Origin: an uncultured Cellvibrionales bacterium
Lineage (GTDB): Bacteria; Pseudomonadota; Gammaproteobacteria; Pseudomonadales; Dasaniaceae
Length of the DNA: 64,000 bases
NCBI GenBank assembly: GCA_913019905.1
Contig: CAJVZD010000016.1
Span: forward strand, 45,951-109,950
Direction: 5' to 3'
A program made the translations under genes and the position numbers. Of the stretch, positions 1-64,000 are shown piece by piece. The notes beneath the pieces were generated by a model. That model worked only from the letters and a program-made list of their open reading frames with translations. It was not told the DNA's origin and made no database searches. The first letter of the stretch is position 1. The number at the start of each line of letters is the position of its first letter.

Positions 1-84
1 GTGGTGTTCCTCCGCCGCTAGTTGGTTCTGTGAACACTATAATCCACTAGCGGTGTCGTTCGGCTACAACATCAAGATGCGAGT

Positions 85-262
85 GAGTTTCCGTCCAGAA
101 ATAGAGTCATTGCGAGAAGCGTAGCGACGCGGCAATCTTGGGAGTTTGATTTAAACCATAACGACTAATACCTTAGAAAAATCTACTTGCGCGTCGAGGC
201 GTCGAACCGTCGAACCGTCGAACCGTTCCCTCTCAATGACGCGTTTGTGGTTCGGCGCTAGT
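85..262. repeat. Intergenic palindromic repeat element, copy A
   Basis: The stretch has a CCAGAAAT word, then a TCATTGCGAG...GGCAATCT half-palindrome (about 107-138), a spacer, a GTCGAACC tandem block and finally CTCAATGACG followed by CGCTAG. The same ordered words occur at 23901-24090. This resembles the dispersed non-coding TCATTGCGAG/CTCGCAATGA palindromes common in gammaproteobacterial genomes. It ends right at the stop codon of the neighbouring VOC gene. Boundaries are approximate. Confidence 0.5.
193..224. repeat. Tandem repeat, period 8 (GTCGAACC)
   Basis: Three exact GTCGAACC copies (201-224) are preceded by one degenerate copy, GTCGAGGC (193-200). The array sits inside the palindromic repeat element. 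No gene overlaps it. Confidence 0.85.
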
Positions 263-623
263 TATGAGTGGTTTCATATTGATCCAGGTAATAACGATTG
301 CCGTCAGGATCTTCGACTATCGCCATAAATCCTCCCCAGGGTTGTTTTGTCGGTGGTTCTGAAAAAATCACGCCTTTTTCAAGCAATGTAGCGTACTCCT
401 GATTGAGATCGGTCACTGATAACCCTATGCCCGTATGCCTGCCAATCAGGCTTTTCTGGTCGCTGCCCGCAACGGCTAAGCCGAGCCGAATTGTGCCGGC
501 GTGAAATGCAGCGTAGCCGAAATTGGGTTCCGACATTTCGAGTTCTAATCCCAGTTTTTGTTGGTAAAACGCCACCGATTTTTCGAGGTCGCTGACAAAT
601 ACGTTGACATATCCGATATTCAT
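258..623 (-). CDS. VOC (glyoxalase/bleomycin-resistance) family protein
   Basis: A 121-residue single-module vicinal oxygen chelate protein. The N-terminal beta-alpha start (YVNVFVSDLEKSVAFYQ, residues 5-21) and the C-terminal signature ending in EDPDGNRYYLDQY (104-116) are typical of this superfamily, which includes lyases, isomerases, dioxygenases and binding proteins acting on small metabolites. The substrate cannot be read from the sequence. Its stop lies in the repeat element to its left, and no partner gene is adjacent; the acyl-CoA synthetase on its right is divergent. Length is normal for a one-domain family member. Confidence 0.85.
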   Translation of the reverse strand: MNIGYVNVFVSDLEKSVAFYQQKLGLELEMSEPNFGYAAFHAGTIRLGLAVAGSDQKSLIGRHTGIGLSVTDLNQEYATLLEKGVIFSEPPTKQPWGGFMAIVEDPDGNRYYLDQYETTHN

Positions 624-1056
624 AATTCACCATAAACGTTGCAAGAAGGTTAATAGTAAAGTTGCAGATTTCTGCTTGTTTCCTGTTCGTGCCGTAGCTG
701 AAAACGATAACAGAAACGAACGAACTGCTGCCGATTTTCGTAAGATTTCGCCCATCCATTTCTACTCGGTACTTGAAAATGGAGCCAAATTCTCGTGACG
801 GATGAGTGATTGCTGTGGCTGTTCTATTAGTCAGTCACTATATTCTTTGTGACTATATTCTTTGTGACTATATTCATTGGAGGTATGTTTTTAGCGCCTG
901 TATTCTCTAAGTGTTTAGTACATCTTATTATCAGACATTTACAGTGTAGACATAAGTCCCGCCTCTTGCGCAATGAGTAAAGATGATGCACTCTCTTTTA
1001 GAAGAAAATTCGACAGTTAATTAATAATAAATAATGCCAATCTCTGGAGGAAAATT
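624..1056. other. Intergenic region, divergent promoters
   Basis: No supported gene; a 64-codon open frame at 604-798 overlaps the VOC start and has no family resemblance. The region should contain the promoters of both divergent genes. It contains the 15-base tandem repeat at 837-880. A good ribosome binding site (GGAGG) precedes the ATG at 1057. Confidence 0.5.
837..880. repeat. Tandem repeat, period 15
   Basis: The unit ACTATATTCTTTGTG is repeated at 837-851 and 852-866, with a third, slightly diverged copy at 867-880. It lies about 180 bases upstream of the acyl-CoA synthetase start. Confidence 0.85.
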
Positions 1057-2640
1057 ATGCCCGTGAAACTTACGCTCGACAATACCAAGGGTTACGGAAT
1101 GACATTGGCTTTTCACGCGCAAGAACGTCCCGACAAAATGGCCGTACAGAGTAAATACGGTGATAGAACATTTGCAGAGCTTAACGCTCGAGTCAATCAG
1201 TTGGTAGGGGTATTGCGCGCTTCAGGGTTACAAGCTGACGACGGGGTTGCGATTTTGTTGGTTAATCGTCCTGAGTTCATTGAAGCGTATTACGCATGCT
1301 TGCGAGCTGGCTTTCGGATAACGCCGATTAATTGGCATTTGTCGGGAGACAACGCATCGTATGTCGTTGAAAACTCAAAGGCAAAGGCATTTATCGGTGA
1401 TGTTAAGTGTGATCAATCGGCTATTGAAGCCTTGAGGTATAACCGCGACCAGCTAAAGGTAGCGTTGGCTGTCGGTGGCACCATCGAAGGTTTTGAATCA
1501 TACGATGATATGTTGGATCGAGAGTCCCAGGAAAATATCGAAAATCCCGAGATCGGCGCGCAGATGCTTTATACGTCTGGAACGACAGGACGGCCCAAAG
1601 GTGTTTATCGCAATCGCCTTTCGGTCGACGAGGTGATCAATATTCCGATAACACAATTCGAAATTGATGCGGCCTACGATCCAGAGACAGATTGCTGTTT
1701 GTGCCCGGGGCCAGCCTACCATGCTGCGCCGCTTGCTTTTAATGTCGTCTTACCTATTGGCAAGGGTGTGGGCGTGGTGTTGATGGATAAATGGGATGCG
1801 GAAGAAGCTTTGCAGCTGATAGAACGGCATAAAATAACCCATACTCATATGGTCGCAACCATGTTCCACCGTCTTCTTGCATTAGCTGCTGAAACGCGGA
1901 ACAGTTACGATCTTAGTTCTTTGCGGTATGTATTGCACGGCGCGGCTCCATGTCCCGTACATGTGAAGCAGAAAATGATGGAGTGGCTGGGTTTAGTCGT
2001 CTATGAGTATTATGCGGCGACGGAAGGGGGCGGCGGTTATGTTATTGGTCCGGAAGAATGGCTGGCTAATCCCGGTAGTGTCGGCAAGGCCCCTGAAGGG
2101 GCAGAAAATAAAATATGTGCCGACGACGGTGAAGAAGTTTCGGTGGGTGAAATTGGCACAATCTATTTCAAAGCGCCGGCGCTTCGCTTTGAGTATTACA
2201 ATGATAAAGAAAAAACCGCGGGAAGCTATAGTGGTGATTTTTTTACATTGGGTGATATGGGCTATATCGATGACAAGGGTTACTTGTATCTTACCGGGCG
2301 TAGTGCAGAAACCATTATTTCTGGCGGTGTAAATATCTATCCACAAGAGACCGACGATGTCTTGCTTAAACATCCGGCAATCGCCGATGTTTGTACGGTC
2401 GGTGTGCCAAGCGAAGAGTGGGGAGAAGAAGTCAAATCCATCGTGCAGCTCAAGGCGGGGGTTGAAGAAAGCGCATCGATGGCGGAGGAACTAATTTCAT
2501 TTGTTAGGGAACATCTCGCCGTTTTCAAATCGCCGCGCAGCATTGATTTTGTTTTAGAATTGCCGCGCTTACCCTCCGGGAAAATACAGCGGCGCCTTGT
2601 CCGAGCGCCCTATTGGGAAGGGCGCGATAAGCAAATCTAG
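1057..2640 (+). CDS. AMP-dependent acyl-CoA synthetase (fatty-acid--CoA ligase family)
   Basis: A 527-residue ANL-superfamily enzyme that should adenylate a carboxylic acid and transfer it to CoA. Seen: the P-loop-like motif YTSGTTGRPKGV at residues 172-183, the YAATEGGG adenylation motif in the middle, the TGR hinge (LYLTGRSAETIISGG) and the PSGKIQRR motif with the catalytic lysine near residue 509. Length is normal. There is no transmembrane segment, so it is probably cytosolic. It begins after a GGAGG ribosome binding site and stands alone, convergent with the glutamate dehydrogenase gene. The substrate (medium/long-chain, steroid-side-chain or aromatic acid) is not decidable from sequence. 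Confidence 0.9.
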   Translation: MPVKLTLDNTKGYGMTLAFHAQERPDKMAVQSKYGDRTFAELNARVNQLVGVLRASGLQADDGVAILLVNRPEFIEAYYACLRAGFRITPINWHLSGDNASYVVENSKAKAFIGDVKCDQSAIEALRYNRDQLKVALAVGGTIEGFESYDDMLDRESQENIENPEIGAQMLYTSGTTGRPKGVYRNRLSVDEVINIPITQFEIDAAYDPETDCCLCPGPAYHAAPLAFNVVLPIGKGVGVVLMDKWDAEEALQLIERHKITHTHMVATMFHRLLALAAETRNSYDLSSLRYVLHGAAPCPVHVKQKMMEWLGLVVYEYYAATEGGGGYVIGPEEWLANPGSVGKAPEGAENKICADDGEEVSVGEIGTIYFKAPALRFEYYNDKEKTAGSYSGDFFTLGDMGYIDDKGYLYLTGRSAETIISGGVNIYPQETDDVLLKHPAIADVCTVGVPSEEWGEEVKSIVQLKAGVEESASMAEELISFVREHLAVFKSPRSIDFVLELPRLPSGKIQRRLVRAPYWEGRDKQI

Positions 2641-2730
2641 CGGCTGTTTTCGGCAGGCGGAAATCGATCAACCGAAAAACGTGGGGAGTGCTGTAACAAT
2701 AGACTTACGCTACCGTGAAGGTATCGCAAG

Positions 2731-3984
2731 TTACACACTATTTTCAGGTTTTTCAGAGTCCAAAATTTTGCTTAAGGCGATATACAAACCGACGTCCCGT
2801 AGTGGTAATTTTAGCCGCCGAGAATGGGAGATGATATTGGCAACATTTTCTCGGATGGTCGTCTGGGTCAGGGTCTTCGCTTCGATAACTTTTTGTTGGT
2901 CGTCGCAAGACTCTTCGTCACTTTCTTCGCCAACATGCGTCGAACTTAGCTCGACGAAGGCTGCAATAACACCGCCGCAATTAGCAATAAAATCCGGTAT
3001 CAATTCAATGCCCTGTTTAAAGAGCAATGGATAGCTATCCATTGTACAGGGGCTATTTGCTCCTTCAATAATAAAGCGAGCCGCAATGTCCCTGGCGTTT
3101 CCAGCGTTGATGACGTTGTGTAAAGCGCAGGGAAATAGAACATCAACCGATTGAAATAACACATCATTTGCCTCATCACTAATGAAAGTGCCCTCGTCGG
3201 ATATCATCGCTTGAACCGCTGAAACATCCTGACTGATCAGCGCATCTAACAGCTTATTTGACAAGGGTTTTTCGAACCGCCAAGTACCCTTGTATTTCGG
3301 ATCGCCAATCGCTGAGAGCTGCGCACCTTTGTCAGAAAAATATCGAATGACGGCAGCACCCATTGCACCCACGCCATGAACCGCAAAGCTCATGGACTCT
3401 ATATCGGCGTCGGAAAAATGAATTAGGGTCGATGCAGCCTCGGCTACACCCAAGCCGGCAATGCCTTCTCCGTCGTAATTAGTTCCTCCCATTGCGACTG
3501 TTTTACCGGTAAACGAACGGCGGGAGTTGAGCGTTTCACAGGCCCAAATAGCGTGTTCAGGAGCGGCACCAATGTCGAATCCAAAGCCGCCGAATATCCC
3601 GCCTTTTTCATGCAGGTAGGGCTCACATAGTTTCACAAAGCGGCGATATTTCCCTTCGAAGTCGTCTTCTCTTGGATTCGCATTAAGACCAGATTTTGCG
3701 CCACCCAAGGGTAGGCCTGCTGCGGCATTTTTAATAGCCATCGTTCGTGCCAGCATTCTAACTTCGTCCAGACTTAGCCCTTCGCGAATGCGAGTACCTC
3801 CCTTTCCGCAATAGGGTAGAGGCCCGTCTGCAGAAATTTCGGTATTCCATACGACCACATACCCTTCAACTCCCAATGCAGGATCTCGAACAGTGATTTC
3901 CAATTCCGCTTGCATATCGTCAAAGCTACTGTTTAACAAAGACAGTTGGCGGTAAAAGTCTTGCTGGTTATTTTCGCTAATCAT
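2731..3984 (-). CDS. Glu/Leu/Phe/Val dehydrogenase family protein (glutamate dehydrogenase-like)
   Basis: A 417-residue amino-acid dehydrogenase. The N-terminal dimerisation domain carries KNAAAGLPLGGAKSG (residues 85-99, with the substrate-binding Lys97), and the Rossmann domain has the glycine motif GVGAMG at 204-209. The usual PAPDVGT segment holding the catalytic Asp is replaced by GFDIGAAPEHAIW (135-147), so this is a divergent member and Asp137 is the likely catalytic residue. It is the third gene of the lysine operon, 11 bases after the aldehyde dehydrogenase stop, with no clear Shine-Dalgarno sequence of its own. Inference: it recycles the amino group or ammonium released from lysine. 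A leucine/phenylalanine-type activity cannot be excluded. Confidence 0.85.
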   Translation of the reverse strand: MISENNQQDFYRQLSLLNSSFDDMQAELEITVRDPALGVEGYVVVWNTEISADGPLPYCGKGGTRIREGLSLDEVRMLARTMAIKNAAAGLPLGGAKSGLNANPREDDFEGKYRRFVKLCEPYLHEKGGIFGGFGFDIGAAPEHAIWACETLNSRRSFTGKTVAMGGTNYDGEGIAGLGVAEAASTLIHFSDADIESMSFAVHGVGAMGAAVIRYFSDKGAQLSAIGDPKYKGTWRFEKPLSNKLLDALISQDVSAVQAMISDEGTFISDEANDVLFQSVDVLFPCALHNVINAGNARDIAARFIIEGANSPCTMDSYPLLFKQGIELIPDFIANCGGVIAAFVELSSTHVGEESDEESCDDQQKVIEAKTLTQTTIRENVANIISHSRRLKLPLRDVGLYIALSKILDSEKPENSV

Positions 3985-3995
3985 AATAAGTATTT

Positions 3996-5498
3996 TTACA
4001 GCTTAAATTCGATCCCTTGGGCCAAGGGAAGGTCCTCGGAATAGTTAACTGTTGAGGTGACTCTTCGCATGTAACCTTTCCACGCATCAGAACCTGACTC
4101 TCTGCCGCCGCCGGTCTCTTTTTCGCCACCAAAGGCTCCACCAATTTCAGCCCCACTCGTTCCAATATTAACATTAGCGATGCCGCAGTCACTGCCACCG
4201 GCAGAGAGAAATAATTCCGCCTCTCTAATATCATTGGTAAAAATGGCAGATGATAGCCCCTGGGGTACATCGTTATGACACTCAATGGCATCTTGCAAAT
4301 TCTCAAAAGGAAAAGCGTAGAGAATAGGAGCGAAAGTTTCCGTCTTAACAACATCGCTATTTTCCGGCTGGCAGACGAGTGCTGGATTGACATAATAGGC
4401 ATCGGGGTATTGGTCTGATAAGGTGCGTGAGCCTCCAGTAACGTCGCCGCCACAGGTGTCTAGCGATCGTTGCATTTGAAGATATGAATCCTCGTCAATT
4501 AGCGGTCCTACCAGCATATCCGGATTCATCGGATCTCCAACTCGAATGCTATTGTAGGCACTTTTAAGAGAAGCCATTAATTCCGGGTAAATATCGCGGT
4601 GGACATAAAGACGCCTTGTCGATGTGCATCGTTGTCCGGCGGTACCAACTGCGCCAAATAAGATGGCCCTGACAGCCATTGTTAAATCGGCTGTTGGACA
4701 AACGATGATCGCGTTGTTGCCTCCCAGTTCGAGAATGGAACGTCCAAATCGCTCGGCGACCACTGTAGCTACTTTGCGTCCCATCGTGGTGCTGCCGGTA
4801 GCGCTGACTACTGGGATTCTTTTATCGGCGACAAGCTGCGCTCCCGCTGGTGCATGGCCAATAATCACTTGCGACAAATGCATTGGAATTGAGCCTGTTT
4901 CCTGTGCGGCATCTTCAAACAACTTTTGGCAGGCTATGGCGCATAATGGCGCTTTTTCTGATGGCTTCCAAATCACGCTGTTTCCACAAACAATAGCTAG
5001 AGCTGTATTCCACGACCACACGGCAACCGGAAAGTTAAAGGCTGAAATAACAGCGGTAGGGCCCATCGACTGCCATGTCTCCGACATACGGTGCCCTGGT
5101 CGTTCGGATGTGATAGTGAGACCGTATAATTGGCGAGATAGGCCGACAGCAAAATCGCAGATATCGATCATTTCCTGTACTTCACCTAATCCTTCCTGGT
5201 AACTCTTACCGCATTCCAGAGTAACGATAGTGGCTAGCGATTCTTTATGTTCTCTGAGTTTATTCCCCAACACCCTAATTAACTCACCGCGTCGGGGAGC
5301 GGGTATCGTTTTCCATTGTTGGAAAGCCGTTGTGGATTTCGATATGACCTCATCGATTTCCGTTGTGGAGTGAGTTTCAAGCAGCCCGATGGTTGAACCG
5401 TCTATCGGGCTTGTGACAACGAGGTCACCTGTTTGGAAAAGTGATTGATCAAGCCCTAAATCTGATAGGGCTTTAGATGCGGTTTGCGCTAATGTCAT
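3996..5498 (-). CDS. ALDH7-type aldehyde dehydrogenase (L-piperideine-6-carboxylate / aminoadipate semialdehyde dehydrogenase)
   Basis: A 500-residue NAD(P)-dependent aldehyde dehydrogenase of the antiquitin (ALDH7A1/AmaB) group. Seen: the SAFNFPVAVWSWN segment with Asn154, the catalytic Glu257 in LELGGNNA and the nucleophile Cys291 in GQRCTSTRR. The ELGGNN and GQRCTSTRR forms, and the C-terminal SGAEIGGAFGGEKETGGGRESGSD segment read across its length, are characteristic of this subgroup. Known family reaction: piperideine-6-carboxylate (aminoadipate semialdehyde) to 2-aminoadipate. An AGGA ribosome binding site precedes the ATG. It lies between the lysine/saccharopine dehydrogenase-like gene (36-base gap) and the glutamate dehydrogenase-like gene, which supports the lysine assignment. 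Confidence 0.9.
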   Translation of the reverse strand: MTLAQTASKALSDLGLDQSLFQTGDLVVTSPIDGSTIGLLETHSTTEIDEVISKSTTAFQQWKTIPAPRRGELIRVLGNKLREHKESLATIVTLECGKSYQEGLGEVQEMIDICDFAVGLSRQLYGLTITSERPGHRMSETWQSMGPTAVISAFNFPVAVWSWNTALAIVCGNSVIWKPSEKAPLCAIACQKLFEDAAQETGSIPMHLSQVIIGHAPAGAQLVADKRIPVVSATGSTTMGRKVATVVAERFGRSILELGGNNAIIVCPTADLTMAVRAILFGAVGTAGQRCTSTRRLYVHRDIYPELMASLKSAYNSIRVGDPMNPDMLVGPLIDEDSYLQMQRSLDTCGGDVTGGSRTLSDQYPDAYYVNPALVCQPENSDVVKTETFAPILYAFPFENLQDAIECHNDVPQGLSSAIFTNDIREAELFLSAGGSDCGIANVNIGTSGAEIGGAFGGEKETGGGRESGSDAWKGYMRRVTSTVNYSEDLPLAQGIEFKL

Positions 5499-5534
5499 GG
5501 TAGGGTCCTGATCTTTGTTTATAATCGATAGAAA

Positions 5535-6662
5535 TTATGCTGCTACTGAACCTAAGGTCGTACTTGTGGCCTTATCTGCAATTGCTGATTTTGAGTAATA
5601 CTGGCCGAAGCGATTATTAATGAAGCTCTCAAAACATATATCTTCCTGCTTTATAAAACCGGTTTGCGGTATTTTTCCTTCAGCGAGTAAATCGAGAACT
5701 GCACAAATACCAGCTGCTGTGGTAATTTGGATGGCGCTCCATTGTTTGTTATTGATGGTTTGACTATAAATCTTATTGGCATAGGATTCTTGGACCAATT
5801 GGCCATTTTTGAAACCGCTTACTGTGATAAAAACCAAAACGACATCTTGGTAGGTGAGGGGCAGTGAAAATTCCAATATTTCCTTGAACAGTGGTTGGTG
5901 CTCTCTTAGACGTAGATCTTGAAGTAACATTTTCATTATGTCGCGGTGTCCAGGGTAGCGAACACTACGATAGTTGAGACTATCGACCTTTCCTTCTAAT
6001 GTTTCGCATAAGGTCCCTAGTCCTCCAGACGTATTGAAAGCTTCGTAGTTTATTCCATCTAAGGCGAAGGTCTCCAGCTCTTCCAAAGGCAATACCTGGG
6101 TGAATTTCCCCTCAACAATCGCTTCGCAAGGATTACAATATTCGTTAATCAAACCGTCGGTCGACCAGGTCAGGTTGTACTTGAGCGCATTCGACGGATA
6201 TTTCGGCAAAGCACCGACCCGCATATGCACGTTTTGCAACTTATCAAACTTCATTGCTAGATCGTAGGCGGCAATCGTGATAAATCCGGGCGCTAAGCCA
6301 CATTGTGGAATCAAAGCGCTGTTTGCCGTTTTAGCTAACTCTTTAACGAGTTTAGTGCAGGCGACGTCTTCGGTGAGGTCGAGATAGTGAACCCCCGTTT
6401 TTGCCGCTGCCTCCGCGACATATCGGGTAATATGAAATGGGCAGGCACTGAGAGCCGCAAATTTTCCTTTCATTGCCTCCTGCAGTTCTGCTGAATTGGT
6501 GACGTCGAGAGTTAGAGGAGTAATGTTGGCGTGTTCGGTTAAGCGCTCTAAGTTCTCTTTGTTACTGTCTGCGACAGTGACGTGATAGTCACCGCAATGG
6601 GCCAGTAGATCACTGATAATGATACCTATTTTTCCAGCACCTAGTAGCAGTATATTTTTCAT
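5535..6662 (-). CDS. Saccharopine dehydrogenase family protein, probable lysine 6-dehydrogenase or saccharopine dehydrogenase
   Basis: A 375-residue protein with an N-terminal Rossmann fold (ILLLGAGKIG, glycines at 8, 10 and 13) and a saccharopine dehydrogenase-type C-terminal part (ALKYNLTWSTDGLINEY around 160-176). Bacterial lysine 6-dehydrogenases are of this size and belong to this family; they oxidise lysine directly to piperideine-6-carboxylate plus ammonium. The next gene encodes the enzyme for exactly that product, and the third encodes a glutamate dehydrogenase-like protein. A true saccharopine dehydrogenase would need a lysine-ketoglutarate reductase, which is not in the window, so direct lysine oxidation is the simpler reading. 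GGAGA ribosome binding site six bases before the ATG. First gene of the operon. Confidence 0.8.
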   Translation of the reverse strand: MKNILLLGAGKIGIIISDLLAHCGDYHVTVADSNKENLERLTEHANITPLTLDVTNSAELQEAMKGKFAALSACPFHITRYVAEAAAKTGVHYLDLTEDVACTKLVKELAKTANSALIPQCGLAPGFITIAAYDLAMKFDKLQNVHMRVGALPKYPSNALKYNLTWSTDGLINEYCNPCEAIVEGKFTQVLPLEELETFALDGINYEAFNTSGGLGTLCETLEGKVDSLNYRSVRYPGHRDIMKMLLQDLRLREHQPLFKEILEFSLPLTYQDVVLVFITVSGFKNGQLVQESYANKIYSQTINNKQWSAIQITTAAGICAVLDLLAEGKIPQTGFIKQEDICFESFINNRFGQYYSKSAIADKATSTTLGSVAA

Positions 6663-6713
6663 ACAATTCTCCGTAAATTTGGACAGTTCGTGGATAACGC
6701 TTATACTTTCATT

Positions 6714-6757
6714 TTAGTCCTGTTTCTCGTCGAAATGTATAATACAAATGTACATTT
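6714..6757 (+). promoter_or_regulatory. Divergent promoter/operator between the lysine operon and lrp-like gene
   Basis: A perfect TATAAT at 6738-6743 is followed by a 12-base perfect palindrome AAATGTACATTT at 6746-6757. A weak -35 match (TTAGTC, 6714-6719) lies 18 bases before the TATAAT. Lrp/AsnC proteins commonly regulate a divergent neighbouring operon from the shared intergenic region, so the palindrome is a candidate operator. This is inferred from position and symmetry only. Confidence 0.35.
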
Positions 6758-6798
6758 TGTCTGATCTTTTAGCGCAAAGTAGCGGAATAATCGTCAAT

Positions 6799-7230
6799 AT
6801 GGTGATAGATAAAAAAGATACGGCTTTGTTGGCGCTTTTAAGTGCCAACAGTCGTGAATCTACGGCCGAACTAGCGCGTAAGTTAAATCTGTCGCGTTCA
6901 ACCGTTAAAGATCGGATCGAACGACTGGAGTCAAGAGGTGTTATAAAGGGATACACCGTTCGTTTTAGTGAGGATTACTCGCAAAGCCAAATACAGGCGC
7001 ACGTGATGATTAGTACTCAAACGAAACAATCGGCAGAAATAACGAAGACCTTGAAAAAAATGCCGGCTGTAAAGTCTCTTTACGCGGTTAATGGGATTTA
7101 CGACATGATTGCTATATTAAGTGTAGGGTCGACTAAGTTGTTGGATATAGCTTTAGATGCCATTGGTGAAATTGACGGAATTGAAAAGACGATGTCTTCT
7201 ATTATACTGTCGACAAAAATCGAGAAATGA
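6799..7230 (+). CDS. Lrp/AsnC family transcriptional regulator
   Basis: A 143-residue regulator. An N-terminal winged helix-turn-helix (DTALLALLSANSRESTAELARKL followed by the recognition helix LSRSTVKDRIERLE) and a C-terminal RAM/AsnC ligand-binding domain (from about residue 60) are both seen. I chose the ATG at 6799 because the protein then starts directly before the conserved first helix; an upstream in-frame ATG at 6748 falls inside the AAATGTACATTT palindrome and would add 17 atypical residues. It is divergent from the lysine-catabolism operon and is its likely local, amino-acid-responsive regulator. Confidence 0.9.
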   Translation: MVIDKKDTALLALLSANSRESTAELARKLNLSRSTVKDRIERLESRGVIKGYTVRFSEDYSQSQIQAHVMISTQTKQSAEITKTLKKMPAVKSLYAVNGIYDMIAILSVGSTKLLDIALDAIGEIDGIEKTMSSIILSTKIEK

Positions 7231-7507
7231 GCCGATCATCTATACCAAGCTAAGCGAACTTGCCCTAAATCCGCTCGGTACATCGCACTTCCACTTTAAT
7301 TGATAACACTTATTTCTCTCCAGTTAGCGATGCAACTCCGCTCGGCTTTTCGATTTCCAACCAAAAAATATCCTACAAATTGCGCCACGTAAGCCAATTC
7401 GCCTACTACAATTAGTATATGTAAATTAAACGCGCTCTTTTTGTACGGCGAAGAGTTAGTTTACTCGATAAATGCAGGCTTATTTGACCTTCTCTGGAGG
7501 TGGATTT

Positions 7508-7870
7508 ATGTATGAAATATTGATCGTAGAAGACTTTTCGTCTCTGACGCAGATTTTGGATATTTCTTTAAAGCAAGCGGGCTTTAACATGCATGAAGCC
7601 AGGACTGCGGACCAGGCTATTGCATCTGCTGAGAACAATAATTTCGATTTGATTTTGTGTGACGCAGATATCGAAAATTGCGACCCCATCGAATTAATTG
7701 GGCAGTTGAGTCAGTTGACGGGAAAGGAGCATTCAAGTCTGATCGCTTTTTCAAAAGAAAAAGGCACAGCAAAAAAACAGAATGCGCTCGATGCCGGCGC
7801 TGACCGTTGGATCGAAAAACCCTTTGACGTCGATGACTTAGTTAATGATGTGCTCGCTGTGATTCACTAA
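7508..7870 (+). CDS. Single-domain response regulator (CheY-like receiver)
   Basis: A 120-residue stand-alone receiver domain. The acidic pocket (EDF, residues 8-10), the phosphoacceptor Asp52 in LILCDADIE, the switch residue Ser in LIAFSKEK and the conserved lysine in WIEKPF are all present, so phosphorylation is plausible. No output domain and no histidine kinase are adjacent; it must signal by protein interaction or act in a phosphorelay. The ATG at 7508 follows a GGAGGTGG ribosome binding site; the frame is open further upstream but without any recognisable sequence. Confidence 0.85.
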   Translation: MYEILIVEDFSSLTQILDISLKQAGFNMHEARTADQAIASAENNNFDLILCDADIENCDPIELIGQLSQLTGKEHSSLIAFSKEKGTAKKQNALDAGADRWIEKPFDVDDLVNDVLAVIH

Positions 7871-8127
7871 TACAGTATATACACTCTCGATCGGTTCAAT
7901 CCCCAAACAGCTCGGCTGCCTTCTACAAATGGTAAGCTTGCCTGACTGTATTGCGCGCTCTACGTGAAAGAATGGTCGCTAGTTTAATATCTCATTAGCG
8001 AATTAATTGATGGGTGTGTGGCCTTAGTCACTGCCGAAATTCACTGTCACTTAATTGCTGTATTCCATTTGATTACCCCAATTGAGTAACGCATTTGTGT
8101 AAATACGATAAATTTACTCTTCCAACG

Positions 8128-8877
8128 CTATTTTTTCAAAGAACCGATCAAATCGATCGGCATCGGAAATACGATAGTTGAACTTTTGTCGCTGGCGATT
8201 TCCACCAGTGTTTGCAGGTAGCGTAATTGCAGTGCCTGCTCTTGCTTAGCTAATACTTGGGCAGCGCTTAATAGTTTTTCAGATGCTTCGAATTCCCCCT
8301 GTGCGTGGATAACTTTTGCCCGTCGCTCCCGTTCTGCTTCAGCTTGCTTGGCGATTGCTCTGATCATGCTTTCATCCAGGTCAACGTGCTTTATTTCAAC
8401 GTTAGATACCTTGATCCCCCAGGCGTCGGTTTGTTTATCCAGGATGTTCTGTACGTCTCCATTTAACTGATCGCGCTCTGACAGCATGTCGTCTAATTCG
8501 TGTTGTCCCAGCACCGATCGTAGCGTGGTTTGCGACAGTTGACTGGTGGCCTCGAGGAAGTTTTCCACTTGAATTATCGATTTTTCCGGGTCCAAAACTC
8601 GAAAATATACGACTGCGTTCACTTTTACCGAGACATTATCTTTCGAAATGACGTCTTGAGTAGGAACGTCCATTACCACGGTGCGAAGATCAACCCTTAC
8701 TATTTGTTGAATAATGGGGACGACAATGATCAAGCCAGGCCCTTTCACTTTGTAAAAACGACCCAGCATGAAGATAACGCCCCGCTCGTATTCCCGTAAT
8801 ACTTTGAACATAGATAATATGAAAAGTATCGCCATGACTGCGAGTGGTATGCCGATGTAATTGATTTCAAAATTCAT
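8128..8877 (-). CDS. SPFH/Band 7 slipin (stomatin-like) membrane protein
   Basis: A 249-residue slipin. One N-terminal membrane segment (about residues 9-25) is followed by the stomatin motif [12 protein letters not shown] and a Band 7 domain, then a charged helical region ([20 protein letters not shown]) typical of oligomerising SPFH proteins. Its ATG overlaps the NfeD stop in an ATGA, so the two are co-translated. Family knowledge: NfeD proteases and slipins form paired membrane-microdomain systems, and the protease can cleave the partner slipin's C-terminus in archaeal homologues. Confidence 0.93.
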
Positions 8878-10244
8878 GATTCGTCTCCCGGTTTCAATTC
8901 ACTCTTAAGAGCAACATCAAGTACATTCCCTGTCGCTGCTGTGACTTCAACTTCATCGTTTTCTTTCAGTGGTTGTCGACAGTTCACATGCCAAAGTTCA
9001 CCTTGTAGACGAATTAATGGAATGCCTGCACGGTTCGACTCGACGGCCGCTGTTGCGCCAACGAGATAAGGTAGCCCTGTAATCACTTTCTGTTTGCGCG
9101 CTTTTAGCAGAAGCCCGAGTGCAATGACCAGTAGTGCGGCGCTAAAAGCAGCAAAAGAAAAAATGATCGGCATGGCTATCTGATAACCGGGTAACTCTGT
9201 GTCCATTAAGATGACGGACCCGACAACGAATGCAATAATGCCTCCCAGACCCAAAATTCCAAAACTGGGAGCAAATGCCTCGGCGGTCATTAATGTGATG
9301 CCAAGAATTATCAATCCCATACCAGCATAACTAATCGGTAAAACTTGGAATGCATACATTGCGACTAGCAGACATATGCCACCGAGAATGCCGGGAAGTC
9401 CAAAGCCTGGATTGGAAAACTCGAAAATCAAACCGTAGATTCCGGCCATCATTAACATATAGGCGATGTTTGGATCGGTAATAATTGAGAGGAACTCGCT
9501 GCGCCAATCCATGGTTAAAGCAACAATTTTCGGGTCTTTTGTATTGAGAATATGTTCTTCGTTCCCCATTTTAATAGTCCGGCCATCCAGTTGTTCTAAC
9601 AAATTTTCCATATCGCTGGCAACCAGGTCGATGACTTGCAATTCCAGCGCTTTTTCGACGGCTATACTGGCACCCTCGCGTACGGCTTTTTCGGCCCACT
9701 TACTATTTCGTTCTCGTAACTCGGCCAAACCCTGAATATACGCTGCGGCGTCGTTGATAATTTTTCGTTCCATCGCCGATGCTGAATCATGGATTTTTTC
9801 TCCGCTATCTTCCCCATCCTCTTGTTCATTCTTTGGCATAGTTGGCAACGAGGGCGCGCCAATCTGTACCGGGGTTGCCGCACCCAGATTAGTTGCGGGA
9901 GCCATTGCCGCTATATGGCTCGCATAGAGAATATAGGTTCCAGCGCTCGCTGCTCTGGCTCCACTGGGAGATACGTAGCTAACCACCGGAATTTTGGACG
10001 CTAGAATCGCTTTGATCATTTGGCGCATAGCGGTATCTAGTCCGCCGGGAGTATCGATCTTCAAGACGACTAATGACGACTGTTCCCGCTGTGCCTGCTC
10101 AAGACCTCGTACAAAGTAATCGGCACTTGCCGGACCAATGGCGCCTTTGATGGTAAGCATATGGACTGAATTAGTGGCGAAGGCAGGCGGCGCAAAGAAG
10201 CACAACAATAATGGAAGGATGGAAAAGTATTTGGAGTAAGTCAT
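8874..10244 (-). CDS. NfeD family membrane-bound serine protease (ClpP-like), long form
   Basis: A 456-residue long NfeD. Signal peptide (residues 1-23, ending in AFA), ClpP-like protease domain with the likely nucleophile Ser100 in [11 protein letters not shown], four or so membrane segments between about 250 and 385, and a C-terminal OB-fold NfeD domain (about 395-456). The ribosome binding site AAGGGA lies seven bases before the ATG. It is translationally coupled to the slipin gene downstream. The pair is expected to act in membrane protein quality control or membrane-domain organisation; the substrate here is unknown. Confidence 0.93.
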
Positions 10245-10562
10245 AGTGTATCCCTTGCTTGTGGGTACTACTTTGGACTTTCATAAAGCATGCTATTTAC
10301 GATGGTGCCTAATGTGGCGTGTTTTAAGTTTGTTGGTAGAGAGTGGAGTTAATTTTGACAGTTCGTTTACTACAGTTCTTTGATCAAAATCATAGGTATA
10401 TGAATCATCGGTCAGGTTTGTTTGACGATCTTTCAGATATCTCTGCTTGGGGATAAAACTAATAATTCTAGCGGTGGCCCGAAAACAGCGAAGAGCTTGT
10501 CGCGCAAGGCTGCACGCGATAGGATAAACCAATGATAATAAACTAGAAAAATAGGACGGAGT
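10245..10562. other. Intergenic region between divergent nfeD and amidohydrolase genes
   Basis: No supported gene. A reverse-strand open frame across 10293-10874 is low-complexity in composition and overlaps the amidohydrolase gene, so it was not called. The region should carry both divergent promoters; none could be assigned with confidence. Confidence 0.4.
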
Positions 10563-12302
10563 ATGGATAGTCAATATGACCTTATTATTCGTGGTGGAAC
10601 CGTGTTTGACGGCTTGGGCGGTCCTGGCGTTATTGCGGATGTGGCAGTAAAGAACAAGAAGATTGAAAAGGTGGGTCAAGTATCTGAAGTCGCAGTGAAA
10701 GAGATTGACGCGTCGGGGTTGATCGTAACACCTGGATTCGTCGATATTCACACACATTATGACGGCCAAGTGACATGGAGTGACAGGCTGTCTCCCTCTT
10801 CTGCACACGGTGTGACCACGGCAGTGATGGGTAATTGTGGCGTCGGTTTTGCTCCCTGTCGTGTTGATGATCACGACATGTTGATTCGATTAATGGAAGG
10901 CGTTGAAGATATTCCGGCAGTGGTTCTTAACGAAGGGTTGAAGTGGGATTGGGAGACGCTTCCCGAATTTCTAAATAATCTGGACGGTAAGTCCTACGAT
11001 ATGGATTTCGCTGCGCAAGTCACTCACGCACCTTTACGAGTTTATGTGATGGGACAGCGTGGGGCGGACCGCGAAGAAGCGACCGACGAAGATATTGCAG
11101 AAATGGCGCGCCTGGCAAAAGAGGGAGTCGAGGCCGGAGCATTGGGCTTTACCACGTCACGCACAATCAACCATCGAACAAGCGATGGTCAACCCACGCC
11201 AACACTCACGGCAGCAGACAAAGAACTCATTGGTATCTCTGAGGCGCTGGGTCAGGCAGACAAGGGTGTCTTGCAATTGGTGTCTGATTTTTCGGATCCG
11301 GTTGCGGAAATTCAATTAATGCGGGCCATGATGGAAAAATCGGGGCGTCCCTTGTCGGTTTCTCTGGCGCAACACGATAAGGCGCCACACACTTACCGGA
11401 AAATTTTATCGGCATTGGATCAGGCGAATGCCGACGGCTTGTCCATGAAGGCACAGGTCTGTGGGCGTGCTGTTGGTATCGTAATGGGCTTGGAAACAAC
11501 TATTAATCCGCTCATTACCTCTTCAATTTTCAGTTCAATTATGACTGAGCCCTTAGCAAATAGGATTGAGAAATTACGGGATAAACACGTCCGCCAAACA
11601 ATAATAGAAGAAGTCGAAAATACTGATAGCCCAACCTTAAGAATGATTTCCTCGTATAACAAAATGTTTGTATTAGGAAATCCTCCACAGTATGAGCAGG
11701 CCCCCGACCAAACGATCGCGGCAATGGCAATCTCTAATGGTGTACATCCCATTGAAATATGTATCGACGGCATGATAGCTGAAAACGGAAAAGGTATGCT
11801 CTACATGGCTTTCCTGAACTATGCTAATGGTGATTTGGAACCTTCCTATGAGATGATTAAACATCCCCATACCATAATGGGATTGGCTGATGGCGGAGCG
11901 CACGTCGGCCTAATTTGTGACGCCAGCTTTCCAACCACCATGTTGACTCACTGGACACGAGATCGCACTCGTGGTGAGAAATTGCCGATTGAATTTGCAG
12001 TTAAATGTTATACCAAAGACAGTGCGGAAGCGGTTGGTCTGTTAGATAGAGGTGTGCTGGCTCATGGGTATAAAGCAGATATTAATATCATCGACTACGA
12101 AAAGTTAACGCTGCATAGCCCGACCATAGAGTTTGATTTACCCGCTGGAGGCAAACGTTTGAATCAGCTTGCCGATGGATATGTAGCCACGATTGTTAAC
12201 GGGCTGGTTACCTATGAGAATGGACGGCCCACGGGCGAATTACCCGGACGTCTTGTTCGCGGCGGACAAGGTGCGCCAACAGAGTTTTCTAGGGCAAACT
12301 AG
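10563..12302 (+). CDS. N-acyl-D-amino-acid deacylase family amidohydrolase (amidohydrolase 3)
   Basis: A 579-residue metal-dependent amidohydrolase. The beta-sandwich start (YDLIIRGGTVFDGLG) leads to the metal-binding VDIHTHYDGQ (His63, His65) and the family hallmark MGNCGVGFAP. A second metal-site region includes MGLADGGAHVG, and the C-terminal sandwich strand reads YVATIVNGLVTYENG. Family members hydrolyse N-acyl-D-amino acids or related dihydropyrimidine-like amides; the actual substrate here is open. No signal peptide, so cytosolic. GGAG and AGGA ribosome binding sequences lie just before the ATG. It is not in an operon. Confidence 0.88.
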   Translation: MDSQYDLIIRGGTVFDGLGGPGVIADVAVKNKKIEKVGQVSEVAVKEIDASGLIVTPGFVDIHTHYDGQVTWSDRLSPSSAHGVTTAVMGNCGVGFAPCRVDDHDMLIRLMEGVEDIPAVVLNEGLKWDWETLPEFLNNLDGKSYDMDFAAQVTHAPLRVYVMGQRGADREEATDEDIAEMARLAKEGVEAGALGFTTSRTINHRTSDGQPTPTLTAADKELIGISEALGQADKGVLQLVSDFSDPVAEIQLMRAMMEKSGRPLSVSLAQHDKAPHTYRKILSALDQANADGLSMKAQVCGRAVGIVMGLETTINPLITSSIFSSIMTEPLANRIEKLRDKHVRQTIIEEVENTDSPTLRMISSYNKMFVLGNPPQYEQAPDQTIAAMAISNGVHPIEICIDGMIAENGKGMLYMAFLNYANGDLEPSYEMIKHPHTIMGLADGGAHVGLICDASFPTTMLTHWTRDRTRGEKLPIEFAVKCYTKDSAEAVGLLDRGVLAHGYKADINIIDYEKLTLHSPTIEFDLPAGGKRLNQLADGYVATIVNGLVTYENGRPTGELPGRLVRGGQGAPTEFSRAN

Positions 12303-12676
12303 AGGGAAGCCGAGGCAAAAGTTGTCGTGATTCTCACGGCATTTTTGGTCGGCTAAGTGGCTAGTGTGACTGTTTTAACCGGTCGGTCTGCGTCATTTTT
12401 GTGTCGGCACAGTTTGCGCGAATAAGTGATTTTTATTTCACATGCGATCAGTGCTGACCGGTTAGCTCGGGTTGGTTTCCTCAGATTCTCGCTCACAAAA
12501 GGCGCGTTTGCGAAAACTCATAGAAACTAAAGCTGCTAATTGTCCCTATCCTTGATAACATCGCGCCATGTAGAAAGAATCTTTTTCAGTTGTTGTTGAG
12601 AGATTTTAATCCACGTCATAGGAGACTAGCGTCTCTACTATTTTTCATTTGGAATAAAACCGGTTAATCACTATTC
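12303..12676. other. Intergenic region with three ACCGGT-centred palindromes
   Basis: No gene seen. AACCGGTC (12377-12384), GACCGGTT (12456-12463) and the perfect palindrome AACCGGTT (12658-12665) share an ACCGGT core, the last ending 11 bases before the trmY start. A small GAGAC-TAGC-GTCTC hairpin at 12622-12635 is followed by a T-rich stretch. Possible operator sites or a weak terminator; neither is established. Confidence 0.35.
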
Positions 12677-13270
12677 ATGCGTGCCTTTGTTTTGAGAGCC
12701 AGATCTGCCCCAACGAATAGTCAGGACTTTCTTGCGGGCGTTGGTCGTGAGGCACATACTGAAATACTGGCTCATACCCTGATGAACGCTATTTTTGTAG
12801 CCCAATCGCACCGTGACGATGTCATCGTTTTTCTCGTCTTGGAAAGTACTCACGATTTTTCACGCACTATTTGCTTTACCGCTCGTGAAATGCGCGATAT
12901 CGGGGGCTTCCATGAACAGGCGTTACTCAATAAGATCGCCAGATCTTTGGACGTTTCGCAAGGGATGAACAAGGAAGAGCAGCGGTCGGTCGAAGCGGGT
13001 ATTGATGTACGTACTGTTAGCTTTGAAAAATTGGTACAAGAATTATCCAAAGACTACCAGTTGATCGTTTTGGATAAGAAAGGCACGTCGTTCCGCGAAT
13101 ACGAATTTGAAGGTCATCCCTGCTTTCTTCTTACCGATCATATACCAATGCCCAAAAAGAGTTTCAATAGTTTGAAGCGCTTGGGTGCGGAGAAGATTAG
13201 CCTGGGGCCAAAAATGTTGTTTGCCTCCCAGTGCGTAGTGCTGATCCATAATGAGCTTGACCTGCGTTAA
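12677..13270 (+). CDS. TrmY-family SPOUT methyltransferase (tRNA pseudouridine-54 N1-methyltransferase family)
   Basis: A 197-residue COG1901/DUF358 protein. It begins MRAFVLRARSAPTNSQDF, has the conserved FTAREMRDIGGFHE-type segment, and ends with the SPOUT knot: FLLTDHIPMP, then SLGPKMLFASQC and IHNELD (about 190-195). Archaeal members methylate pseudouridine 54 in the T-loop of tRNA together with Pus10. Some Vibrio- and Shewanella-group bacteria carry homologues whose target is not settled. No clear Shine-Dalgarno sequence precedes the ATG. A putative methyltransferase gene follows 93 bases downstream on the same strand and could be co-transcribed. Confidence 0.88.
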   Translation: MRAFVLRARSAPTNSQDFLAGVGREAHTEILAHTLMNAIFVAQSHRDDVIVFLVLESTHDFSRTICFTAREMRDIGGFHEQALLNKIARSLDVSQGMNKEEQRSVEAGIDVRTVSFEKLVQELSKDYQLIVLDKKGTSFREYEFEGHPCFLLTDHIPMPKKSFNSLKRLGAEKISLGPKMLFASQCVVLIHNELDLR

Positions 13271-13363
13271 ATTTATCCTGTCGCTAGGCAATTACTTTCG
13301 GAAAGTAGCGGCTAGCTGTTATGATCAGTTTTCAATGCTGATTCCTAAAATGATTCAATTTTT

Positions 13364-14563
13364 ATGATGCCAAATTCCAAAGATGATGCTCGAATAGCGT
13401 TTCGAGACCGATTGGTCGAGAGCTTAGACACCGCAGAAATGGTGAAGCTGTTGTTGAGTAAATACCGTGGTGCAGACAAAGAGTTACAGCGGATAGTCAT
13501 TCGGCCGATTAATTTGCGAAATGAAGCGGCATTTTCATTCGTTTATAGTTATAAGACTCGAGATATCACCAAAAACTTTAATCAAGAAGAGTGTCTGTCG
13601 ATCATAGAAAAGCTACTCACAGCGGATTTTAAAAGCGCGCACTTATTAACAGCTCACGAAGAAGTACAGCTCGATATCAGTAAAAAAGGTAAGGCCGCCA
13701 TTCATAGCCATAGCATAAAGAGAGCGGCAACGGCCAGCCGTGAACACAATCGAGAGAAAAATCGTTACGTTGATATTAATCGACCTTTTTTGACGGCGCT
13801 GGGAGTCACCGACCAGCAACACAAGTTGATCCCCGCAATGTCTCGCAAATGGAAGCAGATTAACAAGTTTGTTGAAGTCTTCAGTCAGGCCTTAGAGCAA
13901 TCCCCTCTTACTAAGGATCAAGGATTGCAAGTGGTTGATTTTGGCTCGGGGAAAGGCTACTTGACCTTCGCAATACACGACCATTTACGTCATGGCTTAC
14001 ATAACGATGCTCAGATTGTCGGTGTTGAATTGCGCGAACATTTAGCACAGTTATGTAATGATGCCGCCGGACAGCTTGAAGATAAGGGGCTTTCTTTTGT
14101 TTGCGGCGACGTGAAGACTCATGCACCGGTTCACATTGATGTCATGATAGCTTTGCACGCCTGTGATACGGCAACTGATTACGCAATTAATTATGGCATA
14201 CAAGCCGACGCTGCGATTATCATGTGCTCGCCCTGTTGCCACAAACAGCTTCGCCCGCAGATGAAAAGCCCTGATTTACTGAAACCTCTTTTGAAACACG
14301 GTGTGCACCTGGGGCAAGAGGCAGAAATGATCACAGATGCACTGCGCGGATTGTTACTCGAAGCCAATGGTTACCAAACCAAAATATTTGAATTTGTTAG
14401 TTTGGAGCATACGAATAAAAACAAGATGATTTTGGCGGTGAAAGGAGACTGTGGGAGAAGTAAAGAGGAAGTGTTAGGGGAGATATCGGCGATTAAGGGA
14501 TTTTACGGGATTACCGATCATTGTCTCGAGGGACTATTGGCAGAAAGAAAGTTTGCCGTGTGA
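13364..14563 (+). CDS. SAM-dependent methyltransferase (Methyltransf_32-like)
   Basis: A 399-residue protein with a class I methyltransferase core starting near residue 190 (VVDFGSGKGYLTFAIHDHL, motif I) and a later MCSPCCHKQLRP segment, where an NPPY-type motif would be expected and which resembles the cysteine-containing motif of the METTL25/GSTCD-like Methyltransf_32 group. The first 180 residues are a lysine/arginine-rich, partly helical region that may bind RNA. Substrate unknown. It follows trmY in the same direction, so an RNA target is a reasonable guess and nothing more. Two ATGs at 13364 and 13367 are possible starts. Confidence 0.75.
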   Translation: MMPNSKDDARIAFRDRLVESLDTAEMVKLLLSKYRGADKELQRIVIRPINLRNEAAFSFVYSYKTRDITKNFNQEECLSIIEKLLTADFKSAHLLTAHEEVQLDISKKGKAAIHSHSIKRAATASREHNREKNRYVDINRPFLTALGVTDQQHKLIPAMSRKWKQINKFVEVFSQALEQSPLTKDQGLQVVDFGSGKGYLTFAIHDHLRHGLHNDAQIVGVELREHLAQLCNDAAGQLEDKGLSFVCGDVKTHAPVHIDVMIALHACDTATDYAINYGIQADAAIIMCSPCCHKQLRPQMKSPDLLKPLLKHGVHLGQEAEMITDALRGLLLEANGYQTKIFEFVSLEHTNKNKMILAVKGDCGRSKEEVLGEISAIKGFYGITDHCLEGLLAERKFAV

Positions 14564-14816
14564 GGTTGTCGGAAAGGTCTTTCCTGTTAAGATCGTCGAA
14601 TCCCGTTACTCAGGCTAATCGATGCAAGCCGGGGTTATCCGTGTAACGGAATTCTTAAAGGGCGAGACTCGTAGGATTTTCTATTTTCGAAAGCTATTTT
14701 TTATGCCGATTCGGATCTCAAAAGAGCGGCCCCAATAGACCGCCAATTTAACGCATCGCTAACGCGAGTTCTTTTTTTCCCAGAATGAGCCTTGTTGAAT
14801 CTGCTCGCTGCTGATG

Positions 14817-15827
14817 TTATTCAGTTTGGGCAATACGTCCTTCCAGGGGATAGGCTGGATCATTGTAGCCCGGTGTCGAAGAGTGGCCGGTGACGACTAA
14901 CCTGTCGATCAGTGCTTCGTCCTCCTTGGTAAATTCGTGGTCAAAAATACCCAAATAGTCATCCCATTGTTCTTCTGTCCGAGGGCCCGCTATAGCACTG
15001 GTAACCATCGTGTTATTTAAAACCCATAGCGTTGCAAATTGCACGGCAGACATACCGTATAATTCTGCGTGCGCTTTGATTGTCTGGGCAATGACTAAGG
15101 ATTCTTCCCGCCATTCAGTTTGCATGATACGTCGGTCACTTCGACCCGCTCGCGTGTCCTCAGAGGGTTCCTGTCCTGGCAAGTATTTACCCGTTAGTAC
15201 GCCGCGGGCTACAGGGCTATAAGCAGCAATGCCCAAGCCGTAATAATCACAGGCGGGTATGTGTTCAACCTCCGGCATGCGATTAATCGCATTGTAATAG
15301 GGTTGGCTAACAATCGGGCGGTCTATGCCGAGGCCATCGCAGATATTACAGATTTCGGCAACCCGCCATGAACGATGGTTGGATACGCCAAAATATCGAA
15401 TTTTCCCCGCTTTTTGTAAATCTCCTATGGCTGTAACCGTTTCCAGTAACGGAGTTGTGTGGTCTTCTTTATGCAGGTAATAAATATCGATATGGTCACT
15501 ATTCAAACGGCGCAGGCTGTCTTCGCATGCGCGCATGATCCACTGTCGTGATAGACCCCGTTGATTGGGGCCCTGTCCCATGGGATTAGCCACTTTTGTC
15601 GCCAATACCCAGTGATTACGATGCGCAGAGATTGTGCGCCCAGTCATTTCCTCCGACGCGCCGAAACTGTAAACGTCTGCTGTGTCGATAAAGTTAACGC
15701 CAAAATCGAGACCTTTATCGACAATCCGTTGTGCAACAATTTCTTCTGTGCGATCGCCAAACATCATTGTGCCTAGGCACAGGGGGGATACTTTTAGGCC
15801 GCTATGACCTAACGAATGATATTCCAT
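14817..15827 (-). CDS. Aldo/keto reductase
   Basis: A 336-residue NADPH-dependent oxidoreductase of the AKR superfamily. The complete catalytic tetrad is visible: Asp48 in NFIDTAD, Tyr53, Lys78 in LATKVANP and His119 in YYLHKED. The C-terminal cofactor region (TSAIAGPRTEEQWDDYL) fits the YajO/AKR11-14-like group that reduces small aldehydes and ketones. Substrate is not predictable. Monocistronic, on the reverse strand. Confidence 0.92.
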   Translation of the reverse strand: MEYHSLGHSGLKVSPLCLGTMMFGDRTEEIVAQRIVDKGLDFGVNFIDTADVYSFGASEEMTGRTISAHRNHWVLATKVANPMGQGPNQRGLSRQWIMRACEDSLRRLNSDHIDIYYLHKEDHTTPLLETVTAIGDLQKAGKIRYFGVSNHRSWRVAEICNICDGLGIDRPIVSQPYYNAINRMPEVEHIPACDYYGLGIAAYSPVARGVLTGKYLPGQEPSEDTRAGRSDRRIMQTEWREESLVIAQTIKAHAELYGMSAVQFATLWVLNNTMVTSAIAGPRTEEQWDDYLGIFDHEFTKEDEALIDRLVVTGHSSTPGYNDPAYPLEGRIAQTE

Positions 15828-16402
15828 TTTCGGTAAACCTCAATTAGTCGAACAGTGCAGTAGAATTTTGGCAGGGAGAAATTGAAGCAGTTTTTCGCCT
15901 GTCTGTCTATCGATGAAATGACTAAATGTAACTACGCTAAACTCATTGTCAGTTTAAACATCTCATCCAGCCCTAGGACGAGTGAATTGGATACATCTTT
16001 TATGCTGGACAATTTTTCCTGCTGTTAGGAAAAGGTGATGATATAAAAGGGTTTCGGAAACGATTGTAGAGTTAATAAGCGTTCATAGCTTCAGGGACAC
16101 TATCACTGCGGGATAATTAAAGCTTTGACTGACGCTGTGGTCTTGTCGATTTTGGACCATTAGTTCAGTCGTTGTTTTGGATTGTTAAAACGGTATCGGT
16201 TTTGTCTATTCGTTGCTAACTCCGGTATACTCCGCGTCTTCAAAATTAAGTCGATTTGGTGGCAGTTATTCATTTGCCTGTCCGATAGTCGATGGGAATA
16301 CCGGTACCCCTTGTGGGTTCGAAAATTACAACTCTTAACTATCTGATGAACGATCGAAATCGCTGAATTTCTTTCTGATATGACCTCTCTAAGGAAGCTT
16401 TG
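15828..16402. other. Intergenic region, no gene recognised
   Basis: Divergent promoter region between the aldo/keto reductase and the old-yellow-enzyme gene. No open frame with family resemblance, RNA gene or clear palindrome was seen. A ribosome binding site AAGGAAG occupies 16391-16397. Confidence 0.4.
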
Positions 16403-17506
16403 ATGACTAACAATGTAGATGCGCTATTCAAGCCTTTTAGCTATAAAGGTTTAACCCTAAAAAATAGAATTGCAATGGCTCCGATGACACGGGAGTTTTC
16501 TCCCGACGGGATCCCCGCAGAAGATGTCGCGGGGTACTATCGCCGTCGCGCTGAAGGAGGTACTGGATTAATTATCACAGAAGGCACAACGATTAATGAC
16601 CCCGTCGCGACCATGAGCGGAAAAATTCCTGAGATTCACGGTGTAAAGCCCATGGCAGGCTGGGAAAACGTCGTTAAGGAAGTTCATGCCGCTGGTGGAA
16701 AAATAATGCCGCAATTGTGGCACGTAGGCATGGCCCGTAATCCTTCGACCGCGCCTTTCCCTGAATTACCCAGTGTCGGTCCATCCGGTTTAATTCAACC
16801 AGGAAAAAAAGTAGCAGAGCCTCTAACAGCGGCGCAAATAGAAAATCTGATAGAAGGGTTTGCGCTCGCGGCGGTAGATGCGAAAAAAGCAGGTTTTGAT
16901 GGTGTTGAAATTCATGGGGCGCACGGTTACCTCGTTGATCAGTTTTTTTGGGCGGGTACCAATGAGCGAACGGATGAGTGGGGCGGCAGCATGGCAAACC
17001 GCGGTCGGTTTGCAGTCGAGATCATAAAAGCTATTCGGGCTGCAACAGATCCCGACTTTCCTATCGTCCTGCGATATTCCCAGTGGAAGCAGCAAGATTA
17101 CGCGGCTCGTCTTGCGACAACGCCGCAGTTATTGGAAGAATTTTTAGCGCCGTTGGCGGATGCAGGCGTAGATATTTTCCATTGTTCGACCCGTCGCTAT
17201 TGGGAGCCCGAGTTTGAAAACTCAGATCTTAACCTAGCGGGTTGGACTAAAAAGCTCACAGGAAAGCCTACGATCACAGTCGGGTCGGTGGGCTTAAATG
17301 GTGATTTCTTTGGAGCATTTGCGGGCAAAAATTCACCGACAAGAGCGGTTGATGATCTGGTCGAACGTCTCGAAAAAGGCGAGTTTGATTTAGTTGGTGT
17401 AGGTCGCGCATTGTTACAAGATCCGGAATGGAGCAACAAGATTCGTGACAGTCGTCACGAAGATATGCAAGAGTACTCCGGAGATGCTCTCGCTACTTTA
17501 TCGTAG
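16403..17506 (+). CDS. NADH:flavin oxidoreductase / old yellow enzyme family protein
   Basis: A 367-residue FMN TIM-barrel protein. Seen: KNRIAMAPMTRE at the N-terminus (flavin-binding first strand), the active-site HGAHGYLVDQFF with the paired histidines, NERTDEWGGS, and a C-terminal phosphate-binding region reading TVGSVG and FDLVGVGRALLQDPEW. Family enzymes reduce activated alkenes such as enones, nitro-alkenes or nitrate esters. The ATG at 16403 is preferred to a TTG at 16400 because AAGGAAG lies seven bases ahead. Stand-alone gene, substrate unknown. Confidence 0.92.
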   Translation: MTNNVDALFKPFSYKGLTLKNRIAMAPMTREFSPDGIPAEDVAGYYRRRAEGGTGLIITEGTTINDPVATMSGKIPEIHGVKPMAGWENVVKEVHAAGGKIMPQLWHVGMARNPSTAPFPELPSVGPSGLIQPGKKVAEPLTAAQIENLIEGFALAAVDAKKAGFDGVEIHGAHGYLVDQFFWAGTNERTDEWGGSMANRGRFAVEIIKAIRAATDPDFPIVLRYSQWKQQDYAARLATTPQLLEEFLAPLADAGVDIFHCSTRRYWEPEFENSDLNLAGWTKKLTGKPTITVGSVGLNGDFFGAFAGKNSPTRAVDDLVERLEKGEFDLVGVGRALLQDPEWSNKIRDSRHEDMQEYSGDALATLS

Positions 17507-18358
17507 TAGGGTAGTTATTGCTGGTGCAAAAAACTGCGTTTTAAGCGCCAGCCGTAAAGGCTATGCTCGAGAGATCTGTAAAAAGAGGATATCACTCAGA
17601 ACATCGAGTGATACGCTGTCGGGCAGAATTAGCGATGGAAATCAATTAAAACGTTAGATTTTATTTCACTAAATGTTTCCGTTGCGGTCGACCACTGAAA
17701 TACAGCGGGATAAACCGGAAAAAAGCTTTAAGTGGCGCCTCCTCTTTTCTGAATTGTCGTGTTTATCTGCGCTTATTCGATTGTGATCGAAGGATAATAC
17801 CTGGAGCGAGGTGAGTCTGTCGGTTAGATCTCGAATACCACTACTACGATCTATTTACTGTCTTTATATACCTCTCAATATACCTCTCAATATACCTCTC
17901 AATATACCTCTCATGGCTATTTTGAAATAGTGTTTCCGAGTTGCTCATCTAGATAATCGATTATTGAGCACCAAATGTGGTTTGCCTATTCATTGGTACG
18001 ATATGTCGGCACAAAGTCGCCAATATTCCGTTTAGGTGCTAACATTTTCTAAGGTGTTTTTCGATTTATAGCGCGGGTCCCACTTATTCCCGTTTTCTTG
18101 ATTGAAATTACTTCGATAAATCAGAAATCGGACGGGATCGACCTAGACCACTGCAATTACTTTTGTTTGCGGTGCCGGCGTGATATGTCTTAAGGAAATT
18201 ATTACAAATTTGTGTCGGCAGACAAAATTGTATTCCGCTTTAACTTGAAATATCGACAGATTGAAGCCAAACTGCCTATAACATGTAAAGAATAAAGTGT
18301 TTTTGTTTATGCTGAGCGTATTGTCAAAGTGTATTCGTCGCGAACTCCGGAGGTGGGG
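17507..18358. other. Long intergenic region (about 850 bases)
   Basis: No coding region supported on either strand; the open frames present lack family resemblance. Structures seen: a TATCACTC...GAGTGATA hairpin near 17589-17612, a 12-base tandem repeat at 17867-17913 and a TGCTCA...TGAGCA inverted repeat at about 17942-17970. A cyclic-di-GMP (GEMM) riboswitch ahead of the FHA-EAL gene was looked for and not found. Confidence 0.4.
17867..17913. repeat. Tandem repeat, period 12 (TATACCTCTCAA)
   Basis: Four consecutive copies of TATACCTCTCAA, the last one missing its final base match, in the non-coding gap upstream of the FHA-EAL gene. Confidence 0.9.
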
Positions 18359-19438
18359 ATGATAAATAATTGGTACCTGGAGGGGTACCTGGAAAATAAC
18401 AAACATCTTACTCGGCTTGTTGTAGACGAGTCTCCATTTGTTATCGGACGTTCTAATACAGCCTCGTTGACTCTAAGCGTGGCTGGGGTTTCCAGGCAGC
18501 ATGTTGAGCTTAGTTTGGAGGATGACCGGCTGTATGTAAAAGATCTTGGTAGTGTTAATGGAACATTAGTTAACGACAAAAGCATTGCTGGCCAGGTTGC
18601 CTTAAATGACGGAGACATCCTGACTATTGCACAACAAGAATTTCGCCTCAGTTTTCAGGATCTCGGTGGCACACCGACGATGTCTGAAGCCACCAGTATC
18701 ATGACTAGCGCGATTAGCGAAAAGCTTGTCAGGGGCACGAAACAGCTGCGCGAGTTATTGGATAACAAACAACTTACGGCACATTTTCAGCCCATCGTCA
18801 CCAATGACGGTTTATTCGGCTACGAAGCGTTAGCTCGTGGCACCCATGAATCTTTGTCGAGCTCTCCGCTGGCGTTGTTCACGATTGCTGAGAGTATTGG
18901 TCTAGAGGTCGAGTTAAGTGAGTTGTGTCGAGAACAAGCGTTAAAAATTGCCGACGTTACCAATAAGTCCGTGCCCTATTTTTTCAACATTCATCCTGCA
19001 GAGTTTAGAGGCTCTAAGCGGTTAATGGCTAGTGTGGCTAAGCTTCGAAACCAATATCCGGGACTCGAGCTTGTGTTCGAAGTTCATGAAGAGGCTGTGA
19101 CTGACATAACGCAGATGGCAGAACTTAGCGATCAACTTCACGGTCAGGGTATTAAGACCGCTTATGACGATTTCGGCGCTGGTCAGACGCGGCTCATGGA
19201 GCTTACTGAAGTACCGGCAGATTATGTCAAGTTCGATATCCAGCTGATTCGCGATATCCATAAAGCGCCACTACCGCGTCAGCAAATGGTAGCAATGTTG
19301 ATTAAATTTGCTCAGCAAGCGGGATCCATGGCGTTGGCAGAAGGTGTTGAAACTGAAGAAGAAGCTATAAAATGCCGTGAGTTGGGGTTCGATTTATACC
19401 AGGGTTATTATTTTGGAAAGCCCCAAGCGCATATATAA
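18359..19438 (+). CDS. FHA-EAL domain protein, predicted cyclic-di-GMP phosphodiesterase
   Basis: A 359-residue fusion. The FHA domain (about 25-95) keeps its phosphothreonine-binding residues: GRS at 30-32, SRQH at 45-48 and NG at 67-68. The EAL domain (about 130-355) has the signature EAL at 156-158, the asparagine of FNIHPAEF, the double aspartate of YDDFGAG, the lysine of VKFD, the glutamate of LAEGVE and QGYYFGKP, so the metal and substrate residues look intact and hydrolysis of cyclic-di-GMP to pGpG is predicted. No membrane segment. The ATG at 18359 follows GGAGGTGGGG; the frame extends to a GTG at 18329 without support. The FHA part suggests control or localisation by a Ser/Thr kinase partner. 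Confidence 0.9.
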   Translation: MINNWYLEGYLENNKHLTRLVVDESPFVIGRSNTASLTLSVAGVSRQHVELSLEDDRLYVKDLGSVNGTLVNDKSIAGQVALNDGDILTIAQQEFRLSFQDLGGTPTMSEATSIMTSAISEKLVRGTKQLRELLDNKQLTAHFQPIVTNDGLFGYEALARGTHESLSSSPLALFTIAESIGLEVELSELCREQALKIADVTNKSVPYFFNIHPAEFRGSKRLMASVAKLRNQYPGLELVFEVHEEAVTDITQMAELSDQLHGQGIKTAYDDFGAGQTRLMELTEVPADYVKFDIQLIRDIHKAPLPRQQMVAMLIKFAQQAGSMALAEGVETEEEAIKCRELGFDLYQGYYFGKPQAHI

Positions 19439-19499
19439 GCTAGAGAATTATTGAGGTTCTTTTAGCTTACCTCTCCCTGCTCCCAAAAAAGCTACTACT

Positions 19500-20519
19500 C
19501 TATGCCTGACCGCCAATTATTTGTAAAAGAAATAGTCCCACCGTAATAGTAAGAGGAAAGAGCAGCGTGGTCAGCATGACAATGTCAGCCGCCAGTTCCC
19601 TGTTGCCTCCTGCTGCAGCGACCATCAAATAACTACTGGTTGCTGTAGGTGCTGATAAAAGTAAGAAAAGGATGGTCAGTTGCATACCGTTGATGCCCAT
19701 ACTCAGTGCAACACAGACACAAATAATGGGTGTGACGACCAACTTCCATAAACTCGCTTCCAAAGCTTCACTATAATCTTTTCGAAGGCGTCCAAGATTG
19801 AGTGTGGCGCCAACACTGAGTAGCGCAAATAATAAGCAGAACTTCGCGATGATGCTGCCGGACACGATGACCGTGTGCGGTAACTCGAATCTGTTATAGG
19901 ATATCAAAGTTCCTAACGTTATCGCTATAATGAGTGGGTTGCGCACCAAACTTATTAGCATGTTAGTGAGCGACTGCTTTTTTCTCAGAGTGATGTTGAG
20001 TATTACTACAGCTAGAATATTGTAAGTTACCGTCCATAGTGCGACCGGTAACGTAGCGAAGGCTAAGCCTTGTTCACCATAAGCTTGAATCGTTAGCGAA
20101 AGCCCGACCAGTCCCAAATTTGAACGATAAGCACCTTGAACAAATATGCCAATATGCTGAATAGGGACTTGTCGCCAAGAAGCGTAGACAGTCGACAGGC
20201 CTATCGTCAGCAAGGTTACTAGTATGCCTGCGAAGAGATAAGGTGATGTTAAATCGTTGTCGGGGTCTAGTTTCAGCGAACCGAAAAAAAGAGTCGCTGG
20301 CAATATAATCCAATAAACAACGCCGGATAAGCTTTCCACGAAGCTGTCAGTGATCAAGTTCAACGCGCGTAAAATAGCACCGGTAAGAACTGCCATGAAA
20401 ATGGGGCCGGTAACAAGTATGCCATTATATAATATGTCGAAAACGCTGATGAGTGTTGCCCTATAGTGAAAGTTTAATGGTGTTTTAGCCTTCTGCAGTC
20501 TTACAGTAAAATATGACAA
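19500..20519 (-). CDS. AEC (auxin efflux carrier) family transporter
   Basis: A hydrophobic protein of up to 339 residues with about ten membrane segments in the two-halves arrangement of the AEC/membrane-transport family; features include the NLGLVGLSL loop in the middle and SAPTATSSYLMV near the C-terminus, which is a family motif. Bacterial members export or exchange small organic acids or similar metabolites. The start is uncertain: the longest frame begins with TTG at 20519, giving about 30 residues before the first helix, and no ATG is available before the one inside helix 1 (MAVLTGAIL). Convergent with the FHA-EAL gene. Confidence 0.85.
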   Translation of the reverse strand: MSYFTVRLQKAKTPLNFHYRATLISVFDILYNGILVTGPIFMAVLTGAILRALNLITDSFVESLSGVVYWIILPATLFFGSLKLDPDNDLTSPYLFAGILVTLLTIGLSTVYASWRQVPIQHIGIFVQGAYRSNLGLVGLSLTIQAYGEQGLAFATLPVALWTVTYNILAVVILNITLRKKQSLTNMLISLVRNPLIIAITLGTLISYNRFELPHTVIVSGSIIAKFCLLFALLSVGATLNLGRLRKDYSEALEASLWKLVVTPIICVCVALSMGINGMQLTILFLLLSAPTATSSYLMVAAAGGNRELAADIVMLTTLLFPLTITVGLFLLQIIGGQA

Positions 20520-20948
20520 ACGTTGAATCGAAAATTAAGTAGAATAATTAAATAGTACTTGAGAAATCCAATTCCTTGTTATCTTTTTCTCCATGAATTT
20601 TTTAAGTTATGAACGATGGTTCTACGCGACATTTTTTCGGGGTAGGACGAGAGCTTCCTTTCCTTGTCCCTTGTCAGTCCCGGGTCTTTTCATATCATGT
20701 CAATGACAAAACCTGGATGGCGACTGCTGCGTTGGAGATGAATTTGGCTTATACGCCAGAATAGGAATTATAAGCTCCCATGGTCCAAATCCTTTTCGAG
20801 TAAGGTATGAACGTTCGCGAATAAGCTTGAGGCCGACCGCGGTGCGAGCTCAGCTTTCCCGTGCGTTTATTGCGTCAAATATTCTAGAAATAAAGATCTA
20901 GAGGAATACAGACAAGCGTTATACACTAAAGAAAAAATCGAGATAACT
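20520..20948. other. Intergenic region, no gene recognised
   Basis: Divergent promoter region between the AEC transporter and the GH3 gene. No conserved open frame, RNA gene or strong palindrome was seen. No strong Shine-Dalgarno sequence immediately precedes the GH3 ATG (GAGATAACT). Confidence 0.35.
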
Positions 20949-23213
20949 ATGCCTTCAGTCGACAAAAAACTTCCCAAATTGGGTGAAAGCACTATTGCCG
21001 AGGTCGTAGCGGCCCTGACGGCCGAGGAGAAAGTCAGTTTACTTATCGGTACGGGTATGGACTTTCCCGGGTTGCCGCCGAAACTGCAGGCTCCTGTAGT
21101 CGGTTCGACCCAAAAGGGGCGTGTGCCGGGCGCTGCAGGTAGCACTTGTGCCGTGCCGCGTTTGGGCATTCCCTCCATAGTCATGGCTGACGGGCCTGCG
21201 GGTGTTCGCATAAGCCCAACGCGGAAAGACAGTGCGGAAAGTTTCTTTTGTACTGCTTTTCCTATCGCTACCTTGCTCGCTTCGAGTTGGGACATTGAAC
21301 TGGTAAAGAATGTTGGCCGGGCAATGGGGCACGAAGCGAAAGAGTATGGTGTCGATATATTGCTGGCGCCGGCTTTGAATATCCATCGTATCCCTTTAGG
21401 GGGGCGGAATTTTGAGTATTATTCTGAGGATCCATTGGTTTCCGGGAAAATCGCAGCCGCAATGACGAATGGCGTTCAGTCTCAAGGTGTTGGTACGTCA
21501 GTAAAACATTTAGTTGCTAACAACCACGAATGGAATCGTAATGTGATTAATGTAAAAGTTGATCAGCGAGCTTTGCGCGAAATATACCTGAAAGGCTTTG
21601 AGATTGTTATAAAGGAAAGTAATCCTTGGACTGTGATGACTTCTTACAACAAAGTAAACGGCGTCTATACCTCAGAGAGTTACGAGCTACTGTCAACTAT
21701 TTTGAGAGAACAGTGGGGGTTTTCAGGGTTTGTGGTAACCGATTGGCTGGCGGGTCGTGATCCCGTAGCACAACTGAAAGCAGGTAATGACTTATTAATG
21801 CCGGGAAGTATCTATCAACAGGAGGTTTTGCTAGAAGCAATTAAGAGCGGCGAACTGGACGAGTCTATCTGTGATCGCGATATCGAAAATATCCTGGGGA
21901 TAATCTTAAAGTGCCAGGCCTTTCAGGGTTATCAATACAGTAATAGACCAGACCTGATTGCGAATGCTGAAATATGCCGGTCTTCGGCCTCACAAGGCAT
22001 GGTGCTGTTGCGTAATTCCGATAAGGCGTTGCCTGTAAAGGAAAATACTCGATTTGGTCTTTTTGGAACGGCCTCTTATGCAATGATAACCGGTGGTACC
22101 GGTAGTGGCGATGTCAACAAGGCCTACACCGTATCTCTAGCAACAGGATTGCGGGCTGCGGGTTTTACCTGTTCTGATGCGCTTGAATCCTGCTATCAGG
22201 AGTTTATCGCTACGGAGAAATCTAGAAACCCCGTATCAACAGACGCATTTATGCCTCGTGTTGCTTTGCCGGAATATATTATCTCTGAAGAACAGTTATT
22301 CGATACGACTCTTCAAACTGATGTCGCGGTAATTACTATTGGACGGCATTCCGGTGAGTTTGTCGATCGCCAGGCAGTGGGAGGTTTTTATCTTACGGAT
22401 GAAGAAAAAAATCTTATTCGAAAGGTTTCAACCGCTTACCGTAAGCAATCGAAGAAAGTCCTCGTGATTCTAAATATCGGTGGTGCGGTCGAAACTGCCA
22501 GTTGGTGCGATCAAGTGGACGCCATTTTAATCGCCTGGCAACCCGGTCAGGAAGCGGGTCATGCTGTGGCCGATATTCTCAGAGGTAAAGTTAACCCGTC
22601 GGGAAAACTGGCCACTACTTTTGCGAGTAGACTCGAGGATTATCCCTCTTTCGGAAATTTCCCGGGGGTGACCTTAGTGGCGAGAAACGAGGAAGAAAAG
22701 TCTGCTGCGGTTGGAGATAAAGCCGCAGAGATAGAGTATAACGACGGTATTGCTGTCGGATACCGCGCAATTAATGCCGAGCATAAAACGGAAAGTGCTA
22801 CGGTGTTTTTCCCATTTGGTTTCGGACTTTCTTATACAGTGTTCAATTATTCAAATTTACAGCTAAGCAATAATGAATTTGAATCGGATTTAACGGTTAG
22901 CGTCGACATTACAAATACCGGAGATGTCGCTGGCAGAGAAATAGTACAGTTGTACCTAAGCGCGCCGTCCCATGATCGGGTTAAACCGGTAGCAGAACTT
23001 AAAGGATTCAACAAAACCGGCTTATTGAAGCCCCAACAATCTCAGACCTTAAGCTTTACTATTGGTCTCGCGGATCTAAGCTCCTTTGATCCCGTCCAGT
23101 CTCTTTGGGTTGTCGAAAAGGGCTGCTATGTTATAAAAATTGGCGCTTCATCGATGGATATCCGTTTAGAGGCAAACTTTAATAAAGTGGCGGCAAGTCA
23201 ATTAAGTGTTTAA
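20949..23213 (+). CDS. Glycoside hydrolase family 3 beta-glucosidase
   Basis: A 754-residue GH3 enzyme with the three usual parts: a TIM-barrel domain with nucleophile Asp265 in GFVVTDWLAG, an alpha/beta sandwich with the probable acid/base Glu470 in HSGEFVDR, and a C-terminal fibronectin III-like domain (about 640-745, after FPFGFGLSYT). Both catalytic residues align with those of the Thermotoga Bgl3B type. There is no signal peptide, so it should act on imported cellobiose or short oligosaccharides or on glucosides in the cytosol. No transporter, regulator or other carbohydrate gene is adjacent, which is unusual for a GH3 enzyme. Confidence 0.93.
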   Translation: MPSVDKKLPKLGESTIAEVVAALTAEEKVSLLIGTGMDFPGLPPKLQAPVVGSTQKGRVPGAAGSTCAVPRLGIPSIVMADGPAGVRISPTRKDSAESFFCTAFPIATLLASSWDIELVKNVGRAMGHEAKEYGVDILLAPALNIHRIPLGGRNFEYYSEDPLVSGKIAAAMTNGVQSQGVGTSVKHLVANNHEWNRNVINVKVDQRALREIYLKGFEIVIKESNPWTVMTSYNKVNGVYTSESYELLSTILREQWGFSGFVVTDWLAGRDPVAQLKAGNDLLMPGSIYQQEVLLEAIKSGELDESICDRDIENILGIILKCQAFQGYQYSNRPDLIANAEICRSSASQGMVLLRNSDKALPVKENTRFGLFGTASYAMITGGTGSGDVNKAYTVSLATGLRAAGFTCSDALESCYQEFIATEKSRNPVSTDAFMPRVALPEYIISEEQLFDTTLQTDVAVITIGRHSGEFVDRQAVGGFYLTDEEKNLIRKVSTAYRKQSKKVLVILNIGGAVETASWCDQVDAILIAWQPGQEAGHAVADILRGKVNPSGKLATTFASRLEDYPSFGNFPGVTLVARNEEEKSAAVGDKAAEIEYNDGIAVGYRAINAEHKTESATVFFPFGFGLSYTVFNYSNLQLSNNEFESDLTVSVDITNTGDVAGREIVQLYLSAPSHDRVKPVAELKGFNKTGLLKPQQSQTLSFTIGLADLSSFDPVQSLWVVEKGCYVIKIGASSMDIRLEANFNKVAASQLSV

Positions 23214-23372
23214 CAGTAATCGCGTTTAGGCGTATTAGCTCAGCTTCTTGGGCCTAAGGAATTAGCGCTGGGATGATTGTTAGATTAGGGTATTACGTAG
23301 ACCTTTGTATTAGGCGTGTCGTATTCACGAACAATCAGCACTCAACATCAACAATGTATCTTGGAGATTAAA

Positions 23373-23780
23373 ATGGCAGTAACAGGACAATGCCTTTGTG
23401 GCGCAATCAAATATGAACTGGCGGCCGAACCTGCTATGACTGGGGTTTGTCATTGTAAGAATTGTCAGCGACAAGCGGGATCTGCTTTTTCCACCCTTGC
23501 CGGTGTGCCAAAGAGTGAGTTTTCACTTTTGTCAGGCGAGCCGAAACTGTACCAGGATAGCGATACGAATAGTGGAAATACCGTGGAGCGGTATTTTTGC
23601 GGTAATTGTGGATCGCCAATTTACTCTGCTATACCGAGTCAACCCGACACGCTATATCTCAAAACCGGCACGATGGATGATACGAGTGCATTCGCACCTC
23701 AGTTTCATGTTTGGTGTGATACAAAGCAGGGTTGGGTCATTCTTGATGACGCAGTCCCGCAAATTGCCAAGCAGTCTTAA
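23373..23780 (+). CDS. GFA family (glutathione-dependent formaldehyde-activating enzyme-like) zinc protein
   Basis: A 135-residue protein with the full set of family zinc ligands: CLC at 7-9, CHCKNC at 26-31 and CGNC at 76-79. The prototype was proposed to condense formaldehyde and glutathione, but most GFA-family proteins are uncharacterised and the original activity is disputed. The ATG at 23373 follows a GGAG sequence; the frame extends 57 bases upstream without resemblance. A glutathione-synthetase-like gene lies about 580 bases downstream on the same strand, with repeats in between. Confidence 0.9.
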   Translation: MAVTGQCLCGAIKYELAAEPAMTGVCHCKNCQRQAGSAFSTLAGVPKSEFSLLSGEPKLYQDSDTNSGNTVERYFCGNCGSPIYSAIPSQPDTLYLKTGTMDDTSAFAPQFHVWCDTKQGWVILDDAVPQIAKQS

Positions 23781-23900
23781 ATAATCGACCACGTTGGTGG
23801 GTAACTGAGATGACGGATTGGGTTCTTGTTTAAAGGCCTGGTCTAAAGGACTTGACCTCAAAGCCCCGACCTTTCGTGCCAAAACGCTGAGCTAGCTAGT

Positions 23901-24090
23901 GCCCATCCAGAAATGGAAAAACATCGTCGTTGCGAGCGTTAGCGCTGCAATCTCATTCAGCATTGGCGCGGGCTGCGGGAGATTGCCACGCTTCGCTCGC
24001 AATGACAGCATAAAAAAACTCGTCGATGCGTCGAGCTATAACGCTAGCAATGCCATCGTTGGAAAACATCTCGTGCTGGATAGGCGCTAG
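23901..24090. repeat. Intergenic palindromic repeat element, copy B
   Basis: Imperfect inverted repeat: TCGTTGCGAGCG...TGCAATCTC (about 23928-23955) pairs with GGAGATTGCCACG...CTCGCAATGACA (about 23978-24008). It is preceded by CCATCCAGAAAT and followed by CGTCGATGCGTCGAG and CGCTAG, the same order of words as copy A at 85-262. An open frame of 63 codons across it (23899-24090) is a by-product of the repeat and not a gene. Confidence 0.6.
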
Positions 24091-24207
24091 CAAGTCTCAG
24101 CATGTGATGATGTCGACAGTTGGGTTTATTCTATATTTCCATAATACTAGAATAATAGTTGTTAAGGGTAAGAGTTTACGCTATGCTTTTGTTTAAACGG
24201 CAGCTTA

Positions 24208-24273
24208 GGTCTGGGTCTGGGTCTGGGTCTGGGTCTGGGTCTGGGTCTGGGTTTAGGTGTAGGTGTAGGTCTG
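24208..24273. repeat. Hexamer tandem array (GGTCTG)
   Basis: Seven exact GGTCTG units (24208-24249), then GGTTTA, two GGTGTA and one more GGTCTG, eleven in-register hexamers in all. It lies 82 bases upstream of the glutathione-synthetase-like gene, in the promoter region, so slippage there could change expression. The gap 23781-24355 otherwise contains only copy B of the palindromic element. Confidence 0.92.
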
Positions 24274-24355
24274 CGGTCATTTCGAGGATGGGTTTTTCGA
24301 TTTGAGTTAAGAGCCTAAGGTTATGAACTTAATACCAAACAGAGAGGTAGTGTAG

Positions 24356-25348
24356 ATGGGTGCGTTTTTAGATAATCATTGTTCCTTTCTTTTTTTAATG
24401 GATCCTTATTCGAGTCTAAATTTGGAAACCGAAACTTCTTTACTCATTATGCAAGAGCTTAAAGACCGAGGTCATGCCGTATTTTGGGCAGAGGCAAACG
24501 CATTATATCTTCGCCAGGAGGATCCACGAGCATCAGTGCAGTATGTTGAGTCGGCGGAACCTGTTCGACTGGGAAAAAAGTGTGATCGTTCATTAAATGG
24601 ATTTGACTCGGTACTTGTCAGGTTCGACCCACCGTTCGATGTAAATTATCTCCACTGTACCTACATTTTAGACCACTTGGCACCGTCGGTAACCCAGTTT
24701 AACCCGGTGTCGGCGCTCCGTAATTTTAATGAAAAACTACTCGCAATGCGGTGGCCGGAATTTACCCCGCCAACGGTCGTGGCAATGGATCAGGAGTTAA
24801 TTAGAGATTTTGCAAAAGAACATCAAACTATCGTCATTAAGCCCCTCGACGATTGTTCCGGCAGAGGTATTGTGAAATTATCCTATGAGGAAATTCTGAG
24901 TGATGATCAGCTTTTGTCCCGAATTTTAGTGGGTCAGAATGGAGGGCCTCGGTATTTAGCCGCGCAGAAATATTTACCTGCGGTATCAAAAGGAGATAAG
25001 CGAATATTTCTGGTTGACGGAGATATCGTTGGGTATGTAAACCGCATACCAAAAAAAGGTGAATTCTTAGCAAATATTCATCAGGGCGCGCGGTGTGAAA
25101 AAACTGAAGTATCTGACAGGGAAAATCTGATTTTGGAAAAAATACGTCCATTTATTATCGAAAACGGATTGTTTCTACTGGGCGTGGATTTTATTGATGG
25201 GTTTGTCACGGAAATCAATCTGACAAGTCCGTCCGCTGTTAGGCAGATAAATCAACATATGGGGGCAAAAATTCAAAAGAAAATCGTCGACAGTATGTTA
25301 TCAAAAATGTCGCCTTCCTGCTGCTGTCGGGGCACTAAAGCGGCTTAG
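24356..25348 (+). CDS. Glutathione-synthetase-like ATP-grasp enzyme (GshB family, divergent)
   Basis: A 330-residue ATP-grasp ligase aligned by eye with bacterial GshB: FLMDPYSSLN at the start, VRFDPPFDVNYL (RKDPPFD in E. coli), the TYILDHL segment, IVIKPLDDCSGRGIVKL (ATP lysine and glycine loop), YLPAVSKGDKRIFLVDG and EINLTSPSAVRQIN (metal-binding end). The glycine-rich loop that closes over the active site in E. coli (GGRGE) is changed to an ANIHQGAR form, and the C-terminus ends in a short cysteine-rich tail (CCC). It may be a paralogue with a changed peptide substrate. Start supported by GAGAGG upstream. Flanked on both sides by tandem repeats. Confidence 0.82.
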   Translation: MGAFLDNHCSFLFLMDPYSSLNLETETSLLIMQELKDRGHAVFWAEANALYLRQEDPRASVQYVESAEPVRLGKKCDRSLNGFDSVLVRFDPPFDVNYLHCTYILDHLAPSVTQFNPVSALRNFNEKLLAMRWPEFTPPTVVAMDQELIRDFAKEHQTIVIKPLDDCSGRGIVKLSYEEILSDDQLLSRILVGQNGGPRYLAAQKYLPAVSKGDKRIFLVDGDIVGYVNRIPKKGEFLANIHQGARCEKTEVSDRENLILEKIRPFIIENGLFLLGVDFIDGFVTEINLTSPSAVRQINQHMGAKIQKKIVDSMLSKMSPSCCCRGTKAA

Positions 25349-25425
25349 AGATAGGATCTCTCGCTGAACGGGAACGTATTATTAAACGATTCCAAATGGT
25401 AATTGCGGCCTGATATTTTTAGGCT

Positions 25426-25473
25426 CCTTAGTTCCTTAGTTCCTTAGTTCCTTAGTTCCTTAGTTCCTTAGTT
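25426..25473. repeat. Tandem repeat, period 8 (CCTTAGTT)
   Basis: Six exact CCTTAGTT units in the convergent gap between the ATP-grasp gene and the MATE gene, followed by a variant CCTAGGGAGTTAGG. It ends 28 bases before the MATE stop codon. Confidence 0.92.
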
Positions 25474-25500
25474 CCTAGGGAGTTAGGTGCTAGGTTCTGT

Positions 25501-26886
25501 TCAAATCCGTAATCTTCGCGATATACCCGACGCAACTTGCCGTGTAATCCAAATCCAGCTGACGATACCCATTATTGTCGTCGTTAACGCTCCGGCAATA
25601 AATATTCCAACATAGCCCCACAGGTAATCTCCGAGCAGGGCGAGCGGAATATTAATAATCACCATTTGAGATATCGAAATGAGGAGTGGTGGCATAGGTT
25701 TCCCGAGCGCATTAAAGCTTGCGGTGGAGATAGCAATAAGACCCATAAATCCGATGGAGAGCGGTAGGATGCGTAAATACATCGTTGCCGCTTCTAATAC
25801 GCCGGGATCATCGTTTATTAGTGAAATAAGTAGTTCTGCAAAGAGTAAGAAAAAGCAGTAGGCGAACACGCCCCATAAGATGGCGAATCGATTTGATAAT
25901 TTCAGCGCATGTGTCACGCGGTCAAATAGCCCGGCTCCCCAGTTCTGACCGATGAAGGGTGCGGCACTCATAGATAGAGCAAAAACCACCATCATTATCA
26001 TTGACTCAATACGGGCGCCGACACCAAACCCGGCTATCACGACTGTGCCATGGCTGGCGAGAATTTTTGTAATCACAGCCATTGAAATGGGTACTATCAT
26101 GTTGCTGGCGATGGCTGGTAAACCGACGTGAAGGATGTTGTAGCAAGACTGTTTAAATTCTTTCATATTCAAATCGAAAAATTGATCTCTCACAATAATG
26201 ACGTACGCATACATAAGAAAGCTGACACAGCGTGCCACCACAAACCCTGCCGCCGCACCGGCTAAACCCAGCTTGGGAGCGCCCATTAAGCCAAATATAA
26301 AAATGGGTGAAATGATAACGTGCAAGATCGACCCGATAGTCATCAAAAGCCCCGGCGTCTTGGGGTCTCCCATAGCCCGCATTAATGTAGAGCCAACCAT
26401 TGCAACCGTAAAAAAAGGTAAACCGCATAGCCATATTTTCATGTACTCGACGGCTAAGGGATGAACGAGATCATCAGCTCCAACCAGTGAAAAATAACTA
26501 TCAACGAAATTATAAGCTATGCCGGCCAGAAGAATGATTAGGCTAACGACCAGTAAGAAACAATGGGTAATTAACGTTTTTGCTTTATCTTTATTCCCCT
26601 GGCCCATTGTTCTAGCCACCACAGACGATGCCCCAATGCCGAGGCCCATGGATATTCCCTGAAATAACATAATCATAGGAAAAGAAAAGCTGATTGCTGC
26701 GAGTTCATTGGTGCCCACGTTGCCGATATAAACCGTTTCTATTAAGTTGGCACCCATCACTGAAACGAGGCCCATGATCATAAAGCCGGTTAAGCGAATG
26801 AGGTGTGTGTGGACTGGTCCTTGAGTAAAGTCTTTACCGGGGTTTTGCTTTTTTTCAGGCGGGGCGAGGTTATTTGATTCGGTCAA
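25501..26886 (-). CDS. MATE family multidrug/metabolite efflux transporter
   Basis: A 461-residue protein with twelve hydrophobic segments in two similar halves, including the N-terminal family pattern GLVSVMGANLIETVYIG and a repeated equivalent around residue 240 (GLPAIASNMIVPISM). MATE proteins export cationic drugs or metabolites using sodium or proton gradients; in a sodium-using organism with oadGAB, a sodium-coupled mechanism is plausible but not shown. The frame begins with TTG at 26886, seven bases after an AAGG sequence; no better ATG exists before the first helix. Convergent with the ATP-grasp gene. Confidence 0.92.
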   Translation of the reverse strand: MTESNNLAPPEKKQNPGKDFTQGPVHTHLIRLTGFMIMGLVSVMGANLIETVYIGNVGTNELAAISFSFPMIMLFQGISMGLGIGASSVVARTMGQGNKDKAKTLITHCFLLVVSLIILLAGIAYNFVDSYFSLVGADDLVHPLAVEYMKIWLCGLPFFTVAMVGSTLMRAMGDPKTPGLLMTIGSILHVIISPIFIFGLMGAPKLGLAGAAAGFVVARCVSFLMYAYVIIVRDQFFDLNMKEFKQSCYNILHVGLPAIASNMIVPISMAVITKILASHGTVVIAGFGVGARIESMIMMVVFALSMSAAPFIGQNWGAGLFDRVTHALKLSNRFAILWGVFAYCFFLLFAELLISLINDDPGVLEAATMYLRILPLSIGFMGLIAISTASFNALGKPMPPLLISISQMVIINIPLALLGDYLWGYVGIFIAGALTTTIMGIVSWIWITRQVASGISRRLRI

Positions 26887-27025
26887 AATAAGGCCTTGTG
26901 AAAATGTATCTCAGGTAAGCGAGGCGTTGGGCTGTCTCGCGGGAGTCTAATTTAAATGCTACGTACTACAAAAAGCACCAGTTTCATCTAGCTCATTCAA
27001 GTACGTGGTGATTCATTATTCATGG

Positions 27026-27045
27026 CCGATCCGATCCGATCCGAG
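27026..27045. repeat. Short tandem repeat, period 5 (CCGAT)
   Basis: Three CCGAT units and one CCGAG just beyond the dusC stop codon. Small, but another of the window's intergenic tandem arrays. Confidence 0.7.
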
Positions 27046-27050
27046 CCAAA

Positions 27051-28043
27051 TTAGACGGCGATCGGTAGAGGAGATTCATCGTCTTTATTGAGGCTGAGTT
27101 GGTGTTGACCGATCGCAGCTGAGATATCGTCGGGCATCTTTAGTCTCTTTACGGACTCAAAGAGTGTCTCTGCCTGTCCGTATTGCCGACGTAAATACCC
27201 TAACCACTGTTTCACTCTATTGCCAACGTACTTGTGGTCGTATTCATGTGCTGTAACCGAACAAAATTGATCTAAAAGTCGAACAATGCTAGGCCATTCG
27301 AGGATCGGTTTACCTGTTTGCTGATGGACCGATTTGATTTGGCGGGCTAAATCGGGGCAGGATAATATTCCTCGTCCCAGCATAATATCCTGGCAGTTAC
27401 TTTGCACAACACAATTATGATAATCCTGAGTGCTCCATATCTCTCCGTTTGCAATGATAGGGATTGGACTTTTTTCAGTAACGGCAGCGATTGCATCCCA
27501 GTATGCGGGTGGTTTATATCCATCCTCCTTGGTTCGTGCATGAATGGTGAGTTCGTTTGCACTGGCGGCAAAAATGGCTGCACAGATATCATCGAGCAGG
27601 CTTCTATCGTTGAAGCCAAGTCTGATTTTGACGGTAACCGGTGTTGTTTTTGGTACCGCGTCACGCACTGCCTTAACAATATCAAATACCCGTCGAGGCT
27701 CTTTCAATAAAACCGATCCGCCATCGTTGCGATTAACCAGTTTAGCCGGACAGCCAAAGTTGATATCAATACCGGCAGCGCCCAATTCAGCTGCTCGCAA
27801 TGCATTCATTGCCATTGGCTCAGGAATGCCTCCCAATAATTGAATGTAGACAGGAGTGCCGCTTGGAGTGAGGCTGCCGTTGTGTAATTCGGGGCAATAT
27901 CGATAAAATACTTTTGCTGGAAGACGATGATTCGTTATCCGCACAAATTCAGTGACGCAGCGATCGAGTCCGCCCACCTCGCTTAACATGGAGCGCATGG
28001 TATGGTCGACGACGCCTTCCATTGGGGCGAGCATGATTCTCAT
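27051..28043 (-). CDS. tRNA-dihydrouridine(16) synthase DusC
   Basis: A 330-residue flavoprotein of the Dus family. The start MRIMLAPMEGVVDHTMR and CVTEFVRI match the DusC branch rather than DusA or DusB; INFGCPAKLVNRNDGGSVLL contains the catalytic Cys98. It reduces uridine 16 of tRNA to dihydrouridine with NADPH. C-terminal recruitment domain from about residue 245 (KYVGNRVKQWLGYLRRQYG). Divergent from the oad operon. Stand-alone gene. Confidence 0.93.
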   Translation of the reverse strand: MRIMLAPMEGVVDHTMRSMLSEVGGLDRCVTEFVRITNHRLPAKVFYRYCPELHNGSLTPSGTPVYIQLLGGIPEPMAMNALRAAELGAAGIDINFGCPAKLVNRNDGGSVLLKEPRRVFDIVKAVRDAVPKTTPVTVKIRLGFNDRSLLDDICAAIFAASANELTIHARTKEDGYKPPAYWDAIAAVTEKSPIPIIANGEIWSTQDYHNCVVQSNCQDIMLGRGILSCPDLARQIKSVHQQTGKPILEWPSIVRLLDQFCSVTAHEYDHKYVGNRVKQWLGYLRRQYGQAETLFESVKRLKMPDDISAAIGQHQLSLNKDDESPLPIAV

Positions 28044-28426
28044 TGTTAATTTGGATCTCTGTTTGTTGTCGGTGGGTATTATACGGATAGTTTGAAATTT
28101 CGCTAAGATTCATTTACCGATAATCACTGCTGGAAAAAGCGGTTTAGTTTAATATCGACGGTTTTTTGTTGGGTAATCTACATCAGCATTAGCTAAACTC
28201 AATTTCTTGCCTATAAGTTTTTGATATTTAAAGAATTATAGTGGTTTCAATTGATATTTTTTCAGGTGAAGCTTATTGCCTAAACAGCTGATTACCTGTA
28301 CATTGTCAACTTTTTTGCGCCTATGACTGGGCGTTTATATTATAGCCTTTTGTTTTAGGATATTAAGTGTCGCGATGTTGGCATAAAATTTCGCTAAAAC
28401 AGCTTGTCAGAGTCGGGAGCTAACCA
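28044..28426. other. Intergenic region between divergent dusC and oadG
   Basis: No gene seen. It contains the predicted oad promoter (28315-28343) and AT-rich DNA. Confidence 0.4.
28315..28343 (+). promoter_or_regulatory. Predicted sigma-70 promoter for oadGAB
   Basis: TTGCGC at 28315-28320 and TATTAT at 28338-28343 are separated by 17 bases, about 85 bases upstream of the oadG start. Weak match to consensus at -35, prediction only. Confidence 0.35.
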
Positions 28427-28669
28427 GTGCAGCCATCGCTTATGCAGCAAGGTGTCGAATTAATGCTATTTGGCATGGGCACAGTATTTGTATTTCTAGC
28501 ATTGCTAATTGCAGCCACCACTGCCATGTCTGCAGTATTGCAGCGGTACACGAAACCCGAACAGCTTGTTCCCCAGCAAGCGCCAAATAAGACGGCTGTG
28601 GTTGAAGATGATCAGTTAATTGCGGTGATTAGTGCGGCTATTCATAAATATCGATCGCGACGGAAATAA
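28427..28669 (+). CDS. Oxaloacetate decarboxylase gamma subunit
   Basis: An 80-residue membrane protein with one N-terminal helix (about residues 10-35, LMLFGMGTVFVFLALLIAATTAM) and a short polar C-terminal part, the usual build of OadG. It anchors and helps assemble the alpha and beta subunits and carries a zinc-binding C-terminus in characterised pumps; the terminal segment here is HKYRSRRK. The GTG at 28427 has GGGAG seven bases ahead and is preferred to the ATG five codons later. First gene of oadGAB. Confidence 0.88.
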   Translation: MQPSLMQQGVELMLFGMGTVFVFLALLIAATTAMSAVLQRYTKPEQLVPQQAPNKTAVVEDDQLIAVISAAIHKYRSRRK

Positions 28670-28741
28670 TAAAGTATTTAGCGATTTTTCGATTAATGGC
28701 CTGTGCCCGTCGACAGAATACTTCGTTCAGGAAAAGACAGT

Positions 28742-30532
28742 ATGACCACAAAAAAACCTTTAGGTATTACGGATGTTGTTCTTAGAGATGCTCATCAATC
28801 TTTGTTTGCAACGCGGATGCGTTTGGATGACATGTTACCCATTGCCGAAAAACTTGACCAGATTGGTTTTTGGTCATTGGAATCGTGGGGTGGAGCCACC
28901 TTTGACGCCTGTATTCGTTATTTGGGAGAAGATCCCTGGGAGCGTATTCGCGAATTAAAAAAAGCGATGCCTAATACTCCGCAACAGATGTTATTTCGCG
29001 GTCAAAATATTTTGGGGTATCGTCATTATGCCGATGACGTTGTCGAGCGATTTGTAGAGCGGGCAGCGATTAACGGCGTTGACGTTTTTCGGGTTTTTGA
29101 TGCGATGAACGACCCGCGCAATTTGGAAACGGCAATTAAAGCCGTGCGCAAAGTCGGCAAACATGCTCAGGGGACGATTTCATATACCCTGAGTCCGGTC
29201 CACAACTTAGATATGTGGGTCGAGTTATCGAAAAACATTGAATCGATGGGTGCCGATTCGATTGCAATAAAGGATATGGCCGGTTTGTTGAAACCCTACG
29301 TGGCCTTTGAATTAGTCAGTCGCTTGAAAAAAGAGCTATCTATTCCTATTCATATGCAGTGTCATGCGACGACAGGTATGTCGACGGCGACGGCTTTGAA
29401 GGCGGTCGAGGCAGGTATCGATAATATCGATACCTCGATTTCGTCTATGAGCATGACTTATGGCCACTCTCCGACTGAATCTGTTGTTGCCATGCTCGAA
29501 GGAACAGAGCGAGATACCGGGCTTGATATCGTGAAGCTGGAAGAAATTGCGGGGTACTTTCGAGAGGTCAGGAAAAAATACGCGCGCTTCGAGGGTTCAC
29601 TGCGCGGTGTTGATTCTCGGATTTTAGTAGCGCAAGTTCCTGGCGGTATGCTAACCAATATGGAAAGCCAATTGAAAGATCAGGGTGCCTCTGACAAATT
29701 GGATGAGGTTCTCGCAGAGATTCCCCGTGTTCGTGAAGATCTAGGGTTTATTCCGTTGGTCACCCCTACCTCGCAAATTGTTGGCACGCAGGCCGTGATG
29801 AACGTGATGTTTGGCGAGCGATATAGATCAATATCAAAAGAAACCGCTGGGGTTTTGGCAGGTAAATATGGCGTAACTCCGGCACCGGTGAATCAGGAGC
29901 TGCAAGCTCGTGTTCTCGACGGCGCAGCGCCGATAACGTGTCGGCCAGCGGATTTACTGGATGCCGAAGTAGATCAGTTGACTTCAGACTTGCAATCCGT
30001 AGCCACCGATAAAGGTATAAAGCTAGCTGCGGGTGAGAATGAGATTGACGATGTGCTTACTTACGCGTTGTTCCCCGAAATAGGTTTGAAGTTTCTCGAA
30101 AATCGCGGAGACCCTTCAGCTTTCGAGCCGGTGCCTACCGCTTCAGCTGCCGAGCCTGCCACCGCTGCGCCGAAGTCTGCTGCTGTGAAAGGCGAGCCAG
30201 AGGTCTACACCGTATCCGTCAAAGGTCAAAGTTATGTGGTGCAAGTGTCTGAAGGTGGAGACATAAACGCGGTGACAGCAGTGACCGGTTTATCCGTGCC
30301 CACTGCAGCAAAAGTCGATGGCGAGCCTGTAACTGCGCCGTTGTCCGGTAACATATTCAAAGTAAACGTCGGCGTTGGCGAGCACGTTCAGCAAGGGGAT
30401 GTGATCATCATTCTTGAAGCGATGAAGATGGAAACCGAAGTGCGTGCAAGCCATTCCGGATCCGTTGTGTCAGTCAGTGTTAAGGAGGGCGACTCTGTTT
30501 CTGTGGGCGATATATTATTAACCATTGTCTAG
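28742..30532 (+). CDS. Oxaloacetate decarboxylase alpha subunit (biotin carrier)
   Basis: A 596-residue protein with the carboxyltransferase TIM barrel ([18 protein letters not shown] at the start, with the metal-binding aspartate), a conserved carboxylase domain, an Ala/Pro-rich linker around 470-490 and a C-terminal biotinyl domain with the EAMKM motif; biotin would be attached to Lys562. It transfers CO2 from oxaloacetate to biotin for decarboxylation by the beta subunit. The ATG at 28742 follows AGGAAAAG; the GTG upstream at 28703 has no support. Between oadG and oadB. Confidence 0.95.
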
Positions 30533-30553
30533 CTGGAAGTAGAGGATAATATA

Positions 30554-31858
30554 ATGGATAAACTGCTCTTGCTGTGGGCCGACTCTGGTATTTACCAAAT
30601 GGGTCTTGGGCAGCTGGTTATGATACTCATTGGTATCGGGCTTTTATATTTGGCCATTAATCGCGGATTCGAGCCTTTATTGCTCGTTCCCATCGGTTTC
30701 GGCGGAATTCTTGCCAACATACCCGGTGCTGGCATGGCTTTTTCGTCTGTCGAAAATGCTATAACCTTAGGTGGCCCCGACGTTTTGAACGCGCTTGCCG
30801 AAAGCCTGAAGTTGAGTGCCTGGGAAAGTGGAAAGGATATTTATCATGCTTATGAAACAGCCGGTGCGCAGGCCCATCTGCTCGCCCAGCAGACTGCTGC
30901 AGATCATGGGTTTTCGAATGGAATGTTATACAATTTTTACACTGTCGCTATTGCGAGCGGGGCGGCCCCGTTAGTTATTTTTATGGGAGTCGGTGCAATG
31001 ACCGACTTCGGGCCGCTATTGGCTAATCCCAAAACATTGTTTCTCGGCGCTGCCGCTCAATTTGGAATCTTCGCTACCATTTTAGGTGCTGTTGGTTTAA
31101 CGAGCATAGGCATAATGGATTTTAGTCTAGCCGACGCTGCCGCTATTGGGATTATTGGCGGCGCAGACGGGCCTACCGCTATTTACGTATCCAGTATTTT
31201 GGCTCCGGATTTATTGGGAGCCATCGCGGTTGCGGCCTATTCCTACATGGCGTTAGTCCCTCTGATTCAGCCACCCATTATGATGGCTCTAACCACTGAA
31301 GAAGAACGAAAAATTGAAATGGTACAGCTGCGGCACGTTTCCAAGGTTGAGAAAATATTCTTTCCAATGGTATTACTCATTCTGGTCGCGTTGATCTTAC
31401 CGTCTGCGGCACCGTTACTCGGTATGTTTTGTTTTGGAAATTTGATGAAAGAATGTGGAGTCGTCGATCGATTGAGTGATACGGCCCAGAATGCGCTGAT
31501 TAATATCACAACGATATTCCTCGGTTTGTCAGTCGGGTCCAAATTAAGCGCCGACAAGTTTCTCGATTTAAACACATTAGGCATTTTATTATTGGGGGTT
31601 GTAGCTTTCGGTATAGGTACAGCCTGTGGTTTACTAATGGCAAAACTGATGAATAAACTGTCTAGCACGCCGATTAACCCATTAATTGGCTCAGCCGGCG
31701 TTTCCGCTGTGCCAATGGCAGCTAGAGTATCGAATAAAGTGGGTCTCGACGCCAATCCGCACAATTTTTTGTTAATGCATGCGATGGGACCCAACGTTGC
31801 GGGTGTTATCGGCTCGGCGGTGGCGGCTGGAGTGATGATTAGTCTTGTTGGTGGTTAA
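30554..31858 (+). CDS. Oxaloacetate decarboxylase beta subunit (sodium pump)
   Basis: A 434-residue integral membrane protein with about nine to eleven hydrophobic helices. The conserved [13 protein letters not shown] motif contains the essential sodium-binding aspartate, and [17 protein letters not shown] near the C-terminus is also hallmark. Known role: it decarboxylates carboxybiotin on the alpha subunit and exports sodium ions, turning oxaloacetate-to-pyruvate conversion into a sodium motive force. GAGG ribosome binding site. Last gene of the operon. Confidence 0.95.
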
Positions 31859-31861
31859 TAC

Positions 31862-32071
31862 CTAATGTTTGTCGCTTATTTGTACAGTCTCTTCTCTGTG
31901 TAAGAAAAAAGTTGTAGCGTAAAAATCATCGGATACATTGTCAAAGCGCCGCCGTTGCTTGCATAGTCGTCGCTTGCGGTGGTTAAGATTTAGCCGTGGG
32001 TTTTTCCTCAGCTCCATGCCCTCTCGCCGTTCCTTTCTTTTGCGTCTGTCGATAAAAAAGTGGTTTTTCAT
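31862..32071 (-). CDS. Small Arg/Lys-rich hypothetical protein
   Basis: A 69-residue frame with 21 arginines or lysines, clustered in two blocks (DRRKRKERRE near the start and NHRKRRLCKQRRRFD in the middle), ending in a DDFYA segment. This patterned layout resembles the small conserved basic proteins seen in marine gammaproteobacteria, but I cannot name a family and there is no clear Shine-Dalgarno sequence before its ATG. It might bind nucleic acid or acidic phospholipids. It is convergent with oadB (three bases apart) and divergent from gspC. Confidence 0.4.
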   Translation of the reverse strand: MKNHFFIDRRKRKERREGMELRKNPRLNLNHRKRRLCKQRRRFDNVSDDFYATTFFLHREETVQISDKH

Positions 32072-32288
32072 AGCGTTGATGTTTATTCATAGTCATCAGT
32101 CAATTTGAGCGTTTTTGTGTGCGCTGCTGATATCTGATTTGTTACGGGTAGGAACTAGTCTAGTTCAGAAATGTCTTATTGCCAGTATTCCCGTATGTTG
32201 ACCCGACAAGAATTAGGGTTCCTTTAGTTCTAAAGTCCTAATATACTGCGGTTGTGGAAAGTGTGTGCTAGCAGTAGGAGATCAATAA

Positions 32289-33284
32289 GTGTCGAGTTTG
32301 GCTGGCCGTTGGCGAACGTCAGGGAAAAGGGTTACCGATCGGTTTAGTGCATTGCCTGTGAAGGTTATCCATAATACTTTTTGCGTTGTCTTGGTTTTTT
32401 GGTTGCTTTTTTCCCTCATTCAAATTGTTTTGACGTTCATGACTAATCCTTTGGTGGATGAAAATCTGAATGCGGTAAGTAGCACGGATAAGAATAAAGG
32501 TTCTGCTACACATAAAACAGCTTCCGTTGATATCCTGCAGTTACAATCCCTGGATCTATTTGGTGCAGATAGCCTTAAAACGGAAGGTGCTGATGTTGTA
32601 CCAGTGCAGGACGTTATCGATCTGGACGCGACGAAAACTCGCCTGAATGTTGCGCTGGAGGGAATTGTATTAAACTCAAGACAAGATGAATCCTTAGCGA
32701 TAATTGTATATCAGGGTAAGCAAGATCAGTATTATGTTGGCGAAAAGTTGCCCATCAACGGCAGTGTTAGTTTAGAGCGAGTACTGGAAGATCACGTCAT
32801 TTTGAATAATTCCGGGAGTTATGAATCTCTGTGGTTATACGACGAAGAAAATAAGACTAGCTCTGCATCTCATCGTGGTGAGAAAAAATCAAGCCCAAAG
32901 ATTATCCCTCGGCGCACCACCGAGAAGGCAACAGTCGTTCGACCAGATCGGAAAGCAACATCGCTAGCAAAGGATTACCGAAAACGCTTATATAATAATC
33001 CGCGATCATTGGCTGAAGCAATACGCATATCGCCGAGTCAGAAAGGTGGTCAGCTGGTTGGTTATAAAGTGAGCCCCGGCAAAGACCGTCAGCAATTTAC
33101 CGACTTGGGTTTTATGCCGAACGACGTGGTGACCAGTATTAACGGTATTACCCTTGATGAACCTTCGAAAGCTTTAGAGATCTATAAATTGATGCGTTCA
33201 GCCAAGGAAGCCAATTTTACCGTTGATAGAAATGGCGAAACGTTGGAGATTGCCGTGTCGTTGGACGACAATACTAACAGCTGA
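32289..33284 (+). CDS. Type II secretion system protein GspC
   Basis: A 331-residue inner-membrane T2SS protein: short cytosolic part, one membrane helix (about 28-52), HR domain in the periplasm (about 95-190) and a C-terminal PDZ domain (about 245-325, with GFMPNDVVTSINGITLDEPSKA). GspC links the inner-membrane platform to the secretin and helps select substrates. GTG start with TAGGAG nine bases upstream. First gene of the gspC-N operon. Confidence 0.93.
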   Translation: MSSLAGRWRTSGKRVTDRFSALPVKVIHNTFCVVLVFWLLFSLIQIVLTFMTNPLVDENLNAVSSTDKNKGSATHKTASVDILQLQSLDLFGADSLKTEGADVVPVQDVIDLDATKTRLNVALEGIVLNSRQDESLAIIVYQGKQDQYYVGEKLPINGSVSLERVLEDHVILNNSGSYESLWLYDEENKTSSASHRGEKKSSPKIIPRRTTEKATVVRPDRKATSLAKDYRKRLYNNPRSLAEAIRISPSQKGGQLVGYKVSPGKDRQQFTDLGFMPNDVVTSINGITLDEPSKALEIYKLMRSAKEANFTVDRNGETLEIAVSLDDNTNS

Positions 33285-33363
33285 CCGACAGTGTTTTTAA
33301 TAAATCGCTTTGCAGGTTTTATATTCTTTGCCATTCATTATTTTCCAACTGAGTACATTTTTC

Positions 33364-35493
33364 ATGAATTGTTTGTTTCACAAGCGGCTTTTTACTTGGG
33401 TATCAACTCGTGCACTTACAGCTTATTTTGATCTGGCTAAGCTACCAAGACCCGTTGCTTCTAAGCTGATTGTCTCGGTGTTATCTGCTGTCGTCATACT
33501 ATCTTCGACAGAGGTTTTCGCACAATCAATAAGTCAAAAATCAGAAAAACAGCAATCAAACCCCGATCAAACCTGGACAGTGAATTTTAAGGAAACCGAC
33601 ATTCAGGAACTCATTCGTTTTGTGGCTAATGCTTTAGGCAAAACAATGATTATAGACTCAAAGGTAAAAGGAACCGTGCAGGTGATTTCGTCGAAACCTG
33701 TGAATCGCGAAGAGTTATACGAGCTATTTCTCTCGATTTTGGAAGTGCAGGGCTTCGCTGCTGTTAACTCCGGCGACATTATTCGAATTATTCCCAACAA
33801 AGGCGCCCGGTCTGCACCCGTGCAGGTGGCAAATAAAAATCGTATTTCCCTCAGTAGTGAAGTAGTAACGCAGGTTATACAGCTTAACAACATTTCCGCT
33901 GCGAAGTTAATTCCGCTGATTAGGCCGTTGGCGCCACAGCATGCTCATGTAGCCGCTTACGCACCAAGTAACGCAATTATTATTTCTGATACATCCGCCA
34001 ATATTGCTCGTATTCGAAAAGTTATTGAAAGCATCGACTTGTCGGCGGTCGAAGAGACCGATATTGTAACTCTGGAACATGCATCATCCGAAGAAGTGGT
34101 GCGGATGTTAAAGGAGTTGCAGCAAAGCCAAAAGAAGAAAGGACAGGCTGAAACGGGACAGTTGCTGCTGGTTGCGGACAAAAGAACCAACAGTGTGCTT
34201 GTTAGCGGCGACGAGTTGGAGCGCGCAAGAGTGAAGAGTCTACTGGCTTTTCTGGATACAGCCTTGGTTCAAAGCGGTAATGTGAAAGTCGTTTATCTTG
34301 AATATGCTCTAGCGAAAGACCTTGCCGCAGTGCTGAGCAAAGTTGTGCAAAACATGGTCGGAATGACGGGCCCTCGAACTCCCGGCAAAACCAAATCCAA
34401 GGGCCTTGCGAGCATAGAAGCCGATGAGGGAACAAATTCTCTGATTATTACTGCAGAAGCTGACGTCATGCAGTCTTTGTTATCGGTAGTTAAGCGATTA
34501 GATATTCGGCGCGCGCAGGTATTGGTGGAAGCTATCATAGTGGAAATTACAGATACCGACGACCGGGACTTGGGGATTGAGTGGTTATTTACAAACGACA
34601 GTGGCGCTTATGGATCATCTACGCGCGCAGGTTTAGCGGGAGCCACGGCAGCGGCAGCTTTCGAGTCGGATGACTCGACTGAATCCACAGCCAGTATCGC
34701 TTCCGCATTGGCGGGTATACCCGGACAGGTATTGGGTTTTGGTCATGTAAAAGATGGCTTGAGTTTGAATTTGGTTATCAACGCTCTGAAGAAAAATACC
34801 AAGGCGAATATATTATCAACACCTTCTTTGATGACGCTGGACAATGAAGAGGCTTCCATTGTCGTTGGTGAAAGTATTCCCTTTGTGACCGGTTCGTATA
34901 CGTCGACGGGAAGTTCTTCCTCTAATCCCGATAACCCGTTTCAAACAGTAGAGCGAGAAAATGTGGGGATTACGTTAAAGGTGACTCCACAAATTAATGA
35001 AGGGGACTCTCTGATATTGGCTATTTCTCAAGAAGTATCAAATGTCAAAGGGACCGCTGCGCTCAACAGTAATTTGATTACTAGTGAGCGGAAAATTGAT
35101 ACCAAAGTTCTTGCTGATAATGGCCAGACCATTGTGCTGGGCGGCTTGATTGAAGACAATGTGACTGAGGAGGTTCAAAAAGTGCCTTTGCTGGGTGACT
35201 TGCCGGTCATCGGTGCGATGTTTCGAAGTACCGCCGTTAATGTCGGTAAAAAACATTTACTGGTTTTCCTGAAAGCGACTATTGTCCGGGATAATCGTGA
35301 AATGGATGAAGCGACAGCGGGGAAATATAGATTAATCAGAAAAGAGCAACAAAGAGAAATCGATGAAGGTGTTAATCTCATTGAAGACCGCTCCTTGCCT
35401 TTACTACCCGAGTGGGAAGAGCAGCGGGAGATACTGATAAATATGAAACGAGCTGATGAAAGCCTGCAAGTCGAATCTGATTCGGGACAATAA
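33364..35493 (+). CDS. Type II secretion system secretin GspD
   Basis: A protein of about 709 residues. A long basic N-terminus leads into a signal-peptide-like hydrophobic stretch ending VFAQ; then N0-N3 domains and the C-terminal secretin domain (NILSTPSLMTLDNEEA, GESIPFVTG, VPLLGDLPVIGAMFRS). It forms the outer-membrane channel. The ATG at 33364 was preferred over a TTG at 33310, though the distance from start to hydrophobic core is longer than in an ideal signal peptide. It is followed two bases later by gspE. A pilotin gene (gspS-like) was not seen. Confidence 0.93.
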   Translation: MNCLFHKRLFTWVSTRALTAYFDLAKLPRPVASKLIVSVLSAVVILSSTEVFAQSISQKSEKQQSNPDQTWTVNFKETDIQELIRFVANALGKTMIIDSKVKGTVQVISSKPVNREELYELFLSILEVQGFAAVNSGDIIRIIPNKGARSAPVQVANKNRISLSSEVVTQVIQLNNISAAKLIPLIRPLAPQHAHVAAYAPSNAIIISDTSANIARIRKVIESIDLSAVEETDIVTLEHASSEEVVRMLKELQQSQKKKGQAETGQLLLVADKRTNSVLVSGDELERARVKSLLAFLDTALVQSGNVKVVYLEYALAKDLAAVLSKVVQNMVGMTGPRTPGKTKSKGLASIEADEGTNSLIITAEADVMQSLLSVVKRLDIRRAQVLVEAIIVEITDTDDRDLGIEWLFTNDSGAYGSSTRAGLAGATAAAAFESDDSTESTASIASALAGIPGQVLGFGHVKDGLSLNLVINALKKNTKANILSTPSLMTLDNEEASIVVGESIPFVTGSYTSTGSSSSNPDNPFQTVERENVGITLKVTPQINEGDSLILAISQEVSNVKGTAALNSNLITSERKIDTKVLADNGQTIVLGGLIEDNVTEEVQKVPLLGDLPVIGAMFRSTAVNVGKKHLLVFLKATIVRDNREMDEATAGKYRLIRKEQQREIDEGVNLIEDRSLPLLPEWEEQREILINMKRADESLQVESDSGQ

Positions 35494-35495
35494 CG

Positions 35496-37049
35496 ATGTC
35501 CGACGTTGATATAGAAACCAGTGAAAGTCTAAATACTTTGGAATCCGAAGCGACTGTGTCATTCAAACGGTCACCGGAAGAAGAGCTTTTTGTTTTGCCT
35601 TTTACTTTTGCTCAGAATCATGGAGTTCTTCTGGACTGGAGAGAAGATGGCCTGGTCGTTTTGTACCGTAGTGGATTAACATTAGCGGTATTGTCAGAGC
35701 TGCAACGCGGCCTAATGAGGTCGTTCGGTACAGAAGAGCTTAGCAATGCGGATTTCCAGCGGCAGTTGACTCGTACCTATCAAAAAGATAATCGGGAGGC
35801 CATCCAAGTAGCCGAGGATATGGGGGACGATATCGACTTGTCACGGCTTGCCGATGAAATCCCAGACACGGCTGACTTGATGGACGCGGAAGGCGACGCA
35901 CCTGTTATCCGTTTGATCAATGCCCTATTGTCTCAGGCCGTCCGAGAACAGGCCTCAGATATTCATATCGAGACCTTTGAAGAAAAGCTGACTGTGCGCT
36001 TTCGTGTCGATGGCGTATTGACCGAAGTTCTATCACCAAAGCGGATGTTGGCACCGTTACTCGTTTCTCGATTGAAGGTGATGGCCAAGCTGGATATAGC
36101 TGAAAAACGGGTACCACAGGATGGCCGAATTTCGATTCGGCTCGCAGGTCACGCGGTTGATCTTCGGGTTTCAACCATTCCCTCTACCCACGGTGAGCGC
36201 GTAGTACTTCGATTGTTAGACAAGCAAGCGGGGCAATTGGAATTATCTCAGTTAAATATGAGTGTTGACGTCGATGCGTCTTATAAGAAAGCGCTACATA
36301 CGCCGCATGGTATTATTTTGGTGACGGGTCCCACAGGGTCCGGTAAAACAACGACTCTGTATGCCGGTCTGACCCACATTAATGACAGTAGCCGTAATAT
36401 TTTGACGATTGAGGATCCCGTGGAATATCTTTTACCCGGCATCGGTCAAACTCAGGTTAACTCAAAAGTTGATATGACTTTTGCGAGAGGTCTGCGCGCC
36501 ATCTTGCGTCAGGATCCTGATGTGGTGATGGTCGGAGAAATTCGAGATACAGAGACCGCAGAAATTGCAGTTCAGGCCAGTTTAACCGGGCATTTGGTGT
36601 TATCAACGCTGCACACCAATACGGCTATCGGTGCTATCACTCGTCTTCAGGATATGGGTGTTGAACCCTTCCTGCTTTCTTCCAGTATTATAGCAGTGAT
36701 GGCACAGAGACTTGTGCGGGTTTTATGCGCGCGGTGTAAGGAGATTCACACAGCATCGTCGTCAGAATTATCCGCGCTCGGCATTTTTGATACAGCAGAA
36801 AAAGTTTCCATTTTTCGGGCCAAGGGCTGCGTTTACTGTAATGGCAGTGGCTACCGAGGTCGAACGGGTATTTATGAACTGATCGTCGTTGACGATCAGT
36901 TACGCGCCTTAATTCACGGTGGAGCGGGTGAACAGGAAATGGTCGTTCAGGCCCGCAAAAAGTCGACTGGTATTCTTGATAGTGGCCGAGATCGTATTCT
37001 GGCCGGCGAAACGACCGTAGAGGAAGTATTGCGAGTGACAACAGCGTGA
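35496..37049 (+). CDS. Type II secretion system ATPase GspE
   Basis: A 517-residue cytosolic hexameric ATPase. N1E domain, then the Walker A motif GPTGSGKTTT near residues 277-286, Asp boxes, Walker B-like DPDVVMVGEIRD, and the four-cysteine zinc element CARC...CVYC before RTGIYEL. It drives assembly of the pseudopilus. Starts at ATG two bases after gspD. An 85-base gap separates it from gspF. Confidence 0.95.
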   Translation: MSDVDIETSESLNTLESEATVSFKRSPEEELFVLPFTFAQNHGVLLDWREDGLVVLYRSGLTLAVLSELQRGLMRSFGTEELSNADFQRQLTRTYQKDNREAIQVAEDMGDDIDLSRLADEIPDTADLMDAEGDAPVIRLINALLSQAVREQASDIHIETFEEKLTVRFRVDGVLTEVLSPKRMLAPLLVSRLKVMAKLDIAEKRVPQDGRISIRLAGHAVDLRVSTIPSTHGERVVLRLLDKQAGQLELSQLNMSVDVDASYKKALHTPHGIILVTGPTGSGKTTTLYAGLTHINDSSRNILTIEDPVEYLLPGIGQTQVNSKVDMTFARGLRAILRQDPDVVMVGEIRDTETAEIAVQASLTGHLVLSTLHTNTAIGAITRLQDMGVEPFLLSSSIIAVMAQRLVRVLCARCKEIHTASSSELSALGIFDTAEKVSIFRAKGCVYCNGSGYRGRTGIYELIVVDDQLRALIHGGAGEQEMVVQARKKSTGILDSGRDRILAGETTVEEVLRVTTA

Positions 37050-37134
37050 TTCGGCTATCAACAGTTTATGAGCGGCGCTATCTGTTTGCGTTCATAACTC
37101 CGTCAGAACATATTTCCGGCGAGATTGTACGGTA

Positions 37135-38361
37135 ATGGCGGCTTATAGTTACAAGGCTCTCGGGAATAACGGAAAGCTTGTTAAGGGCATAGTTGAAGGA
37201 GATTCCGAGAGACAAGTACGCAATCAATTACGTTCTCAGCTCTTAAAGCCGGTGGAGGTTATCGCTGCAAGTGAAGGGACGGCGAAATTGTCAGAGCCCG
37301 TCAGTTTTAAGCGACTATTTAAGCCTCGTATTAGCCAGTCGGATTTAGCGCTTATCACTCGGCAAATGTCGACTCTCGTGCAATCAAATATGCCGCTCGA
37401 TGAAGTATTAACAGCTACCGCCGAGCAGTCGCGCAAACCGCGAATAAAAAGTCTAATGTTACAGGTGCGTGCTCGAGTTATGGAAGGTTATAGTCTGGCC
37501 TATGCGCTGGGCGATTTCCCGCAAATATTTAATGAAATGTATTGTGCTATGGTAAAGGCAGGCGAGCACGCTGGCTTCTTGGGGACGGTTTTGGAGCAGT
37601 TGGCAGAGTACACGGAAAATAACCAGTATACCCAGCAAAAACTGAAAGGCGCCATGATATACCCCATGGTGCTGATGGCTTTATCGGTCGCGGTAATTAG
37701 TGTGCTGATGATTTATGTTGTGCCGGACTTAGTTGGCGTATTTCGGCATACGAAGCAAGAGTTACCCGGCTTGACGTTAATGGTCATTGCCATGAGTGAT
37801 AATTTTAAAGAGTATTGGTGGGTGATTCTACTGGTATTCTTTTCCGTTCCTATCGTATTAAAACAACTGTTAAAAAACCCGAGTCGCCGCCTTACTTGGC
37901 ATCGTCTGCTCCTAAAGATGCCGATGATTTCTGGTTTTATCACGTCGGTGGATACGGCAAGATTTGCGTCAACGCTCAGTATATTGACCTCTAGCGGTGT
38001 TCCTTTGCTGGAAGGTTTAAAAATTGCCGGTGAGGTACTAACAAATTTGGAATTGCGCGCTGCGAGTAAAACCGTTGCACTTGCCGTGCAAGAGGGCGGA
38101 ACGCTAAATCGCGCATTATCACGAGCGAAAGTATTTCCTCCGATGATGGTCCATATGGTGGCCAGCGGCGAGGCAAGTGGTGAGTTGGAAACAATGTTGA
38201 AGCGATCGGCGACGAATCAACAACGGGAATTAGAAATGACGTTGGGTAATTTGATGGCCGTTTTTGAACCGTTGATGATTGTCATAATGGCTGCCGTGGT
38301 TTGTACGATTGTATTTTCGATTTTGCTGCCGATCATAGAAATGAATAACCTTGTCGCATAA
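37135..38361 (+). CDS. Type II secretion system inner-membrane platform protein GspF
   Basis: A 408-residue protein with two homologous GspF domains, each ending in a membrane segment (around 170-190, 220-240 and 375-400); the sequence contains the family patterns TRQMSTLVQSNMPLDE and its second-domain copy STLSILTSSGVPLLEG. It is the platform core contacting the ATPase and GspL/M. Confidence 0.95.
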   Translation: MAAYSYKALGNNGKLVKGIVEGDSERQVRNQLRSQLLKPVEVIAASEGTAKLSEPVSFKRLFKPRISQSDLALITRQMSTLVQSNMPLDEVLTATAEQSRKPRIKSLMLQVRARVMEGYSLAYALGDFPQIFNEMYCAMVKAGEHAGFLGTVLEQLAEYTENNQYTQQKLKGAMIYPMVLMALSVAVISVLMIYVVPDLVGVFRHTKQELPGLTLMVIAMSDNFKEYWWVILLVFFSVPIVLKQLLKNPSRRLTWHRLLLKMPMISGFITSVDTARFASTLSILTSSGVPLLEGLKIAGEVLTNLELRAASKTVALAVQEGGTLNRALSRAKVFPPMMVHMVASGEASGELETMLKRSATNQQRELEMTLGNLMAVFEPLMIVIMAAVVCTIVFSILLPIIEMNNLVA

Positions 38362-38424
38362 ACGGTAGGGTATAGACGTTATAATTTTCATGTTTAATAA
38401 GCGAACCTCGAATTGGAAGAAAAA

Positions 38425-38871
38425 ATGAGAAATAGACAGACCGGCTTTAGTTTGATCGAAATAATGGTTGTATTGGTTATCATCGGTTTATTAGTCAGTG
38501 TGGTTGCACCCAATGTATTGGATCGCGCCGACGATGCTCGTATTCAAAAAGTCGAGGCGGATTTTAAAGCAATCGAAACAACACTTAAAATATACCGACT
38601 TGATAATTATAGCTACCCAACCAGTGAACAAGGACTGGAGGCATTGATTGCGAAACCTACGATCGATCCTATTCCTACAAACTGGAAGAAGAATGGCTAC
38701 TTAAGTAGTCTTCCCGTAGATCCCTGGGGCAGACCTTACAATTACCTGAGCCCCGCTGAGTACGGAAATGGTGAGTTTGATATTTTTACCTTAGGTGCAG
38801 ATGGCGTGACCGGGGGTGAAAACCAAAATACCGATCGCGGTAATTGGATGAATTCAGTTGAAGGTAACTAG
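38425..38871 (+). CDS. Type II secretion major pseudopilin GspG
   Basis: A 148-residue protein with a prepilin leader (MRNRQTG), cleavage before Phe8 of FSLIEIMVVLVII with the conserved Glu at mature position 5, and the GspG C-terminal segment with DPWGRPYNYLSP and the calcium-site-like FDIFTLGADG. It forms the pseudopilus. The ATG at 38425 has GGAAG five bases upstream and is preferred to a TTG at 38413. Confidence 0.95.
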   Translation: MRNRQTGFSLIEIMVVLVIIGLLVSVVAPNVLDRADDARIQKVEADFKAIETTLKIYRLDNYSYPTSEQGLEALIAKPTIDPIPTNWKKNGYLSSLPVDPWGRPYNYLSPAEYGNGEFDIFTLGADGVTGGENQNTDRGNWMNSVEGN

Positions 38872-39565
38872 GCTTCGGTTATTAAGGATCTTGCTTGTCC
38901 GTATTTTTAGGCCAACTCGTCCAGGCGAGTTCTTCGAGACGAATACAACTTCGAAAAGGGTGATTGGCGGTGGATTTAGTCTCATCGAGTTATTGGCGGT
39001 TTTACTAATTATTGGATTGAGTATCAGTTTTATCGGCGTCAATTTGGGAACGAACAGCCAGTTCCAATTACGTACAGTAGCGAAAGAATTTGCCAACAAT
39101 ACCGCATTGTTGGCCGAAGAGGCGGTACTGAGTAATCAACAATGGGGTGTCGATATTTATCGACAGTACATCGAGGGTGTCGAACAAATTGGCTATCGTT
39201 GGCTAGTTCGAAACGATGACGGGTTTTGGTTGGAGCCCAATAGTGAAGGCGGCGAGAGCGAATTTCTATTTCCTGTTGGTATCGCCTTGCGTCTGGAGTT
39301 GGATGATGTTGATCGAGAGCAGGATATTGAAACTAAAAAGAAGATTATTGACCCGACAGTAAGCCAACTCGATATAGCCAATGAAAATGGGGTGGTTGAT
39401 GCGGATCGTGTGCAGCCGGAATTGTGGCTTCTTTCCAGTGGTGAAATGACCGCTTTTAAAGTAGTTCTGTTCGATGAAGAGAATCCAGATACGCAAGTAG
39501 AAATTGTCGGCGATGAATTGGGCCGAGTCGTTGTCGGTCAGCAGGATAACGAATTTGAAGAATAG
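38858..39565 (+). CDS. Type II secretion minor pseudopilin GspH
   Basis: A pseudopilin with GGGFSLIELLAVLLIIG as its leader junction and first helix, processed by the prepilin peptidase. The reading frame has no internal ATG before the helix: a TTG at 38858 overlaps the end of gspG and gives a 39-residue leader, and a GTG at 38963 gives a five-residue one. The start is therefore uncertain. The mature protein has the acidic, Glu-rich C-terminal part expected of GspH. Confidence 0.85.
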   Translation: MKVTRLRLLRILLVRIFRPTRPGEFFETNTTSKRVIGGGFSLIELLAVLLIIGLSISFIGVNLGTNSQFQLRTVAKEFANNTALLAEEAVLSNQQWGVDIYRQYIEGVEQIGYRWLVRNDDGFWLEPNSEGGESEFLFPVGIALRLELDDVDREQDIETKKKIIDPTVSQLDIANENGVVDADRVQPELWLLSSGEMTAFKVVLFDEENPDTQVEIVGDELGRVVVGQQDNEFEE

Positions 39566-40013
39566 TTTGCGGACAGGCATCGATAAAACGGATTGTGTTG
39601 GTGGTCCGGTCTTATTTCGGCGCGATTGTGGATTTACCTTAGTCGAAGTGATGGTTGCACTTTTGATCGTGTCTGTAGCGATTTCCGCTTTATTGTTTCA
39701 GATGATGAGTAACATAGACAATACGGCATATCTTCGTGATAAGACGATAGCTCATTGGGTGGCCTTGAACCAATTGGAGCTTGTTTATCTTGAAAATCAG
39801 AAGACTAATCAGTTAATTGATCGGGAGAGAAGTGGGCGCGAAGATATGGCTGGACGAGAATGGTTTTGGAGAATTAAACCAGTCCAGTCATTAGCCGATG
39901 GATTCGTCCAATTGAAGGTTAGTGTTAGAGCCAGTGAGGACGATGAATCGGCTATTGTAACGGTCTTGGGACTTATTGACAGTTATCACTGCTCTACGAG
40001 CCGGTGTGAATAA
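39513..40013 (+). CDS. Type II secretion minor pseudopilin GspI
   Basis: A pseudopilin with the cleavage region RRDCGFTLVEVMVALLIV (leader cut before Phe, Glu at position 5) and the GspI pattern of NQLEL followed by WFWRIK and a hydrophobic C-terminus. The start could be the ATG at 39513, overlapping gspH, or the TTG at 39567, two bases after the gspH stop with GAAGAA ahead. GspI forms the tip complex with GspJ and GspK. Confidence 0.85.
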   Translation: MNWAESLSVSRITNLKNSLRTGIDKTDCVGGPVLFRRDCGFTLVEVMVALLIVSVAISALLFQMMSNIDNTAYLRDKTIAHWVALNQLELVYLENQKTNQLIDRERSGREDMAGREWFWRIKPVQSLADGFVQLKVSVRASEDDESAIVTVLGLIDSYHCSTSRCE

Positions 40014-40657
40014 TGAAGTTTTCATGTCCTAAAGAGAGTTATCGTCGTTTTTCTGGTTTTACATTGATTGAGGTGATGCTGGCGATGGTTATCACTGCAT
40101 TTATTGCCATGCTGGCTTACAGTGGGCTAAATGCGGCGATTACTGCAGCGACACAACACGAAAAACAAGCTCAACAGCTAGCTGACATTCAGTTGCCGCT
40201 GACAATCATTGAGCGGGATATTCGCCACGCTGTGTTGAGACCGATTGTCGATGAATACGATGAAACACAGCCAGCGTTTTTCGGCGGGGCAATTAGCGAT
40301 TATGTCTTAATACTCACTCGAAGAGCTTGGGATAACCCAAGATTCTTACCGCGCGGCGACCTACAACGCGTTCGTTACAGTTTAGAAAATGATGAGCTAT
40401 GGCGCGAAAGTTGGTCGGTATTAGATCGTATGTCGGACGAGGAGGGGATGCATAGAACCCGTTTGTTGACGGGAGTTCTCAATCTGGACCTGAGTTTTTT
40501 AGACGGGAATAGCGTTAATGGCAATCAGAGTACTTTAGGTGGCGAGTGGGTTGACAACTGGGAGAAAAAGAATGAATTGCCTCTGGCTCTTGAAATTGGT
40601 TTAACAGTGCAAAATTTTGGGGAGCTGAAGCGTGTCTTTTCGATTCTCGGGCAATAA
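40013..40657 (+). CDS. Type II secretion minor pseudopilin GspJ
   Basis: A 214-residue pseudopilin: leader with a SGFTLIEVMLAMVITAF junction, followed by the GspJ body with RDIRHAVLRP and RVRYSLEND-like strands. Its ATG overlaps the gspI stop codon (TAATG), indicating translational coupling. Confidence 0.92.
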   Translation: MKFSCPKESYRRFSGFTLIEVMLAMVITAFIAMLAYSGLNAAITAATQHEKQAQQLADIQLPLTIIERDIRHAVLRPIVDEYDETQPAFFGGAISDYVLILTRRAWDNPRFLPRGDLQRVRYSLENDELWRESWSVLDRMSDEEGMHRTRLLTGVLNLDLSFLDGNSVNGNQSTLGGEWVDNWEKKNELPLALEIGLTVQNFGELKRVFSILGQ

Positions 40658-41759
40658 CAATACACGTCAATCATTTGCGCACCCTGTTAACTCGATCGTC
40701 AGAAGCCAGCGGGGAGCTGCCTTGATATTAGCGCTTCTGGTCGTGGTTATTGTTACCTTATTGGCCAGCACCTTAGGTAGCGATTTTTTGGTTACGTACA
40801 AGCGTGTTGAAAACCAATTGTTAAGCAAGCAAGCTTTTGCGCTGTTGCGTGGAGCTGAAGGGATAGCGCGCAGCACCTTACAGACTGATTTACAGCTAGG
40901 CAAGGACGTCGATCACGCCAGTGAAGGCTGGCTAAACGTACAACAGGAGTTTCCGCTGGACCAAGGGATGATCAGTGGCACACTGTGTGATCTGCAGGGA
41001 CGCTTTAATTTGAACTCCTTGTCTGGCGCCAATTCAGCGGGCGAGTTTACCTTTACACAGGCAATATTTGTGCGTTTGTTGCAATCCATTACTTTCCCCA
41101 ATGGAGAATTATTGGATCAACAGCAGGCGGAAAGTATTAACAATGCAATCGGCGACTGGATAGATTCTGATAGCGACGAGCGAGAAAATGGCGGCGCTGA
41201 AAATAACTATTATGGTGACCTGGAAGTATCGTACCGCTCAGCTAACAGAAAGTTTTTGAGTGTCTCAGAGCTGCTATGGGTTAAAGGCATAGATGAAGCT
41301 ATTTTCAAAGCCTTGGAGCCCCATGTAACAGCGTTGCCGGATTCCGCTGTGATCAATGTCAACACCGCGGGTTCAGTTATCATTCGTAGTATTAATGCAT
41401 TGGATGATTTACAGCCAATAAGTGAAAGTGAAACAGAGGCAATCATAAACGCAAGAGATAGTAGTTTCGGTAGTACGCGTATAGCGGGATCGAACTACTC
41501 GGAAATTTCAGGATTTTCTGCAGTCTCGGATTTTATTGAGGCGCATCCTGCCGAAAGTTTGGACGGCAGCGGTTTAGGCATTGATAGCGCATTTTTTTTA
41601 CTCGACGCCACTATTCAGTTTTTAGATCGAAAATTTCGGATGTATAGTGTCTTATACCGAGATCAAGCTAGCGGAAAGATCACGACGATTGCCCGGGCTA
41701 GTAATGGATTGGGGAAATGTTATGCCTTCTCAGCTGAGGATGACAGCGACAGCGCCTAA
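40632..41759 (+). CDS. Type II secretion minor pseudopilin GspK
   Basis: A 375-residue large pseudopilin. The leader ends RSQRG, followed by AALILALLVVVIVTLLAST, which lacks the Glu at mature position 5, the normal GspK condition. The large body contains CDLQGRFNLNSL and VNTAGSVIIRSI segments of GspK. It caps the pseudopilus tip. GTG start, overlapping gspJ by 26 bases. A 222-base gap follows before gspL. Confidence 0.93.
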   Translation: MSFRFSGNNNTRQSFAHPVNSIVRSQRGAALILALLVVVIVTLLASTLGSDFLVTYKRVENQLLSKQAFALLRGAEGIARSTLQTDLQLGKDVDHASEGWLNVQQEFPLDQGMISGTLCDLQGRFNLNSLSGANSAGEFTFTQAIFVRLLQSITFPNGELLDQQQAESINNAIGDWIDSDSDERENGGAENNYYGDLEVSYRSANRKFLSVSELLWVKGIDEAIFKALEPHVTALPDSAVINVNTAGSVIIRSINALDDLQPISESETEAIINARDSSFGSTRIAGSNYSEISGFSAVSDFIEAHPAESLDGSGLGIDSAFFLLDATIQFLDRKFRMYSVLYRDQASGKITTIARASNGLGKCYAFSAEDDSDSA

Positions 41760-41981
41760 TGCCCCGCGATGTCGATGAGTTAATTTGTTAAAAGTATGCG
41801 GGACGCGGGAGTGGTTGTAACTGTAGGTTTTCTTAAATAAGATCGTATTGGTGGCAGCCGTTCAGCGTGATCATCTGATGTTGAGTCGTAATTCCATCAA
41901 CTAAATCGGACTGCATTGGCGGCCTGACAGTATAGATTTTTTTGGTGTTTACATTTTCGCCGCGAATCAAAAGAGAAAAGA

Positions 41982-43238
41982 GTGAAATCGTTGATAATTG
42001 TAAAACAAAGTGGTGTCGGCAACTATGAATGGTTATGTTTGGGCGGCGATGGTCCAGTGGTCACCGTAGGTGATATGGAACTGCTAGCCGAGCATTCTCA
42101 GGATAGTGAACAATGTATCTTTATTACACCTACCGAGCATGTTTCTTTCAGAATGGTCGCTTTCGAGGCTAGCGAGCGTAAATTGTTAGGCCAGACACTT
42201 CCTTATTCTTTGGAAGACGAGCTCATTGAAGATGTCGATAATCTCCACTTTTCCATGGGCTCCCCGAGAAACGAGTCTATACCGGTTGCGATTGCTCGAA
42301 GAGACTTGATTGAAAAGTGGTTGCTGCCCTTTCAAAAAGAGGAAGTTGATGTTCAGCAGATGATTGCGGAGTTGTTTTTTGTACCGATACGCGAAAACTG
42401 TTGGAGCCTATTGGTCGACGGCCATACATGTCTTATCCGTTTTGGGCTTTATCAGGGGTTCACAGCGACAATTGATACAGCAAGTTTGGCATTGCAATTA
42501 CTACTCGATCAGTCGGAACAATTTCCGGATAAACTTTTTATCTATGGTGCCGCGGAATCTCAGGATCAAATACTGGCAACTCTGCCGGAAATGGTGCGGG
42601 GACTAGTTGAGTGGAAAAGCGATGATTACTGGTCGATCGTAGAACAGAGTTTGATTGGTGAGAACACTATTCCCAAGGAGTCGCCTGAGCACCTATTATC
42701 ATCGACGCGCTTAACCGATTTTGATGCCGTAAATTTTTTACAGGGACAGTTCGCGCGCAGTCTTCCCTGGAAAAAGTGGTGGAAAACCTGGCGAATACCG
42801 TCAGTACTGTTGCTTGCCGCCGTGTTATTGAATATTTCGTCTGCCTATACTCGAGTATCTGCCCTTGAGGAAACGAATATTGATTTGCGTAGAGAAATTG
42901 AGAAAACCTATCGAAGCGTTCTACCAAAGGGTGCTGTGATGGATGCAGAAAAACAACTTCGGCGAAAAGTGGCGGGTTTAAAAGGCCAGGGTGCCGAGAG
43001 TTTTGTTCAGCTGTTTGCAAAGGTTGGCTCAGTGATTGGGAAATCCAAGGAATTAACGCTACAGAATCTGAACTATGCGGGAAAACAATCTGAGATACGC
43101 GTTACTGTAATGGCTAAGAAGTTTGAAGATGTTGAAAAAGTCAGGGGGAAATTGGAAAAGCTGGGGCTCTCTGCAGAGTTAACAGGAAGTAGTACGGAAG
43201 GTAATAGAACTCGAGCCCGGTTAAAAATTAGAGGTTAA
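41982..43238 (+). CDS. Type II secretion system protein GspL
   Basis: A 418-residue actin-fold-like cytosolic domain (1-260), a membrane helix (about 272-292, RIPSVLLLAAVLLNISSAYT) and a ferredoxin-like periplasmic part. GspL recruits GspE to the membrane. The GTG start follows AAGAGAAAAGA. It comes after a 222-base gap in the operon that holds no gene but could contain an internal promoter. Confidence 0.92.
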   Translation: MKSLIIVKQSGVGNYEWLCLGGDGPVVTVGDMELLAEHSQDSEQCIFITPTEHVSFRMVAFEASERKLLGQTLPYSLEDELIEDVDNLHFSMGSPRNESIPVAIARRDLIEKWLLPFQKEEVDVQQMIAELFFVPIRENCWSLLVDGHTCLIRFGLYQGFTATIDTASLALQLLLDQSEQFPDKLFIYGAAESQDQILATLPEMVRGLVEWKSDDYWSIVEQSLIGENTIPKESPEHLLSSTRLTDFDAVNFLQGQFARSLPWKKWWKTWRIPSVLLLAAVLLNISSAYTRVSALEETNIDLRREIEKTYRSVLPKGAVMDAEKQLRRKVAGLKGQGAESFVQLFAKVGSVIGKSKELTLQNLNYAGKQSEIRVTVMAKKFEDVEKVRGKLEKLGLSAELTGSSTEGNRTRARLKIRG

Positions 43239-43244
43239 TTAGTT

Positions 43245-43724
43245 ATGCTCCCTTGGTTTAATGGTTTGTCGCGAAAAGAACAGCTGTTGCTGCTATTGTG
43301 TTCAGTTTGTATATTCGCCTATATTGTTTTTTTTATTGTATTGCGCCCAATGCATTTATCGGCGATTACTCTTGAGCGACAGAATGAACTGGCGGCCGAG
43401 AGCTTAAAAAATGTTAGGCAATTGGCTTCGGAATACAAACTGTTAACGGATTCAGGAGCAGAAACGTCCGCCGCGCCGAAACAAAATTTAACGCTGATCA
43501 TCGACAAACTGGTAAAAGACAATGGCTTACAAATGAAACGTTTCCAGCCATCTTCAACAGGGGATGTGCAGCTGCGCTTCGAGAATTCGTCCTTTAACAA
43601 GATATTGAATTTGCTAAATCAATTAGAAAGTACCTACAGCGTCCGTATAAAAGATTTGTCGGTCAGTCAAGGTGGTATCGAAGAAACTGTTGACGTTTCG
43701 ATCCGGCTACACGGCGGAAGGTAG
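43245..43724 (+). CDS. Type II secretion system protein GspM
   Basis: A 159-residue protein: short cytosolic N-terminus, one membrane helix (about 12-35), a coiled-coil stretch and a small periplasmic domain ending SIRLHGGR. It partners GspL in the platform. Six bases after gspL. Confidence 0.9.
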   Translation: MLPWFNGLSRKEQLLLLLCSVCIFAYIVFFIVLRPMHLSAITLERQNELAAESLKNVRQLASEYKLLTDSGAETSAAPKQNLTLIIDKLVKDNGLQMKRFQPSSTGDVQLRFENSSFNKILNLLNQLESTYSVRIKDLSVSQGGIEETVDVSIRLHGGR

Positions 43725-43726
43725 GT

Positions 43727-44521
43727 ATGTTCTTGAAGGTCGTAAAAAGGTTCATTGTTAGCCTTTTCCTTGTTGGCGTTTTATCCACTGTTCTTATTCT
43801 GAATATTCCCGCGAGTTTTGCGCCGCAACTCATATCGTTTGCCTCGCGACATGAGCTACTCCCAGCGGACTCTCCTCAGCTTGAGTTGGCCCAGCTATCC
43901 GGGTCGTTGTGGGATGGAACGGCAAAAGAATCTGCGCTGCTGATTAATGACAATGTTATTGATCTTGGGCAGTTTTCTTGGCAGTTAGATATGGCACAAT
44001 TTCTAGACAAAGAAATTGTCTTACAGCTTCAAAGCTCGGCGCCTGACCATGCGGTTCAAGCCCAGGTTACGTTTGTTCAAGATGGTAAAGTTACGGTTAA
44101 AAGTGCGGAAGGATATTTCCCCATTAAATTATTGGAACCGTGGATTCCGCTGTTGATTCAGGGCAAATTGGCTTTTGTGATTGACCATTGGATATTTACA
44201 TCTCGAGAGTTAATTGCTCTGGATGGCGTATTAAATTTGGAAGATGCGGATTGGTTGGGAGGCGACGAAGAGATGCCATTAGGGAGTTATATGGCGCAGG
44301 TTTCGATGCAGCAACAAGACCTGCAAATTCAAATAAATGATTTTGGTGCGATTTTAGGTGTTGACGGAATGATCACCGTCAACGCTGTCAGTCATTATCA
44401 TTTCACTGCTTCTCTACAGCCACGTGAGGGCTTGGCACCCGAGGTGGCTGAGTCTATCTTGTGGTTTGGCAAAAGAAATTCGACCGGCGATATATTAATT
44501 GACCGCCGTGGAAAGTTGTAA
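43727..44521 (+). CDS. Type II secretion system protein GspN
   Basis: A 264-residue protein with an N-terminal membrane anchor (about 7-28) and a GspN-type periplasmic body containing LAQLSGSLWDGTA, the family's conserved start. GspN is an accessory T2SS component of uncertain role. Last gene of the operon, two bases after gspM. No gspO prepilin peptidase follows, so it must be supplied elsewhere (typically pilD in a pilus cluster). Confidence 0.87.
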   Translation: MFLKVVKRFIVSLFLVGVLSTVLILNIPASFAPQLISFASRHELLPADSPQLELAQLSGSLWDGTAKESALLINDNVIDLGQFSWQLDMAQFLDKEIVLQLQSSAPDHAVQAQVTFVQDGKVTVKSAEGYFPIKLLEPWIPLLIQGKLAFVIDHWIFTSRELIALDGVLNLEDADWLGGDEEMPLGSYMAQVSMQQQDLQIQINDFGAILGVDGMITVNAVSHYHFTASLQPREGLAPEVAESILWFGKRNSTGDILIDRRGKL

Positions 44522-44684
44522 CTATTACAATGATTGTTTTATCGTCTGCAGTTTATTTTTTTACCTCGCTAAGTTTGGGATTGCTGTGCGAAGATAAATT
44601 TTTAGCCTGTGCAAGCGGAAAATTACTGCTGTTTTGATTATGTGCTTTGTTGGAAATTTTACAAGGATAGAGAATTGATAATCA

Positions 44685-45575
44685 ATGAACATTAACGCCG
44701 TTTTCAATTCAATGAGAATTCCTTTTCTCATATTGACACCGGTATGTGTATTTCTAGGTGCAAGTACTGCGATTTTCCAACAGTTCACTATTGATATCCC
44801 AACTATCTTGTTGGCATTATTCGGTGCGCTGTTCGCTCATGTCAGCGTTAATACGATCAACGAATATTATGATTTTGACAGCGGTTTAGATTTATCTACG
44901 AAGAGAACTCTATTTAGCGGAGGCAGTGGTGCGCTTCCAAATAATCCTGAAATGGCTCGTTCAGTACTGGGTATTGGCATTCTTTCTCTAGCGCTAACAT
45001 TTTCAATTGGCGTGTATTTTTTTGTGAAATTTGGATTCGGTATTCTACCAATAGGTATCCTGGGTTTGTTGTTGATAATTACCTATACCGGCTGGATCAA
45101 CAAACACCCGCTTTTATGTTTAGTGGCGCCGGGCATAGGGTTCGGGTTCTTAATGGTTCTAGGCACTCATTACATTATAGCTGGCGAGTATTCCTGCTTA
45201 TCTTGGATTGCTGCGGCCGTACCGTTTTTCCTTATAAACAATCTTTTGTTACTCAACCAGTATCCGGACATTGATGCAGACAGACGTTTTGGTCGAAACC
45301 ATTTTCCGATCGCTTATACCGTAAAAAGAAGTAACATGATTTACGGTCTTTTTATTCTACTCACTATGGCAGTGTTGATTGGAGGTGTTTTCCTTGGCTT
45401 TATGCCGAGTGCCTGTCTCGTTGCGTTAATACCGATGCCTTTAGCCTTTTATTCTTTAAGTGGTGCAATAAAGCATGGTAAGGCCATTGGTGAATTTCCG
45501 AAATATCTAGCGACTAATGTTGCAACCGCAATACTGTCGCCGCTGTTGCTGGGATTTTCTTTATTGTTAAGTTAG
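44685..45575 (+). CDS. UbiA family prenyltransferase
   Basis: A 296-residue membrane protein with eight or nine helices and both polyprenyl-diphosphate/metal motifs: NTINEYYDFDSGLD in the first loop and NQYPDIDADRRFGR in the second. This pattern is closest to MenA-like 1,4-dihydroxy-2-naphthoate prenyltransferases, but ubiquinone-type or other aromatic acceptors are possible, and no quinone genes lie nearby. Stand-alone, between gspN and the convergent RIO kinase gene. Confidence 0.87.
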   Translation: MNINAVFNSMRIPFLILTPVCVFLGASTAIFQQFTIDIPTILLALFGALFAHVSVNTINEYYDFDSGLDLSTKRTLFSGGSGALPNNPEMARSVLGIGILSLALTFSIGVYFFVKFGFGILPIGILGLLLIITYTGWINKHPLLCLVAPGIGFGFLMVLGTHYIIAGEYSCLSWIAAAVPFFLINNLLLLNQYPDIDADRRFGRNHFPIAYTVKRSNMIYGLFILLTMAVLIGGVFLGFMPSACLVALIPMPLAFYSLSGAIKHGKAIGEFPKYLATNVATAILSPLLLGFSLLLS

Positions 45576-45609
45576 TCTCTTTCGGTAAAAAAACGATTAG
45601 TCTCGATAT

Positions 45610-46467
45610 CTAGTGAATCTCTTGCGCTTCACTTATTCTTTCTAATCTTTCTTGTTCTTCGGCAAAAGCAGCTTTAATTTCCAGTAGGACCGAGTCGACG
45701 TCAGCGGCTTCTTCTTGGTCTTTGAAGTAACCTGTAAGCTCCGTCTCTGGATGAAGGTCACCATTTTTGTAAAGTTCCCAGATTTCGCTCGCGAACTGAC
45801 TCTTTAGAATTTCGGGTGCATATTGACCGTAATAGGTGGTCATATTATTGACGTCACGCGTCAGCATGGATTCGGCGTTGTTGTTTGCCGAGGCGTCGAC
45901 GGCCTGAGGTAAATCAATAATGACAGGGCCATAGTCGTCGACCAAAACATTAAATTCTGATAAATCACCGTGGACAACGCCGGCAATGAGCATAAGCTTT
46001 ACGTAGTGCATCAGCGTGGCGTGGTCTTCCAGCGCCTGTTCGGCTGTCATCGTTACATCATTTAGCCTTGGGGCTACGTGTCCCTGATCGTCTGTGATCA
46101 GTTCCATCAGCAATACACCGTCGAAGCAGCCGTAGGCCTCTGGTACTCGAACACCCGCAGCGGCTAATCGATAAAGTGCATCTACTTCATGGTTTTGCCA
46201 GGTATCTTCTTGTTGCTTGCGACCAAATTTGGAGCCTTTCTCTATGGCGCGTGCGCGTCGACTGTTGCGCACTTTGCGGCCTTCTTGATATTTCACTGCT
46301 TGCTTGAAGCTGCGCTTGGCTGCTTCCTTGTAAACTTTTGCGCATCGGATGTCGGAGCCGCTGCGAACAATGTAGACAGTGGCTTCTTTTCCGCTCATGA
46401 GTTGGCCGATAACTTCGTCGACTAAGCCATCTTCAACCAGCGGTTGGATTCGTTTTGGTGTTTTCAT
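45610..46467 (-). CDS. RIO1-family serine kinase
   Basis: A 285-residue atypical protein kinase. Seen: the glycine-poor loop SGKEATVYIV (25-34), the ATP lysine in RCAKVYK (Lys44), the catalytic VHGDLSEFNVLV (Asp168, Asn173) and the metal-binding IIDLPQAVD (Asp185). All catalytic residues are intact. RIO1 kinases act as ATPases or kinases in ribosome maturation in eukaryotes and archaea; in bacteria the family is common but its role is unclear. AAGGG ribosome binding site. Confidence 0.92.
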   Translation of the reverse strand: MKTPKRIQPLVEDGLVDEVIGQLMSGKEATVYIVRSGSDIRCAKVYKEAAKRSFKQAVKYQEGRKVRNSRRARAIEKGSKFGRKQQEDTWQNHEVDALYRLAAAGVRVPEAYGCFDGVLLMELITDDQGHVAPRLNDVTMTAEQALEDHATLMHYVKLMLIAGVVHGDLSEFNVLVDDYGPVIIDLPQAVDASANNNAESMLTRDVNNMTTYYGQYAPEILKSQFASEIWELYKNGDLHPETELTGYFKDQEEAADVDSVLLEIKAAFAEEQERLERISEAQEIH

Positions 46468-46621
46468 GGCGCCCTTATACAGTACCTGAGCCCAAGAGGG
46501 AATGTGAGAATGGAAATTTCATCGATTATATTTCGAAAGTATGAGGGCGTAGTTTACATAATACGGTATTGGAGTTTCAACCGTTTGCCTGTCAATTGTT
46601 CGAGATATTGTGGAAATTCCG

Positions 46622-47161
46622 CTAACCGCGCTTTAGAGTATTTTCCGCTGGTGTTGGAAAACTATTTCTCGAGGCTCCCATATTGCCTCGCTCAGAAGCC
46701 CAAAATACTCCCTCGACAGCTTCCATTCCGTTGTTTCTCGTTCGGATAGCCATGGCTCTTGCGATTTCATCACCGTATTTGTTGACAGAAAAACGTTCGC
46801 TTTTACTTTCTCCTCGTTCGGTTGGCCAGTGTGCTTCCCAGTACCAGCTTTCTATTTCTTTAGAATTAGCGAGTATGTATTTTTTAGAAAATTTACAAAC
46901 ACCGCTAATTCCCGAGTTATTATTTGATCTGATCGTGGACGAAAATTCCCTGCGACTTAGGGGGGGGTGTTCGGCAAGTAACTTATCACGATACGCTTTT
47001 GCTAAGCGCAGTGCGTTAGCTTTGCCGCTGTGTTTCTTGTCGGGAAAATTCTTCACGAGGCTTTTACCTCGCCGACGCAGACTGACTCTCCACGCGTGAG
47101 TATGATAACGGTCGTCGTCGATACGGGAGACCGCGTACATGTTATTATTAGTTTTATCCAC
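46622..47161 (-). CDS. AP2-like DNA-binding domain protein (stand-alone)
   Basis: A 179-residue protein. The second half carries an AP2/ERF-type three-stranded pattern: SGISGVCKF, then WYWEAHWP, then SERFSVNKYGDEIARAMAIR. The first half (MYAVSRIDDDRYHTHAWRVSLRRRGKSLVKNF) looks like a second, diverged copy of the same fold. No endonuclease motif is seen. The GTG at 47161 with AAAGGA six bases ahead fits better than a TTG at 47194 or the ATG at 47140. No mobile element or partner gene adjoins it. Function as a DNA-binding regulator is inferred. Confidence 0.75.
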   Translation of the reverse strand: MDKTNNNMYAVSRIDDDRYHTHAWRVSLRRRGKSLVKNFPDKKHSGKANALRLAKAYRDKLLAEHPPLSRREFSSTIRSNNNSGISGVCKFSKKYILANSKEIESWYWEAHWPTERGESKSERFSVNKYGDEIARAMAIRTRNNGMEAVEGVFWASERGNMGASRNSFPTPAENTLKRG

Positions 47162-47517
47162 GATTGAATCCTTTGTTTTTGCAGGTTGCTGCAAGTCGTT
47201 TCAGTATTGCCAGTCAAAAGCTGTGCCATCGATGAGAGTCCCAGATGTACAGCAAGTTCCGTTCATTCTTGCCGATTGTCATTAATAATTGATCTTTCTT
47301 ATCGCGAGTGCGGCACCGCTGCCAAAACAAGAGGTTGATTGTTGTCCTTAAAAAGTAATGGAACGTCTTTGTCAGGTAAACCCGCACTGATTTGGAAAAT
47401 AGATCAGGCTTCCATGGAAGGAGCTTGCGTTTTCGGACAAAACCCTATAAATACCGTGTTTATTCCGCTAGGATGTCTGATCGAATACAGTCGGTATCAA
47501 TTAGGTATGGGAGCCTT
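47162..47517. other. Intergenic region between divergent AP2-like and hydrolase genes
   Basis: No gene supported: forward open frames at 47339-47614 and 47392 onward lack resemblance before 47518. A TTGCGT (47425) and TATAAA (47446) pair with a short 15-base spacer could be a promoter, low confidence. Confidence 0.3.
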
Positions 47518-48285
47518 ATGTACGTGTCTTATGATCAAAGTAACGACTTTGTTATTGCCAATGGCATTAAATTTCATTATTCGTTGGACGGAAATCCCGC
47601 TGATCCTGTTCTAGCACTAGTGAATATGGCTAGTGCTAATCTCACAACGTGGGAGCCGGTGATGGAAGGTTTATTGGCGCGGTTTCAAATTTTACGCTTC
47701 GATATTCGCGGCACGGGGAAAAGTGGTTGGGGCGGCGAAGATGAATTCAATTTTTCGCAGTATGCCGACGATTTGGCTGCGATTATGGAAGCGCTGGAAA
47801 TTCCCAAGGCCTTTGTGCTTGGAGTCGCTTACGGAGCTAGAACCGCAGCTCAGTTTTCCCTTCGCCATGAAGAAAAATTGACTGGGTTGGGTCTTTTTGA
47901 CGTTGCGCTGACCCCGCCGGTCGAGCAATCGGGGCAGAGAGAGTTAGCTGAAGATGCCCGGCAGTTACTAAAGGATGCCGGCGAACCGAATGTCGCAATC
48001 CGCAAGTCTTGGCGATTTTATGAAGATAGAGAGGCCGCTTTCAAGGCGCACACTGCCCACCAGTATGAACCTGATACTTCCGATATGCTTGGGAATCTAC
48101 AAGTGCCTACTCTTGTTGCCTGCGGCCGCCAGGACATGAACCTCAACGAGGCGCAACGAATCGCAAACGCGATCCCTAACGCGAAATTCGAATTAATGGA
48201 AATGACCGGCCATGGCTCTCCCTTTTTCAGGCCCGGTCTTTTTGTTGAGTTAGTTAACGGTTTTTCACGAGAGCTCAATATTTAA
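47518..48285 (+). CDS. Alpha/beta hydrolase fold protein lacking the nucleophile serine
   Basis: A 255-residue alpha/beta hydrolase. The fold is clear (LVNMASANLTTWEPV near the oxyanion hole, FDIRGTGKSG, a nucleophile elbow at VLGVAYGAR). At the elbow the expected Ser is Ala104 (G-V-A-Y-G in place of GxSxG), while the acid Asp206 (ACGRQD) and His232 (TGHGS) remain. It is therefore unlikely to be a normal serine hydrolase; it may be a non-catalytic binder or use another mechanism. The ATG at 47518 follows GGGAG. Stand-alone gene. Confidence 0.83.
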   Translation: MYVSYDQSNDFVIANGIKFHYSLDGNPADPVLALVNMASANLTTWEPVMEGLLARFQILRFDIRGTGKSGWGGEDEFNFSQYADDLAAIMEALEIPKAFVLGVAYGARTAAQFSLRHEEKLTGLGLFDVALTPPVEQSGQRELAEDARQLLKDAGEPNVAIRKSWRFYEDREAAFKAHTAHQYEPDTSDMLGNLQVPTLVACGRQDMNLNEAQRIANAIPNAKFELMEMTGHGSPFFRPGLFVELVNGFSRELNI

Positions 48286-48426
48286 ATACCGGGTCTCAAG
48301 GTCGGTGGGAATATTCAGCCAATTGGCTCTAATTAATCAGTGACAAGTTGTTTTCAGGATCTAAATCTCTGCAAGGCTATGACGCTGACCCGCTCCAACG
48401 ATTACCGCAGCAGCTCTTTCGCGTAT

Positions 48427-48921
48427 TTAAATCATTTCATTGTAAGCGTTGCGGGTAGTTTGAAAACGTTCAAATGGAAACTTGATAGAAACGTTTTCTA
48501 GCGCCGCTAGCAACATCATCAAATGCGCTTCCCAGCCCGCACAAGCGCGCGCAACGTCTTCTTCATCGGGAACATTTAAGGTTAAGGTTAAGGCAGTGCG
48601 CCCGTTGTGGACGGTGTTTTCCCATCGGATTGGTCGCACTGGCTCACCGGGACTACTCCAGGAATATTCTAATAAGTGGGGAGGAGAAAATTCAGTAACG
48701 AGGCTGTTAATGACGATCCCGCTATCGACGAAGTTAAGTTTCGCCATACCTCCTTTTTTCATGTCAATGGATCCTGGAGCCAGCCACTCTACTAGTAATG
48801 AGGGGTCAGTAAGCATGTTCCAAACCGTTTCTTGATCGTGATCGATAAATCTTGTTAGTGTTGCTTTATAATAGCCGTCGCACTTGTCAATAGTGCCCAG
48901 CTGATCGTTCGCATCGTTCAT
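48427..48921 (-). CDS. SRPBCC (AHSA1/START-like) family protein
   Basis: A 164-residue helix-grip protein: YYKATLTRFIDHDQETVWNMLTDPSLLVEWLAPG is the characteristic start of the AHSA1-type SRPBCC fold, and ARACAGWEAHLMMLLAAL is its long C-terminal helix. These proteins bind hydrophobic ligands; the ligand is unknown. I start at the ATG at 48921 (MNDANDQLG) because the frame further upstream shows no family resemblance. Flanked by the convergent hydrolase gene and a divergent DUF2970 gene. Confidence 0.85.
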   Translation of the reverse strand: MNDANDQLGTIDKCDGYYKATLTRFIDHDQETVWNMLTDPSLLVEWLAPGSIDMKKGGMAKLNFVDSGIVINSLVTEFSPPHLLEYSWSSPGEPVRPIRWENTVHNGRTALTLTLNVPDEEDVARACAGWEAHLMMLLAALENVSIKFPFERFQTTRNAYNEMI

Positions 48922-49138
48922 ATAGTGAGATCCGTTTGAGGTAAGAATAAGTCTTATTTGTGTCGTAGAAGTTATCATTGTGATCTTTTAAGGCGTGGAT
49001 GTAACAGGGAAAAAAGAATATCTGGATCGATATTGATCTATCTCAACGTCTGGCATCGTTGAAAGGGAATTGTTAAAATGTCTCATGGGCTAGGATGTTG
49101 GCTTGAGTTTAGTCGCGACATTGCGAAGGAGCGCCACT

Positions 49139-49411
49139 TTGAATTGTAACGAAGTTAATGACATCCTGAACAGAATGAATATGAATGGGAAAAAACCTCG
49201 ATACTTTGAAAGACCCGACGACGACGAAAAACCAATGGGTTTTTTGCAAGTTCTCGTTATAGTGATGTCATCACATCTAGGTGTGAGGCCCCGTGCAAAG
49301 CGAGAAGAAGATTTTCGAAGAGCTAATGGTCTTCATATTTTCGTTGCAGGAATTGTGTATTTTTTATTGATATTAACGGTATTGATCCTATTTGTTCGTT
49401 CGATTGGCTGA
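49139..49411 (+). CDS. DUF2970 family small membrane protein
   Basis: A 90-residue or shorter protein with the DUF2970 pattern: GFLQVLVIVMSSHLGVRPRAKREEDF followed by a C-terminal membrane helix (HIFVAGIVYFLLILTVLILFV). Function unknown; the family is widespread in Gammaproteobacteria. The start is uncertain: TTG at 49139 has AAGGAG seven bases ahead, while ATGs at 49175 and 49181 lack a good site. Confidence 0.78.
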   Translation: MNCNEVNDILNRMNMNGKKPRYFERPDDDEKPMGFLQVLVIVMSSHLGVRPRAKREEDFRRANGLHIFVAGIVYFLLILTVLILFVRSIG

Positions 49412-49547
49412 AATGGGGATGGTAAGATACTGGGCGTTTTTACTGTGTCCGTGCTAGAGACGGGCGAGGATTTCTTTTATAGACTGACAATTAACGCGTG
49501 ATGTTGAGGGCTCGTCAGTTGGTATATTTACTCTTTAAAGTTAAATG

Positions 49548-50882
49548 TTAGCTGGGTAGAATTATCGTAAATAACGCTCCTCCAAGAGGTGATATGTCAA
49601 TGAGTAATTCTCCTTTATAACTGTTTACAATATCTTTCACTACATCGAGTCCGATTCCTTGTCCGCTAGTTTTGCTGTCCAGGCGTTGACCCCGCTCTAT
49701 AACTTTTTTCCTCAGCTGTTCAGAAATTCCGCTTCCATCGTCGTGTATTTTAATGTGAAGTTTGTCATTCGACTGATGAACGCATATTTTCACGCTAGAA
49801 TTGCAAGCTTTACAGGCGTTGTCTGCAATGTTGCCTAGAATTTCCATTAGGTCTCTTTTATCACCACGAAAACTGATCTCAGAGTCAACGTCTTGTGTGA
49901 TGGAAATCATCTTGTCAGCATAAACCTTACTTAAGGCCGAAGAAATTTTCCGCACGCATTCGTCTACTGGAACCCTGTCGCTCAGCGTACTTGGAGAGGC
50001 GACGACTGCGCGTTGAAGCTGATGGGTGATGATTTCTTCCATACGTAAGCTCTGTTCCGCGATTATTGCCTCGGATAATTCTCCGCGGTTCGCTTCCAGT
50101 TCAACCTTTACCACGGCTAATGGAGTCTTCAAACTGTGGGCAAGATCGGCGAGAGTATTCTGGTAACGTTCCCGCTGTTGGTGCTCTGCATCAATGAGTT
50201 CATTTAGGTTTCTACCTACGTCGCTAAGCTCCATGGGGTAGTCATCGGCCAGGCGTTGGCTTGTTCCGTTTTCAATCTCTTTAATGTTTTTTGCCAACAT
50301 TTTCAGTGGCATTGTTCCCCATCGCAAAATTGATAATAGTGCGACGACCAGCGCGACCCCGCTGATAACCAATAAACGTAAAATGGAGTATTGGAAATCG
50401 CGTACTTTTTCTAATGTTAGGGTTGAATCCTCCAATACCGAGAATGTCAGCAGTAGCGGTTGATCATCGACGAGTTCCCACTCGACGTAGTGGTGCGAGA
50501 TATAAAAGTTCGCTGTTTGCGCGAAGTCTCTTTTTCCAGCCTTTGGGGGTTGACTGCCGAGTGTCCTTAGATCGATCTTAAGGTCGTGGCCTGAGTATGA
50601 AGTCCAGAGTCTCTTACCACTTTGATCGTGGATAAATCCGTATAATCCCGACTCGTATTCATCAAAGCGCCGTTCGCTCAATTCGTCGGGCAATAGAATC
50701 TTATCGTTTTCGACGAAAGCTGCGGACAAAAGAACGTTGTTTTGGAGTCGAAGTTGGTCCCTTTTGGTGGTCACTGTGTTTGTTATGAATGTTTGATTGA
50801 TGGCAAAATAGATCATGCTAAAAAATACACTTAATAGAATCAGGCTCGCAATCAGAAGCCGGCCAAAAAGCGAGTTGAACAT
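49548..50882 (-). CDS. Sensor histidine kinase, PhoQ-like
   Basis: A 444-residue membrane kinase. First helix about 7-29, periplasmic sensor domain about 30-160, second helix about 166-187, HAMP, dimerisation domain with the phosphorylated His249 (LAHSLKTPL), N box with Asn355 (ADNACKA), DDGSGIS and the G2 box SGQGIGLDVV. All catalytic parts intact. The overall length and PhoQ-like sensor suggest sensing of divalent cations, peptides or a related envelope cue, not proven. It lies 11 bases downstream of the regulator gene and is co-transcribed with it. Confidence 0.9.
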   Translation of the reverse strand: MFNSLFGRLLIASLILLSVFFSMIYFAINQTFITNTVTTKRDQLRLQNNVLLSAAFVENDKILLPDELSERRFDEYESGLYGFIHDQSGKRLWTSYSGHDLKIDLRTLGSQPPKAGKRDFAQTANFYISHHYVEWELVDDQPLLLTFSVLEDSTLTLEKVRDFQYSILRLLVISGVALVVALLSILRWGTMPLKMLAKNIKEIENGTSQRLADDYPMELSDVGRNLNELIDAEHQQRERYQNTLADLAHSLKTPLAVVKVELEANRGELSEAIIAEQSLRMEEIITHQLQRAVVASPSTLSDRVPVDECVRKISSALSKVYADKMISITQDVDSEISFRGDKRDLMEILGNIADNACKACNSSVKICVHQSNDKLHIKIHDDGSGISEQLRKKVIERGQRLDSKTSGQGIGLDVVKDIVNSYKGELLIDISPLGGALFTIILPS

Positions 50883-50893
50883 TCAGCGGCTCC

Positions 50894-51583
50894 CTAGCTC
50901 TCTTTTGTTGATGCTTTTAGATCAAATCGGTAGCCTTGGCCACGAACTGTGACTATGGGTGCTATTACGCCCGTCGGGTCAATTTTCTTCCGTAGGCGAC
51001 CAATAAATACTTCGATGACGTTGCTATCTCGGTCAAAATCCTGGTCGTAGAGATGTTCTGTCAATTGTGTTTTAGAAACCACTTTACCAGCATTGTGCGC
51101 CAGGTATTCCAGAGTATTGTATTCGTAACGGGTTAGAATCATGGGAGTATTGTCAATCGAAGCGCTCTTTGCGGCAGTATCTATAGACAGTGGCCCAAAT
51201 TGTAGGCGTGGGCTAGCATTTCCGGCGCTTCTTCGCAGTAGTGCGTTAATGCGCGCAATCACTTCCTCTAATTGAAAAGGTTTTACGACGTAATCATCGG
51301 CACCAGCCTCGAGGCCCTCAACTTTGTCTTGCCAATCGCCGCGTGCGGTGAGAATCAATACCGGAAATTTTCGGTCTTTTGTTCGTAATTGTTGAATCAG
51401 TTCAATGCCGGAGATTTCTGGCAGTCCTAAGTCGATAATAGCCAAGTCGTAGTCATACTCGAGACCCATGAAGAGGCCTTCTCTGCCATCCGACGCACAA
51501 TCGACTGCGAAGCCATTTTTCGTCAGAGCGTTATGCAATTGTTCGCGCAGATACTGTTCGTCTTCAACAATTAGTAATCTCAT
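50894..51583 (-). CDS. OmpR-family response regulator, PhoP-like
   Basis: A 229-residue regulator: receiver domain with the acidic pair (VEDE) and phosphoacceptor Asp51 (AIIDLGLPEISG), conserved Lys in VVKPF, then an OmpR/PhoB winged helix (about 130-225) with RYEYNTLEYLA and VFIGRLRKKID. It forms a two-component system with the kinase gene directly downstream. The small secreted-protein gene upstream on the same strand (175 bases) may be a target or a co-transcribed sensor partner. Confidence 0.92.
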   Translation of the reverse strand: MRLLIVEDEQYLREQLHNALTKNGFAVDCASDGREGLFMGLEYDYDLAIIDLGLPEISGIELIQQLRTKDRKFPVLILTARGDWQDKVEGLEAGADDYVVKPFQLEEVIARINALLRRSAGNASPRLQFGPLSIDTAAKSASIDNTPMILTRYEYNTLEYLAHNAGKVVSKTQLTEHLYDQDFDRDSNVIEVFIGRLRKKIDPTGVIAPIVTVRGQGYRFDLKASTKES

Positions 51584-51757
51584 AGTGAATATCGTTATTT
51601 TCTTTTTAAGGTTCTAACTGAACCGTGTGAATGAGAGCTAAAACAGGGGCGCTGCCTTAGGGACAGTTTAGCAGTTAGGTGCAGAAAGTATTGATGTTTT
51701 TCTCATTTTCGAGCCGCGGTTGTCAATCTGATAGTGATACTTACAGGCTTGCTTTTA

Positions 51758-52030
51758 TTAGCTTTTTTCGCAAACTTTTCTTGCTGTCTTTAATTGCTTC
51801 TTTTTACAGCGGGATTTCGAGCCTTTTCCTTCACACCAGGATTTTCGATTGTTCCATGCTGAAATATCTTTTTCTTTTTCGTTAGAACATACAACGACGT
51901 AATGTGAATAGATGCTATCTCCTGCGACTACGTCCTCAATAAATTTGATGCTGATAGGTTTGGCAGCAAAGGCCGGCAGAGCTATTGCCATCGACACAAT
52001 AAATGCCATTGTACGAGTAACTGAAATCAT
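51758..52030 (-). CDS. Small secreted cysteine-containing hypothetical protein
   Basis: A 90-residue protein with a clear signal peptide (1-23, ending AFA) and a mature part of about 67 residues that is lysine-rich and has four cysteines (48, 66, 75, 87), enough for two disulphides in the periplasm. I do not recognise a family. It lies on the same strand and 175 bases upstream of the PhoP-like gene, so it may be part of that regulon. The mature C-terminal end is strongly basic (SKSRCKKKQLKTARKVCEK). Confidence 0.75.
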   Translation of the reverse strand: MISVTRTMAFIVSMAIALPAFAAKPISIKFIEDVVAGDSIYSHYVVVCSNEKEKDISAWNNRKSWCEGKGSKSRCKKKQLKTARKVCEKS

Positions 52031-52364
52031 ATTTACTTTTCCTTTGAGTCGCCGTCTTTTAATTCCCGTCTGAGTGGAACTTAGTCATTCATAACGCCGA
52101 ATGGCAATTCGGAACATTGTGCTCTATTAGTTAGTTGATGCAATTATGATGCTTTGAAGCTTAATGAAAGCTGAATCGGCGTTATTGGAATTTGATAATA
52201 TTGTGCTGTCGAAAATTGAGAAGGATCGGTTGGCTTAAACGGGTCAAGATGTTGTAGGCGTAGCAATGGAGTAGGTTTATGGTGGTAATTGATTAATCGA
52301 GCGTTAAGTCCGATCAACTCTTGAGGTATACTCTTTTTTTCTCTAAATGATTTTAAGAGTTGTT
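52031..52364. other. Intergenic region, no gene recognised
   Basis: Divergent promoter region between the secreted-protein gene and hisC. AT-rich; no palindrome or RNA gene stood out. Confidence 0.35.
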
Positions 52365-53561
52365 ATGTCCACAAGTAAAAACCTGAAGCCATCGACGGCG
52401 AATGTAACAGCTGAGTCTGTCTCAACGTCGGCTCAAGCTATTCTTCCTGATAATGAGGCGGCCAGTACAAGCCAATCAAAATACTGGAGTGATTTTGTGG
52501 GTCGCCTCGATCCTTATGTCCCTGGAGAGCAGCCCACTATTGCAAATTTGGTTAAGCTCAATACCAATGAAAACCCTTATCCGCCATCACCAAAGGTAAT
52601 GGAGGCAATGTCGCAGGATCAGGTCGATTTGTTACGCCTATATCCTGACCCTAATTCTAAGTCACTGAAAAATGCAATCGCGGACTATTACTCTGTCGAA
52701 CAAGAAAATGTTTTTGTAGGCAATGGTTCGGACGAGGTTTTAGCGCTTGCGTTTATGACTTTTTTTAAGCAATCGAAACCATTGTTTTTTCCTGATATCA
52801 GCTACAGTTTTTATCCCGTTTATTGCAATTTATATGATATTCAATCAGTACAAGTACCGTTGGCAGGAGATTTCACCATTGATCTAGATGATTATGGTCA
52901 AGAAAATGGTGGCATTATATTTCCCAATCCGAATGCGCCCACAGGTATCGGAATGGAGCTCGATACAATCGAAGACTTCCTGAAGACTAATACTGAAACC
53001 GTCGTGATTGTAGACGAGGCTTATATTGATTTTATGGCTGCCGGGAATGCAAGGGGGACAAACAGTAGTGCCATTGCTCTTATTGATCGTTATCCCAATG
53101 TATTGGTCGTCCAAACCTTGTCTAAATCGAGATCCTTGGCGGGTTTGCGAGTGGGGTTTGCGGTGGGGAGCGAAGAACTAATTCGCGGGATCGACCGGGT
53201 TAAGAACTCATTTAATTCTTATCCCCTGGATCGAGTTGCCGAGGTGGCGGCGGTCGCTGCGATACAAGACACAGCTTATTTTGATAGTTGCTGTCAGAAA
53301 ATCATCGAGACTCGAGAGTGGACAGTTGCACAATTGACTGGCCTGGGCTTCGACGTTTTACCCTCTTCGGCGAATTTCATTTTTGCGAAACCGACGAAAA
53401 GTGATGCGGCTACACTGTTTGCTCGTTTGCGGGAGCACAATATCCTAGTGCGCTTTTTCGCCAAGCCCCGTATCGATCAGTTTTTGAGAATAAGTATCGG
53501 TACAAAAGAAGAAATGTGCGCGCTGGTTGAAGCACTGAAGTTGATAAATGATGAGTAAATC
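52365..53561 (+). CDS. Histidinol-phosphate aminotransferase (HisC family)
   Basis: A 397-residue fold-type I aminotransferase. Seen: [13 protein letters not shown] substrate region, NPNAPTG (188-194) and the PLP-binding Lys254 in [16 protein letters not shown]. It would transaminate imidazole-acetol phosphate in histidine synthesis, or a related aromatic amino acid. Family members are usually about 350-360 residues; here about 40 extra Ser/Thr/Ala-rich residues precede the core (from [10 protein letters not shown]). The ATG at 52365 follows AAGAG; an earlier ATG at 52347 adds six residues. No other his genes nearby. The stop is included in the end position. Confidence 0.88.
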
Positions 53562-53757
53562 GTAGTCGGTACGCGCCCTTGAGTTAGCAATGCACTCGAT
53601 TCCGGTATCGCTTTTCTTACCCGTTATTGAAATTTCTGGAAATTTGCTAGTATATCGAGAGGATTGAACTGATTTCAAATAGGTACATATCACTGTATTG
53701 GAGAGGGTACTCGTTGTAGTATCCTGTTTGTCGACTCATTTAACCAAGACATAAATC

Positions 53758-54726
53758 ATGACCCGCGACCGCAAAGAGGCCCAAAAGAACTGGCGACACG
53801 AATTGATGAATACGGAGTTGCGCGCGATGTCGGGGACGTTGCGAGCAATAAATGACGTCATAAATAAAGACAGTACGAGCACGAAGCAACTCGCGGATAT
53901 CATACTGACCGACGTAGCGCTCACTGCGAGAGTATTGACGATAGCGAATAGTATTCAGCACAACCCAGCCGCTGTAACCGTTAGTGAAGGCGCATTGGTC
54001 CAGGCCATCGTCCGAATTGGGTTTGGTGGTTTGCGGGCAATATGTATTTCTACCGCAATTCTGGACAGTGTCTTAAAGGAAATGCCCCATCATCCCGAAT
54101 TGTTGTCGTGTATCTTCCAAAGTTTTGAGAATGCGGTGCATGGCCGGAATGTCGCCAATGTTACCGGTGCGAACGCTGAAGAGGTGTTTATAGCTGGGTT
54201 ATTACAAAATATTGGAGAAATGGTTTTTTGGTGCAGTGCAATCCCAAAGTCGAAAGAGTACCAGGATCTGCGCGAATCAGCCTTTGACTCTCCGGAAAAA
54301 GCGTTAAAGAAACTCAGCGGCCTGGATTTTAATGATATCTCTATAGCTCTTTCTCAGGAGTGGCGTTTAAGCGATTTATTACTCGAGTCGCTAGAGGGAG
54401 AAATCAACATTAATACCAAAGCTATTCATCTGGGTCGCGGTATCAATGAAGCCCTTAAGGAGGGCTGGGATTCGGCACCGATTAAGAAGTTGCTGCAGGT
54501 TCAGTTTTCGGAAATGGGGTTCGATATAATGGCTGCCATGAAATTCATGCGCGATGGAGATGCAGACGCAAAAGTTCTCGCTGCCAGTTACGAAAATCTG
54601 GTAGAAAAAGAGCCTGTAGATGTTGAGTCAGACGTTCCTGAGGCCTCTCGAATGGAAAAGACCGGGGAGGAAAATGAAGTGCGAAAGGCCGCAGCAACTA
54701 AAAAGACCTCTCTCATTCGTCCCTAG
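53758..54726 (+). CDS. HDOD domain protein
   Basis: A 322-residue protein with an HDOD domain over about residues 15-215 (ADIILTDVALTARVLTIANS, VRIGFGGLRAICIS and ENAVHGRNVANVTGANAEEVFIAGLLQNIGEMVFW), an HD-like fold lacking metal residues. The C-terminal 50 residues are acidic and probably disordered. HDOD proteins are signalling or output adaptors in gammaproteobacteria; partner unknown. Its ATG is 200 bases after hisC. Confidence 0.87.
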   Translation: MTRDRKEAQKNWRHELMNTELRAMSGTLRAINDVINKDSTSTKQLADIILTDVALTARVLTIANSIQHNPAAVTVSEGALVQAIVRIGFGGLRAICISTAILDSVLKEMPHHPELLSCIFQSFENAVHGRNVANVTGANAEEVFIAGLLQNIGEMVFWCSAIPKSKEYQDLRESAFDSPEKALKKLSGLDFNDISIALSQEWRLSDLLLESLEGEININTKAIHLGRGINEALKEGWDSAPIKKLLQVQFSEMGFDIMAAMKFMRDGDADAKVLAASYENLVEKEPVDVESDVPEASRMEKTGEENEVRKAAATKKTSLIRP

Positions 54727-54989
54727 ATCCAGTAGATTTCCTCAAGTCTTTAAAAAATAACAATTTTTTTGACGAAAATGTGCAAAATGTGGTTTTCAAG
54801 CAAGCCTTTGTGGTAGGATGCCATCCCGTTTTTTGGAAGACCTCTTTTGTCTGTGCCGGTAGTGTATGGACGGGCCGGGATTAGAACCTTGCGTTGTTGT
54901 CGAAATATCTGCAATGCATTGAACCTAAAGTAAAATATTTAACGTCATGTGCGCTTTGGTAGGGTGCACCACTGAGATAGGAACTAACA

Positions 54990-56918
54990 ATGCCAATCGT
55001 AACTCTCCCTGACGGAAGTCAGCGTTCATTCGAAAACTCAGTCACTATTGCCGACGTTGCAATGGACATTGGTCCTGGTTTAGCTAAGGCCGCACTTGGT
55101 GGAAAAGTTGATAGCCAAGTAGTCGATACGTCATACCTTATCGAGCAAGATACAGATTTGGCGATTATTACGGAACGAGACGAGGAAGGTCTGGAGCTTG
55201 TTAGGCACTCTACCGCGCATTTAATGGCGATGGCAGTTCAAGAGTTATTTCCAGGTGTGCAAGTGACCATCGGCCCGGTGATTGACGACGGTTATTTCTA
55301 TGATTTTGCAACAGGTCATAAGTTCACATCTGAGGATTTGCAGAAAATAGAAAAGCGAATGCTTGAAATCACTAAGGACGACTTACCGATCGAACGCGTA
55401 GTAATGGATCGAGACCAGGCCATTAAGCTTTTTCGTGAAATGGGAGAAAATTACAAAGTCCAAATCATTGAGGATTTGCCTGAGTCTGAAGATATTTCCA
55501 TTTACAAACAGGGGCCATGGATGGATTTGTGTCGCGGCCCTCACGTTCCTTCTACTGGTAAACTGAAAGCATTCAAACTGATGAAAGTTGCTGGTGCCTA
55601 TTGGCGCGGCGATTCTAATAATGAAATGCTACAACGGATATACGGCACTGCATGGTCAAATAAGAAAGAGCTGAAGGCTTATTTGCACCGATTGGAAGAG
55701 GCAGAAAAGCGCGATCATCGTAAGCTGGGGAAAAAGTACGACTTATTTCACATGCAGGAAGAAGCTCCCGGTATGGTGTTTTGGCACCCTAAAGGCTGGA
55801 GTATTTATACCACGATAGAAAGTTATATGCGTGAACAGCAAACGCGTCATAACTATCAGGAAATCAAAACGCCGCAATTGGTTGACTTTAGTCTTTGGGA
55901 GAAATCCGGGCACGCGGATAAGTTTAGCGACGATATGTTTGCGCTTAAAACCGAAGACCGTGATTTTGCTTTGAAGCCAATGAACTGTCCCTGTCATGTG
56001 CAGGTGTTTAATCAAGGGCTTAAAAGCTATCGTGACTTACCGTTAAAATTGGCTGAGTTTGGCTCGTGTCATCGCAATGAGCCCTCGGGTTCACTGCACG
56101 GTATCATGCGTGTTCGTGGCTTTGTACAAGATGATGCGCACATATTTGTCACCGAAGAGCAAATTCAATCGGAAGTATCAGAGTTTATCGACTTTCTTCA
56201 TTCGGTTTATGAGGATTTTGGTTTCGGTGAGGTTATTTACCGTTTGTCGACTCGACCCGAAAAACGTGTTGGCAGCGATGCAATATGGGACAAATCAGAA
56301 CAGGCATTAGCTCAGGCCATGGATGCGAAAGATTTACCATGGGAAGAGTTACCTGGAGAGGGTGCGTTTTACGGTCCAAAAATCGAGTTTTCGTTGAAGG
56401 ATTGTATTGGGCGCGTTTGGCAGCTTGGAACCATTCAGGTCGATTTTTCGACACCGGAGAGGCTCGATGCCCAGTACGTTGCAGAAGACGGTTCAAGGCA
56501 AGCTCCCGTCATGTTACATAGGGCAATTTTAGGATCTTTTGAGCGTTTTATCGGAATATTGATCGAACATTATGAAGGTGCATTTCCTACTTGGTTAGCT
56601 CCCACGCAGGCAGTTTTGGCCAACATTACGGACAAACAGGCACCTTTTGTTAAAAAAGTGCAAGAATCACTAAAAAATAATGGTTTTAGGGTCGATGCGG
56701 ACTTGAGAAACGAGAAGATCGGCTTTAAAATCCGCGAGCATACTATTCAGAAGGTTCCTTATCTTTTGGTAATTGGCGATAAGGAAGTAGAATCTCAAAC
56801 GGTGGCCGTGCGTGCGCGCAGTGGTGAGGACCTTGGTTCGATGTCAATAGAGGCATTTGAACAGCTCCTCAGCGATGACGTTGCTAGTCGCGGTCGTGTT
56901 CGTTCTGAGAAAAACTAG
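54990..56918 (+). CDS. Threonyl-tRNA synthetase
   Basis: A 642-residue class II synthetase with the full bacterial layout: TGS domain (1-60, [21 protein letters not shown]), SAD editing domain with [11 protein letters not shown] (residues near 72), catalytic core with [10 protein letters not shown] (zinc Cys) and the [15 protein letters not shown] motif 2, and a C-terminal anticodon domain. AGGAACTAACA ribosome binding region. First gene of the translation block; infC begins 13 bases after its stop. Confidence 0.97.
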
Positions 56919-56931
56919 CGGAGAGAAAACA

Positions 56932-57462
56932 ATTAAGCAAAAAGGAAAGAGTAAGCGCGCAACGATTAACGATGAAATCGAAGCGAAAGAAGTTCGCCTA
57001 ATTGGCGCCGACGGCGCACAAGTAGGTGTGGTACCAATTGAAGAAGCTCGCGCAGCAGCTGCTGAAGCGACTCTTGATCTGGTGCAAATATCAGATTCCG
57101 ATCCGATAGTCTGTAAAATTATGGACTACGGTAAACATGTGTTCGAAGCGAAGAAGCAGGTTGCTGCTCAGAAGAAGAAGCAGGTGCGAACACAGGTTAA
57201 GGAAATGAAATTTCGTCCTGGGACGGAAGAAGGGGATTATCAGGTAAAACTACGCAACCTGGTACGTTTCCTTGAGCATGGGGATAAGGCGAAGGTAACT
57301 CTTCGTTACCGTGGTCGTGAAATGGCTCACCAGGAAATTGGTATGCAGTTACTCAAGCGCATCGAAAAAGACCTCGAAGAGCTTGGTGCGGTAGAACAGT
57401 TTCCAAAAATGGAAGGCCGTCAATTGACTATGGTAATTGCCCCGAGAAGTAAGAAAAAGTAG
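56932..57462 (+). CDS. Translation initiation factor IF-3 (AUU start)
   Basis: A 176-residue IF-3. The gene starts with the rare codon ATT at 56932, 13 bases after the thrS stop, with GCGGAGAG upstream and the coding text [15 protein letters not shown] following. No ATG or GTG start is available in frame near this point. AUU initiation of infC and its self-control by IF-3 are well known in enterobacteria. N-domain then linker and C-domain ([20 protein letters not shown]) are all present. Binds the 30S subunit to control initiation. Confidence 0.96.
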
Positions 57463-57662
57463 TAACGTGAGCTCACTAAGTTTTGCTTTCAATGCGGTGA
57501 TATGACATTTAGTCTGTTTTGTCGCTGTCGAAAGGAAAAAGGGCCGTTATCTTTTTTTGTTTTTATTAACTTTAGAACCTGAGAATGGACTAAATAAATA
57601 GCCATTCCATTATTTAAATAATCTGTATTTAAATATCGGTTCCAAATGCGGAGTATCTAACG
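57463..57662 (+). promoter_or_regulatory. Leader between infC and rpmI, possible L20 regulatory region
   Basis: A 200-base gap with a T-rich stretch (TCTTTTTTTGTTTTTATT, about 57550-57568) and two inverted repeats (GAATGG/CCATTC and ATTTAAAT/ATTTAAAT around 57580-57645). In E. coli the rpmI leader is bound by L20 and used for feedback control. Position matches; the RNA structure is not demonstrated here. Confidence 0.35.
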
Positions 57663-57857
57663 ATGCCAAAAGCTAAAGTACACAGTGGGGCAGCTAAGCG
57701 TTTTAAAAAAACCGGTGCCGGTTATAAACGCAAAAGCGCTCATAAAAGTCACATCTTGACCAAGATGACAACTAAACGTAAGCGTCAATTGCGCGGTACT
57801 TCTGAGGTTCATCCTTCAGACAAGATACTGATCGATCGTATGTTGCGTGCCAACTAG
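57663..57857 (+). CDS. 50S ribosomal protein L35
   Basis: A 64-residue basic protein beginning [18 protein letters not shown], typical L35 in both sequence and length. Between infC and rplT in the conserved order. Confidence 0.97.
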
Positions 57858-57936
57858 TTGTTGTCATTCTCGTTAAAAACTCTTTTCGAAGAAATTTTTC
57901 TGAAAGACTTAAGAAGGTTAAGATTAGGAGACTATT

Positions 57937-58293
57937 ATGCCTCGCGTTAAACGTGGTGTGGTTGCACACCGTCGTCATAAAAAGATTTTAAAGCAAGCTA
58001 AGGGTTACTACGGAGCGCGTTCACGTGTCTTTCGTGTTGCCAAGCAAGCCGTTATTAAAGCTGGTCAATATGCATACCGAGATCGTCGTCAGCGTAAACG
58101 CCAATTTAGAGCTCTGTGGATTACACGTATTAATGCCCAATCTCGTGCAAACGGATTGTCGTATAGCCGTCTAATTGCAGGTCTTAAGAAAGCAGAGGTC
58201 GGTCTCGATCGTCGTGTGTTGGCTGATTTAGCTGTACATGACAAAGCTGCTTTTGCTGCTGTAGTTCAAAAAGCAGTTGCAGCCTTGGCTTAA
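57937..58293 (+). CDS. 50S ribosomal protein L20
   Basis: A 118-residue basic protein with the L20 patterns [21 protein letters not shown] and [20 protein letters not shown]. Known as both a structural 23S-binding protein and a regulator of its own operon. AGGAGA ribosome binding site. Followed by a terminator. Confidence 0.97.
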
Positions 58294-58330
58294 TACAGAC
58301 TGGTTTCGCGACCTTTGTGTGTTAAATAGA

Positions 58331-58367
58331 TAGGGAAAGGGCTGTGGCCCTTTCCCTATTGTCGTTT
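58331..58367 (+). terminator. Rho-independent terminator or attenuator between rplT and pheS
   Basis: A perfect 12-base-pair stem, TAGGGAAAGGGC (58331-58342) with GCCCTTTCCCTA (58347-58358) and a four-base loop, followed by TTGTCGTTTTT. It separates the ribosomal genes from pheST. A Phe-rich leader peptide like E. coli pheM was not seen, so attenuation would have to be sensed otherwise. Confidence 0.8.
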
Positions 58368-58414
58368 TTAGGCAGTAAAAAATAAGATTCAATCAAATTG
58401 TGAGAACAGTATAG

Positions 58415-59431
<1,017 letters not shown>

Positions 59432-59696
59432 TTCAGCGGCTGCATAAACCGTGCGGCTTATTCGTTGGCAAAAGATCGCCGTTAACCGCTGTTTTAAAAG
59501 TAATATGACCGGACAGTTAGTCGTTCCTAAATCCCGGTTATGGTTAAATTTTCCAAGGTTTTTTTCACACGTAGAAATATAGAACGAAAAATCAGACGGA
59601 AGTATGGCACACTGAAATTCAAGTTAAATGGCTCGCGGCAGTAAGTGATTCAAATCGACGGCTGTCGCCGGCATAAGATCAGAGATTTTTGGCATC

Positions 59697-62108
59697 ATGA
59701 AAATAAGTGAACAATGGCTACGCGAATGGGTTAATCCGGATGTTTCTACCGATAATCTGATTGAAACACTAACCATGGCTGGGTTAGAAGTCGATGGCAC
59801 CGAGCCGGTCGCCGGAGAATTTACTGGTGTCGTGGTAGGGGAGATTATTTCCATTGAGCAGCATCCCGACGCTGACAAGTTGCGGGTGTGTGAAGTCGCT
59901 GGCGGGTCAGAGGTTGTGCAGGTTGTTTGCGGTGCGCCAAACGCGAGGGCTGGAATTAAAGTGCCTTTTGCGACGGTTGGGGCGGTATTGCCAGGTGAAA
60001 AGGGCTCTAAGACAGAGTCGTCCGGATTTAAGATTAAAAAAGCGAAATTGCGTGGTATGGAATCGTTTGGCATGTTGTGTGCCGAGCAAGAGCTTGGGTT
60101 GTCTGACGCAAACGAAGGGTTGATGGAGCTATCCCCCGACGCGGAAGTGGGTGCTAATCTGCGCGAATATCTGAGCCTAAATGACACCATTATTGACGTC
60201 GATTTGACACCAAATAGAGCTGATTGTCTAAGTGTAACGGGAATCGCTCGTGAAGTTGGAGTTCTGTTTAAAGCCGACGTGAGTCTTCCACCTATTAATG
60301 ACGTGCCGCAGGAAATTAACGACAGCTTACCCATAGAAATTAAGGCGGGATCTGATTGTCCGCGCTATGTTGGACGGGTTATTCGAGGAGTGGATATAAC
60401 GCAGCCGTCTCCATTGTGGATACAGGAAAAGCTTCGTCGAAGTGGGTTGCGCTCCAAGGATGCCGTGGTCGACGTGACCAATTATGTGCTGTTGGAACTT
60501 GGCCAGCCAATGCACGCCTTTGATTTGGAAAAAATTAATGGTGGAATTTGCGTCCGATTGGCGAAAGAGAGCGAGCAGATTAAACTGCTTGATGGCCAGG
60601 ATCTAAAATTGACGGATAGCAGTCTTGTTATCGCTGACAATAAAGGCCCAATGGCTTTAGCGGGGATTATGGGGGGCAACGATTCCGCTGTAAATTCCAG
60701 CACGAACGATATTTTCCTTGAGGCCGCCTTCTTTGCTCCAATAAAAATCGCCGGGCGCGCTCGATTCTATGGCCTGCATACCGATTCGTCACACAGGTTC
60801 GAGCGCGGCGTTGATTATGAGCTTCAGACCAAGGCGATCGAACGTGCTACTCAGCTATTAGTTGATATTGTCGGGGGGCATCCAGGGCCGGTACTGGAAG
60901 TGACATCGAAGCCCGACCTTCCACAGGCTCAAGAAGTTGAATTACGTGAGGCTCGCATAAAAAGGGTGCTTGGGCTTACGATCGACAAGTCTAGCGTGAC
61001 TGACATGTTATCTCGCTTGGGTTTAGGGGTTACCGAGACCAGCGAAGGTTGGAAAATTATTGCTCCCTCCTGGCGTTTTGATATCGCTATTGAGGCAGAT
61101 CTGCTGGAAGAGATCGCGCGTATTTACGGCTATAACCGGCTACCAGTGACTACCATTAACGCCGATTTGAAATTACGAGCCAAGCCGGAAGCAAAAACGG
61201 GTATTAAGCTTATTCGCCGCCAATTGTTAGCCCGCGGATATCAAGAGGCTATCACCTATAGTTTCGTCGACCCTAAGTCTCAGGCAATGATATGTCCCGA
61301 TGATGAAACGGTAAAGTTAGCCAATCCAATTTCGGCAGATATGGCGGTAATGCGCACGAGTCTATGGCCAGGGTTGCTTAACGCAATGCATTACAATTTA
61401 AGTCGCCAGCGCACACGCGTGCGGTTATTTGAGTCGGGCTTGAGGTTTATTCCCAGTAGTAATGGTAATGGCTTGCCAGAGCAAGAGGTGATGCTGGCCG
61501 GTGTTATAACCGGACGAAGGGAGCCGGAATCTTGGTCGGAAGACGGCCAAAGCGTTGATTTTTATGATTTAAAAGGTGATTTAGAGTCTGTGTCTGCGCT
61601 GACGGGAGGCGATAAAAAACTAACTTTTAGTAAGGGAAACCATCCGGCACTACATCCGGGTCAATCAGCCATAATTTCCCTAAATGGCTCGAACGTCGGC
61701 TATATAGGCGCTATTCACCCTGAACTTCAGAAAAAAATGAGTTTCTCGCAGACAGTATATATGTTTGAAATCAAAGTGGATGCCGTTGACTATGCTGAAA
61801 TACCCGCATTTTCGGCGCTGTCGAAGTATCCCGAGGTTCGAAGGGATCTGGCTATCCTAATTGGTCGTGATATTGCGGCAGATTCCGTACTGGATGAAGT
61901 TAGAAAGGCGGCGGGAGAAGAGCTGGTCAACCTCACGCTGTTTGACATCTATGAGGGTAAAGGTATTGATCTTAAAGAAAAAAGTCTCGCTCTCGGCTTG
62001 ACGTATCAGCATTCTTCGCGCACTCTTAATGAGGTGGAAGTAAATACATCCGTAGAGCGCGTAGTAGACCAGCTACAGAGCAGGTTTGGCGCAACATTAA
62101 GAAACTAG
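59697..62108 (+). CDS. Phenylalanyl-tRNA synthetase beta subunit
   Basis: An 803-residue full-length beta subunit: N-terminal EMAP/tRNA-binding domain (VVVGEIISIEQHPDADKLRVCEV), B3/B4 editing domain, B5 domains and the C-terminal ferredoxin-fold anticodon-binding domain (about 700-800, SKYPEVRRDLAILI). Length is as expected. Followed by ihfA after 16 bases. Weak Shine-Dalgarno sequence. Confidence 0.97.
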   Translation: MKISEQWLREWVNPDVSTDNLIETLTMAGLEVDGTEPVAGEFTGVVVGEIISIEQHPDADKLRVCEVAGGSEVVQVVCGAPNARAGIKVPFATVGAVLPGEKGSKTESSGFKIKKAKLRGMESFGMLCAEQELGLSDANEGLMELSPDAEVGANLREYLSLNDTIIDVDLTPNRADCLSVTGIAREVGVLFKADVSLPPINDVPQEINDSLPIEIKAGSDCPRYVGRVIRGVDITQPSPLWIQEKLRRSGLRSKDAVVDVTNYVLLELGQPMHAFDLEKINGGICVRLAKESEQIKLLDGQDLKLTDSSLVIADNKGPMALAGIMGGNDSAVNSSTNDIFLEAAFFAPIKIAGRARFYGLHTDSSHRFERGVDYELQTKAIERATQLLVDIVGGHPGPVLEVTSKPDLPQAQEVELREARIKRVLGLTIDKSSVTDMLSRLGLGVTETSEGWKIIAPSWRFDIAIEADLLEEIARIYGYNRLPVTTINADLKLRAKPEAKTGIKLIRRQLLARGYQEAITYSFVDPKSQAMICPDDETVKLANPISADMAVMRTSLWPGLLNAMHYNLSRQRTRVRLFESGLRFIPSSNGNGLPEQEVMLAGVITGRREPESWSEDGQSVDFYDLKGDLESVSALTGGDKKLTFSKGNHPALHPGQSAIISLNGSNVGYIGAIHPELQKKMSFSQTVYMFEIKVDAVDYAEIPAFSALSKYPEVRRDLAILIGRDIAADSVLDEVRKAAGEELVNLTLFDIYEGKGIDLKEKSLALGLTYQHSSRTLNEVEVNTSVERVVDQLQSRFGATLRN

Positions 62109-62124
62109 TTTAGGAATTCCGTGA

Positions 62125-62424
62125 ATGACAGCTCTTACAAAATCCGAAATGGCTGAAAAGTTATATGAAGAGCTAGGACTAAATAAGCGAGAAGCGAAAG
62201 AAGTCGTTGAGCATTTTTTCGAAGAAATTCGACACTCTCTGGAAGCCAATGAACACGTGAAATTGTCGGGGTTTGGTAATTTCGATTTGCGGGATAAAAG
62301 CCAGAGGCCAGGGCGTAACCCAAAAACCGGTGAAGAAATTCCGATTTCAGCGAGACGAGTAGTGACGTTTAGGCCGGGTCAAAAATTGAAAGTAAGAGTT
62401 GAGAGTTACGTTGACAATAAGTGA
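62125..62424 (+). CDS. Integration host factor alpha subunit
   Basis: A 99-residue HU/IHF-family protein beginning [27 protein letters not shown] with the DNA-minor-groove arm [13 protein letters not shown], matching IHF alpha. Forms a heterodimer with IHF beta and bends DNA at specific sites. Follows pheT, as in other gammaproteobacteria. Confidence 0.96.
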
Positions 62425-62485
62425 CGGTTTCGACGTCGGTTAGCGTACTGGAGTCAAAGACTATTTTGTTAGAGCAGAGTGCAAT

Positions 62486-62842
62486 ATGTTAGAGCCAAGC
62501 AATAATGACGAGCTACCCGTAATACCGGGTAAACGATATTTTACTATCGGTGAAGTCAGTGAACTGTGTGCTGTAAAACCTCATGTATTGCGCTATTGGG
62601 AACAGGAGTTTCCAAATCTGAAGCCTGTAAAGCGCCGCGGCAATCGCCGTTACTACCAGCGTGAAGACGTTATCCTCATTCGCCAGATTCGCAGTTTATT
62701 GTACGACCAGGGTTATACTATCGGTGGCGCCCGACAGAGAATGACTGGAGATGATTCAAATGACAGTAACAATCTATATGGCGAAATGATTCGCCAAATG
62801 ATTGAAGAGCTAGAAGACGTCTTAAAGGTTTTGCCCGCGTAA
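62486..62842 (+). CDS. MerR family transcriptional regulator
   Basis: A 118-residue protein with a MerR HTH (KRYFTIGEVSELCAVKPHVLRYWEQEFP) and a short helical tail; it lacks a large ligand domain. The same small MerR protein lies between ihfA and tRNA-Pro in Pseudomonas. Target unknown. Confidence 0.92.
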   Translation: MLEPSNNDELPVIPGKRYFTIGEVSELCAVKPHVLRYWEQEFPNLKPVKRRGNRRYYQREDVILIRQIRSLLYDQGYTIGGARQRMTGDDSNDSNNLYGEMIRQMIEELEDVLKVLPA

Positions 62843-62932
62843 AAATTCCTTCTATATATCCTTTCCTATGTATTCACAGAATGCCCGGTTTCATGTATTA
62901 TGCCGGTCCTCTTGAGTACGCATTCAAGATTT

Positions 62933-63009
62933 CGGGGCGTAGCGCAGTCTGGTAGCGCACTACACTGGGGGTGTAGTGGTCGCAGGTTCAAATCCTGCCG
63001 TTCCGACCA
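62933..63009 (+). tRNA. tRNA-Pro (anticodon GGG)
   Basis: 77 bases including the encoded CCA. Acceptor CGGGGCG pairs with CGTTCCG (two G-U), D-arm GCGCAGTCTGGTAGCGC, anticodon stem CTACA/TGTAG around loop CTGGGGG, giving anticodon GGG, then GGTTCAAATCC T-arm. tRNA-Pro at the end of this block is conserved in relatives. Confidence 0.96.
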
Positions 63010-63025
63010 TATAAATCAACAACTT

Positions 63026-63058
63026 AGGTCACCTTTATGGTGGCCTTTTTTGTTTTTG
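63026..63058 (+). terminator. Rho-independent terminator after tRNA-Pro
   Basis: AGGTCACC (63026-63033) and GGTGGCCT (63039-63046) pair with one G-U, loop TTTAT, followed by a T-rich run to about 63058. Confidence 0.78.
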
Positions 63059-63093
63059 TTGTAAGCTGGGGTTCACAGGGGGCGTATAAGAAA

Positions 63094-63186
63094 GAGTTTC
63101 ACTTAGTAACGCTGTTTATAACAGTCAGGTGTTACATTCTGCGTTATGCAATCGGGCATCACCTTGAATTAAAAGAAGTGAAACTC
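63094..63186. repeat. Long-range inverted repeat with nested stems
   Basis: GAGTTTCACTT (63094-63104) is repeated inverted as AAGTGAAACTC (63176-63186). Inside are CTGTT-TAT-AACAG and AGGTG...CACCT. The 93-base fold resembles a small palindromic mobile sequence, but no GTTRRRY-type core of an attC site fits at its ends. Confidence 0.5.
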
Positions 63187-63376
63187 CTTTGTGGAAGTAA
63201 CTAGACATGGCCAAACATAAGCCGCAGTCGTACAGATTTGATCTAACGGTGAAAGGAAAATCGTTGATATCTAATCTGACAACTCAGTAGGCGTGTCGGT
63301 GTCCCAGACTGATTTGCACTCGAGAAAACTAGGATCTGGTAAGAGTGGGAAGCAAGCATAGGTTAGAATGATGTCC

Positions 63377-64000
63377 TTAGCGAAATTTTTGTCCCAAAAT
63401 AGTGGAATTTAGAAACTGGGGCCCGGACAGGCCCCAAAGCGCTTGCAGCGTGTCTAACGGGCTCTTGATTTTCCTAGCGCCTTGTCTCAATACATGGGTA
63501 TAGATCATCGTTGTATTTAAGTCTTTATCCCCCATTAACTCCTGTATTGAGCGGACATCAGTACGGCTTTCCAGTAGGTGCGTTGCGAATGAATGCCTAA
63601 GCGTGTGACATGTTATTCGCTTAGTCAGTTCCAGGGAGCGAGCGGCTGTGCGTACGGTCTTTTGCAATGTCGATGTTGAGCAATGCCATCAGTAATAAAT
63701 TTGCTCACCACGCGGCTTATGTAATGATGCTGATGGAAACAAATATTGCCATTGGATGCTCGTCGGCGCGTTTTTGTATTTGCGATTGCGGGCGTCTGGC
63801 AGATACACATATCCGGCGCCGGAGTTGAGGTCCTTGACATGAAGCTGTTGACGTCACAGTAAATGCCGTTCAACGGGTTTGAGCAATCGTTCCGGTAACC
63901 CCACGACTCGTGCCTGGTAACCTTTAGTATTTCTGACCGTGATAGTGCCATGGTGTAAATCAATATCCTATACGCGCAATATAGAGCATTCATTGACACG
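63377..64000 (-). pseudogene. Decayed integron integrase (IntI), 5' end beyond window
   Basis: In one reading frame on the reverse strand the translation follows integron integrases for about 200 codons: DIDLHHGTITVRNTKG, then VKDLNSGAGYVYLPDARNRKY (the IntI-specific YLPDA..RKY segment), [15 protein letters not shown] and TTMIYTHV...SPLD. Three in-frame stops interrupt it: TAG at 63968-63970, TGA at 63854-63856 and TGA at 63689-63691. The second catalytic histidine (LLGH in relatives) is Asp in MGDKD. The catalytic Tyr in MIYTH remains. A 96-residue open C-terminal part (63377-63667) could be mistaken for a gene. It is truncated by the window end. Confidence 0.88.

Follow-up and report, generated by a model that had tools for sequence, protein, structure and literature searches.

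The DNA analysed here, a stretch of 64,000 bases referred to as the window, spans bases 45951-109950 of contig C16 in a draft assembly of 6.4 Mb (177 contigs, 99.4% complete, 5.1% contaminated). The final 624 bases of the contig, 63377-64000 of the window, carry on the minus strand the C-terminal part, 185 codons long, of a gene for an integron integrase (IntI), hereafter the relic. Window position 64000 is the last base of C16 (109,950 bases), and the gene is cut there by the assembly, its catalytic Arg codon (63998-64000) forming the start of the matched part. The contig end alone suffices as the reason for the missing N-terminal half. Neither that half nor any second piece of an intI of this type was found elsewhere in the 6.4-Mb genome, and none of the other contigs compared with the C16 end matched it. 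The features of this region are collected in Table 1.

Table 1 The relic integrase gene, its breaks and its neighbours (window coordinates)
Feature	Position	Strand	Basis or remark
MerR-like regulator gene	62486..62842	+	Conserved neighbour, used for finding the locus in relatives
tRNA-Pro (GGG)	62933..63009	+	Neighbour; adjacency to intI not conserved
22 codons and TAA past the gene's normal end	63377..63445	-	Clade members end earlier
Broken integron-integrase gene, C-terminal 185 codons	63446..64000	-	TIGR02249, PF00589, 2a3v; 84% to P0001
Asp codon at second catalytic His position	63527..63529	-	Alignment to 2a3v; His invariant in 48 clade members
In-frame TGA	63689..63691	-	Frame reading
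In-frame TGA	63854..63856	-	Frame reading
In-frame TAG	63968..63970	-	Frame reading

A preliminary description of this DNA had reported an IntI-specific frame with the YLPDA..RKY insert, three in-frame stops and a His-to-Asp change at one catalytic position, and all of these points were confirmed. The relic matches the integron-integrase profile TIGR02249 with 213 bits over positions 131-315; the match is truncated, which keeps the score below the 265 bits required of whole proteins. It also matches the tyrosine-recombinase catalytic domain PF00589 (89.9 bits, cut-off 27.1) and residues 135-319 of the Vibrio IntI structure 2a3v (E 4e-42), with the insert retained and aligned with that of 2a3v. 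Five of the six catalytic positions are kept relative to 2a3v (Arg, Lys, first His, second Arg and Tyr), and Asp replaces the second His. The frame holds 4 stops, its own end included, compared with 8 to 14 in the other five frames, and it overshoots the end of the aligned clade members by 22 codons, so the normal stop is missing. The open reading frame required of a functional integron integrase is accordingly absent, being interrupted three times and lacking its usual end. Since the gene lies on the minus strand, its 5' end, and hence the direction in which attI and any array would lie, points rightward, as had been proposed.

The relic, with X at the stops, was searched against 5.8 billion proteins, and the figures that follow refer to the best 120 of 7,984 matches. 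The comparison with intact IntI proteins that had been suggested returned as best match P0001, an intact protein of 311 aa with 84% identity, encoded on a 1,353-base contig. The 45 best matches are at least 58% identical to the relic, many of them 311 aa long, and beyond them identity falls gradually to about 50%. In the tree the relic pairs with P0001 with a support of 0.999, and from these comparisons it is assigned to a distinct IntI clade with intact members elsewhere. A search with P0001 of 390 genomes of the order gave three further clade members, one in the same genus (G004, contig C72, 61% identity to the relic over 169 positions) and the others in G354 (58%) and G371 (57%). The G371 integrase gene contains two in-frame stops (G371:C1, locus L318 9223-15155) and has six attC on its expected side according to the heuristic finder; the covariance model, with E of 1 or less, recovers five, of which three fall below 0.01. 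The clade of the relic thus includes a dead integrase that has kept its array. Among the matches listed in this search, 8 of 150 have in-frame stops, the relic counted and truncated genes not. Scans of genome contigs and viral contigs gave nothing above 52% identity to the relic among the best 80 of 574 confirmed loci and nothing above 51% among the best 80 of 289, respectively; among its best 80 loci the genome-contig scan named no host for the clade. A TIGR02249 search of family f35 (5 genomes) found no match anywhere, with the control likewise silent, which deprives this negative of weight as a sign of absence.

The branch leading to the relic is longer than that of its sister (0.137 vs 0.037 to P0001), and with five outgroups the relic shows 9 to 12 unique changes against 2 to 4 for P0001, the relative-rate test giving p values from 0.013 to 0.15, not all of them significant. 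The relic deviates in 3 of the 47 columns that are invariant among 48 clade members; in a leave-one-out count with a median of 0, P0027 likewise deviates in 3 of 50. Consequently, decay at the amino-acid level is mild. What really testifies to inactivation, probably a recent one, is the set of in-frame stops together with the loss of the normal stop and of the second His.

The relic was further described as part of a former chromosomal integron near a tRNA-Pro gene, a claim of which one half fared better than the other: a former integron is supported, and a conserved site at the tRNA gene is not. The merR gene was matched in all 17 relatives searched, and the likeness of the region to their loci ends at or before window position 63059, just past the tRNA-Pro terminator. 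Of 20 relative loci scanned, ten contain tRNA-Pro(GGG), and intI is found beside it in none of the ten, within a distance of 0.6 kb (G004) to 8.8 kb (G012) after the tRNA. The adjacency of the two genes here therefore looks incidental; the absence of intI in relatives is firm only near the tRNA-Pro gene. No attC stands out in the window between 60001 and 64000, the covariance model run with filters off giving a best E of 0.35. Next to the relic neither attI nor attC nor a cassette can be seen, so that it is unproven that an integron, beyond an intI fragment, once stood at this site. On another contig of the assembly, two tandem tRNA 3'-end fragments with terminators are present (C30, locus L025 2320-2578), the second of which (C30:19502-19577) copies the 3' end of the tRNA-Pro gene and its terminator with 91% identity; the tandem fragments look like scars of integrative elements. 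An island at the tRNA-Pro gene was considered and found no gene-order support when C30 reading frames of at least 90 codons were compared with the tRNA-Pro loci of 11 relatives, none of the frames giving a match.

Candidate attC sites were sought with two heuristic finders and a covariance model, R2, built on a hand-written structure. The first finder was too strict, returning one match across 19 loci and the window. The relaxed finder was calibrated on the loci of the genome-contig scan. At a score of at least 22, regions upstream of intI gave 49 matches on the expected strand vs 5 on the other in 267 kb, and regions downstream gave 4 and 5 in 554 kb; it also yields chance matches, 13 of them in the window at a score of at least 19. 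The whole-genome search, in which 150 of 640 candidates were scored, was not exhaustive and passed over one attC on C46, a site that R2 recovers once it is run on the locus itself.

Two other contigs of the assembly carry integron parts. On contig C10 the integrase gene (985-1980) is intact; its product of 331 aa scores 444 bits with TIGR02249 (cut-off 265), is 40% identical to the relic and belongs to another clade. An exact LexA-type box, CTGT-N8-ACAG, lies at 964-979 of this contig; three such exact boxes occur in 101 kb of other DNA. C10 has an attI region and begins inside an array, with one attC near the contig start at 184-273. As the covariance model gives this site an E of only 0.63 (heuristic score 21.4), the call is based on the heuristic score and on likeness to a C46 site. 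Contig C46, in which searches found no IntI match, carries at about 23515-36500 an attI region homologous to that of C10, with palindromes at 23515-23776, followed by a plus-strand cassette array. The covariance model places attC at 24997, 25769 and 30606 (E 0.00066 or better), a further attC at 28062 is 82% similar to the C10 site, and another at 28733 was called by the heuristic. Having at least two attC and lacking an intI in their vicinity, C46 qualifies as a CALIN. The array genes belong to the LtrA, DUF4386, AAA_33, acetyltransferase, isochorismatase and DUF2071 families, together with CcdAB and a pair that we read as HigBA-like, for which the Pfam match covers the HTH partner only. C10 and C16 might come from different organisms, a point that base composition and tetranucleotide comparison do not decide, since 5.1% of the assembly is contaminated and the contigs are unlinked. 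Another tyrosine recombinase gene is present at C54:27310-28023 (TIGR02249 97 bits over the N-terminal part), with one in-frame TAA inside its PF00589 match.

The attI regions of C10 and C46 share an 18-bp palindrome, GACGYAANNNNTTRCGTC, of which the 6.4-Mb genome contains six copies, all of them within these two regions; the reversed control pattern has zero occurrences in the same genome. Three copies are found in the C10 attI/intI region (664-926) and three at the C46 attI (23515-23776), with similar spacing. Among 390 genomes of the order, 8 have a stricter form of the palindrome, this genome (G000) being one of them. The spacing from palindrome to crossover was examined at eight loci with 14 palindromes (L338, L340, L343 and L344 among the palindrome loci). 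Six sites, distributed over the three genomes G000, G158 and G079, have the GTTA of the presumed crossover beginning 19 or 20 nt past the palindrome. Two more GTTA, 18 and 35 nt away, are probably chance occurrences, and the remaining palindromes are followed by no GTTA within 40 nt. The palindromes of G025 and G151 come in pairs, which adjoin intI or an N-terminal stub of it or stand alone on contig C57, and the 19-20 nt GTTA spacing was not seen in these two genomes. The stubs adjoined by palindrome pairs are about 50 codons long (G025:C171, L336 635-787; G151:C352, L337 922-1062). Arrays of attC stand beside palindrome-bearing attI-like sites on G158:C177 and G079:C25. No IntI match above 84 bits (cut-off 265) was obtained in G079 or G158, drafts of about 380 and 410 contigs; short IntI-like remnants occur on G158:C120 and G079:C35. 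A limited search of the integron literature, in the portions that were available, found no description of an attI palindrome of this kind.

In combination, the most probable reading, to which we assign a probability of roughly 0.8, is that 63377-64000 is the C-terminal part of an intI with three stops, cut by the contig end, and that it marks a second, decayed integron of the chromosome. The gene would have worked until fairly recently, given that most of its sequence still looks constrained, and would then have lost its function. Any product would now end before the catalytic Tyr or lack the catalytic Arg, and in either form recombination of DNA would be impossible for it. The attI and anything that remains of the array would lie to the right of position 64000. 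The integron may have arrived here once the lineage had separated from the genus-mates examined, or else each of them may have lost it.

That the gene belongs to a non-integron tyrosine recombinase such as XerC or XerD is so improbable as to be negligible. The XerD and XerC profiles do score on the last 96 residues, with 76 and 74 bits, but TIGR02249 outscores them with 108 bits on the same piece, quite apart from its 213 bits over the entire match. The relic also has the IntI insert, and among the matches listed those named by their source are integrases or integron integrases, one coordinate label aside. A best match to a non-integron recombinase would have spoken against the preliminary description and was not obtained, and by its profile scores the relic is classed as an integron integrase rather than another tyrosine recombinase. 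Assembly errors at a thin contig end, with an intact gene behind them, would be in keeping with a position in the last 624 bases of a contig in a 177-contig draft. Still, we consider this very improbable, for three stops, the missing stop and the change of an invariant residue would all have to be wrong within 624 bases that otherwise form one frame, and the branch of the relic is longer than that of its sister.

Another reading, in which a rearrangement or an island at tRNA-Pro delivered a lone piece of intI with no attI or array beside it, appears unlikely, though it draws on several observations: the 91% copy on C30 of the 3' end of tRNA-Pro with its terminator, the end of likeness to relatives just past the tRNA-Pro terminator, and the failure to find the N-terminal half elsewhere in the genome. 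Against this, the contig end already accounts for the missing half, the C30 frames do not match the tRNA-Pro loci of the 11 relatives, and the loci of the clade integrases of G004, G354 and G371 yielded no tRNA.

Under the preferred reading of a second, decayed integron, the earlier suggestion that its cassettes may be frozen is unproven. The intact C10 integrase, located behind a LexA box in the same assembly, is predicted to act on attC in trans; surviving cassettes would therefore not be strictly frozen, and strict freezing seems unlikely if C10 and C16 belong to one organism. The same assembly seems to hold three states, namely an intact integron (C10), an attI and array without integrase (C46) and a dead integrase (C16). 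Should these contigs belong to one organism, trans service of cassette arrays would become testable there. A more far-reaching proposal, tentative and in our view rather doubtful, is that of a split integron in which the LexA-boxed integrase of C10 serves in trans attI-bearing arrays without integrase, such as C46. The palindrome GACGYAANNNNTTRCGTC at its fixed 19-20 nt would then be an attI recognition element or an operator, and the dead intI of the window a platform whose integrase became dispensable. If confirmed, the palindrome would offer a means of recognising attI sites other than those of class 1, which are poorly described according to the accessible text of IntegronFinder 2.0 (PMC9024848).

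The relic is an ordinary integrase pseudogene that fits the known pattern of broken intI genes, and it adds one more case to a well-documented series. In the sections available of Nemergut et al. 2008 (PMC2426708), pseudogenes make up nearly a third of the intI genes, with only 4% in Vibrio, and more than a fifth of integron-bearing lineages have more than one intI; pseudogenes of one clade beside a functional intI of the expected clade are also described. The portion of Cambray 2011 at hand reports 43% of 1,135 homologs as apparently inactivated and links inactivation to lost LexA control. The relic resembles the pseudo-integrons of PMC2426708, as far as that text goes, in combining an intI with internal stops and an intact intI of another clade in the assembly, and differs in that only its C-terminal part is assembled, which leaves no attI or array to compare; the IntegronFinder 2.0 excerpt warns that drafts split integrons between contigs (PMC9024848). 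The alignment of the relic to 2a3v reaches from the catalytic Arg as far as the C-terminus and covers the insert, whereas 2a3v is intact and has His where the relic has Asp. C46 is similar to the CALINs outlined in the parts seen of PMC9024848 and PMC12444791, with several attC and no intI, but retains an attI region like that of C10, and the window itself shows no attC; CALINs are mobilisable in trans by a functional IntI, as stated in the latter's available text. In Xanthomonas, the same partial source links intI inactivation to stable arrays (PMC12444791), and its repeated inactivation with arrays left behind is like the pattern of the relic. The Xanthomonas intI, however, is described there at one conserved locus (ilvD), in contrast to the relic, the site of which is not conserved in relatives.
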